Part shown: positions 1 through 46,159 of the stretch, in pieces
How the letters are laid out: each line of letters starts with the position of its first letter
Numbering within the stretch: the stretch's first letter is position 1
Assembly: GCA_903915955.1 (NCBI GenBank)
Contig: CAIWUU010000099.1
Location: 1-46,159, forward strand
DNA length: 46,159 nt
DNA from: an uncultured Chlorobiaceae bacterium
GTDB taxonomy: Bacteria; Bacteroidota; Chlorobiia; Chlorobiales; Chlorobiaceae
Direction: 5' to 3'
Notes under the pieces: generated by a model
Told to the model about the DNA's origin: nothing
Databases searched by the model: none
What the model saw: the letters and a program-made list of their open reading frames with translations, nothing else
Program-made: the position numbers and the translations under genes

Positions 1-1125
1 CAAGCCAGCCTCCTGCATCAAACTGGCAATTTTAAGGGTTCCTCTTCCCCATGTTTCAATCAGTCCACGGCGGTAAAACACCTTGGCAATCCATGGGTTC
101 CAGGGTTTTGATTCATGAGGCTGGTAGAGCATTTCGGGAGTCAATCCAAAATGCAGTTCGCCGGGGGAGATGATTTCCAGGCGATCATCGTACAAAGCCA
201 CAGCAACAGAGCCCGCAGCGCTGGTATAATCGCGATGGATAAAGGCATTGGCGAGAGCTTCGCGCACTGCATCGGTGGGGAGCGCTGGCGTGTCGATGCG
301 AGCCATTTGGCCCGGCACGATCTTGCTGGCCACCGGGAGCCAATCAATCAAAAAGCGTTCGGCCCGACGCATCAGCGCAAAAGCGTTACCGGTGTATTGC
401 CGGTTGTCGAGAAATTCGTCGCGGTTTGTGCCTTTGAATCGGGCAACGCGAAGCATAAACTGCGGGAATGCTGGCAAGGCAACTTCATCTTTACAAAACA
501 ATGCAACGGCTGCACGTGAGAGTTGTTCGCCATTCACCAGCAGGCCCAACCCACGCAATATCCCCATAGTGTCGCGAGTACCGGGGTCAAGGCTGCGCCC
601 CCGTCGTATGGATTCTTCGAGGGTGACAACAATTTCAAGGCTGTCGAGCTCTTCAACACTGCACCCTATGGCGGGCTGCATTTCCCAGCGGTCACTGGCG
701 TGCATAGACTCAATCAACAATCGCTGGTAATTGGCGCGAGGCATGACACACGTTGTGTTCAGCACGCGCTCATAAGGTATTCCGCGAAAAGAGACGGGAG
801 CATCAGTGGCACGATCGACATAGACAATCAGAACTTCCAATCCTCGTCCATCTCCTTCGGAAAGTGGTAGACGCTGGAGGTGCAGGCACAGCGGTGGCTC
901 AAAACCCTGAAACTCCTGGGCCAGCTCTTCCAGTGTACGATCAGTCACCTTTTGGCCCACCACTTTTCCGGATGGAGTAACACCAAACACCACCTGCCCG
1001 CCTTGGCCGTTTGCCAGAGCACACATACTCCGACAAGCACGCTCTTTTTCAGCGGTGGATTTTTTAAGTTCAAGCGTCAGGGATTCACCTGCGGCAATGA
1101 TTTTTTGAAGTTCAGTAAAATTCAA
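1..1125 (-). CDS. AlbA_2 / ATP-binding transcriptional regulator (COG2865-like), 3' end outside window
   Basis: On the minus strand an uninterrupted frame of 375 codons runs from a TTG at 1125 to the window edge. The N-terminal part (about residues 1-120) has the layout of an AlbA_2 (Schlafen-like) domain, with an early TLELKKS segment and a GGQVVFGV strand. Around residues 285-300 the segment REALANAFIHRDYT matches the N-box of HATPase_c_4 proteins, and ETWGRGTLKI near residue 357 matches the following glycine motif. These proteins are usually called predicted transcriptional regulators or RecG-like ATP-binding proteins; their targets are mostly unknown. The start codon is a guess: TTG is preceded by a purine-rich AGAGAGAAG. 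The C-terminal winged-helix part would lie left of the window. A remnant of a related gene sits just upstream at 1409-1900. Confidence 0.8.
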   Translation of the reverse strand, partial: MNFTELQKIIAAGESLTLELKKSTAEKERACRSMCALANGQGGQVVFGVTPSGKVVGQKVTDRTLEELAQEFQGFEPPLCLHLQRLPLSEGDGRGLEVLIVYVDRATDAPVSFRGIPYERVLNTTCVMPRANYQRLLIESMHASDRWEMQPAIGCSVEELDSLEIVVTLEESIRRGRSLDPGTRDTMGILRGLGLLVNGEQLSRAAVALFCKDEVALPAFPQFMLRVARFKGTNRDEFLDNRQYTGNAFALMRRAERFLIDWLPVASKIVPGQMARIDTPALPTDAVREALANAFIHRDYTSAAGSVAVALYDDRLEIISPGELHFGLTPEMLYQPHESKPWNPWIAKVFYRRGLIETWGRGTLKIASLMQEAGL

Positions 1126-1408
1126 AATCTTCTCTCTTAATTCGATAATACTGTGACATAGTGACGGATTTTCTCTTGCCAATGACGAACAAGAAGTTGA
1201 GGTTGACAAACCAAACCCAACTCGCCCACAACATATCTGCAGGGTATTAGTTCACGTACAGTAATTCCTTCATGAAGCACAGCGTCATGGAATATATCCT
1301 GTAACAATTCAATGAGAGAAAAGGCGTTATTTTTGAATATAAAAATATTACTGCATTTGGAAGAACCGGCGACTCCTGAAATACAAATAATGAAGCGATG
1401 GTGCAGAG
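1126..1408. other. Spacer between regulator gene and pseudogene, no convincing gene
   Basis: A minus-strand frame is open across much of this stretch and ends at 1137, but its product resembles nothing I recognise, and its 5' half is a shadow of the neighbouring pseudogene frame. I see no hairpin with a T-run and no clear promoter. The stretch probably combines the upstream region of the regulator gene with decayed DNA. Confidence 0.4.
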
Positions 1409-1900
1409 CTAAACTATCTCCAATGACAGCCTTTCCCGTAATTGCCGTCCCTTGTCTGTTAACCGGTATTTCTGTGTCGGGCTTTTTGGCGAATCTGGTT
1501 GAGTCATGGCAACCAATTTTGCCGCCAAGGCAGGTTGCAGATAGTCGTAAATGAATGTCGGGCGATGCTGTAATTGCAGTTGATGCATGAGAGTCCAGGT
1601 TCTCATAGGCCCTTCCAGCAAACAATTCAGCAACCTGGTTACTTGTTCGGCTACTTCGTTTACCTGTTCGGCAACAACAGATAAGGCGGCTTGGTCAAGT
1701 AACGTAACTTCAAAAAAATTGCCTGTTTTGTCATTCTGTATGGCAGGTCTGGCATGACCGAGCTTTGTCCAGTTGGCAATAACATCTCTCAAGCCCCATC
1801 CGGCATTTTCGCTTAACCCTATCCGACGGAAGGCAATAGCAATATTTGGGTTACGAACCTCTTTCGTCCCGGGTTCCAGTAAATTGCCTTTCGCAAAGCA
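1409..1900 (-). pseudogene. 3' remnant of a second COG2865-type ATP-binding regulator
   Basis: The minus-strand frame is open from 1900 down to a TAG at 1409 and is closed upstream by a TGA at 1903-1901. Its translation carries the end of the HATPase_c_4 region (KEVRNPNIAIAFRRIGLSE, then GWGLRDVIANW and the strand NFFEVTLL). This is followed by the repeated VAEQV/EQV segment and a winged-helix-like tail with TQKYRLTDKG, as seen at the C-terminus of this family. The AlbA_2 and N-box parts are missing, so only about the last third remains. It begins directly after the stop of the antitoxin gene, which suggests a deletion junction. It could still be translated from an internal TTG at 1792, but a truncated non-functional copy is the simpler reading. 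Confidence 0.7.
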
Positions 1901-1919
1901 TCACCAAGCACCATCTCTT

Positions 1920-2264
1920 TCAGACCGTGACATGTTGTTTGTCATGTTGATATGACGAGGTCAAATGGAAGCTGATTCCTTCACTCTTCTTGATTGCGTG
2001 AATAATCTGGAAGAGATTTTCCATCCTTGGGTTGCCTGATGGCGCAAGCATCCGATGCAGGCTTTTACTGGATTTATCCAGCTTATCAGCCAATCCTTCA
2101 AAGCCCATGGTAGAATGCACCAAATCTCGCAGAAGCGCTTTACCAACGGCTGTTTCACCTTCAAGAAATGACTTGATGGCTTCATCAAACAGTGCTGCAC
2201 GAAATGCAGGATCACGCTCTACTCTTGCTTTAATGGTCTCTTTGTATGATCTGCTTAATGGCAT
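1920..2264 (-). CDS. HigA-like HTH antitoxin / addiction-module antidote (orphan)
   Basis: This 114-residue protein looks like the COG3636 'probable addiction module antidote' family. It has a basic N-terminus, a helical DEAIKSFLEGE segment, and a central helix-turn-helix (GFEGLADKLDKSSKSLHRML) followed by GNPRMENLFQIIHAI, typical of Cro/C1-type DNA-binding antitoxins. The start is supported by a strong GGGAGGT ribosome binding site about five bases before the ATG. In the family it normally follows a RelE/HigB-type toxin gene and represses the pair. No intact toxin is visible upstream (2265-2540) or downstream, so it is probably an orphan. The C-terminal tail (SSYQHDKQHVTV) is unusually polar and may have been added at the junction with the adjacent pseudogene. 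Confidence 0.7.
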   Translation of the reverse strand: MPLSRSYKETIKARVERDPAFRAALFDEAIKSFLEGETAVGKALLRDLVHSTMGFEGLADKLDKSSKSLHRMLAPSGNPRMENLFQIIHAIKKSEGISFHLTSSYQHDKQHVTV

Positions 2265-2540
2265 GATACCTCCCTCATGTTTGGTTTCTTCTCTCGCTCC
2301 AAATATGCAGCCGCTCGTGCAGCAGATACGGGATCCAGAGAGTCAGGCCAATCACGAAATGGGCAATTCCCTCTTTCATGTTGGTCAGTTCCCTGGCGTA
2401 CAGGATGCTCAAGCGCCTTGTTGATTGTGGCTTGGGTTATGCCCATCTTCTCCGCCAGCTTTATCCCTGCAAAAGAGCAGCCTGCTCCAGTCAACCCTCT
2501 TTCAAGAACCAATAATACTGCGTAACTTCTCCGACTAATA
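2265..2540 (-). other. Possible decayed coding remnant upstream of the antitoxin
   Basis: One minus-strand frame is open through this stretch and includes KLAEKMGITQATINKALEH, which reads like the recognition part of a helix-turn-helix. The rest of the translation is not recognisable, and a different frame gives a hydrophobic segment. The expected toxin partner of the antitoxin is not seen. I treat this as possibly degraded coding DNA rather than a gene. Confidence 0.2.
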
Positions 2541-3247
2541 TGTTTTTCATAACGCAGACCATGCGCCCCATGATTACCGATGCAACGCTCGCCTTTCTCC
2601 GTGACCTGAAAAGCAATAATAACCGACTCTGGTTTGGAGAACATAAAAGTGAGTCCCTTCAGGCTTATGGCGATATGCTTGAGACGGTGGTACAACTGCT
2701 TGCGGCAATTACCACGTTTGACAGTGATATTGCGGCCTCTCATCTTGATCCGAAAAGCTGCATCATGCGCATCAACAGGGATATCCGTTTTTCAAAGGAT
2801 AAATCGCCCTACAAGACAAATGTCTTTGCCTTTATCAACAAGGGTGGCAAAAAGAGCCCCTGGGGAGGCTATTACCTCCATCTGGAACCGGGGGAATCGT
2901 TTGCCGGAGGGGGAATCTACATGCCTGAGCCTGCTGTTCTGGAGCAAACGAGACGGGAAATTGATGCACATTTCGGGGAATGGCAGACGATTATTGCAGA
3001 GAAGATGTTTATCTCACAATTTCCAGAAGGGGTGCTGCCCTCAGGTACATTGGTCAGGCCGCCGAAAGGGTACGAGAGCACCAATCCTGCAGTGGAGTAT
3101 CTCAAGTTCAAAGGGTATTACACCCAGCGGTTTTTCTCCGACGACGAGGTCACTGATCCGGGATTTGTAGCAGAAATTGTCCAAACGTTCAGGGCAGTTA
3201 CCCCTCTCGTTCATTTTCTTAACCGGGCGTTATTCTCTATGCCATGA
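2540..3247 (+). CDS. DUF2461 family protein
   Basis: The protein (235 residues from the first ATG) matches the DUF2461/TIGR02453 family. Features are the early FLRDLKSNNNRLWFGEHK segment, MRINRDIRFSKDKSPYKTN in the middle, and GGYYLHLEPGESFAGGGIY before the C-terminal helices. The function of the family is not known. Members are cytoplasmic and about 220 residues long. The start is uncertain: ATGs at 2561 and 2570 fit the family's usual N-terminus better, and none has a clear ribosome binding site. The gene stands alone, divergent from the antitoxin gene, and no operon is evident. Confidence 0.85.
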   Translation: MFFITQTMRPMITDATLAFLRDLKSNNNRLWFGEHKSESLQAYGDMLETVVQLLAAITTFDSDIAASHLDPKSCIMRINRDIRFSKDKSPYKTNVFAFINKGGKKSPWGGYYLHLEPGESFAGGGIYMPEPAVLEQTRREIDAHFGEWQTIIAEKMFISQFPEGVLPSGTLVRPPKGYESTNPAVEYLKFKGYYTQRFFSDDEVTDPGFVAEIVQTFRAVTPLVHFLNRALFSMP

Positions 3248-3440
3248 ACAGAGCAGGATACTCTTTTGACATCTGGATAATGATCTCCTCTTCAGGCGAT
3301 AAGGCGCTCGAACCCGTACGTTCGGACTCCCATTTTTTCAAGCCAGGATATTTTACACGAACTGGCTCTCTTGAAAAATGAGCCCACTGTAAGATGGTTG
3401 AGTACCATATTGAAATTGAGTCTGCCATAAGTGCCGCCAT
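3237..3440 (-). CDS. Small hypothetical ORF, doubtful
   Basis: A 67-codon minus-strand frame overlaps the last 11 bases of the DUF2461 gene. The product has a plausible soluble composition, with a charged segment SPEEEIIIQMSKEYP near its end, but no domain is recognised. There is no clear ribosome binding site before the ATG at 3440. It may be a real small gene, a remnant or chance. Confidence 0.2.
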   Translation of the reverse strand: MAALMADSISIWYSTILQWAHFSREPVRVKYPGLKKWESERTGSSALSPEEEIIIQMSKEYPALFMA

Positions 3441-3795
3441 TAAAGTGAAAAATAACTCTGTTGTCTTTTACCGACTATGAGAAAATCATCAAAAGAGTGC
3501 ACATTGTAAATCCCGCTTTAACGGCATATTTCATACCGCAAATGAGGTATATTTCTCTGCGCTTCGCTTGACAAGGGCTTCAATTCGATGCTGAAAGTGC
3601 ATTGCGACGGGAAGTCTGAGATCCCCGCCATTGTTCACAAGCTCATGCTGATACCTTTTTTTGATATGACTTTTTCGGAAATTGTAGCACAAAAAAACGC
3701 TGTGGTGCAATTAATCCTGTAGATTCAACGTTATATGTCTTCTTGAGGTGTTGTCCTGAGTAGTTTATTCACTCATCAAAAATGGAGATACAACA
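3441..3795. other. Gene-poor stretch before the metallopeptidase
   Basis: No supported gene is seen. A short minus-strand frame (about 3520-3710) encodes a basic peptide containing YQHELVNNGGDLRLPVAMHF and ends in TGA. It lacks a good start and is not recognised, so it may be the tail of a lost gene. The last bases (GGAG at about 3784) supply the ribosome binding site of the gene at 3796. No strong terminator hairpin was found. Confidence 0.4.
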
Positions 3796-5292
3796 ATGTC
3801 AGAAAATGTTCAGGTCGGGGGTATGCAGGAGGTATTCATACAATTAAAAGGCAAGACATTAAAAGATGTTGAGCGGTCGATAGCGTCCGTTGAGAGTATC
3901 GGCGGGCGCGTTACGCACGTCTTTCCTCCTGGCATTATGGTGGCATCTGTGCCATCGGTAAAGGTAAAATTATTACGGCGCCGCGCAGGAGTGATATCGG
4001 TGGAAACAGGCACGATTGCGAAGGGGGGGCTGAAAGATCTTGGTCATGAGCTGGATCTGGCAATTGATGCGTGGAACAACCATATTGGGGCAGAACGGAG
4101 GACAAGGGCGATTGAAAGCCCCTTGCTCGACAAATCCTGGGATACAAACAAGTTTCTGCCGCCTGATCCTCCTGCAGAGGTCATGGCAGAGTTGAGAAGG
4201 CGTGATGCCGAATTGGCTCCTGCACAGGCAAAAGGGCCAGCAGGCGCACCAAACATGAACATTCCTGTTTTGGTTGGGAGGGTCGCCGTGGGCATCGTTT
4301 TTGTTGACAGTACCATTGCCCAGTATAAAATAACAGATGCTGAAAAGTCAAAGATTATCTCGGAAACAACAGAGGGGCTCAACATGCTGTCAAGCTTTGA
4401 GCCGAATGCGAATATTCAGTGGGTCTACGATTTCAAGCGACCCAAAATAAACCTCCAAAGCGGAAGCTTCCCTGCTGCAAACCAGAATGGCTGGGAAGAC
4501 ACGTGGCGAAATGCCGCTGTGGCTGCAATGGGTTATTCTGCCGATATCAACGGAATGAATAGTTACATAAACAGCATAAAGGTCGCCAATAATGCGCAAT
4601 GGGCCTATGCTCTCTTTGTGACGAAGTATCCTAAAGTCTGGTTTGCGTACTATTGGGGCAATCATGTCGTTATGGACTTTGCTGTTGACGGTTGGGGAAT
4701 TGACAATTTCAATCTTGTTGTCGCTCATGAAACCGGTCACGTTTTTGGGTGCGGGGATGAATATGCTGCCAGTGGATGCACCTGTACAAGTCTCCATGGA
4801 CGCTACCAGGTGAAGAATGGAAATTGCGAAAACTGTGCGCCGGTCTCCATTCCATGCCTGATGAAGTCTAATTCGCAAGCGGTTTGTGACTATACCAGAG
4901 GACAGCTTGGCTGGAACGAGCTTGCAATAAAATCACGGGGTGCCACCACTTTTAAGGGCACGTGGACATTCGACCTGGATAGTGGCGTACAAGGCCCGGC
5001 TTCTGGTGCAGATCTGTGGTGGGAGCAGGTAAATACCGTTACGCGCTATCTTGTTCCGCAAAGCGGTGCGATGCTTGCAAATCTGGGAGCAGTTAATTTT
5101 GATGCGCTAAGCCGTCAAACCCTCATGACGAAAGCATATACAGCAACACCTATCAATGGGAGCAATAACGCTTCAAACAAATTGACACCGGGAACCGTCA
5201 TTGCCATCAAAACCAATGCTGGTCGTTATGCCAAAATGCGTATTGATACCTATGGCTACAACTTGGGTATTACCTGGGTAACCTACAAATAA
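3796..5292 (+). CDS. Metzincin-like zinc metallopeptidase with N-terminal pro-like domain
   Basis: The 498-residue product has HETGHVFGCGDEY at residues 311-323. This fits the extended zinc site HExxHxxGxxD, with ligands H311 and H315, catalytic E312 and D321 as probable third ligand, as in metzincins that use Asp. A later PCLM segment (about residues 354-357) could be the Met-turn. Seven cysteines cluster just after the zinc site and may form disulfides or bind metal. Residues 10-75 form a compact alpha/beta domain resembling a peptidase propeptide/inhibitor fold (inference), followed by a linker with LPPDPP. No signal peptide or membrane segment is visible, so export is unclear. A GGAG site lies about nine bases before the ATG. 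The next gene encodes a stand-alone relative of the N-terminal domain, which suggests a peptidase/regulator pair. The substrate is unknown and I cannot assign a named peptidase family. Confidence 0.75.
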   Translation: MSENVQVGGMQEVFIQLKGKTLKDVERSIASVESIGGRVTHVFPPGIMVASVPSVKVKLLRRRAGVISVETGTIAKGGLKDLGHELDLAIDAWNNHIGAERRTRAIESPLLDKSWDTNKFLPPDPPAEVMAELRRRDAELAPAQAKGPAGAPNMNIPVLVGRVAVGIVFVDSTIAQYKITDAEKSKIISETTEGLNMLSSFEPNANIQWVYDFKRPKINLQSGSFPAANQNGWEDTWRNAAVAAMGYSADINGMNSYINSIKVANNAQWAYALFVTKYPKVWFAYYWGNHVVMDFAVDGWGIDNFNLVVAHETGHVFGCGDEYAASGCTCTSLHGRYQVKNGNCENCAPVSIPCLMKSNSQAVCDYTRGQLGWNELAIKSRGATTFKGTWTFDLDSGVQGPASGADLWWEQVNTVTRYLVPQSGAMLANLGAVNFDALSRQTLMTKAYTATPINGSNNASNKLTPGTVIAIKTNAGRYAKMRIDTYGYNLGITWVTYK

Positions 5293-5363
5293 ACCACAGC
5301 CGATCTATGAACAAGAGGTTGTGAACTTTATCAGCGTTGATGTGTTTATGGGGGGAAGGTGCT

Positions 5364-5822
5364 ATGGCAGGACAAGAAAATACCAGTCATTTGATCGATG
5401 CCTTCCTCCTTGTGAAGGGAGATGCGATGGATCTGTTTGAGCAGTTGTCCCGGGAGGTAGAAGCTGTTGACGGGAGTGTCCGTCATGTATTTTTACACCG
5501 AATTATCTTTGCATCTCTTCCCGTAGACAAGATAGCGGCTCTTCTGGAAAGTTCTGTTCTTGCGTTGTTGACAACAGATGAAATTGTTGAGCCCCTGCCC
5601 CCATTATTAGCCGCGGATGAATTTTTGGACATTATCCCGATTTGGAATAAACTCCTGAGAGTAAAGCGCGATAGTGCGCACAACAGAGCAACCGATAAAG
5701 ACCTTTCGTGGGATGCAGAGGGCCATCTGCCTCCGGATCCTCCAGCTCAATTCAAGGAAATGATGAGAGAGTGGGAAAATGAGATGAACAACGCTGCTGA
5801 TAACAAAAAAAAGTACCTCTGA
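5364..5822 (+). CDS. Stand-alone homologue of the neighbouring peptidase's N-terminal domain (possible inhibitor)
   Basis: The 152-residue product aligns by eye with residues 10-150 of the upstream peptidase. It shares a strand and helix (DAFLLVKG against EVFIQLKG), VRHVF against VTHVF, IIFASLPVDKI against IMVASVPSVKV, then a WNK/WNN helix, and finally LSWD...LPPDPPA against KSWD...LPPDPPA. It stops where the peptidase's catalytic domain would begin, ending in a charged tail. The start at 5364 is chosen because GGGGGGAAGG lies about four bases upstream; the ATG at 5337 has no such site. The genes are in the same direction 71 bases apart, so co-transcription is likely. The role is inferred: it could inhibit, chaperone or compete with the peptidase pro-domain. 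No catalytic motif is seen. Confidence 0.65.
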   Translation: MAGQENTSHLIDAFLLVKGDAMDLFEQLSREVEAVDGSVRHVFLHRIIFASLPVDKIAALLESSVLALLTTDEIVEPLPPLLAADEFLDIIPIWNKLLRVKRDSAHNRATDKDLSWDAEGHLPPDPPAQFKEMMREWENEMNNAADNKKKYL

Positions 5823-5842
5823 AAAGAAAGATGTAACCTGCC

Positions 5843-6463
5843 ATGATCACCGACTACGAATGGCCTCTTTGGAGAGAAGCAAAGCTGATCTGTGGCATTG
5901 ACGAGGCTGGCCGGGGGCCTCTTGCCGGGCCGGTAGTGGCTGCTGCGGTTCTTTTTCCCCGCTTTTTCCGAGCTGCTGGCACTGTTCTGGAGCTGCTGAA
6001 TGATTCCAAGCAACTCTCTGCGGGAGAGAGGAATATGTTGGCTCCTGCGATCAGAAAAGCAGCGGCATGCTGGGCCGTCGCTGTGGTTGAGCATGACATC
6101 ATAGACAGCATCAACATTCTTCAGGCGACCATGCTGGCCATGAACGATGCCGTCATGTCGTTACCAACAATACCTGAGCTGCTGCTTGTAGATGGCAACA
6201 GGTTCAAAACAGAGCTCTCAATCCCTTTTAAAACAATTATTAAGGGAGACTCAAAGGTTTTTTCGATTGCTGCGGCATCAGTGCTGGCCAAAACGCACCG
6301 GGACGAGCTGATGGTGGCCTATGGCGAGCTATACCCGCTCTATGGCTTTGAACGTCATGCTGGCTACGCCACCAAGGCACACGTTGAGGCAATCAGGCAG
6401 CACGGACGATGCCCGATTCACCGTCTGAGTTTCAAGCTTCGCCAACTGGGCGAAAAACCATGA
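5843..6463 (+). CDS. rnhB: Ribonuclease HII
   Basis: The 206-residue protein cleaves the RNA strand of RNA-DNA hybrids and removes misincorporated ribonucleotides. Family motifs are clear: [14 protein letters not shown] at residues 18-31 with acidic pair D20/E21, NDSKQL at 53-58, LLVDGN with D117, and the [20 protein letters not shown] block at 135-154 that supplies another metal-binding Asp. [10 protein letters not shown] near the C-terminus is also typical. Length is normal. The stop overlaps the yraN start (ATGA), so the two are translationally coupled, as in many bacteria where these genes are neighbours. Confidence 0.97.
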
Positions 6464-6852
6464 AGGCTACCCACGATCCGCACCTGCTCGGGCCGAAAGG
6501 TGAGCAGATTGCTGCTGACTATCTGGCAACCAAAGGTTATCGAATCATTAAGCGCAATTACCGGTTTCATCGGAATGAAATTGACATCATTGCCCTTCAC
6601 CACAAGACGCTTTGCTTTGTTGAGGTGAAAACCAGATTCTCTTCTGCGAAAGGGCATCCTGCTGAAGCGGTGACATTGCAGAAGCAGCGGGAGATCATCA
6701 AGGCCGCTCGTGCTTATCTTGCGTTATCCGGCGACATGGAGACCGATTGTCGCTTCGATGTGGTTGCAATTTTGATACAGAGAATGGAAGAAAACAGGAT
6801 AGACTCTTTCAGTGTTGAACATTTCATGGACGCATTCTGGTCGAGCTTCTGA
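6460..6852 (+). CDS. YraN/UPF0102 family endonuclease-like protein
   Basis: The 130-residue protein belongs to the UPF0102 (YraN) family. Visible motifs are [22 protein letters not shown], then [19 protein letters not shown], which contains the E...D...ExK pattern of restriction-endonuclease-like folds. The biological role of the family is not settled; it often neighbours rnhB. The start at 6460 is chosen because it overlaps the rnhB stop in an ATGA and places the family's usual N-terminus correctly. A longer frame starting at 6409 lies inside rnhB and adds unrelated residues. Confidence 0.9.
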
Positions 6853-6873
6853 ATGATGGAAGAGCAAGCATAA

Positions 6874-10197
<3,324 letters not shown>

Positions 10198-10277
10198 GCT
10201 ATTTCTTATGGCTATTTGGTTTTAATGCTCCAGCCCCCTACATCACACTCTTTGCCTCGCCCCATGAAAGAAGGCAC

Positions 10278-11213
10278 TCAAACCGCCTTGCTCCCTCTCA
10301 GGCGAACCGAGCTTTTGGTAAGATGAAGCCAGTCATACACAAGAGGGGCGGCAACAAAGATCGAGGAATAGGTGCCGATCAGAATTCCTGAGAAGACGGC
10401 AAAAGCAAAGCCTCTGATTGCTGGCCCTGCGAAGATAAAGAGAACAAAAACAGAGAGGAGCACAGTTCCCGACGTTATAATTGTCCGGCTGAGCGTCTGG
10501 TTCATGCTTTCGTTAAAAATTCTTTCGTAGTCTGAGGGTTTCTGACCCCGTATTCTCTCTCTGATACGGTCGTAAACCACCACGGTGTCGGTAATGGAGT
10601 ACCCTGCTATCGTCAGAAAAGCGGCAATAATGCTCTGATCCATTTCAAGCGGCATGAATGGGAATAACCCGCCAAGAATACTGAAAAGCCCGAGCACCGT
10701 CAGGATATCGTGAAAAATCGCAATCACTCCGGTTGTTGCAAATTTTATTTCAAACCGGATTCCTACATAGAGAAGAATCGCTAACAGTGATGCCAGAAGC
10801 GCCTTGATGGCCGACCACTTCAGGTCAGATGCTATGCTTGGGCCGACGGCATCGATGCGGACAATCTCATGACGATTGCCTTTGACTCGTTCGTTGAGCG
10901 CATTGGACAGCAGTGATTTGAGTTCCCCTGCATCCCCCTGAAAAACAGTGCTGAAGAGAAATGAACGATCCATTCCATACTGCTTCAGTGTGCCAGAAAC
11001 ACCTGCGGCATCAAGTACCGAACGAATTTGGCCTACGTCTGCGTTTTTCTCAAACCGTATGACAACCTCTGAACCACCCCTGAAATCAATTCCATAGTTA
11101 AGCCCTTTTATCGCGAGCGAGGCCATGCCAGCAACAAGCAGAATGATAGAAAAACCGTAAGCAATTTTGCGATGCTTGATAAAGTTGAAGTTGGTCTTCT
11201 GAAAGATCCTCAT
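10278..11213 (-). CDS. secF: Protein translocase subunit SecF
   Basis: The 311-residue membrane protein has an N-terminal membrane segment, the conserved GLNYGIDFRGGSEVVIRF stretch opening the first periplasmic domain, and five C-terminal membrane segments. Typical motifs are TGVIAIFHDILTVLG, AGYSITDTVVVYDRIRE and NESMNQTLSRTIITS. With SecD it forms the RND-type complex that uses the proton gradient to help SecYEG-dependent export. The gene follows secD with a 21-base gap, so the pair is an operon. Confidence 0.97.
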   Translation of the reverse strand: MRIFQKTNFNFIKHRKIAYGFSIILLVAGMASLAIKGLNYGIDFRGGSEVVIRFEKNADVGQIRSVLDAAGVSGTLKQYGMDRSFLFSTVFQGDAGELKSLLSNALNERVKGNRHEIVRIDAVGPSIASDLKWSAIKALLASLLAILLYVGIRFEIKFATTGVIAIFHDILTVLGLFSILGGLFPFMPLEMDQSIIAAFLTIAGYSITDTVVVYDRIRERIRGQKPSDYERIFNESMNQTLSRTIITSGTVLLSVFVLFIFAGPAIRGFAFAVFSGILIGTYSSIFVAAPLVYDWLHLTKSSVRLRGSKAV

Positions 11214-11234
11214 GGGTTGAAACGTCTTGAAATA

Positions 11235-13121
11235 TTAACCGAAACTTTTTTCTGACATAAGATTTTTGGCGAGCAGCAGATGGAATATCTCCCTGGTCAC
11301 CACAATTGCCGTAAACAAGCTTGCCGATGTTCCGATCATCAGCGTCACGGCAAATCCCTGAATCGGACCAATACCATAGGTATAGAGCAAAAAGGCTGCG
11401 GAGAGGGTTGTTACATGCGAATCAAGAATTGAGGAAAAGGCCCGGTCATAACCCTGCGTAACGGCTGTAAGCACACCTTTTCCTTCAGCAAGCTCTTCTC
11501 GTATACGCTCATAGATCAGCACGTTGGCATCAACAGCCATACCAATGGTGAGCACAATGCCAGCAATACCCGGCAATGAAAGTGATGCGTTAAACCCTGC
11601 AAGGACCGAGAGAACAATCAGGATATTGAGCACAAGCGCTATATCAGCGGCAATGCCTGCTTTCTTGTAGTAGACAAGCATAAAGACTGATACGGCAAAA
11701 AATGCCCAAGCGAGTGACTGTATCCCCGCACGAATATAATCGGCGCCAAGTGATGGCCCGACGCTTCGTTCCTCTGTAATTCTGACAGGCGCGGGAAGCG
11801 CACCGGCTTTCAGCACAATTTCAAGATCTTTTGCCTCCTCAAGACTCTCGATACCGTTGATCACTGAATTGCCGTTGGGAATTTTTGATTGTACCACGGG
11901 AGCGCTATAGACAGCGCCATCAAGCACTATAGCAATACGCTTTCCGATGTTCGCTCCGGTAATACGGGCCCATTTTGATGTCCCTTCCGTGTTCATCGAC
12001 ATCATAACCTCAGGCTGCACACCCTCTGAACCAAAGGTAGCTTTTGCTTCCGTAATGACACCACCTGTCAGCTCCGGCCCCTTTTTGACAAGGTAGATTG
12101 AGTAGAGTTTTTCGCCAGCCTTGCCAAGGTCAGGTTTGGCAGCAAGAAGTAGTTCCGTATCCATTGGCAGCAATGCCTGTATGTCGCTGCGACGCAACAA
12201 TGACAAAACATACTCCCTGGATCGCTCAGCGGTATAGGCTGTTCCATTCTGGGAGATACCCACAACATCATAAAGAGGGTTGGCTGTTGTCGACTTGTTT
12301 GCTGGAGCAGCCAGCCCGGAGGTTGGTAACGACGGGGGCAACGGGGCTGATGTGGCTGTTGCTGATGTCGATGTCGATGTTGAATCCGGCACCGTCCCTT
12401 CCTGTGGAGGAATGCTATTCTGCGCAAGATAAGAGTTTATCCTGTCAAGCGTCCTGACCATCACTTCAGGTTCACGAAGAAGTCTGAATTCCAGTTTAGC
12501 GGTACCTTTTAAAAGATTTCTCACGCGGTTCTCGTCAGAAACACCCGGAAGTTCTATAATAATCTTCCGGCTTCCCTGTGTGGTAATGACCGGTTCAGCA
12601 ACACCATACTGATCGATACGATTACGGATAATCTCCTTGGCACGGCCCAGGGCATCAACCGACTCCTTTTCCAGTTTTGAAACTATCTCCTGATCGCTGT
12701 TGCGAATATCGTAAAAATATCGGCTCAAACGAATATTCTCTCTCCTGAATTCAGCAAGCAGCAGATCAATAACCCTCTCATCGCTCTTTGCGGCATTTGC
12801 TCTCACAGCCTGCATGATGGCAGTAAACTTTGCATCTTTATTCCATGCTTTCTGTTCGAACAGATCAACCTGATCAACCTCCATGACCAGATGCATACCT
12901 CCTCTCAGATCGAGGCCGAGCTTCAGACTCTTTTTGCGGGCATCCTCAATCTCTTCGCGGTGACTCAGTGCATATTTCAGACTATCCTGTGCCGACCCAA
13001 AACTATCGATCTGCCTGGTAAGGGAGTAGTCGCGCCAGGTTGGCCATAAGGACCACAATGACACAAGGGTGACAACAGCAATAAGAAGAAGGTTAAAACG
13101 TTTATTTTTCATTGATGACAT
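11235..13121 (-). CDS. secD: Protein translocase subunit SecD
   Basis: The product (628 residues from the chosen start) has an N-terminal membrane helix, the motif [17 protein letters not shown], the periplasmic P1 domain, and a C-terminal five-helix bundle with [19 protein letters not shown] Ser/Thr/Ala/Pro-rich, low-complexity insertion lies in the middle of the periplasmic part (about 12300-12400), separating two halves of the head domain. The start at 13121 is preferred over the first ATG at 13223 because the intervening residues are not like SecD and the membrane helix directly follows. No strong ribosome binding site is seen at either. SecD works with SecF, encoded next. Confidence 0.93.
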
Positions 13122-13228
13122 CGCGTTTCGCTCGAAAGAAATACTTGTGCCAAAATATAAACCGGGGTATTGATTAGCTAACAATCTGCATCCAGCAGAA
13201 AACAATAGAAATAATGGCCGCATAACAC

Positions 13229-13257
13229 AAAAAGCCCAACATACTGTCGAGCTTTTT
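13229..13257 (-). terminator. Candidate rho-independent terminator after fccB
   Basis: On the minus strand, AAAAAGC is followed 15 bases later by GCTTTTT, just downstream of the fccB stop. The stem is short and A/T-rich, with one extra G:C pair possible inside, so it is only a fair candidate. It separates the sox/fcc unit from secD. Confidence 0.4.
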
Positions 13258-13285
13258 GCATTGGAACGTACAATATAATAGTGTT

Positions 13286-14578
13286 TTACCCCCAGGTATC
13301 CAGAGAGATATTCTGATACCAGCCTTGAGCAAACATTGCTTCCTGACTAAGGTGGTTGTCATCGGCATCGATGGGGGTGATACCACCAGCATCCTTGATT
13401 TCCACAATTCCCTCAGCAGCAAGCCTGTAAACGCCGGCAACTGAAATACCATAGTTTTCAGCAAGCAGGCTATAGCAGGTGTTGACCAGAGAAGGAGCCG
13501 CAGGAACCTTGCCCTGAAACAGTCTGACAATGGCGGCAGCAGCCACTTTCCCCTGACTGCTCGCAGCAAATCCTGATTTTGGCATAGCCCCGGCAGCAGA
13601 TGCGTCACCAATCACATGAATTCCTGGGTGCAGGGTTGATTCAAAGGAGACAGGATTGATAGGGCACCATCCCGTCGCATCAGTAAGACCAGCATCAAAC
13701 GCTATTTTACCGGCTTTCTGTGCAGGAATGAGATTGATGACATCCCCTTTTTCAACTCCGAATTCGGTCGTAACCGTCATGGCTGTGGCATCAACCTTGG
13801 TAATCTTTCCACCCATTACATTAGAGCGCCACTCAATCATTCCTGGATAAAGCCGCTCCCATCCTTTCTTGAATAACCCCTGTTTGGAGAACTTATCCTT
13901 TGCATCAAAAATGATAACTTTCGACAGTGGCTTGCTTGCCTTGAGATAAGCCGCAATGAGACTGGCCCGTTCGTACGGCCCTGGAGGACATCTGAATGGA
14001 TTGGCTGGAGGACAGATGAAGACCCTCCCTCCATCTTTCATGTCAAGGAGCTGTTTATGCAGCAGAATTGTCTGCGATCCAGCCTGCCAGGCGTGAGGCA
14101 TTTGAGTGTTCGCAACGGCTTCACTATAACCCTCAAGAAAATCCCATTTGAAATCAACACCGGGAGAAACGATCAGTCGATCATAAGCCAGTGCCTTACC
14201 GCTTTTCAGTTTGACCGTATTTTTAGCTATATCAATCTCGGTAACGACATCTGCGACAATGTTGACCTGATATTTACTCTGAAGTACTGCATACGTTTGG
14301 GCAATATCATCCATGCTCTTCAATCCGCCGAGAACCCAGTTGCTGAATGGACAGGTGTAATACACCGCTTTTGGCTCAACGAGAGTAACCTGAATGGATG
14401 GGTCCAGCTTTCTCAGATATTTGGCTGCCGACGCCCCTCCGAAACCACCTCCAATGACCACAACTCTTTTGGTAGAGGCAAACGCACTTTGCGAGTTACC
14501 AAAAAGACCAAGCGCCGAACCCGCAACACCCGACAGGAGCAGCTTATTAAAATCCCTGCGTGACAGTTTACCATTCAT
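13286..14578 (-). CDS. fccB: Flavocytochrome c sulfide dehydrogenase, flavoprotein subunit
   Basis: The 430-residue flavoprotein oxidises sulfide in the periplasm and passes electrons to the FccA cytochrome. A twin-arginine signal (SRRDF, residues 6-10) with a hydrophobic stretch precedes the dinucleotide fold [14 protein letters not shown] (39-52). C76 in YYTCPFSN fits the cysteine that binds FAD covalently in this family. C197 ([11 protein letters not shown]) and C368 (NTCYS) fit the redox-active disulfide pair known from the purple sulfur bacterial enzyme. The C-terminal FCSD domain follows. The start at 14578 is used because AGGAG lies seven bases upstream; the first ATG at 14584 would be too close to it. 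It is the last gene of soxYZ-fccAB, 14 bases after fccA. Confidence 0.95.
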
Positions 14579-14592
14579 AATCATTCTCCTGC

Positions 14593-14976
14593 TTATTTAG
14601 TGTTGTGCGAGACCGTTCCAAAATACTCAGCAATCAACTTCAATTCGTCATCGGTATAGCCTTTGGCATGACGAGACATAACCGTTGATGGGCGAGCGCC
14701 TGTTTTGAATCCTTTCAATGCCGTTTCGATATCCTCTGCAGAAAAGCCATTAATCGAAGGAATTATTCCGGCACTCTTTCCATCCGTACCATGACACGAT
14801 GCACAGGAAAGTGCAAGAATCTGACCGCGGGGACTGGATTCCAACTTTGGTGCAGGTAGCTGTTTGGCTGACTTGGTGCTTGCGCTGCTATCCACAGGCA
14901 ACATACTGCTGCCCGCAGAAATAACCGTAAAAAAGAGTGCACATATCGTCAGCCGTATTTCTTGTTTTACCGCCAT
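14593..14976 (-). CDS. fccA: Flavocytochrome c sulfide dehydrogenase, monohaem cytochrome c subunit
   Basis: The 127-residue protein has a signal peptide (hydrophobic residues 8-22), then a single CASCHG haem site (C58, C61, H62). M100 in RPSTVM is the likely distal haem ligand, as in class I cytochromes of this size. It accepts electrons from FccB in the periplasm. It is the monohaem type found in green sulfur bacteria, not the dihaem subunit of purple sulfur bacteria. The start at 14976 is preferred because GGAGG lies about eight bases upstream; an in-frame ATG at 14991 contains that site itself. It lies directly before fccB and 75 bases after soxZ. Confidence 0.9.
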
Positions 14977-15051
14977 AACGTATTCCTCCATAGTTATTTA
15001 TAAAAATGACATTAAACTATCAGACAACAAACCGTTAAATGAGAGTAGCCT

Positions 15052-15360
15052 CTATTGAACAACAGCTTCTGCTGTAAACAGCTCATTTCGATTATCAAAA
15101 AAGGTAACGTTCAAAACATCACCTTTTTTTCCTTGAAAACGAATCTGTAAAAATGGGTCGGTGGAAACTGAAGGGCCAAGCTCAATATCCAGAAGAGCAG
15201 CTCCATTAACCTTTACTGAACCCTCCCTTACGAAATGAGCAGGAACAACAATACCCAACTCATCTTTCCGCGTACCGGACTCATTTGGATGGGGAATGAT
15301 AATCTTAACCTGTACAATACCGCTCTCTTCCCTTGCAAGAATTCTTACAATGCCACTCAT
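15052..15360 (-). CDS. soxZ: Sulfur-oxidation carrier subunit SoxZ
   Basis: The 102-residue protein has the all-beta layout of SoxZ. Family segments are VKIIIPHPNESGTRKD near the start, IVVPAHFVREGSVKVNG in the middle and a final FFDNRNELFTAEAVV. It has no signal peptide, as usual: SoxZ is exported with SoxY by the Tat route. SoxYZ carries sulfur intermediates on a SoxY cysteine. The gene follows soxY after 81 bases and precedes fccA on the same strand. The other Sox proteins (SoxXA, SoxB) are not in this window. Confidence 0.92.
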   Translation of the reverse strand: MSGIVRILAREESGIVQVKIIIPHPNESGTRKDELGIVVPAHFVREGSVKVNGAALLDIELGPSVSTDPFLQIRFQGKKGDVLNVTFFDNRNELFTAEAVVQ

Positions 15361-15441
15361 TGATGTATAGATGATATATATAAAATATTTAGGAAATGTA
15401 TTTTACCCGTCGCAAACGGAGGTAAGGCAACCCTGAGAGCT

Positions 15442-15879
15442 TCAACAGGCCTGAGCCAATACATCGACATGTACAGAAGTCATAAAATAATCTCCTCCTT
15501 CCCTGACAACAGCATAAAGCGCTGAACTTTCTTTCATCTTGACGTTCAGGGAAAACCAGGGCAGAGCATTGCCCTTCAAAGTGCACTTGAACACAAGAGG
15601 AGTAATATTCTTTTCCACAAAAAGATAGATCTCTTCACCCTTTAAGGATGAAATAACTTGAACAGGTACCGCAGAGCCATCAGCGGCTACAGGTGGAGCG
15701 ACAATTGTAATTTTATCTGATCTGACCGGTTCTCTCGCCCCGAATGCGCTCACAAAAGCCTGCTCTATTGTGCAGCGTTGAAAGTTTTTTTCCCTCCAGC
15801 CTGCGAGCAGGCTGGAGGGCCATATTGAGAGATAAGCCGAAAAAATTGCGCCTGTTGTAAAAAATTGCCTTCTTCTCAT
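15442..15879 (-). CDS. soxY: SoxY-like sulfur carrier protein ending at its terminal cysteine
   Basis: The 145-residue protein starts with RRRQFF and a hydrophobic stretch, consistent with a Tat signal. It continues with a SoxY domain: TIEQAFVSAFG, then KITIVAPPVAADGSAVPVQV, then IYLFVEKNITPLVFKCTL. The usual SoxY C-terminus carries the sulfur-binding cysteine followed by a short Gly-rich tail (GGCGG or C-x-x-GG). Here the frame ends VLAQAC-stop at 15442, so the cysteine (C145) is the last residue. Two more cysteines (C36 and one near residue 98) are present. A 13-bp palindrome lies inside the signal-peptide coding part. First gene of a likely soxYZ-fccAB operon. Whether it carries sulfur in the usual way is open. 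Confidence 0.82.
   Translation of the reverse strand: MRRRQFFTTGAIFSAYLSIWPSSLLAGWREKNFQRCTIEQAFVSAFGAREPVRSDKITIVAPPVAADGSAVPVQVISSLKGEEIYLFVEKNITPLVFKCTLKGNALPWFSLNVKMKESSALYAVVREGGDYFMTSVHVDVLAQAC
15792..15819. repeat. Perfect 13-bp inverted repeat inside soxY
   Basis: CCCTCCAGCCTGC and its exact reverse complement are separated by only GA. The hairpin is G/C-rich and stands out from its A/T-richer surroundings. It encodes the end of the SoxY signal peptide (SSLLAGW). On the minus strand it is followed by an A-run rather than a T-run, so it is not a standard terminator for soxY transcription. Confidence 0.85.
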
Positions 15880-16122
15880 AAATTATAACCAATGATATGA
15901 TATGCAACAGCACCTCGCGGAGGAGAGAATATAAACTCCATTCTCACGCAGTTTAATAAATTCATAGCATTATTGCAACGTCCACGCATAAATACGCCAC
16001 AAATACACCAAGTTATTTATTTGATCAATTCAGAGAGATGCCGAATAGTTCCTCTGGATATCAGGAAGAAAATGGCAATTATGTGTATCTTGGATTTCAA
16101 AAATAGTAATTCAATTTATTAT

Positions 16123-16138
16123 TGTTTCACGTGAAACA
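16123..16138. other. parS site (ParB-binding palindrome) upstream of mnmG
   Basis: TGTTTCACGTGAAACA is a perfect 16-bp palindrome identical to the standard bacterial chromosomal parS sequence. It lies 12 bases before the mnmG start, about 10 kb from the likely oriC, where parS sites are expected. Confidence 0.9.
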
Positions 16139-16149
16139 ATCTTTGCTCC

Positions 16150-18015
16150 ATGTATGATATTATAGTTGTTGGCGCTGGGCATGCAGGATGTGAAGCTGCG
16201 CTCGCAGCGGCGCGAATGGGCTCTTCTTGCCTTCTGATCTCTTCGGACCTGACAGCAATAGCCAGAATGTCTTGCAACCCGGCTATTGGGGGGGTGGCAA
16301 AGGGGCAGATAACCCGAGAAATAGATGCCCTTGGGGGCGAAATGGCAAAGGCTATAGATGCCACAGGCATACAATTCAGGATGCTGAACAGAAGCAAAGG
16401 CCCCGCTATGCACTCTCCAAGAGCCCAGGCTGACCGCACGCAATACTCACTCTACATGCGGAGAGTTATTGAAAGGGAGAAGAATATTGATCTTCTCCAG
16501 GATTCGGTGACTGGCATTGAGTGCTCAGCGGGCTCATTCTCGCATGTTATACTTTCATCAGGGAAAACCATAAAAGCAGAAGCTGCGGTACTTACCTGTG
16601 GAACATTCTTGAACGGCTTGATCCACATCGGCATGAACCACTATGCGGGCGGCAGAACTATTGCTGAGCCCCCGGTATACGGCCTGACTGAGAGTCTCAG
16701 CACTTACGGATTCAAGGCGGGGAGACTCAAAACAGGCACACCGCCTCGTATTGATGGGCGTAGTGTTGACTATTCAATAACGGAAGAGCAACATGGAGAT
16801 GATGATTCAGTAACATTTTCTTTCGAAACGAAGACCCTCTACAAGCGCCCTCAGATAAGCTGCTTTGTAACAAAAACAACAGCAGAAACTCATGATATAC
16901 TGAAAAAGGGGTTTTCCCGCTCACCGCTGTTTACCGGGAAAGTAAAAGGAGTCGGACCAAGATATTGTCCATCTATTGAAGATAAAATCTGCCGTTTTCC
17001 GGAAAAACAGAGTCATCACATATTTCTGGAACCGGAAGGATTTGATACCAATGAGATGTATGTCAATGGTTTTTCAACATCACTCCCTGAAGAGATTCAA
17101 TTGGAAGGCCTCTGCTCTATCCCTGGACTCAGCGATGTAAAAATGATTCGCCCGGGCTATGCAATAGAATATGATTACTTTTTTCCGCATCAAATACAAC
17201 GGACTCTAGAAACAAAACTAATCTCTGGCCTCTACTTTGCTGGACAAATCAATGGGACATCTGGATATGAAGAGGCTGCCGCACAAGGACTCATGGCTGG
17301 TATTAATGCCTCACTTAAAAGACAGAAACGTTCGCCCCTTCTTCTAAAACGATCTGAGGCCTATATCGGAGTGCTCATTGATGACCTTATAACAAAAGAA
17401 ACAAACGAACCATACAGGATGTTCACCTCTTCGGCTGAACATCGACTTATGCTTCGTCATGACAATGCCGATCTCCGACTGCAGCACTTTGGCTCCATGA
17501 CAGGCTTGGTTAAAGAGATAATTACAGAGAGATGTAAAGAAAAGATTCAATGTATAAATGATCTAAAGCAGCTTTTAGTAACCACAAAGCTGCAAGCATC
17601 AGAAATAAATGCTCTGCTCTCACCGCTTGACTATCCCTCTGTTAATGCCTCTCAAAGTGCATCAAGCCTCCTGAAAAGACCAGGAGTTCATTTAAGCATG
17701 CTGCTGGAGTCATCAGTTTCTTTGATGAGTGCAGTGAATGCAATCAGCAGTGACCACTTCGTCTATGAGCAAGTTGAGATCGATCTGAAATATGAAGGTT
17801 ATCTGAAACGTGACCTCCTTATGGCTGAAAGAATTTTGCGACTGGAAGCACATCACATACCCGTTCATTTCAAATACGATACTGTTGCAGGCCTTTCAAG
17901 TGAAGCAAGGGAGAAACTTGTAAAGCATCAGCCTGAAACTATTGGCCAAGCATCGAGGATACTTGGCGTATCACCTTCAGATGTATCCGTCCTCATGATA
18001 CATCTCGGTCGATAA
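16150..18015 (+). CDS. mnmG: tRNA uridine-5-carboxymethylaminomethyl modification enzyme MnmG
   Basis: The 621-residue protein (also called GidA) works with MnmE to modify U34 of certain tRNAs, using FAD and NADH. The FAD-binding fold starts at residue 4 ([20 protein letters not shown]). The family blocks [46 protein letters not shown] and [17 protein letters not shown] are all present, as is the C-terminal helical domain. Length is normal. The gene sits between two parS palindromes on the plus strand, with no mnmE or rsmG next to it in this window. Confidence 0.97.
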
Positions 18016-18026
18016 TCGTATCATAA

Positions 18027-18040
18027 GTTTCACGTGAAAC
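18027..18040. other. Second parS-like palindrome downstream of mnmG
   Basis: GTTTCACGTGAAAC is a perfect 14-bp palindrome and equals the inner 14 bases of the standard parS site; the two outer bases differ. It lies 12 bases after the mnmG stop and 45 bases before the polymerase start. Confidence 0.8.
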
Positions 18041-18084
18041 GTATATTGTCCAATAAGCCGTGCAAGAATTTTTAAAAAGCAATC

Positions 18085-20487
18085 ATGGATAGCTTTATTA
18101 ATGACGTTGTCAATAATGACCTTTTATTTGGGAAGGATAAAGAGGAGTGCATCGTCGGAGCATATCAACTTTCAGATACTCATATAAGAGTATTTAATCG
18201 AAAAGATGGGGTGGTTCAAAGTCACGATGAACTGTTTTACCCCTTTTTTTTTGCTTCTGACGGTGCCCTTCTTGATGGGTTTATTCCTGAAGACAAAGAA
18301 AAGTTCTGGCTTGTAACGCTTGGAGGATCAAACTATTATCAATGTCTCGCCATTTTCAGGAACTGGAGAAATCAAAGGGCTGCGATTGAGCACATCAATA
18401 AAAAAAGAGATGGCGAGCCAATAAAGAGTGGAAAAATAAACCTCCCTTACGAGAGCAACTCATTGATCTATAACAAAGGTGATGCTGTCACACAATACCT
18501 GCTTCAGAGTGGGAAAACCCTTTTTAAGGGGATGATATTTGATGAGCTCTATCGCATGCAGCTTGATATTGAGACCAATTTTGATCCGGCAAAAAAGGGG
18601 AACGGATTTGGTGAAGATGAGATAATTATTGTCTCATTAAGTGATAGCAGAGGGTGGGAATCCGTTCTACATGCAAAAACGCAAGGCGAAAAAAAGCTGC
18701 TGGAAGAGCTGATCTCCCTGATTATTGTAATGGACCCCGATGTTATCGAGGGACACAACGTCTTCAGTTTCGATCTACCATATCTCCAGCGGAGATGTGA
18801 AATGCATAATATTCCATTTGCAATAGGACGAAATGGAATGCTGCCTAAAACATACCCTGCAAGTATTCGATTTGCAGAGAGAACCATTGATTACCCATAC
18901 TTTGATGTTCCAGGAAGACATGTCATTGATACACTTTTTCTTGTTCAGAGTTATGATATTTCAAAACGATCAATACAGAGTTATGGGCTTAAATCTGTTG
19001 CAAAGCATTTCGGATTTGCATCACCTGATCGTACGTATGTTGATTACAATGATATTGCTACCCTTTGGGTAAATAATCATGAAAAACTGCTTGCCTATGC
19101 ACTTGATGATGTCCGCGAAACAAGAGCTCTGGCCTCACTTCTTTCAGGGAGCAATTTCTACCTGACACAAATGCTGCCATACACCTATGCTATGACGGCA
19201 CGCATTGGACAAGCTGCAAAAATTGAAGTGCTGATAGTAAGGGAATATCTCCGTCATAAACAATCAATCCCAAAACCTACATCAGGTCAACAGAGCTCAG
19301 GTGGCTATACCGAAGTATTTCTTAAGGGAGTTCTGGGGCCAATTGTCTATGCTGATGTAGAGTCCCTCTACCCTTCAATTATGCTTTCCTACAATATCTG
19401 CCCAAAAAGTGATGAACTAAAGGTATTCCCTGAGGTTCTGAACGATCTGAAAGAGCTGCGTTTCAAGGCAAAGAAAAGGTCTCACAAAGAGAAAGGTCTC
19501 GGCAATAACTCGCTCGCCAACAATTTTGATGCCATGCAAAGCTCATTCAAAATTCTCATTAATGCCATGTACGGATACCTTGGCTATAACGGTGGGATTT
19601 TTAATGATTTTATTGAGGCTGACAAGGTGACCTCAACAGGACAAAGTCTGGCAAGAAAAATGATTACTGAATTTGAGTCAAGAGGGTGCAAAATCATAGA
19701 GGTGGATACTGATGGTATTCTCTTTGTTCCTCCTCCAGAGATTTCAACAGAAGAAGAGGAAAGGAAGCTGGTTGAAACAGTTTCATCGGTAATGCCACAA
19801 GGAATAAATATTGGATATGATGGTCGTTTCAAAAAAATGATCTCCTACATGAAAAAGAATTATGCCCTTCTCAGCTATGATGGTGTCATGACCCTGAAAG
19901 GATCGTCACTGACCAGCAGAAGTGGTGAAAAGTTTGGGAAGGAGTTCGTCCGAAGAGGATTTGAAACCCTTTTAACTGAAGATATTACAGGACTACATAG
20001 TCTGTTTACAGAATACAAAAACAAGATTTTGAACCATAAACTTGATGTGACGGACTTTTCCAGAACAGAAAGCTTGAAAAACTCAATTGAACAATATCTG
20101 GAAGATGTGAAAACAGGCAAACGATCGAAAGCAATTACTTATGAAATTGCCATAAAGTCTCGAATGCGCATCACTAAGGGAGACAGGATAACCTATTACG
20201 TCACAGGAAGTGGTGGGGTATCATCATCATGGGATCGCGGAAAACTTGCTTCAGAATGGAATAAAGAAAAGCCTGATGAAAACACACATTTTTACCTAAA
20301 ACGGCTGGATGAACATTGTCAGAAATTTTTACCATTTTTTAAACCGCAAGACTACAGCACCATATTCTCATCTGATACTCTTTTCTCTTTTTCTCCTGAA
20401 GGAATAGAGCTTCAGAAAGAGATAAGACATACTGAAACAACTTCTATAAATGAAGATTTATTATTACAATTGAAAAAAGTTACTTGA
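18085..20487 (+). CDS. Family-B DNA polymerase (Pol II-like)
   Basis: The 800-residue protein has a proofreading exonuclease domain with D161/E163 in QLDIETNF (Exo I), [14 protein letters not shown] (Exo II) and [10 protein letters not shown] near 338-347 (Exo III). The polymerase domain shows motif [15 protein letters not shown] (D424), motif [15 protein letters not shown], and motif C, EVDTDGI (D541/D543). All expected catalytic residues are therefore present. Family-B enzymes in bacteria usually act in repair or lesion restart as Pol II. The C-terminal region after about residue 600 does not match anything I recognise. No obvious ribosome binding site precedes the ATG. Upstream is mnmG with a parS site between; downstream is a flavodiiron gene. 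Confidence 0.93.
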
Positions 20488-20622
20488 TTATCAAAAAGCG
20501 AGATAATGGTTCCAATGTTTCTCTGAGTTTTTGTATTTCATTTCATCCATAGGGAACTCTATAGTATATTCCCATGTAGTGATATTGTAACCATTTTATT
20601 TTTAATCAATTCACAAATCAAT

Positions 20623-21846
20623 ATGATCGATAATAAAGTACTTCCAATTACAGATGACGTCAGTTGGATTGGTGTTCTTGATCCAGGCCTCATAACCTTT
20701 GACATTGTCATGGAGACGAAATATGGAACAACCTATAATTCCTATTTCATCAATGCCGAAAAAAAAACAATTATTGAGACAACAAAGGAAAAATTCTGGC
20801 CGGAATATCTTGCTAAAATAAAACAAGTTACTGACCCGTATGAGATAGAGTATATTATCGTTGACCACACCGAGCCCGACCATTCAGGAAATATGAAGAA
20901 TCTGCTCGCCGTAGCGCCGAACGCTACTGTAGTAGGCAGTGGTAATGCCATCAAGTTTCTTCGTGATCAGACAGGTCATGACTTCAAGTCACTCGTCGTA
21001 AAAACAGGAGATACACTTAGCCTTGGCAATAAAACCCTTCATTTTATCAATGCTCCAAACCTTCACTGGCCGGACACCATCTATACATGGCTTGAAGAGG
21101 ATAGAGTTCTCTTTACCTGTGACTCTTTTGGATCACACTTCTGCAATGAGGCCATGTATGATGATGTTGTCGGCGATTTTGACAACTCTTTCACCTACTA
21201 TTTCGACTCCATTCTGAAGCCATTCAGCAAATATATGCTGCAGGCCATTGAGAAAATCAGCTCACTTGACATTAAAGTAATATGCCCCGGCCACGGCCCA
21301 ATACTGAGATCACACTGGAAAAAATATGTCGAACTCTCATTTCAATATGCAAATACTGCTATTGCCCTTCCAAATGAAAAGAATATCCTGATTGCCTACG
21401 TCTCAGCTTATGAAAACACAACGTTAATGGCAGAAAAAATTGCTGAAGCGCTTCGAGAAGTCTGTGACTTCCAGGTTACTATCTGTGATGTTGAGAACAT
21501 CAGTGCAACAGATCTTGAAGAAAAAATTGCCCATTGTACAGGTATCATTGTGGGATCACCAACCATCAATCAAAATATCTTGCCACAGATATACAATCTT
21601 TTCGCAACTATTAACCCGATACGAGACAAAGGTAAGCTGGCAGCAGCATTTGGTTCCTATGGATGGAGTGGCGAAGCTTCTAAAATGATTGAAAGTAACT
21701 TTACCATGCTCAAACTGAAAGTATTTGAGCAGAACCTTATGGTAAAATTCAAACCTCATGAACCTGAGTTCGACAGATGTTATGCTTTCGGAAAGGCTTT
21801 TGCAGAAAAAATGGTTGAAATGTACAACCTCAGTTGTCCACTCTGA
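20623..21846 (+). CDS. FprA-type flavodiiron protein (A-type flavoprotein)
   Basis: The 407-residue cytoplasmic protein reduces O2 to water (and in some members NO to N2O), which protects strict anaerobes. The N-terminal metallo-beta-lactamase-like domain carries the diiron ligands: H82, E84, D86 and H87 in [11 protein letters not shown]148 in NLHWPD, D167 in CDSFGSH, and H224 in CPGHGP. The C-terminal flavodoxin domain (about residues 255-400) begins [12 protein letters not shown] and has [15 protein letters not shown] and [12 protein letters not shown]. No rubredoxin fusion is present, so an external electron donor is needed. A clear terminator follows the gene. Confidence 0.94.
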
Positions 21847-21865
21847 GAATAATAATATCGAAAAG

Positions 21866-21894
21866 AGCCGTAGTTATATAATTACGGCTTTTTT
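21866..21894. terminator. Bidirectional rho-independent terminator
   Basis: AGCCGTAGTTAT and ATAATTACGGCT pair (one G:T) with almost no loop, flanked by an A-run on the left and a T-run on the right. It can end both the flavodiiron transcript (plus) and the dnaA-dnaN-recF-DUF721 transcript (minus), whose last stop codon lies at its edge. Confidence 0.85.
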
Positions 21895-22186
21895 ATCGAA
21901 AGATAATCTCTTTCACTATTGTCTGTTCAAGCGCATCATTGAGCTTGACAATAATATCCTGCTTGCGGTAGTTGAGTTCCATTCTCCATGCCGGATTTTT
22001 AACACGAATAAACAACTGACCATGAGAAAATCGCTCAAGGGTGGTTGCGCATGCAATGGACTCACCAACAACGCTGTTCCATATCTGGAGTGTCTTGAAC
22101 TGTTGTCGAGCCTCTTCAAGGCCTAAAACATGGCACATCTCAACAACAATTGCTCCTATTTTTTTCGGATCTTTTGTCCTTGCCAC
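21893..22186 (-). CDS. DUF721 protein, DciA-like helicase-loading factor
   Basis: The 97-residue protein matches the DUF721 family. It has a helical N-terminus, then LQIWNSVVGESIACATTLE, HGQLFIRVKNPAWRMEL and the C-terminal KQDIIVKLNDAL. Members named DciA help load the replicative helicase in bacteria that lack DnaC or DnaI. That role is inferred here from family membership and from its place as the last gene of dnaA-dnaN-recF, five bases after recF. It lacks the extended C-terminal tail of some DciA proteins. Confidence 0.85.
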   Translation of the reverse strand: MARTKDPKKIGAIVVEMCHVLGLEEARQQFKTLQIWNSVVGESIACATTLERFSHGQLFIRVKNPAWRMELNYRKQDIIVKLNDALEQTIVKEIIFR

Positions 22187-22191
22187 TCCTC

Positions 22192-23298
22192 TTACTCCGC
22201 TGACTGTTTAAGAAATTCTATACAAATTGGAGTAACATTACTCTTGTTTTTAATTTCAGTAGAGGTAATGATGGTTTGACCACAAGTTTCGAGGATAGCA
22301 AAAATATCAGCTATCCTTGATGAATCAAGCTCACTAAAAATATCATCCAACAAACAAAGAGGTTTTTCACCAAGAGTATCGTAGAAAAAACGGTACTGTG
22401 CAAGCTTTAGGGCAATAAGAAAAGTGCGTAGCTGTCCCTGGGATGCAAATTTTTTTATCTCCTTATCATTAAGAAAAAAAATCAAGTCATCTCGATGAGG
22501 GCCTGCCAATGTTTGTGCACGAAAAATTTCTATTCTTTCACTCTCTTCATACTTTCTGATAAAAAGAGAGTACAGATCTTCAACGGAGGTATGAGTACAG
22601 ATCTTTCCCAATGAAGAACGATAGATTATCAATGGATCTTCATCAACAGATAATTGGCCATAAATTTCCTTAAACCGTTCAAAAAAAGAGGTGATAAATT
22701 GGACTCTTGTCTTGACAATTGAGGCAGCAAGGCGTGCAAGAGTTTCATTCCATAAAGGAAGCATCTCTTTATGGACAGTCTGATTGTCATGCAATTGCAA
22801 AAGAAGGGCGTTTCTCTGGTTAAGCACCCTCCTATAGGCAAGAAGATCATCAAGGTATCTTCTGTTCGTCTGACTGATGGCAGTATCAATAAAACGCCTT
22901 CTCTCTCCCGGAGCTCCATTAACAATGACGATTTCAGGAGGAGAAAAGGTAATACAGGGAATACTGCCTATATGACGTGAAAATGGTTTAATTTCAGAAT
23001 TGTTAACAATAATCTGTTTCTCTTTCTCTTTTGTATAAGTCAATTTAACGGTGATCAGACTTTCTGTATCACTCAAAAAACTACTTTCCAGTAGAAAGAA
23101 ATCCTTGAGGAATGAGAGGCATTCACTATCGTTTGCACTTACAAATCCTCTCGTTAAAGCACAATAATGAATGCCCTCAAGCAGTGATGTTTTACCAGAT
23201 CCATTACGACCATAAACAAGATTGATACCATCAACAGGTTTAAAGGTCAAGAAGGAATGATTCCGAAAATTTTGATAATATGCACGCTGAAGTTTCAA
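22192..23298 (-). CDS. recF: DNA replication and repair protein RecF
   Basis: The 368-residue ATPase helps load RecA onto gapped DNA. It shows NLVYGRNGSGKTSLLEGIHY (Walker A, about residues 27-46), GAPGERRRFIDTAI, the ABC-type signature FASQGQLRTFLIALKLA, and LLDDIFSELDSSR (Walker B). Length is normal. It lies between dnaN (16 bases upstream) and the DUF721 gene (5 bases downstream) on the same strand, the classic origin-proximal order. Confidence 0.96.
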   Translation of the reverse strand: MKLQRAYYQNFRNHSFLTFKPVDGINLVYGRNGSGKTSLLEGIHYCALTRGFVSANDSECLSFLKDFFLLESSFLSDTESLITVKLTYTKEKEKQIIVNNSEIKPFSRHIGSIPCITFSPPEIVIVNGAPGERRRFIDTAISQTNRRYLDDLLAYRRVLNQRNALLLQLHDNQTVHKEMLPLWNETLARLAASIVKTRVQFITSFFERFKEIYGQLSVDEDPLIIYRSSLGKICTHTSVEDLYSLFIRKYEESERIEIFRAQTLAGPHRDDLIFFLNDKEIKKFASQGQLRTFLIALKLAQYRFFYDTLGEKPLCLLDDIFSELDSSRIADIFAILETCGQTIITSTEIKNKSNVTPICIEFLKQSAE

Positions 23299-23314
23299 TA
23301 CTATGGCATAGTAA

Positions 23315-24439
23315 TTAATTATTGATTCTTACAGGCATCACAAGAATAATGAGCTTGTCGTCCTCAATTTCCTTGTGGGGTTTAAAAATAACAGCCGTTG
23401 TTGGGCTCTTCAGCTCAATACAAATCTCTTTATCATCAAGATGTGCAAGAGCTGCTTCTATGAATTTTGAATTAAAACCTATCGTGATATCTTCACCGGT
23501 ATATCTGCACGATAACTCTTCCTGCGCTGCCTCACCATCATTCGTATTTTCAGCCATCAGCTTCATCACTTGTCCTTCGATGACCATCTTGATATCACCA
23601 ATACTGGAAAATCGGCCTACACGTCGCACAGAATCATAAATCAATGTACGGTCTATAATGACATGCTTATCATGCTCAACAGGAATAACAGCATCGTAAT
23701 TAGGATAAGGTTCTACGATAAGAGCTGCGTCTAGGATGATATTGCCGCTCATAAAGCGCACAAAGCGACGATCCGCATCAATACACATAGTGATTGACTG
23801 GTGCTGGAACAATTTTTGAAGAATAGAAAGAACCTTGGAAGGGACAACTATTTTTTGTTTTTCAGGAATATCCAGAGAAGAGCTCTTTCTACACCGTACG
23901 AGTCGATGACCATCAGTTGACACAGCAGTAAGAGTGCTACCTTCCAACTCAAAAAGCACACCCATCATCGCTGGCCGCATCCCGTCAACACTACATGCAA
24001 AAGTTGTTTTATGAATAAGATCGAGGAAGTCAGTGGTTTCAAATTCAAGGGAGATATCATAACTCTTTTCATATTTCTCAAATTTGCTCTCAAACAGACA
24101 GGCTATCTTGTACTTGCCTTTATCTGTAGAAATATTCACTACACCATGATCACTTATTTCTTGACGTTCAATATTGAAGGTAACAGAGGTATCGTACATA
24201 CTACGGAGAAAATCCTGAAGCAGTCTTGCATTGATACCAACATTGGCAATATCAGTGGTCTCTACATCACTTTTTGCAGTTATGGAGAGTTCACCATCAG
24301 TACCAAACAATGTGAGACAACCAGGTTCAATGGAAAGGTGAACATTTTCAAAACGTGGATCCATTGTTTTTGCAGGGATTGCCTGTGAAACTTTACTGAC
24401 GGGATCCTGAAGTTGACGGATTGAGGTTATGAATTTCAT
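23315..24439 (-). CDS. dnaN: DNA polymerase III sliding clamp (beta subunit)
   Basis: The 374-residue protein has the three-fold repeated clamp layout. The N-terminal domain ends near VNISTDKGKYKIACL, the middle domain contains FACSVDGMRPAMMGVLFELEG and VSTDGHRLVRCRK, and the C-terminus ends IILVMPVRIN, matching the conserved end that closes the peptide-binding pocket. It tethers DNA polymerase to DNA. It follows dnaA after about 280 bases of A/T-rich DNA that probably holds its own promoter. Confidence 0.96.
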   Translation of the reverse strand: MKFITSIRQLQDPVSKVSQAIPAKTMDPRFENVHLSIEPGCLTLFGTDGELSITAKSDVETTDIANVGINARLLQDFLRSMYDTSVTFNIERQEISDHGVVNISTDKGKYKIACLFESKFEKYEKSYDISLEFETTDFLDLIHKTTFACSVDGMRPAMMGVLFELEGSTLTAVSTDGHRLVRCRKSSSLDIPEKQKIVVPSKVLSILQKLFQHQSITMCIDADRRFVRFMSGNIILDAALIVEPYPNYDAVIPVEHDKHVIIDRTLIYDSVRRVGRFSSIGDIKMVIEGQVMKLMAENTNDGEAAQEELSCRYTGEDITIGFNSKFIEAALAHLDDKEICIELKSPTTAVIFKPHKEIEDDKLIILVMPVRINN

Positions 24440-24720
24440 CTGTTACAATTTTAACTATTTAATATTTTTAATAAAATTGTTGTTGTTGTTGTCTGTGTTG
24501 ATATCTTAACAAGTAGGAAAAATAAAATCTATTCTATTTTAAATTAATGATTTATAGTGATTTTAAAAGAAAGAAGAAATGTTTACAACCCCTCTTTTGT
24601 CTCTTTACTGGATTGTTAAGGGTTTGTGGATGTTTTTTTTATGACGAATTATTGTGTGTAACATATCATTTATCAAGATTTCTTTAACACTCCATCAACA
24701 CCTTGTGAACATTTTTTGAG
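24440..24720. other. A/T-rich dnaA-dnaN intergenic region
   Basis: No gene is seen. The stretch is A/T-rich and contains a (TTG)n run near 24480 and imperfect DnaA-box-like sequence (TGTGGATGT near 24636, 7 of 9 matches). It probably carries the dnaN promoter; a secondary role in origin function is possible but not shown. Confidence 0.4.
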
Positions 24721-26196
24721 TTACATGGAGAGAATCTCTATCCTTTTCTTGATCTCTTCAATTTTTTTTCTTTCCTCTCCGATTGTATCAATTTTTTTTT
24801 TAACGGTATTAACGGCATGGATAACAGTGGAGTGATCCCTTCCTCCAAAATGGAGACCTATAGTTTTCAGAGAGGAGTCTGTAAGAAGTTTAGAGAGATA
24901 CATGGCTATTTGGCGCCCAATTGCGATCTCCTTCTTTTTTGATTTTCCTTTCAAGTCATTAGGGGTGATGGAAAAATAGGAACAGACAGCCTTTTCTATA
25001 ATGTCCAGTGTCAGTTGTTTAGCTGTGTGCCTAATAATATCCTTCAGGGTCGATTTGGTAAAATGAAGGTCAATCTCCTTGTTGTCGAGAGACTGCGCAG
25101 CCAGTAATTTTACAATACACCCCTCTAATTCCCTCACATTCTCTGTGATATTTGTAGCAATGAACTCAATAACCGCTTCGTCAAGGTTTACTCCACTTTG
25201 GTGGAGTTTACTAAGAATAATTGCTTTTCTAGTCTCATAATCTGGTGGTTGAATATCAGCCGAAAGCCCCCAGTTAAATCGTGATATCAAGCGATCTTCA
25301 ATACCTTTAATATCCTTTATCGGCCGATCGGCTGATAAAATAATCTGTTTGTTTGATTGGTGTAAGGTGTTAAAAATATGAAAAATCTCTTCTTGTGTTT
25401 TTTCCTTCCCTGAAAAAAACTGAATATCGTCAATGATGAGTACATCAATAGAACGATAAAATGATGAAAATTCCTGTATTTTGCCATTCTGTATAGCATT
25501 AACAAAGTCTATAGCAAATTTTTCACTTGAGACATACAGTACTCTTTCAGAGAGTTTATTCTCACGAACACTGTTGCCTACCGCCTGCATGATATGTGTT
25601 TTACCAAGACCAACACCGCCATAAATAACCAGTGGATTAAAAGCATTCTGACCTGGACTTTGCGCAACAGCTTTTGCAGCAGCAACGGCCAAAGAGTTGC
25701 AATCGCCTCTTATAAGGGTTTCAAAGGTGTATTTTATGTTGAGATGTGTCTCAAATCGGGCGAGATTTCGCTGAAATTCTTGACTATTTTTTACAGAAGC
25801 ATCTGAAGCTCTACTTTCAGAAATGAAATCAGCATTCATTGCATTCTGATGAGGCAACTCTATAGTAACAGGTCGCCCTTGTGATTTATCCATCACAATA
25901 GAGTACATCAGTCGAGCCTCTGGCCCAATTACCTCTTTTAGTGCTTGCTTCAGGAAAGAGGAGTAGTTTTCCTCAATCCACTCATAAAAAAACTGGCTGG
26001 GAACCTCGATGGTTAATTCACTACCAGAAAATCCAATTGGCTTGATAGGAGAAAACCAGGTTTTAAAGGCAAGAGGATTAATTTTTTCTCTGATGGTGTT
26101 AAGACAGGCTTCCCAGACTTGCTGTTCCATTGAGCTACTTTTCCGGGGTAGAGCTTTGGAATTCTCTTGATTTGTTTTTGACGTAACTTCCATCAT
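24721..26196 (-). CDS. dnaA: Chromosomal replication initiator DnaA
   Basis: The 491-residue protein binds DnaA boxes and opens the origin. Domain I is at about residues 25-110 ([21 protein letters not shown]). The linker domain II follows. The AAA+ domain begins [20 protein letters not shown] and has [11 protein letters not shown] (Walker A) and [10 protein letters not shown] (Walker B). The C-terminal DNA-binding domain has the signature [15 protein letters not shown]. Two consecutive ATGs at 26196 and 26193 could be the start; no strong ribosome binding site is seen. It is the first gene of the minus-strand replication cluster and diverges from rpmH across the likely oriC. Confidence 0.98.
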
Positions 26197-26459
26197 AAAA
26201 AAAGAAAAACCGAGGGATAATTGTTGATTTTATTAGCACCATCAACATTCTGTGCTCACAAGTTAGTTTTTTAAGTGGATAAAAAACAATTTCGTTTAAT
26301 GAAAATAAGCTTATATGGGCAAGTGCCTGGTAAGAAAGTTTTCAACATATTAAGTGGTTATTAAAATTAGGTTTAATCTTTATTCTTATAAAAGTAGTCA
26401 ACATTTGCGGGGACCTTTGGTTGATGGAAATGCTTGATGGTTGCAGGTGGGTAATTTTT

Positions 26460-26479
26460 TTATCCACAAGTTATCCACA
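26460..26479 (+). promoter_or_regulatory. Two tandem consensus DnaA boxes
   Basis: TTATCCACA occurs at 26460-26468 and again at 26471-26479, same orientation, two bases apart. Both equal the strict consensus. Confidence 0.9.
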
Positions 26480-26590
26480 TTATTAGCTGGCTTGTGTTCG
26501 GAGGATTTTTTTTACCCTCTCTTCTTTCGTGTTTTGCTTGCTATAAGAGTGTTATGTGCCCCATAACCTGTGACGAGATTGTGGTAGAAT

Positions 26591-26619
26591 TTGTTATTGA
26601 CAGTCTATTGTGCTAAATT
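26591..26619 (+). promoter_or_regulatory. Candidate promoter for rpmH-rnpA-yidD-yidC
   Basis: TTGTTA (26591-26596) and TAAATT (26614-26619) are 17 bases apart, with TGC directly before the second element giving an extended -10. Each hexamer matches 4 of 6 consensus bases. Transcription would begin near 26626, about 40 bases before rpmH. Confidence 0.4.
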
Positions 26620-26667
26620 GTTTGCCCTGTAATTTTGAACATAAAAAAAGTGTGGAGCATATAAGCG

Positions 26668-26829
26668 ATGAAAAGAACCTATCAGCCGAGAAATAGAAAA
26701 AGAAGAAATAAGCACGGTTTCAGGCAGAGAATGTCAACGAAAAATGGTCGCAAAGTCCTCTCTGCAAGAAGGGCAAAGGGACGTCATTCACTTACCGTCA
26801 GTTGTGATATGGGTACGGCTGGCCAGTAG
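26668..26829 (+). CDS. rpmH: 50S ribosomal protein L34
   Basis: The 53-residue, very basic protein starts [18 protein letters not shown] and continues [22 protein letters not shown], the L34 pattern. The C-terminal tail ([11 protein letters not shown]) is a little longer than usual. It sits just before rnpA and opposite dnaA, the standard bacterial arrangement. Confidence 0.97.
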
Positions 26830-26853
26830 GGCTTTTGGCCTCTTGTTGAATAA

Positions 26854-27291
26854 TTGCTCTTTCACTTTCAGGTTTTGAATAAACTACATATTTATTCTCT
26901 GCGCAAGCATGAGATATTGAGAAGAAGGCAACTGATTTCATTGCTGTTCAGTAGTGGAAAAAGTGCCAAAGGTGAATTTTTAAGAATAGTGTATGCCTCT
27001 CTGCGGCCTGAAAGCCAGTCGTTTCAAGGAGTTCCGTCAATATTGTTCACCGTAGGAAAAAAAACAGTCTCTTCTGCTGTCAGGCGCAACATGGTAAAAA
27101 GGATGATGAAAGAAGCTTACCGTCTTGAAAAAAAGAATATACAAAGTGACGCAGAAAGCCGGAACGAAGGCATTATAAATGGGAAGCTCTGTATTGCTTT
27201 CATTTATGTGGACAGAAAAAAGGGTCTTCCTGATCTTGGGGCATTCAGGGAGGAGATCAGAGGATTAACAGGCGGGATGACATTTTCCTGA
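26854..27291 (+). CDS. rnpA: Ribonuclease P protein component
   Basis: The product (up to 145 residues) is the protein subunit that assists the RNase P RNA in 5' processing of tRNAs. The RNR-type signature is present as AVRRNMVKRMMKEAYRLEKK near residues 77-95, preceded by LRIVYASLRP and FTVGKKTVSSAVR. The start is uncertain: no ATG precedes the domain and two TTG codons are possible (26854 or 26875). The second has AGG just upstream and would remove seven residues. It lies 24 bases after rpmH and about 60 before yidD. Confidence 0.9.
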   Translation: MLFHFQVLNKLHIYSLRKHEILRRRQLISLLFSSGKSAKGEFLRIVYASLRPESQSFQGVPSILFTVGKKTVSSAVRRNMVKRMMKEAYRLEKKNIQSDAESRNEGIINGKLCIAFIYVDRKKGLPDLGAFREEIRGLTGGMTFS

Positions 27292-27349
27292 ATCCTGATG
27301 AGAGGCTCTCCTTAAGAAGTTTTATACAGGGCAAAGGAGTCCTGGAAGT

Positions 27350-27598
27350 ATGAGTAAGTGGAACTTTATTAATTGGGTACCTATAGCGCTGATAAAATTC
27401 TACAGGGCATTTCTTTCTCCATTGTTCGGCCCATCCTGCAAATATTTTCCCACCTGTTCAAGTTACGCACTGGAAGCTTTTCATCGCCATAATTTTTTTT
27501 ATGCTTCATGGTTAACCGTGTGGCGGATTCTGAGATGCAATCCATTTTCAAAAGGAGGGTTTGATCCCGTTCCTCCTGTATCGGTACATAAAAAATGA
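27350..27598 (+). CDS. yidD: Membrane protein insertion efficiency factor YidD
   Basis: The 82-residue protein has the YidD signature: [20 protein letters not shown], then [13 protein letters not shown] and [17 protein letters not shown]. The three family cysteines are present. It is thought to be membrane-associated through an N-terminal amphipathic helix and to assist YidC, which is encoded next. The rpmH-rnpA-yidD-yidC order is conserved in bacteria. Confidence 0.95.
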
Positions 27599-27627
27599 AT
27601 TTTCTGGAAAACATAACGTAAGTGGTC

Positions 27628-29382
27628 ATGGATAAAAATTCGGTAACAGGCCTTGCAATTATAGCTGTGATCATGATGGTCTGGCTTCAGTTTATGTCGC
27701 CGGAGATTAAACCGTTGCAGGAGGCGAAGGTAGTGAAGACAGAGCAGGTGGCACAGCAGGTTCAGGTCGCCCCTACCCTCACGTTACCTTCTGCTGTTGA
27801 TAATTTTGGAATTTTTTCTGGTTCTGCAGGAGGCAGGGAGCAACTCTTTACCGTCGAAAATGATCTGTTTCGGGCGACGCTCTCCTCAAAGGGGGCAACC
27901 TTGAAGTCCCTCGTGCTCAAAAAGCATCTTGACGGTAATCGTAAAGCGTTTGATCTTGTCACTAACGGGAAAAATGGCGCGCTTTCACTCCTTTTTCTTA
28001 CACGGGAAGGAAAGAAAATAGATACGCGGGATCTCTATTTCAGTACGGTCTCTCTTGATACTCTCCGTTCCATCACTGGAAAAGAGAGTTATGCGTTGCG
28101 TTATCATCTTGGTGTTACGCCCCTGCAGGCCGTTGATATTACCTATGTGTTCGGGGGTGATAGTTACAGTGTTGGTTACGATGTCAAGCTGACAGGATTT
28201 GCCAATGAGCTTGCAGGTAATGAGTATCAGTTGCAGTGGGATGGAGGAGTGGCCTATTCGGAAAAAAATAGGCAGGATGAGGCCCAAAGTACATCGGCAA
28301 GCGCATTTCTTGGTGGCAGTCAGGTAAAGATTGATGCAAGCAAGGAGAATGAGCGCTACCGCGAAGAGCAGTCAGGAGCGGCCAAGTGGGTTGCTGTGCA
28401 CAGCAAGTATTTTGTTGCAGCCCTGATTCCGCAGGGAAATACTGCGGGGATCTATCTTGATGGCAAAAGAGTGGCTGGTAATGAGTTTGAAAATTATGTT
28501 GCTGCCCTGAAAATGGGTGTCTCTGCAACCAGCGCTGTTGTGAACGACAAGTTCAGCCTCTATCTCGGTCCTCTCGACTACAACACCATCAAGGCACAGA
28601 ATGTTGGCCTTGAAAAGGTTATGGACTTTGGATGGGACTGGCTTACAAGGCCTTTTGCCGAGTATATCATTCTTCCGGTCTTTAACTGGATGAATGGCTT
28701 TGTCGGCAACTACGGGCTAATCATTATCATTTTTGCTTTTCTTATCAAGCTGGTGACCTATCCTCTCTCAATGGCTTCTACCAAGTCAATGAAAAAAATG
28801 TCGGCACTCCAGCCGGTGTTGAAGGAGCTGCAGGAGAAGTACAAGGATAATCCTGCTAAATTGCAAAGTGAACTTGGAAGGATTTACAAGGAAGCCGGAG
28901 TGAATCCGATTGGTGGATGCTTGCCTGTGGTGCTTCAGATGCCTCTGCTTTTTGCAATGTTCTATGTTTTCCGCTCCTCAATCCAGCTTCGTCAGCATGG
29001 ATTTCTCTGGGCGAAGGATCTCTCTGTGCCGGATTCGATCTTTGATTTTGGTTTTGCAATTCCCATGTACGGAAGTCACATCGCGGTATTCCCTATTCTC
29101 ATGGCCGTAACTGTTTATCTGCAACAGAAAATCACCCCGACAACGCAATCGAATGAGCAGATGAAGGTGATGATGTATATGTTTCCCGCCATGATGTTGC
29201 TCTTTTTCAACAATATGCCAGCGGGTTTAGGTCTCTACTATCTGATGTTCAATATTTTCAGTGTTGCGCAGCAGTTTTATATCAATAAAACCACAACAGC
29301 AGCAGATATGCCGAAGGTAAGGCTGGTGAGCCCCTCTTCTGGTTCGCAGAGGAAACAGAAAAAAGGGGGAGTTAAACGGTAG
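27628..29382 (+). CDS. yidC: Membrane protein insertase YidC
   Basis: The product (584 residues) inserts and folds inner membrane proteins. An N-terminal membrane helix ([15 protein letters not shown]) is followed by a large periplasmic P1 domain to about residue 340, typical of Gram-negative YidC. The Oxa1-type core then has five membrane segments with [40 protein letters not shown] and [20 protein letters not shown]. The C-terminus is basic. The ATG at 27628 is preferred over the in-frame GTG at 27622. It follows yidD after about 30 bases and precedes a PAP2 gene by 8 bases. Confidence 0.96.
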
Positions 29383-29390
29383 AGAAGATT

Positions 29391-29987
29391 ATGGTGCTGA
29401 TTGAGCAGGCTGATGTGTGGCTGTTCCGGTTGTTGAATCTTCATCTGGTTCACCCGGCAGCCGATGATCTGATGGTCTTTATTACAACGAGCAGCCTTTC
29501 TGGCCATATTTTGTTTCTTGTTGCTCTTTTTGTGCTTATCCGGAGTGGAAAGTCTGGCCTTTTCATCATTGCTCTTGCTCTTCTTTCGCTTGGATTGGCC
29601 GATTTTGTTGCTTCAGGTATTCTTAAACCACTTGTTCAACGTATCCGTCCCTGCTTTGCTCTGGATCACGTTCGTCTGCTTGTCAATCAGCCTCATAGTT
29701 ATTCATTTGCATCATCCCATGCGGCAAATTCCGCAGCGGTGGCCTCGATACTCTGGATCTTTTTTCACCGTGGGGTACTGGTTGAAAAACTCTTTACCTT
29801 GATCATGATTCTGTATGCTCTGGCCATCTCCCTCTCTCGTGCCTATGTCGGTGTTCACTATCCTGGTGACCTGCTCGGAGGGATGGCGATAGGAGCTGGT
29901 AGTGCCACGTTGACCTATCTTTTATTTTCCTGGGTTGTGAAGAATATTATTCAACCTCGTCTCATGCGTCATGCTCGCTCTGATTAA
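29391..29987 (+). CDS. PAP2-family membrane phosphatase
   Basis: The 198-residue integral membrane protein has the three PAP2 phosphatase motifs: KPLVQRIRP (motif 1), SFASSHAANSAA (motif 2, catalytic His) and SRAYVGVHYPGDLLGG (motif 3). About five or six membrane segments are visible. Relatives dephosphorylate undecaprenyl pyrophosphate, phosphatidylglycerol phosphate or lipid A; which applies cannot be read from sequence. Position right after yidC suggests co-transcription. A GCTCGCT/AGCGAGC hairpin (29973-29995) spans its stop codon but has no T-run. Confidence 0.88.
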   Translation: MVLIEQADVWLFRLLNLHLVHPAADDLMVFITTSSLSGHILFLVALFVLIRSGKSGLFIIALALLSLGLADFVASGILKPLVQRIRPCFALDHVRLLVNQPHSYSFASSHAANSAAVASILWIFFHRGVLVEKLFTLIMILYALAISLSRAYVGVHYPGDLLGGMAIGAGSATLTYLLFSWVVKNIIQPRLMRHARSD

Positions 29988-30047
29988 AAGCGAGCAGATC
30001 GATCGCAACTAATTTTTTTCATTAATGGCATAGTAATTCAGGTTCTT

Positions 30048-31487
30048 ATGGCTGAGGAGCAGTTCAGAAAAGGTGATATAATTGAGTTGACCGTTACGGA
30101 TAATGCTGAAAAAGACCAGTGTTTCGGTCGACTTGATAATGGCATGGCGGTTATGGTCAGTGGTATGCTTGCCGTTGGCGACCGAGCTTCCGCAAGGATA
30201 AAAAAAGTTAGGCAACGCTACCTTGAGGCGATGGCTGTTGATATTCTTGAACCATCTCTGGAACGAACCACGCCGTTGTGCACCTACTTCGGTGTGTGTG
30301 GCGGATGCAAGCTGATGCACATTCGCTACGAGGCGCAGCTTCTCTACAAACAGAAAAAGGTGAAGGATGCCCTTGAGCACATTGGCAATTTTTCTACCCC
30401 TCCTGTCAATCAGGTCCACGCTGCTTCGAGCCCGTTTCATTATCGGAACAAGATTGAATTCTCATTCTCGAACATGCGCTATCTTCTGCCTGAAGAGATC
30501 TCTCTTGCAGAGCTTTCCCGGCCGAAAGAGTTCGCCCTTGGATTTCATACTCCCGGCAATTTTGAGAAGGTGATTGACATCGACTACTGCTATCTTGCCA
30601 AAGAGGTGATGAATAGGGCGCTTACGCTGACCCGTGAGTTTGCCATTACCAACGCCCTTGCTCCTTATGCAGCAAAGGCACATACCGGGTTCTTGAGAAA
30701 TTTGGTTGTCCGTTTCAGTGAGAGCCGGGAAGAGGTGATGGTTAATCTTGTCACGTCATGGCATGATGAGGAGATGATGACGCGTTACAGGAGGCATCTC
30801 GAAGCAGGTATGACTGCAGAGAAGCTGACGGTTGTGAACAATGTGACCGAGCGGCACAATACTGTTGCAACGGGCGATCAGGAGTTTACCCTCAGTGGTG
30901 CAGGATATATTACCGAGCGTCTTGGCAGCCTCGATTTCAGAATATCAGCGAACTCTTTTTTTCAGACAAATTCATCGCAGGCAGAGGTGCTCTACAGCAG
31001 CATTCTTGAAGTTGCCGGGTTACAGCCTGAAGATACCGTGTATGATCTCTATTGCGGCACCGGAACCATCACCCTCTACCTCGCTCAGCATTGCCGTCAA
31101 GCCATAGGCCTGGAGGTAGTTGAAAGTTCGATCAACGATGCGCGGAGTAATGCAACACTGAACGGTATCGGCAATGCGGCATTCTTTCAGGTTGATCTCA
31201 AAGATTTTCATGCGATGCTGGCGACGCTTAACGAGTATGATGCTCCCCGGGTGATCATCACCGATCCGCCACGGGCGGGAATGCACCCAAAAGCGCTCTC
31301 CACCATGCTTCGGCTCCAGCCGAAGAGAATTATCTATGTCAGTTGTAATCCTGCAAGTCTTGCCCGTGACGGGAAGGAGATTGCTCTTCACGGCTACACC
31401 CTTCTGTCAGTGCAGCCGGTTGATATGTTCCCTCACACCAGTCATATCGAAAGCGTTGCCTGTTTTGAGCGTACAGCCTCCACCTGA
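30048..31487 (+). CDS. RlmD/RumA-type 23S rRNA (uracil-5-)-methyltransferase
   Basis: The 479-residue enzyme uses S-adenosylmethionine to methylate uracil C5 in RNA. An N-terminal TRAM domain (residues 5-65) is followed by the iron-sulfur cluster cysteines C78, C84 and C87 (CTYFGVCGGCKLMH), with a fourth probably C187. The methyltransferase domain has TVYDLYCGTGTITLYLA, ITDPPRAGMHP and VSCNPASLARD, where the Cys is the nucleophile. Which uridine is modified (RlmD-like, RlmC-like or a tRNA site) cannot be decided by eye. It ends seven bases before the convergent rhomboid gene. Confidence 0.93.
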   Translation: MAEEQFRKGDIIELTVTDNAEKDQCFGRLDNGMAVMVSGMLAVGDRASARIKKVRQRYLEAMAVDILEPSLERTTPLCTYFGVCGGCKLMHIRYEAQLLYKQKKVKDALEHIGNFSTPPVNQVHAASSPFHYRNKIEFSFSNMRYLLPEEISLAELSRPKEFALGFHTPGNFEKVIDIDYCYLAKEVMNRALTLTREFAITNALAPYAAKAHTGFLRNLVVRFSESREEVMVNLVTSWHDEEMMTRYRRHLEAGMTAEKLTVVNNVTERHNTVATGDQEFTLSGAGYITERLGSLDFRISANSFFQTNSSQAEVLYSSILEVAGLQPEDTVYDLYCGTGTITLYLAQHCRQAIGLEVVESSINDARSNATLNGIGNAAFFQVDLKDFHAMLATLNEYDAPRVIITDPPRAGMHPKALSTMLRLQPKRIIYVSCNPASLARDGKEIALHGYTLLSVQPVDMFPHTSHIESVACFERTAST

Positions 31488-31494
31488 AGAGAAT

Positions 31495-32322
31495 TTACCT
31501 CTTCCCACTTGCCTTGAGAAGTTTGCGACGCTCCTCGTGGGTTAATGAGGCGTAACCATGCTCTGAAATTTTGTCGAGTATGGCGTTTATCTCTGCCTCG
31601 GAAACAGGCGGCGCTACCCTGTCCAGCGTATGAAGACGTGGGCCACCTCTCTTTTTGGCGGCAGAACGTACTTTTGATAACCCCTTGCCGAGTAAGTCGG
31701 GAAATGATAACTCAGCTCGTTTGATGGAGATGTAGAGAAAGCCGATCAGCATTCCACCAAGGTGTGCAAAGTGGGCAATATTGCTGCCACTTCCCATGGA
31801 ACGGCTGCCGAAACCGGAGACAAACTCAATAAGTGCGTAGCCTGCTATAAAATACTTCGCTTTGACTGGAAAGAGAAAATAGAGAAAAATATAGCGGTTT
31901 GGGAACATCATGCCGAATGCAAGCAGTACCCCGTAAATTGCACCGGAAGCGCCAACCGTAGGATAGGGATTACCCATCGTGGCCAGCAGATTAACGATTG
32001 CCGCACCGATACCGCAGACAAAATAGTAGATGTTGAATTGTCGGGTACCCCAGTGACTCTCTATTTCAGCGCCAAACATCCAGAGTGCGAACATATTGAA
32101 GAAGAGGTGTGTCATTCCCCCGTGAAGAAACATGTAGGTGACAGGCTGCCAGATTCGGAAATTGCCGGATCCGAGAGGCCACAGTGAGCCGAGCGCTGAA
32201 ATTGCTTCACCAAGAGGGGTTAACTGGAGCAGAAAAACGGCGACATTGACAAGGATGATAGTTTTGATGGCCGGGGGCATCAATTGAAAGCCCCCGGGAC
32301 TGTATGGCTGTGAAGAGTTCAT
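31495..32322 (-). CDS. Rhomboid-family intramembrane serine protease
   Basis: The 275-residue membrane protein has six core membrane segments. The catalytic serine is S126 in VGASGAIYGVL and the histidine is H187 in AHFAHLGGMLIG; the HGGMTHLFFNMFALW segment (67-81) forms the oxyanion and L1 region. Rhomboids cleave membrane proteins within or near the bilayer; the substrate is unknown. A basic cytoplasmic tail of about 75 residues (from 200 on) ends with a short helical segment (PVSEAEINAILDKISEHGYASL) seen in related bacterial rhomboids. It follows pgk at a distance of about 20 bases, so the two may be co-transcribed. Confidence 0.92.
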   Translation of the reverse strand: MNSSQPYSPGGFQLMPPAIKTIILVNVAVFLLQLTPLGEAISALGSLWPLGSGNFRIWQPVTYMFLHGGMTHLFFNMFALWMFGAEIESHWGTRQFNIYYFVCGIGAAIVNLLATMGNPYPTVGASGAIYGVLLAFGMMFPNRYIFLYFLFPVKAKYFIAGYALIEFVSGFGSRSMGSGSNIAHFAHLGGMLIGFLYISIKRAELSFPDLLGKGLSKVRSAAKKRGGPRLHTLDRVAPPVSEAEINAILDKISEHGYASLTHEERRKLLKASGKR

Positions 32323-32343
32323 TGCCTTTGTTATAGTTGATCT

Positions 32344-33537
32344 TTAATCGTTCAGTGCAGAGATGCCAGGTAGCTCCTTGCCTTCAAGAAATTCAAGGCT
32401 TGCGCCACCACCTGTGGAGATATGGGTAATCTCTTTCGCCAGTCCTGCTTTTGCAATTGCCGCTGCTGAATCACCCCCGCCAACAATGGTTGTTGCGCCT
32501 TTTGCGGTTGCCACTGCCAAAGCTTGCGCTACCGCCATGGTTCCTGCGGCAAAATTGTCAATTTCAAAGACACCCATCGGGCCATTCCAGAGCACAGTTC
32601 GTGCTGAAAGAATTTCATTGCGGTACATTTCAGCCGTATCCGGCCCAATATCGACACCAATCATATCATCAGGGATGCTGGAGATCTTATCAGTATAAAA
32701 GTTCACATCCCCCGAAACCGCAGGTGCAAGAATAACATCTGTTGGCAAAAGCAGCTTGATCCCTTTGTTTTTTGCCTGCTCAAGAATAGCAAGGGCAAGT
32801 TCGATCTTGCTCTCTTCAACAAGAGATTTGCCAATCGCATACCCTTGTGCCTTGAAAAAGGTAAAAACCATGGCTCCGCCAATCAGCACCGTATCAACCT
32901 TTTTGAAAAGGTTTTCAAGCACATCAATTTTTCCCGATATCTTTGATCCGCCCAGAATCGCGACAAATGGTCGCTCAGGCTCCTGCAGAGCTTTGCCCAG
33001 ATAGAGCAGCTCTCTTTCTATTAGAAATCCTGCAACTGCGGTCTGGACGTAATGGGTAATTCCCTCCGTTGAGGCATGAGCACGGTGTGCGGTTCCAAAG
33101 GCATCATTAACATACACTTCACCAAGCGAGGCCAGCTCTCTTGAGAAATCAGGGTCATTTGCCTCTTCCTCAGCGTGAAACCTCAGGTTTTCAAGCAGGA
33201 GTACCTCTCCATCCTGCATCGCAAGCACCTGTTGCATCACCTCGGTTCCCACACAATCTTTCGCCATCGTAACCGGGCACTCAATAAGTTCCGCCAGGCG
33301 CAATGCTACCGGAGCAAGCGAGAATTCAGGATTGACCTTGCCTTTCGGCCGTCCAAGGTGAGACATAAGAATAAGACGTCCACCGTTTTCAAGTACCTTT
33401 TTTATCGAGGGAAGAGACTCGACGATTCTCTTGTCGTCAGTAATTCTCTTGTTCTCATCAAGAGGAACATTGAAGTCAACACGCATCAGCACCCGTTTTC
33501 CCTGGGTAGAGATGTCAGACAAGCTCTTCTTCTGCAT
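32344..33537 (-). CDS. pgk: Phosphoglycerate kinase
   Basis: The 397-residue enzyme interconverts 1,3-bisphosphoglycerate and 3-phosphoglycerate with ADP/ATP in glycolysis and carbon fixation-linked gluconeogenesis. Motifs seen are [16 protein letters not shown] (substrate loop, from residue 15), [56 protein letters not shown] and [10 protein letters not shown]. Length is normal. Upstream is a short A/T-rich gap to the mltG gene on the same strand. Confidence 0.98.
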
Positions 33538-33623
33538 TGTTATTTTGGGATAGGTTGATAATATTTAACAGCTTCTGTAATGTAGGTAATAGATACTATA
33601 TAATTTTAAACGCGTGGGATTAT

Positions 33624-34643
33624 TCACTTTTTGGCATGTAGCGTATCGCGTCGAACCTCTCTGTATTTTTTGATGTTTACAGCATGTTCTGCCAGTGATT
33701 CTGCAAAATAATGTCCACCTTTTCCGGTAGCGACAAAGTAGAGAAACCTGGTCTCTCCTGGGTTGAGCACCGCAAGAATTGATGCTGCGCCCGGGCTGCA
33801 GACAGGTCCGGGTGGCAGCCCATGATGGCGATAGGTGTTGTAGGGTGAATCCGCTTCAAGGTCTTTGTAGTAAAGTCTTCTGGCCGTGCCACCCAGGGCA
33901 TATTGTACTGTTGGATCTGCCTGCAGGCGCATGTTTTTTTTCAACCGGTTAAGATAAACGCTTGCGACAATGGGCTTTTCAGCGTTAACAGGGGTTTCAG
34001 CTTCAACAATGGAGGCAAGGGCCAGCAATTCGGTTGTGTTCAGCCCTCTATTTAAAGCCACATTTTTGAGACTGTCGGTGTAGAAGTGGTTGAATCGTCC
34101 GATAAGAAACCCTGCGGCTTCGCGGGGCGTGCTTGCCCACGCAAAGTTGTATGTTCCGGGGAAGAGATAGCCTTCCGCATTGCTGGCTGAAATCCCGTAC
34201 TTTGCCAGCAGTTTTCTGTCAGATGCCGCAGCTATGAATCCGGTGGAATCTATATCAAGGTGCGTTGAGAGGATTCTGGCAACATGGTTGAGATCAAGTC
34301 CTTCGGGAAGAGTGACTCGTACCTCATCCTGCGGATGGCTATGCAGGTAGTACATGAGTCCGAAATTCGACATGCCTGGCGGTATAACATATCTGCCCGG
34401 TTTGATGTGGTGAAGTTTTGGTATAATGCTGACGGTCATGAGTGTTGGCCATGACTCTGCAATGGTGCCATTACGGCGTAACTCCCCAAGAATGGTTCTG
34501 AATCCCATTCCCCGATGTATCGTAAGGCGGGTTGTTCTGGATGACGTATTGAGGCCAGGTATAAAGAGAAAAGATACCAGTGCTGCCAGAATAATGACGA
34601 CACCGATCAGAAATGGGAAGGGTACATTTTTTTTTATTGCCAT
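33624..34643 (-). CDS. mltG: Endolytic murein transglycosylase MltG
   Basis: The 339-residue protein has one N-terminal membrane helix (residues 10-29) and a periplasmic YceG-like domain. A LysM-like subdomain (ITRL...IKPGRYVIPPG) is followed by the catalytic region LLALASIVEAET, with E214 as the likely catalytic glutamate, and by DPTVQYALG and YNTYRHHGLPPGPVCSPG. It cuts nascent glycan strands and is thought to set their length. It lies 15 bases downstream of the chorismate mutase gene. Confidence 0.95.
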   Translation of the reverse strand: MAIKKNVPFPFLIGVVIILAALVSFLFIPGLNTSSRTTRLTIHRGMGFRTILGELRRNGTIAESWPTLMTVSIIPKLHHIKPGRYVIPPGMSNFGLMYYLHSHPQDEVRVTLPEGLDLNHVARILSTHLDIDSTGFIAAASDRKLLAKYGISASNAEGYLFPGTYNFAWASTPREAAGFLIGRFNHFYTDSLKNVALNRGLNTTELLALASIVEAETPVNAEKPIVASVYLNRLKKNMRLQADPTVQYALGGTARRLYYKDLEADSPYNTYRHHGLPPGPVCSPGAASILAVLNPGETRFLYFVATGKGGHYFAESLAEHAVNIKKYREVRRDTLHAKK

Positions 34644-34658
34644 GATGCCGTAACCCCT

Positions 34659-34985
34659 TCAGGCTGATTTGTCCTGCTGATTGTTATTCCACTCATGCTG
34701 AAACAGGCGGCTCTCTTCGATGATGCAGCGATAGATTTTTTCAAGCGCAGATGATTTCAGTGGTGAGTCAGCATGGTTCAGTACGTTGTTAAGAACGGCT
34801 TTTTCACGTTCAGGCTGGAGTACCTGCTCACCGATTCTCGATTTAAGGGCGCTTATATTCTGGGCACAATCCAGTCTCTCACAGAGGAGAGAAGAGAGCT
34901 GCTGATCAATAGCGTCGATTTTTTTTCTCCATTCGTCAAGTTCCTGCCAATGCACTGTATGGTTCAGGCTGTTATCGGACATCAT
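34659..34985 (-). CDS. Chorismate mutase, AroQ type
   Basis: The product (about 108 residues from the chosen start) converts chorismate to prephenate for tyrosine and phenylalanine synthesis. It shows the all-helical AroQ pattern: LDEWRKKIDAIDQQLSSLLC with the conserved Arg and Asp, then IGEQVLQPEREKAVLNNVLN, and a C-terminal helix IYRCIIEESRLFQ carrying the E/S-R motif. The start could also be 35036, which adds 17 residues; neither start has a clear ribosome binding site. It is a stand-alone domain, not fused to prephenate dehydratase or DAHP synthase. Confidence 0.85.
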   Translation of the reverse strand: MMSDNSLNHTVHWQELDEWRKKIDAIDQQLSSLLCERLDCAQNISALKSRIGEQVLQPEREKAVLNNVLNHADSPLKSSALEKIYRCIIEESRLFQHEWNNNQQDKSA

Positions 34986-35036
34986 GATAGCGGAGGTTAA
35001 GAGTGAATGAGAAAACACACCAAGTTGAATCTCCAT

Positions 35037-35395
35037 CGGATATATTGCCCGGAGTTTTGCTACGGGGCTGTTAATTTAAACTGGCATAGTAAGAATTTTT
35101 ACGTTTGTGTTCAAAGATGTTACATAAGCAGGCTTCCAATATATCTGTTCACCACAACCTCCTGTAACCCCTTGCATGATGATCAACATCGTTAAAATAT
35201 GCACAGCCCCGCACTATTAAAAATAGACAACTATTTTTTTAGTGCCTCCTTTTTTTATACATTTTGAAGTGGAGAAAAATGGCAAAAAATGGAGTGAATT
35301 TGTCATCTGGCTCTTTTTTTATGGCAATCAAGGGGGATAAGAGCTCGAAAAGGTGGCAGTATCTGCATAACACTGTTAATACAGGGATCAAAACA
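35037..35395. other. Upstream region of the dcw cluster
   Basis: About 360 bases without a supported gene separate the divergent chorismate mutase and mraZ genes. Besides the TGG repeat array the region is A/T-rich with several T-runs. TTGCAT and TAAAAT near 35174-35200 are possible promoter elements but their spacing is short. A frame open from 35264 into mraZ would add residues unlike MraZ and is probably leader sequence. Confidence 0.45.
35270..35294 (+). promoter_or_regulatory. Candidate MraZ operator: three TGG repeats with period 10
   Basis: TGGAG, TGGCA and TGGAG follow each other with exactly five A residues between them. MraZ in other bacteria binds direct TGGGN-type repeats spaced by five bases upstream of its own gene. 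The array ends about 100 bases before the mraZ start. The first GGAG could alternatively serve as a ribosome binding site for an ATG at 35279. Confidence 0.55.
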
Positions 35396-35866
35396 ATGGC
35401 GGGCTTTATAGGGAAAGAGAGGCATGCCATTGACGAAAAAGGGCGGCTTATGATTCCTGTGAAATTTCGCCGGAAGTTTGGACTGAGGGTGCCATCTGGT
35501 GACGTTGAGGTCGGGTCGGGGCGCACAGAGGCTCTTTATATTATGAAGACCCCGGAGCGCTCTCTTGAGTTGTATGAGCCTTTTATCTGGAGCGACATGG
35601 GGAGGGGCATCTCTGCTCTTTCCGATTTTAACCCTGATGAGCGCCTGCTGAAGATATTGATGTATGAAAGCCTTGAAACCGTTGAGCTTGACCGTCAAGG
35701 GAGAGTTGCATTGTCAAGGGAGTTTCTGGAACATGCGGGCATTACCAAGGATGTTGTGATTATCGGGGCTGATACAAAGATGATAATGTGGGAGCCGGAA
35801 CGCCTCTCCGCTCTCTTGCGCGAGAGTTCAGGGCGCTTTGCCTCGTTGGCAGGCAGATATTTTTAG
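35396..35866 (+). CDS. mraZ: Transcriptional regulator MraZ
   Basis: The 156-residue protein contains two AbrB-like beta-hairpin repeats, DEKGRLMIPVKFRRKF (about residues 10-25) and DRQGRVALSREFLEHAG (about 100-116), with the family's DxxGR(x)xIP pattern. MraZ forms rings and binds repeats ahead of the dcw cluster to repress it. The start at 35396 gives the family's usual N-terminus (FIGKERHAIDEKG) and has AGGG about eight bases upstream; an ATG at 35279 would add 39 unusual residues. It is the first dcw gene and is followed by rsmH within six bases. Confidence 0.93.
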   Translation: MAGFIGKERHAIDEKGRLMIPVKFRRKFGLRVPSGDVEVGSGRTEALYIMKTPERSLELYEPFIWSDMGRGISALSDFNPDERLLKILMYESLETVELDRQGRVALSREFLEHAGITKDVVIIGADTKMIMWEPERLSALLRESSGRFASLAGRYF

Positions 35867-35871
35867 CGGCC

Positions 35872-36855
35872 ATGGTACAGGAGAGATTTCATGATCCGGT
35901 ACTTGTTGCCGAAATTGTTGCATTTCTGGTCAGAAAACCAGGGATCTATGTTGATGCTACCCTTGGGGGCGGGGGTCATTCGGTGGCCATTCTTCACGCG
36001 CTTTTTGAAGCTGGTTATGGCGATACGTCACTTTTGATTGGTATCGACCAGGATGATGCCGCATTACGGGAGGCCTCAGAGCGGCTGAGCATGTACAAGG
36101 CAGGTTTGGTTCTGGTAAAAGGGAATTTTCAGGATATTGAAGGTATCATCAACAGGGTGTGCCGCGAAAAAGGGGTAGATCCGCTTGTGGCTGGCATTCT
36201 GCTTGATCTTGGGGTTTCATCATTCCAGATTGATACTCCCGAACGGGGTTTCAGTTATCTCAGGGATGGTGCGCTTGATATGCGGATGGATAGCGGTGCC
36301 TCCCTGACTGCCTGCGACATTGTTAACAACTATGAGGAGCGGGAGTTGGCACGGCTTTTTTACCGATATGGTGAAGAGCCAAGAAGCCGTAGTATTGCCA
36401 GGGCTATTGTTGCGTATCGCCAAACACATGGCTCAGTCAGAGGAACACAAGAGCTCGCTGCCATTATTCGCAATAATGCATATGGGGGTGAAAAAGTGAT
36501 CAAAACCCTTTCAAGAGTTTTTCAGGCGCTGAGAATTGAGGTGAACGGTGAGCTTGATGTGCTCGGCAGGGCGATTGATGGTGGAATTAATTGTCTGGAT
36601 GGTCATGGCCGTATGGCGGTTATCAGTTATCACTCTCTTGAGGACCGGATAGTTAAACAAGCGTTTGCTGAAAAAGCAAAGAGTGACTGGGGGCCAAAAG
36701 GGGTCGGTTTGCGGGAGCCTCTGGCCTATGGCGAAATTGTCATGGTGACCAGAAAGCCTTTGATTGCAACTCCGAAAGAGATAGAGTTGAACTCAAGGGC
36801 CAGAAGTGCGAAATTGCGAGTTATTGAAAAAATTCCTCTGCGGAGGTTGTTGTGA
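35872..36855 (+). CDS. rsmH: 16S rRNA (cytosine-1402-N4)-methyltransferase RsmH
   Basis: The 327-residue enzyme (formerly MraW) methylates C1402 of 16S rRNA. It shows HDPVLVAEIVAFL, YVDATLGGGGHSVAIL (SAM binding), ILLDLGVSSFQIDTPERGFS, ALDMRMDSG and the C-terminal AVISYHSLEDRIVKQAF and RSAKLRVIEK. The start at 35872, six bases after the mraZ stop, gives the family's usual N-terminus; a longer frame starting inside mraZ adds unrelated residues. Its stop overlaps the GTG start of the next gene. Confidence 0.97.
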   Translation: MVQERFHDPVLVAEIVAFLVRKPGIYVDATLGGGGHSVAILHALFEAGYGDTSLLIGIDQDDAALREASERLSMYKAGLVLVKGNFQDIEGIINRVCREKGVDPLVAGILLDLGVSSFQIDTPERGFSYLRDGALDMRMDSGASLTACDIVNNYEERELARLFYRYGEEPRSRSIARAIVAYRQTHGSVRGTQELAAIIRNNAYGGEKVIKTLSRVFQALRIEVNGELDVLGRAIDGGINCLDGHGRMAVISYHSLEDRIVKQAFAEKAKSDWGPKGVGLREPLAYGEIVMVTRKPLIATPKEIELNSRARSAKLRVIEKIPLRRLL

Positions 36856-37286
36856 AAAAGAGCAAAGTAATTGATTTCCTTGGCAGTTTTCGGAAACGTA
36901 TCAAGGGCACAGACAAGAGTGCTGCAGCAGAGGGTCCTGCTTCAAAACGTTTCGGGGAGGTTCATGGTATTGAGGATTTTTCGCCGATTGACCCAAGCAT
37001 CAATCCATTGAAGTTTGATATTGCGTCGTTGTTGCAGCTCAAGACTTTTCTTTATCTGCTTGGCGGAACTCTGATTTTTCTGGTTCAAACCTATAATACC
37101 CTTGCAATCATCAACCTTGCCCGACAGAATGAAAAACTTCGGGATCAGATACTGATGACCACCAGTGTGATTACCTCGCAGGAGCTGAAAGTGCACGAAT
37201 TGCATAGCATTCATAATATTGCACAAGATGCGTTAAAAATTGGTCTTGAGCCTTCAGTAATTCCTCCGGTTGAACTCCGGCCCTGA
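36852..37286 (+). CDS. FtsL-like bitopic division protein
   Basis: The 144-residue protein starts with GTG overlapping the rsmH stop (GTGA). A basic cytoplasmic part of about 60 residues precedes one membrane helix (residues 63-86) and a short helical region likely to form a coiled coil (about 88-125), the FtsL layout. Sequence identity to FtsL is too low to see by eye, so the call rests on topology and on its position between rsmH and ftsI. FtsL with FtsB and FtsQ activates septal murein synthesis. Confidence 0.75.
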   Translation: MKKSKVIDFLGSFRKRIKGTDKSAAAEGPASKRFGEVHGIEDFSPIDPSINPLKFDIASLLQLKTFLYLLGGTLIFLVQTYNTLAIINLARQNEKLRDQILMTTSVITSQELKVHELHSIHNIAQDALKIGLEPSVIPPVELRP

Positions 37287-37325
37287 ATGGATGTGCTGCT
37301 CAATGAACGATGAACGGGAGGACTT

Positions 37326-39347
37326 ATGAATGATCCACAGAACATCAGGCCACCGGATGATAAAGAGTTTGGCAGGAGGCTCGGTATTGTTGTTTTCGGA
37401 TTTTCAATGTTTATAGCGGCAATTATTGGCATGTTGCTCAATATCCAGGTGGTCAATGTCAAGAAATATAAGCAGAAAGCCATAAAACAGTATGAGAGGG
37501 TTGTGACGGAGGTGGCGCAACGGGGTGTGATTCTTGATCGCAATTCACGGATGCTGGCGGAGAGCATCGAATCCATCTCATTTTATGCTGATCCCGTCAA
37601 AGTCAGGAATACTCCGTTGTTTGATGACAAAGAGAGGCCGGTTATTGACAAAAATACCGGTAAACAGAAGAGCTACGATAATAGTGTCGCTGTTGCCGCA
37701 CTTTTTTCAAGTCAGTTGGGAGTCAATCGGCAAGAGTGCCTCAAGGAGTTGCGGCGCACCAAAGGAATGGCCGTCCTTGGACGGAAGATTTCTGTAGCAA
37801 AAGCGTTGCCTCTGATGCAGGAAAAGATACATGGCGTCTGGTTTGACAAGGAGCAGCAGCGGTATTACCTCAATGTTGCTGCCCAGTTGATCGGTTCGAC
37901 CGACAGCAAAAATGAGGGAAGCAGCGGGCTGGAGCTTCAGTTGAACAAAGAGTTGAAAGGACGTGACGGGACAAGAATTTTTCAGCGTAATGCCACGGGA
38001 GCTCGCTACCCTGCTCCCGATGTGCAGCAGCAGGATGCCGTAGAGGGTAATTCCGTACAATTGACTCTTGATGGCGATATTCAAAGTATTGTGGAAGATG
38101 AGCTCTCTCTGGCTGTAGAGAAGTTTCAGGCTGAAGCGGCTTCCAGTATTGTTATGGATGTTCGTACCGGAGAGATTCTTGCCATGGCCAACAATCCATC
38201 CTTTGATCTTAATCGCAGAGAGACATGGACACCTGAATTGGCGCGTAATCGAGCCGTGACAGACAGTTACGAACCGGGTTCGACCTTCAAGCTGATCATG
38301 GCTGCGGCAGCAACGGACATCCTCAAAAGAAAGGCCGAAGATCTGATTTTCGCCAATAATGGCGTTTTGCCTCTCTATAATCTGAAGATAAAGGATCATG
38401 AGGCTTATGGTACCATAACGTTTCGCCAGGCAATCATGTACTCAAGCAATGTTGTTGCCGCAAAGACGGCTATGGCGGTTGGCCGCGAGAATTTCAATGC
38501 CTATGCAAGAAATTTTGGCTTTGGGAAGAGAACTGGCATTGGCCTTATCGGAGAGTCTCCAGGCAGGGTTCGTTCTCTTGCCAATTGGGACAGAACGACA
38601 CTTCCCTGGATGGGTTATGGCTATCAGGTGATGGCAACCCCGTTGCAGACGCTGCTCTCGTATGCGACTATCGCCAATGATGGTGAGCTGATGCGCCCCT
38701 ATATAATTAAAAAGATTGTTGCTGCAGATGGACGGATTGTTCGGGAGAATTCGCCTGAAATAATACGGCGGGTGGTTTCCGTGGCTACCGCGAGATATCT
38801 TGGGAAAGAGTATTTCAAGGCTGTTGTTGACAGTGGCACCGCCAAAAATGCCGCGTTGCCGGGAATCAGTGTGGCTGGTAAAACCGGAACGGCTCAGCGC
38901 GCAGCAGGAGGCTCTTATGCCAATCCGGTCTATGTCTCTTCATTTGTTGGTTATTTCCCGGTTGAAGCTCCACGGTATGCCATTATTGTGAATGTGGAAC
39001 GGCCGAGAACCGCCTATTATGCCGCGACTGTTGCTGTACCGGTGTTTGCTGGTATTGCCAAAAGAATGATTGCCTGCTCCGAGGAGATGCAGAAAAATCT
39101 TGCTGTTCCGTCACCGGAACAGGCCGCGCTTGATGCTGTTGCTACCGTAGTGGTACCAGAACTCAAGGGGCTTAAAGGGCGTGATGCGCAGCGATTGCTG
39201 AAATGGCTGAAGCTGGAGATGGATTATTCTGGAAATTTTGACGGGTTTGTTGTTGCCCAAAATGTAACACCCGGAAGTATGGTTCAAAAAGAGAGAACAA
39301 TCAAGGTAAAGCTTGCTTCAAGAAAGATAAACAAAACCACTTCATGA
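37326..39347 (+). CDS. ftsI: Septal penicillin-binding protein FtsI with one PASTA domain
   Basis: The 673-residue class B PBP cross-links septal murein. It has a cytoplasmic tail, a membrane helix (about residues 22-44) and the dimerisation domain with QRGVILDRNSRMLAESI. The transpeptidase domain carries S319-x-x-K322 (PGSTFKL), S373-S374-N375 (YSSNV) and K519-T-G (AGKTGTAQ). A single PASTA domain follows at about residues 605-668 (VPELKGLKGRDAQRLLK), which is common in Gram-positive and some other phyla but absent in E. coli FtsI. Its stop overlaps the murE start by four bases (ATGA). Confidence 0.95.
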   Translation: MNDPQNIRPPDDKEFGRRLGIVVFGFSMFIAAIIGMLLNIQVVNVKKYKQKAIKQYERVVTEVAQRGVILDRNSRMLAESIESISFYADPVKVRNTPLFDDKERPVIDKNTGKQKSYDNSVAVAALFSSQLGVNRQECLKELRRTKGMAVLGRKISVAKALPLMQEKIHGVWFDKEQQRYYLNVAAQLIGSTDSKNEGSSGLELQLNKELKGRDGTRIFQRNATGARYPAPDVQQQDAVEGNSVQLTLDGDIQSIVEDELSLAVEKFQAEAASSIVMDVRTGEILAMANNPSFDLNRRETWTPELARNRAVTDSYEPGSTFKLIMAAAATDILKRKAEDLIFANNGVLPLYNLKIKDHEAYGTITFRQAIMYSSNVVAAKTAMAVGRENFNAYARNFGFGKRTGIGLIGESPGRVRSLANWDRTTLPWMGYGYQVMATPLQTLLSYATIANDGELMRPYIIKKIVAADGRIVRENSPEIIRRVVSVATARYLGKEYFKAVVDSGTAKNAALPGISVAGKTGTAQRAAGGSYANPVYVSSFVGYFPVEAPRYAIIVNVERPRTAYYAATVAVPVFAGIAKRMIACSEEMQKNLAVPSPEQAALDAVATVVVPELKGLKGRDAQRLLKWLKLEMDYSGNFDGFVVAQNVTPGSMVQKERTIKVKLASRKINKTTS

Positions 39348-40909
39348 CTCTCTCAATAAAGAGTGCTCGCCATCAGGTGCTGCACCTTGATATGCTGCTC
39401 AATGCTTTTGCCTCTCTTGCTCTTGCCGGAGAGGCTGGTACGGATATTGTCGTTCAGCATATCACGATTGATTCAAGAGAGGTTGAGCCAGGCTCTCTTT
39501 TTGTGGCGGTGCGAGGCTACTGTATTGACGGCCATCGTTTTATCTCCAGCGCAGTGGAGCGTGGGGCAGTGGTGGTTATCTGCGAGGAGTTTCCCCCTGA
39601 TATTGCATCATCCTGCCTTTATATACAAGTTGCCGATGCTCGCAAGGCTCTTGCCGGGGTGGCTCGTATCTTTTACGGCAATGCTGCTGACCAATTGAAG
39701 ATTATAGGGGTGACTGGCACCAATGGTAAAACTACAACAGCAAGGTTGATTACGGCAATGCTCAATGCCAACGGTATTTCTGCGGGCTACATTGGCACCA
39801 ATCTTTGCCTGATTGGGGGCTTTTCTATGCCGCTTGATCGTACGACTCCGGAGGCTCATGAGCTGCATGCACTCTTTTCTCTTATGGTTGAGGCCGGATG
39901 CCGCGCGGTCGTGATGGAGGTTTCATCCCATGCGCTTGTGCTTCAGCGAGTCTATGGGCTTCGGTTTCATGCAGCGCTCTTTACCAATCTGACCATGGAG
40001 CATCTTGATTTTCATACAACGATGGCTGAGTACGCTGCAGCCAAGCAGCAGTTGTTCGATCAGCTTGCGCCAGAAGGTTTTGCTGTTTTCAATAGTGATG
40101 ACTCCTTTGCAATACAGATGGCTTCACGGGTAGCGCATGAAAAAATATACTGTTGTACCTTGCAGGGCGGCTCTCCCCCGCCAGCGCAGTGTCGGCACCA
40201 TTTTGAAGCCAAAATTCTTGAGAGTACGCTTGCATCAAGTGTGGTCGCTCTCCATTTTCCGGAGAGGGCTCTGACGATGCGGGTTGGATTGCCGGGCTCT
40301 TTCAATGTTATGAATGTGCTTGAGGCTGCTGCCATTGGTTTTGGTATGGCGCTCTCCCCTGAAGAGATCTGCCACTCTCTTTCAGCAATCTCAGCCGTTG
40401 ACGGGCGTATGGAGAGAGTGAGTGAGGGGAGCCAGGGGTATTCGGTTTTTGTTGATTATGCTCATACGCCTGACGCGCTCTTCAAGGTGCTTGAAACCCT
40501 TCGTCTTCTCAAGCCGGCAGCTTCACGTCTGCTTCTGTTGTTCGGGTGTGGTGGCAACAGAGATCGCTCCAAACGTCCTGAAATGGGGCGCATAGCTTCT
40601 GAGGCAGCCGATGTGGTCATTCTGACCTCCGACAATCCTCGGGATGAGGATCCGGAGATGATTCTTGATGAGATTGAACGAGGGATTACAGGAGGCCATT
40701 ATATGCGGACAAGTGACCGTGCTGAAGCAATCAGCCAGGCGGTCGCCATGCTCAGGGAGGGCGATGTGCTTCTTGTTGCGGGCAAAGGGCACGAACGGTA
40801 TCAGGAGATTGCAGGGAAAAAATATCCATTTTCGGATCAGGAACATTTAATAAAGAGTATGCGGAAAAAAGGCGCTGAATATTCGGTGAAGGAGAGCGTA
40901 TGCCGGTAA
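39344..40909 (+). CDS. murE: UDP-N-acetylmuramoyl-tripeptide synthetase MurE
   Basis: The 521-residue ligase adds the third amino acid to the murein precursor. ATP binding is at GVTGTNGKTTTARLI (122-136), followed by TPEAHELHALF, EVSSHALVLQRVYGLRF with the conserved Lys/His region, and FVDYAHTPDALFKVLE. The segment DNPRDEDP (from D430) is the motif found in enzymes that use meso-diaminopimelate, so the cell wall is probably DAP type. It overlaps ftsI by four bases and murF by ten. Confidence 0.96.
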   Translation: MTLSIKSARHQVLHLDMLLNAFASLALAGEAGTDIVVQHITIDSREVEPGSLFVAVRGYCIDGHRFISSAVERGAVVVICEEFPPDIASSCLYIQVADARKALAGVARIFYGNAADQLKIIGVTGTNGKTTTARLITAMLNANGISAGYIGTNLCLIGGFSMPLDRTTPEAHELHALFSLMVEAGCRAVVMEVSSHALVLQRVYGLRFHAALFTNLTMEHLDFHTTMAEYAAAKQQLFDQLAPEGFAVFNSDDSFAIQMASRVAHEKIYCCTLQGGSPPPAQCRHHFEAKILESTLASSVVALHFPERALTMRVGLPGSFNVMNVLEAAAIGFGMALSPEEICHSLSAISAVDGRMERVSEGSQGYSVFVDYAHTPDALFKVLETLRLLKPAASRLLLLFGCGGNRDRSKRPEMGRIASEAADVVILTSDNPRDEDPEMILDEIERGITGGHYMRTSDRAEAISQAVAMLREGDVLLVAGKGHERYQEIAGKKYPFSDQEHLIKSMRKKGAEYSVKESVCR

Positions 40910-42333
40910 AGGGTGTATTGCGGAGTAATGATTTTCGTGAACTTGGCGAGGTTATTGTTTCCAGGGGGGACTCTCCGCCAGTTGAGATTGTGGAGCCGAA
41001 TGTGGCCATTGATTCAAGGGAGATAACGGAGGGAGCCATTTTTGTTGCTCTAAAGGGAGAGTGGACGGATGGGCACTGCTATATTGCTAAGGCCTTTGAG
41101 AAGGGTGGCTGCTGGGCGATGGTCAGCCGTGAGTGGTATGAGGCAGAGGGCTCACCGGAGCCACCTGCGGGCAAAGGGTTCATTGTGGTCACGGATCCTG
41201 TTGCGGGGTTGCAACAACTCTCAATACTCTATCGGAATACCTTTTCTCTCCCTGTTGTTGCCATTGGTGGAAGTAATGGCAAGACCACAACCAAAGAGAT
41301 GGTTGCCTCGGTTCTTGGCACCGGATTCAGGGTGTCGATGAGCCAGGGTAATCGCAACAACCATCTCGGGGTGCCTCTCACGCTTTTGCAGCTCAGGCGC
41401 GATACTGAAGTTGCCGTTGTTGAGGTGGGCATCAATCATCCGGGCGAGATGGGTGTGCTGGCTGGTATCGTCAGACCGACCCATGCGCTCTTGACCAATA
41501 TCGGCCATGAGCATCTTGAGTTTCTTCTTGATCTTGACGGTGTTGCCGCTGCTGAAACGGAGCTTTTCGACTATATGCGTGACCATGGAGGCACTTCTTT
41601 TGTCAATGTTGATGATCCTCGTCTCAGGGCTTCAGGCGCGGCCATTTCAGGGAGCTGCTGTTACGGAACGTCGGACTATCCTGACCGTTCCTGTTGGGCC
41701 ACTGCGATTTCGGTTGAGCGGGATGGCCGTCTCGCTTTTCTTTTAACCTCTCCAGCCGGAGCAGAACGGGTTACCCTGAATTTTACCGGCAAGCATAATG
41801 TTATCAATGCTGTTGCCGCCGCCTCTGTCGGCCTTCATTTCGGCCTTTCATTAAGCCGGATTCGTGAAGGGCTCGAAGCTCTTGTTCCTGCTCCTGGCTG
41901 GAAACGGCTGGAGGTGCTGGATGTGGCTGGTTTGAGGATTCTCAATGATACCTATAATGCCAATTCAGATTCCATGCGTCTGGCAATTGATGCGCTTTGT
42001 GATATGCCGTGCGAAGGGCGAAGAGTTGCTGTACTTGCAGATATGCTTGAACTTGGAGCTGCAGGAGATGTTGAACATGAGCTCATTGGCCGTTATCTTC
42101 ACGAGCGGTCAGTTGATAAACTTTTTACCCTTGGCCAGAAGGCGCGGCTGATTTGCAGGGAGAGTCCGGACTCTTGTCGAGGCCATTTTGAGAGTCATGA
42201 AACACTTCTGGGCGCCTTGCTCGGTGAGTTGCATGATGGGGATGCGGTGCTGTTCAAGGGATCAAGAGGAATGAAACTTGAGCGTGTTGTTGACGCGCTT
42301 GTCAAAGAAAGAACCATAACCGGGCAACAATAA
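40900..42333 (+). CDS. murF: UDP-N-acetylmuramoyl-tripeptide-D-alanyl-D-alanine ligase MurF
   Basis: The 477-residue ligase adds D-Ala-D-Ala to the precursor. It shows IDSREITEGAIFVALKGE, AIGGSNGKTTTKEMVASVL (ATP loop), GNRNNHLGVPLTLLQL, VEVGINHPGEMG, LLTNIGHEHLEFL and LNDTYNANSDSMRLAIDAL. All are family blocks and length is normal. It overlaps murE by ten bases and is followed by mraY after three bases. Confidence 0.97.
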   Translation: MPVKGVLRSNDFRELGEVIVSRGDSPPVEIVEPNVAIDSREITEGAIFVALKGEWTDGHCYIAKAFEKGGCWAMVSREWYEAEGSPEPPAGKGFIVVTDPVAGLQQLSILYRNTFSLPVVAIGGSNGKTTTKEMVASVLGTGFRVSMSQGNRNNHLGVPLTLLQLRRDTEVAVVEVGINHPGEMGVLAGIVRPTHALLTNIGHEHLEFLLDLDGVAAAETELFDYMRDHGGTSFVNVDDPRLRASGAAISGSCCYGTSDYPDRSCWATAISVERDGRLAFLLTSPAGAERVTLNFTGKHNVINAVAAASVGLHFGLSLSRIREGLEALVPAPGWKRLEVLDVAGLRILNDTYNANSDSMRLAIDALCDMPCEGRRVAVLADMLELGAAGDVEHELIGRYLHERSVDKLFTLGQKARLICRESPDSCRGHFESHETLLGALLGELHDGDAVLFKGSRGMKLERVVDALVKERTITGQQ

Positions 42334-42336
42334 GGT

Positions 42337-43443
42337 ATGCTTTATTATCTCCTTAAATACATTAATGATACGTTTGATCCCCCGGCGCTTCATGTGATTG
42401 AATATCTCACCTTCAGGGCGAGCGCTGCGGCTATAACGGCGCTCCTGATCACGATCTTTGCGGGGCCTGCGTTTATCAGATATCTGAAATCCCGGTTTAT
42501 TGAGCCAATTAAGGAAGAGGCGCCTCCAGAGCACAAAAAGAAAAAGCAGTTGCCAACCATGGGTGGCGTGCTCATTATCTTTTCCATAGAGATGTCGGTG
42601 CTGCTCTGGTCGAAGTTCACGGATCCTCATGTCTGGCTCATCATGCTGGCCGTTCTCTGGATGGGTATCATTGGCTTTATTGATGACTACCGGAAGGTGG
42701 TGATGAAGATAAAGGGGGGGCTTTCGGCTCGCTACAAGCTGATCGGTCAGGTCTCGCTCGGCCTGGTGATTGGTCTCTATACATGGTTTGATCCCGCTTT
42801 TTCGGTGTTGCTCTCCACGACAACGGTGCCATTTTTCAAGCATCTGACCATTGATTACGGCATTTTTTATATTCCGATCGTTATATTTATTGTGACGGCA
42901 GTCTCGAACGCCGTCAATCTGACCGATGGTCTTGACGGTCTTGCAGCCGGAAGTTCGGCTATTGTTTTTATTGGTCTTGCCGGTTTTTCCTACCTTGCCG
43001 GAAATGCGGTGTATGCGGTCTATCTCAATATTCCCTTTATTCCTGGCGGAGGTGAGGTTGCGGTGGTGAGTATGGCCATTGTGATGTCCTGTGTTGGATT
43101 TTTATGGTTTAACACCAATCCTGCGGAGATCATTATGGGTGATACCGGTTCGCTGGCTCTTGGCAGCGCTATTGGTGTTATTGCCCTGCTGATCAAGCAG
43201 GAGCTGCTTTTGCCATTGATGGCCGGGATATTTTTTATCGAAACCCTCTCGGTTTCGCTGCAGGTACTCTATTTCAAGTACACGAGAATGATGACAGGAG
43301 AGGGGAAGCGCATCTTTTTGATGGCTCCGCTGCATCACCATTTTCAGTTAAAAGGGTGGGCTGAACAGAAGATCGTGATCCGGTTCTGGATTTTGACTAT
43401 TCTCTTTTTTCTGGCAAGTCTCATGACCTTAAAACTCAGATAA
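42337..43443 (+). CDS. mraY: Phospho-N-acetylmuramoyl-pentapeptide transferase MraY
   Basis: The 368-residue integral membrane enzyme transfers phospho-MurNAc-pentapeptide to undecaprenyl phosphate, making lipid I. Around ten membrane segments are visible. Catalytic motifs are [23 protein letters not shown] with the Asp pair, [34 protein letters not shown] and [12 protein letters not shown]. It starts three bases after murF and ends five before murD. Confidence 0.98.
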
Positions 43444-43448
43444 CGATT

Positions 43449-44840
43449 ATGGATATAAAGGGTAAAAAGGTCTCGGTCATTGGTGCGGGAAAGAGTGGTA
43501 TTGCCGCTGCGGAGTTGCTTGTGCGTGAAGGAGCGAAGGTGTTTGTCAGCGAATCGGGCGCTATCGGTGCGAAGGGGCTGTTGCTTTTGAGCGAGATGCA
43601 GATTCCTTGCGAAGAGGAGGGGCACTCGGATCTGGTCTATGATGCTGATTTTTGCGTCATCAGTCCAGGTATTCCACCTTTTGCTCCAGTTGTAGAGGCC
43701 ATGCAGGCACGAGGCATTCCTCTTTACAGCGAGATAGAGATAGCGAGCTTGTTTTGTCGTGCGAGGATTGTTGGTATTACCGGCACGGATGGAAAGACCA
43801 CTACGTCAACCATAGTTCATCGCATCTGCGAAGAGGATGGGCGCAGCAATGGGTATCGGTCATTCAGTGTCGGAAATATAGGGGTGCCCTTCTCGTCGAT
43901 GGTCAGGGAGATGAGCGCTGGTGATGTTGCTGTGGTTGAACTGAGCAGTTACCAGCTTGAGCGCTCCCCTTCCCTTAGGCCTGATGTTGCGGTTATCACC
44001 AATATTACGCCAGATCATCTTGGCCGTTATAATGGCGACATGCAGCAGTATGCTGCGGCAAAGTTCAGGATCTATGCCAACCAGCGGCCTGAGGATACGC
44101 TTGTCTATAATGCGGATGATCCACTTCTGCATGCTCATTTTACAGCCGATAATGCTCAATTTCCTTTCAGGATGTATCCTTTCGGGATGGAGCCTGTTGG
44201 CCAGGGAGAGATTGATCACCGTATTGTCTTGCTTGATGGAGATACGGTTATTGTGCGGACGGACAGTGGCGTTGAGCGGGTTATGGCCACGTCAGAGGTT
44301 CTCAAAAAAAGTTTCCGGGGGCGGCATAATATCTCGAATGTGCAGGCCGCAGTTGCGGTGGCCAGGGCGCTTGGTATTGGTAATGAGCCACTTCTTTCGG
44401 CGCTCAGGTCGTTCCAGGGGGTGGAGCATCGTCAGGAGTTTGTCAAGAGTATCGATGGCGTTGACTGGGTTAACGATTCAAAAGCTACAAACCTCAATGC
44501 GATGCGTCAGGCGCTTAAGTCACTCCCCTCGACCGCAGTGCTTATTGCCGGCGGCAGGGATAAAGGCAACGATTATGCGACTATTGCTGAACTGGTCAGA
44601 GAGAAAATCTCTCTGCTGATTGCGATTGGAGAGTCGCGGAGAAAGATTGTCGCTTCTTTTGATGGTATTGTTCCTCTCAAGGCAGCGGGGTCACTGGAAG
44701 AGGCGCTTCTTGCTGCCCGCGAGGTGGCGGAGCCCGGTCAGACCGTACTTTTTTCACCTGGGTGTGCAAGTTTTGACATGTTCGATAATTTTGAAGAGCG
44801 TGGTCGGCAGTTTAAAGAATGTGTTCATCGTTTACAGTGA
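43449..44840 (+). CDS. murD: UDP-N-acetylmuramoylalanine-D-glutamate ligase MurD
   Basis: The 463-residue ligase adds D-glutamate to UDP-MurNAc-L-Ala. An N-terminal Rossmann part (VSVIGAGKSGIAAAELL) is followed by the ATP loop GITGTDGKTTTSTI, which has Asp where Asn is more usual. Next come VVELSSYQLE, ITPDHLGRY, FRGRHNISNVQAAVAVA and WVNDSKATNLNAMRQAL, then ILIAGGRDKGNDY near the end. All are family features. Its stop overlaps the ftsW start (TGATG). Confidence 0.96.
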   Translation: MDIKGKKVSVIGAGKSGIAAAELLVREGAKVFVSESGAIGAKGLLLLSEMQIPCEEEGHSDLVYDADFCVISPGIPPFAPVVEAMQARGIPLYSEIEIASLFCRARIVGITGTDGKTTTSTIVHRICEEDGRSNGYRSFSVGNIGVPFSSMVREMSAGDVAVVELSSYQLERSPSLRPDVAVITNITPDHLGRYNGDMQQYAAAKFRIYANQRPEDTLVYNADDPLLHAHFTADNAQFPFRMYPFGMEPVGQGEIDHRIVLLDGDTVIVRTDSGVERVMATSEVLKKSFRGRHNISNVQAAVAVARALGIGNEPLLSALRSFQGVEHRQEFVKSIDGVDWVNDSKATNLNAMRQALKSLPSTAVLIAGGRDKGNDYATIAELVREKISLLIAIGESRRKIVASFDGIVPLKAAGSLEEALLAAREVAEPGQTVLFSPGCASFDMFDNFEERGRQFKECVHRLQ

Positions 44841-46105
44841 TGCTTACTCCTGATAACATCCGCAGTTCCTTTGTCACCCCGGCAACGGATTTGCTTGAAT
44901 CGCCCTCAATCGGTGAGGTGATCGCCGGTAAACTGTTGATGCTTATTGTTTTTCTGCTGATGTGTATCGGTATCGTCATTGTCTATAGTAGTGGAGCAGG
45001 ATGGGCGGTGACAAAGTACTCGAGTTCAGAATATTTTCTTTGGAGGCAGCTCACCTTTGCGGTGCTCGGAAGTTTCACTGTCCTGCTTGTTTCACAGATG
45101 GATTACCATTTTTTCTGGAAGACGAGCAAGATTATTCTTTTTGCCAGTATTATTTTGCTGACGCTGCTTCTGGTTATGAAGGTTGTTGGTCTCATCTCCG
45201 GTGCAGCGCGATGGATAGGTTTCGGGCCGATTAAATTCCAGGTGTCGGACTTTGCAAAGTATGCCATTATCTTCCATTTTTCCCGTCTTATCACCGAAAA
45301 GCAGTCCTACATCAGGGATCTGAATAACTCCTATTATCCACTGCTGACGCTTTTGATGACTGTTGTAGCCTTGGTGGCCCTTGAACCGAATTTCAGCACT
45401 GCATCGCTCATTGCGATTATTGGCTTTATGCTTATGTTTATCGGCGGGGTCAATATCCGTTATCTTCTGACTACGTTTTCACTGCTGATACCCATTGCCG
45501 GTGTGTTTGCCATCGCGGCGCCCTACCGTGTTGCCCGCTTGCTCTCTTTTTTCAGCGGAGATGAAAAAGGGTTGAGCTACCAGGTTGCGCAGGCGTTGAT
45601 TGGTTTGGGAAACGGTGGGCTGCTGGGTCTCGGTATCGGGGCAAGCAAGCAGAGAGATCTCTATCTTCCGCTCTCCTACAATGATTTTGTTTTTGTTGTT
45701 ATCGGAGAGGAGTATGGATTTGTAGGCGCCCTGGCTGTTATTGCGCTTTTTGCCGGTTTTTTTGTCTGTGGAATTATTATTGCCAAACATGCTCCTGATA
45801 GTTTTGGCAAATATGTGGCAAGCGGCATTACAACGGCAATCTCTCTCTTTGCCTTTATCAATATTGCCGTGGCTTGTCATCTTTTGCCGACAACCGGTGT
45901 CGCACTTCCCTTTATAAGCTATGGAGGGACGGCGCTCCTTTTTAACTCACTCGGCGTAGGTATTCTTATGAGCATATCGCGGTACAAAAAGCGGGAGAGC
46001 CAGAAGGTTGTCAGCCCTGTGAACTTGCTATATTTTCGTGGACAGGGTAAGAAGTCATATCTTCAATCCAAAGGAGATATGGGAAATGACAGAGAAAGGC
46101 AATGA
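44840..46105 (+). CDS. ftsW: Septal glycosyltransferase/division protein FtsW, C-terminus altered by IS insertion
   Basis: The product (421 residues) is a SEDS-family polymerase with about ten membrane segments. Motifs are IVIVYSSGAGWAV, ARWIGFGPIKFQVSDFAKYA, LLGLGIGASKQRDLYLP, DFVFVVIGEEYGF and PTTGVALPFISYGGTALLFN. It acts with FtsI. The start at 44840 overlaps the murD stop and is preferred to 44819. The last 30 or so residues (after about 46010) are not FtsW-like and appear to be encoded by the left end of an IS3-type element; the stop at 46105 lies inside the transposase reading region. The conserved core is intact, so the protein is probably functional. Confidence 0.93.
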   Translation: MLTPDNIRSSFVTPATDLLESPSIGEVIAGKLLMLIVFLLMCIGIVIVYSSGAGWAVTKYSSSEYFLWRQLTFAVLGSFTVLLVSQMDYHFFWKTSKIILFASIILLTLLLVMKVVGLISGAARWIGFGPIKFQVSDFAKYAIIFHFSRLITEKQSYIRDLNNSYYPLLTLLMTVVALVALEPNFSTASLIAIIGFMLMFIGGVNIRYLLTTFSLLIPIAGVFAIAAPYRVARLLSFFSGDEKGLSYQVAQALIGLGNGGLLGLGIGASKQRDLYLPLSYNDFVFVVIGEEYGFVGALAVIALFAGFFVCGIIIAKHAPDSFGKYVASGITTAISLFAFINIAVACHLLPTTGVALPFISYGGTALLFNSLGVGILMSISRYKKRESQKVVSPVNLLYFRGQGKKSYLQSKGDMGNDRERQ

Positions 46106-46159
46106 GAGTCGCAGGAAGTACAGCAAAGAGTTTAAGGTTGATGCAGTTGAACTCATGAA
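46018..46159 (+). mobile_element. Left end of an IS3-type insertion sequence (continues outside window)
   Basis: A transposase gene begins at 46086 and runs off the window. The sequence before it includes TATTTTCGTGGACAGG, which resembles the terminal inverted repeats of IS3-family elements (TGT... with TGGACA). The exact boundary is an estimate based on TGTGAACTTG at 46018; the right end and target duplication cannot be seen. Confidence 0.6.
46086..46159 (+). CDS. IS3-family transposase OrfA, N-terminal fragment (window edge)
   Basis: The visible 24 codons start at an ATG with AAGGAG about ten bases upstream. They read RRKYSKEFKVDAVEL, the usual beginning of the helix-turn-helix OrfA protein of IS3/IS911-type elements, which binds the element's ends. 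The gene overlaps the end of the ftsW frame by 20 bases in another frame. The rest lies beyond the window. Confidence 0.85.
   Translation, partial: MTEKGNESRRKYSKEFKVDAVELM

Follow-up and report, generated by a model that had tools for sequence, protein, structure and literature searches.

The locus studied here lies in a window of 46,159 nucleotides from an uncultured Chlorobiaceae bacterium, this being the whole stretch of DNA that was analysed and one contig of a Chlorobium-like genome. It comprises two consecutive genes, one for a zinc metallopeptidase and one for a small protein, separated by a gap of 71 bases and each preceded by a plausible ribosome-binding site (Table 1). An earlier note on this DNA had described the first product as a 498-residue peptidase with an HExxHxxGxxD site, and its coordinates as well as the residues H311, E312, H315 and D321 proved to be right. 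Its remark that neither protein has a visible export signal agrees with the hydropathy of both N-termini, for which the best 15-residue mean is about 1.2 with no strongly hydrophobic segment. A foreign base composition was also considered and rejected, as the GC contents of the two genes (0.49 and 0.46) give no signal against that of the window (0.46).

Table 1. Features of the peptidase gene and its downstream neighbor, in window coordinates.
Feature	Position	Strand	Basis
Zinc metallopeptidase, 498 aa, no signal peptide	3796..5292	+	Translation, motif, near-identical copy in second genome
Predicted I9-type (propeptide-fold) N-domain of peptidase, residues 10-72	3823..4011	+	AF2 and Foldseek
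Tail of peptidase prodomain, SWDTNKFLPPDPPA; D124, candidate zinc-blocking Asp	4135..4176	+	Block common to small protein; role putative
Catalytic zincin domain, residues 158-375	4267..4920	+	Sub-cut-off M6, snapalysin and reprolysin-like profile matches
Zinc site HETGHVFGCGD (H311, E312, H315, D321)	4726..4758	+	Sequence
Candidate Met-turn methionine M356 (PCLMKS)	4861..4863	+	Sequence; within M6 profile match
C-terminal accessory domain, residues 378-498	4927..5289	+	Identity to domain in other proteins
Free-standing prodomain copy, 152 aa, proposed inhibitor	5364..5822	+	Homology to peptidase; conserved in second genome
Predicted I9-type fold of small protein, residues 10-70	5391..5573	+	AF2 and Foldseek
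Tail of small protein, SWDAEGHLPPDPPA; D125, candidate zinc-blocking Asp	5706..5747	+	Common block; LPPDPP unchanged in second genome

The zinc motif of the peptidase occupies residues 311-321, with HETGHVFGCGDEY starting at H311, and M356 follows 35 residues past D321, inside an M6 profile match that reaches residue 373. This match, to the NCBIfam model M6dom (TIGR03296), has an E-value of 7.6e-5 and 22.7 bits against a curated cut-off of 110.8; the snapalysin model NF033628 follows (E 0.004, 17 bits, cut-off 300), along with Pfam reprolysin-like models (E 0.01-0.04). Among PDB sequences, snapalysin (1c7k) matches the catalytic part over the HETGH motif only (E 0.8). Overall, searches with Pfam, NCBIfam and PHROGs matched the peptidase to nothing but zincin models, and weakly, and gave no match for the small protein. 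The catalytic part is thus a zincin domain, with the aspartate as the likely third ligand, that is akin to the M6 and M7 families but belongs to neither by the curated thresholds. M6 (immune inhibitor A type) and M7 (snapalysin) enzymes have the same HExxHxxGxxD motif and a downstream methionine; the peptidase differs from them in its N- and C-terminal domains and has no signal peptide. Seven cysteines are clustered around the zinc site (residues 319-364; positions 4750-4890), which is unusual for a protein with no export signal, and these could possibly form disulfides or hold a structural metal.

The peptidase has three parts, the first of which, the N-domain with its tail, takes up residues 1 to ~130. 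Past the catalytic domain, residues from about 378 to 498 (~120 residues) form a separate domain, absent from the earlier note, that is common to otherwise unrelated proteins. In other Chlorobiaceae, ~674-residue proteins carry close to their N-terminus a domain with 42-45% identity to it, and plasmid proteins of Sinorhizobium and Streptomyces are 34-38% identical; other proteins with the domain likewise seem to have no signal peptides. Searches of Pfam and the PDB yielded no relative. We consider it to be an independent accessory module that probably binds something. This domain is the only part of the pair with relatives in plasmids, and none of the pair was found in phages and viral contigs; at the DNA level, WD-x4-LPPDPP (L or F) was matched five times in the viral contigs, each time by chance. 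Two of the neighborhoods in which the domain occurs are of note. On a Streptomyces canus plasmid (L018 1542-6011), a C1 peptidase, an I42 chagasin-type inhibitor and a protein with the domain are encoded consecutively, with the first and the last seeming, by eye, to have a further beta-rich domain in common. In one relative (G058; L013 9635-17522), near the same chromosomal site and after DUF2461-rnhB, there are genes for a propeller-like 674-residue protein with the domain, an LRR-Roc-COR-TIR protein and an eCIS_core plus OmpA protein.

The small protein was claimed to match only the part of the peptidase before the catalytic domain, shared linker included, and our analysis upheld this. It aligns with peptidase residues 12-143 only, at 30% identity (40/134; pairwise E 2e-14), and the match was also recovered in a whole-genome search (E 9.9e-10). 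The real alignment scores 55.5 bits, compared to a maximum of 24.6 bits for 2000 shuffled copies of the small protein. The densest common block is DxSWDxxxxLPPDPPA, with 11 of 16 positions identical, and the concentration of identities within it is only mild (permutation p 0.035); the whole tail, SWD-x4-LPPDPPA, is kept in both copies. The whole-genome search found no further copies of the prodomain. As there are no direct repeats within 3100-6000, a recent duplication was rejected as the origin of the small gene, and this lack of a DNA-level repeat, together with the 30% identity, indicates that the duplication is old.

An AlphaFold2 model of the small protein, for which the four input sequences amount to two nearly identical pairs, predicts strands at residues 10-17, 38-43, 47-53 and 66-70 and helices at 22-34 and 54-61 in the order beta-alpha-beta-beta-alpha-beta, with a block-mean pLDDT of about 67-82 over residues 11-70 and a low-confidence tail. 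In a Foldseek search of 350,542 PDB chains, subtilisin-type propeptides were the first and most consistent matches of this model, namely those of Tk-subtilisin and subtilisin E/BPN' and the PCSK9 prodomain, mostly at probabilities of 0.9-1.00. Isolated Tk-subtilisin propeptide chains reached probabilities of 0.94-1.00 with target TM-scores of 0.72-0.79, and the stand-alone I9 inhibitor POIA1 was also among the matches. The N-domain of the peptidase was predicted at lower confidence (pLDDT about 46-63) with strands at 10-16, 38-43 and 47-53 and helices at 22-34 and 54-61, and it likewise matched Tk-subtilisin propeptides (probability 0.99-1.00, 26-27% identity over 62 columns). The full-length peptidase model, with a mean pLDDT of 33, is usable for the N-domain only and too poor to position the tail at the zinc, and the models of the two copies are not independent, since they have input sequences in common.

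These comparisons moderately favor an I9-like fold for both N-parts: the structural support is good but not conclusive, because the Foldseek E-values for the small protein are only 0.06-0.3. At the sequence level, Pfam Inhibitor_I9 (PF05922) matched neither copy at E-values up to 10, a search of the genome with the same profile found nothing, a profile-profile comparison (hhalign) with I9 gave a probability of 2.7%, and PDB sequence searches returned nothing meaningful for the N-domain. We regard the missing profile match as weak counter-evidence, given that subtilase propeptides have little sequence in common (PMC6993865). Thus, the earlier comparison with I9-type propeptides is borne out at the level of the fold, for both copies, but not by any sequence profile. 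With a fold of moderate resemblance, no I9 sequence match and a partner that is not a serine protease, we have not filed the small protein as an I9 member.

The pair is present in two of 86 genomes of the family, which are closely related, the second being a metagenome-assembled 'uncultured Chlorobiaceae bacterium'. Phylum samples of 296 and 394 genomes contained no additional genome with the pair; apart from the two genomes, a profile search of the latter yielded just one frame, which is interrupted by stops (E 0.009). In both genomes the pair sits between the DUF2461 gene and rnhB (window 3248-5842). Many relatives have these two genes as close neighbors with a short gap and no pair between them, and in two of the nearest relatives (G035, G057; L058, L059) the same place is occupied by an FGE-sulfatase-type gene. 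The interval is therefore a variable slot that, depending on the genome, holds the pair, the FGE-sulfatase-type gene or just a short gap. Elsewhere in the window, a 127-residue frame on the reverse strand (1409-1792) looks like a truncated remnant of a 319-residue protein with a TEQV repeat (L012:2433-3392).

The peptidase genes of the two genomes share 99.1% identity (dS 0.033, dN/dS 0.053) and the small genes 96.3% (dS 0.097, dN/dS 0.235); thus, both genes are kept together under purifying selection. The flanking genes are only 87-93% identical (dS 0.20-0.49), and this higher divergence points to a recent exchange of the pair, or at least of the peptidase gene and its upstream region. At the protein level, the small protein has changed at 8 of 152 residues as against 2 of 498 in the peptidase (Fisher p 2e-4), and its faster change may be due in part to recombination, since dS differs too. 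LPPDPP itself is unchanged, and two of the eight changes in the small protein fall just after it.

In our preferred reading, to which we give about an even chance, the first gene of the pair encodes a latent metallopeptidase and the second an inhibitor that derives from the propeptide and acts in trans. The succession of prodomain, tail and catalytic domain gives the peptidase a zymogen-like arrangement: it would be a metzincin-like enzyme with an I9-fold prodomain and a proline-rich tail at its N-terminus. In cis, the prodomain would aid folding and hold the enzyme inactive, and cleavage after the tail would release the active form. The 152-residue protein, as an old duplicate of prodomain and tail, would then bind in trans to that face of the mature enzyme which the cis prodomain occupies, and silence any enzyme activated too early within the producing cell. 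By analogy with the CPDCP aspartate of fetuin-B in astacin, the aspartate between the prolines of LPPDPPA is a natural candidate for the zinc blocker, and as an aspartate switch it might coordinate the catalytic zinc. The fully specified version, in which the I9-fold prodomain would block the metzincin zinc through this proline-caged aspartate and the free-standing copy would exert control in trans inside the cell, is offered tentatively and is rather doubtful as a whole. An inhibitor is favored by the retention in both copies of the whole tail, since a domain that served folding or structure alone would have no obvious need of it. On the other side of the balance stand the restriction of the pair to two genomes, the commonness of alpha/beta folds like that of the model, and the seven active-site cysteines, which in the absence of a signal peptide leave the site of action unexplained. 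Further, known I9 inhibitors target serine proteases.

The main alternative arises from the lack of an export signal in either protein and the presence of an eCIS-type cluster in the genome: the common N-part might be a docking or sorting module that directs both proteins to one scaffold or one export apparatus, such as an injection particle, with no part in catalytic regulation. The cluster (G000:C161, L020 8457-18057) codes for an AAA ATPase, a 1110-residue eCIS_core (DUF4157) protein and baseplate-like components, and the apparent lack of signal peptides in other proteins with the C-terminal domain is consistent with such a role. However, the cluster and the pair are on different contigs, the only eCIS_core match of the genome being on C161 and none in the window; the Streptomyces protein with the C-terminal domain has no eCIS genes in its vicinity, and the fold matches are to protease propeptides. 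We thus hold docking or sorting to be unlikely. An eCIS_core gene does lie about 4 kb from a protein with the C-terminal domain in one relative (L013), which is too little to count, and a main reading of the pair as eCIS cargo was dropped, as the cluster is elsewhere in the genome with no link to the pair. A comparably low probability attaches to the small protein being mainly a folding helper in trans, as with separately added subtilisin propeptides, with any inhibition incidental. The fold match to propeptides would suit this, and mesophilic bacterial subtilase propeptides are described in PMC10580911 as both chaperones and inhibitors; but a second chaperone would be redundant to a peptidase with its own prodomain, and the retained tail suits blocking of the active site better than help in folding.

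The remaining two readings draw on the position and the evolution of the small gene. An antibacterial toxin and immunity pair, in which the peptidase would be sent into competing bacteria while kin are shielded by the small protein, would account for a small gene directly downstream, for the variable slot between core genes, and for a peptidase gene recently exchanged between two species and its faster-evolving partner. Yet neither protein has a delivery domain or marker and no secretion-effector genes adjoin them, leaving this quite improbable. Immunity proteins, moreover, are seldom known to be duplicates of a prodomain that belongs to the toxin itself. Least probable of all is that the small gene is a functionless leftover of a partial duplication. 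Its presence in two genomes only and its faster divergence than that of the peptidase (8/152 versus 2/498) are what such a leftover would show, but the frame is intact and preceded by a plausible ribosome-binding site, the dN/dS is 0.235, LPPDPP is unchanged, and a duplicate old enough to have fallen to 30% identity is still open; the maintained frame in particular makes a dead duplicate unlikely. Of the roles that the earlier note had offered for such pairs (inhibitor, chaperone or immunity factor), all belonged on the short list, and the evidence favors the inhibitor, short of proof.

If the reading as a trans-acting inhibitor is true, the I9-type fold would be a general protease muzzle used across catalytic types, and LPPDPPA a short, testable zinc-blocking motif. 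As far as we are aware, bacteria have few proteins that inhibit metallopeptidases, and it is mainly among serine and cysteine proteases that a prodomain is known to occur also as a separate, stand-alone copy. Given the rarity of the pair among genomes, it probably matters little to the biology of green sulfur bacteria.

The earlier note recognized this arrangement from no described system, which is only partly right: subtilases are known to have stand-alone inhibitors that resemble propeptides (POIA1 and SUB1-ProM; PMC6993865). The metallopeptidase partner is unusual, and in a small literature search no metzincin with an I9-fold prodomain was described. In Plasmodium, the gene for the propeptide-like SUB1-ProM adjoins that of its protease, which this free-standing protein inhibits potently and selectively (PMC6993865). 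As predicted for the small protein, both it and POIA1 are prodomain-like, free-standing beta-alpha-beta-beta-alpha-beta domains, but their targets are serine proteases, whereas here both the cis partner and the neighbor are a zinc peptidase. With respect to the tail, astacins, fragilysin-3 and karilysin are held latent by a pro-segment aspartate on the zinc (PMC9629494), and astacin is inhibited in trans by fetuin-B, whose rigid CPDCP loop carries the zinc-binding residue D153 (PMC6789097). The candidate LPPDPPA would resemble these in placing a constrained aspartate segment, as in a proline-flanked loop, outside the catalytic domain; in contrast to the prodomain described here, the pro-segments of astacins are short, with little structure, and fetuin-B is of the cystatin type. 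The closest parallel among zinc enzymes is provided by the M14 procarboxypeptidases, zinc peptidases whose prodomain is an alpha/beta open sandwich, one of which (1pyt_A) was among the weaker Foldseek matches of the peptidase N-domain; however, the catalytic domain does not belong to M14, and the scores of subtilisin propeptides are higher. The S. canus plasmid cluster resembles the pair in having a peptidase with no evident signal peptide, an adjacent inhibitor gene and the same C-terminal domain nearby, but its peptidase is a cysteine enzyme, its inhibitor is of the chagasin type, and it has no I9-like domain. Thus, a protease accompanied by a stand-alone propeptide-type inhibitor is a known strategy, so far with serine proteases, and the zinc enzyme is the unusual part.
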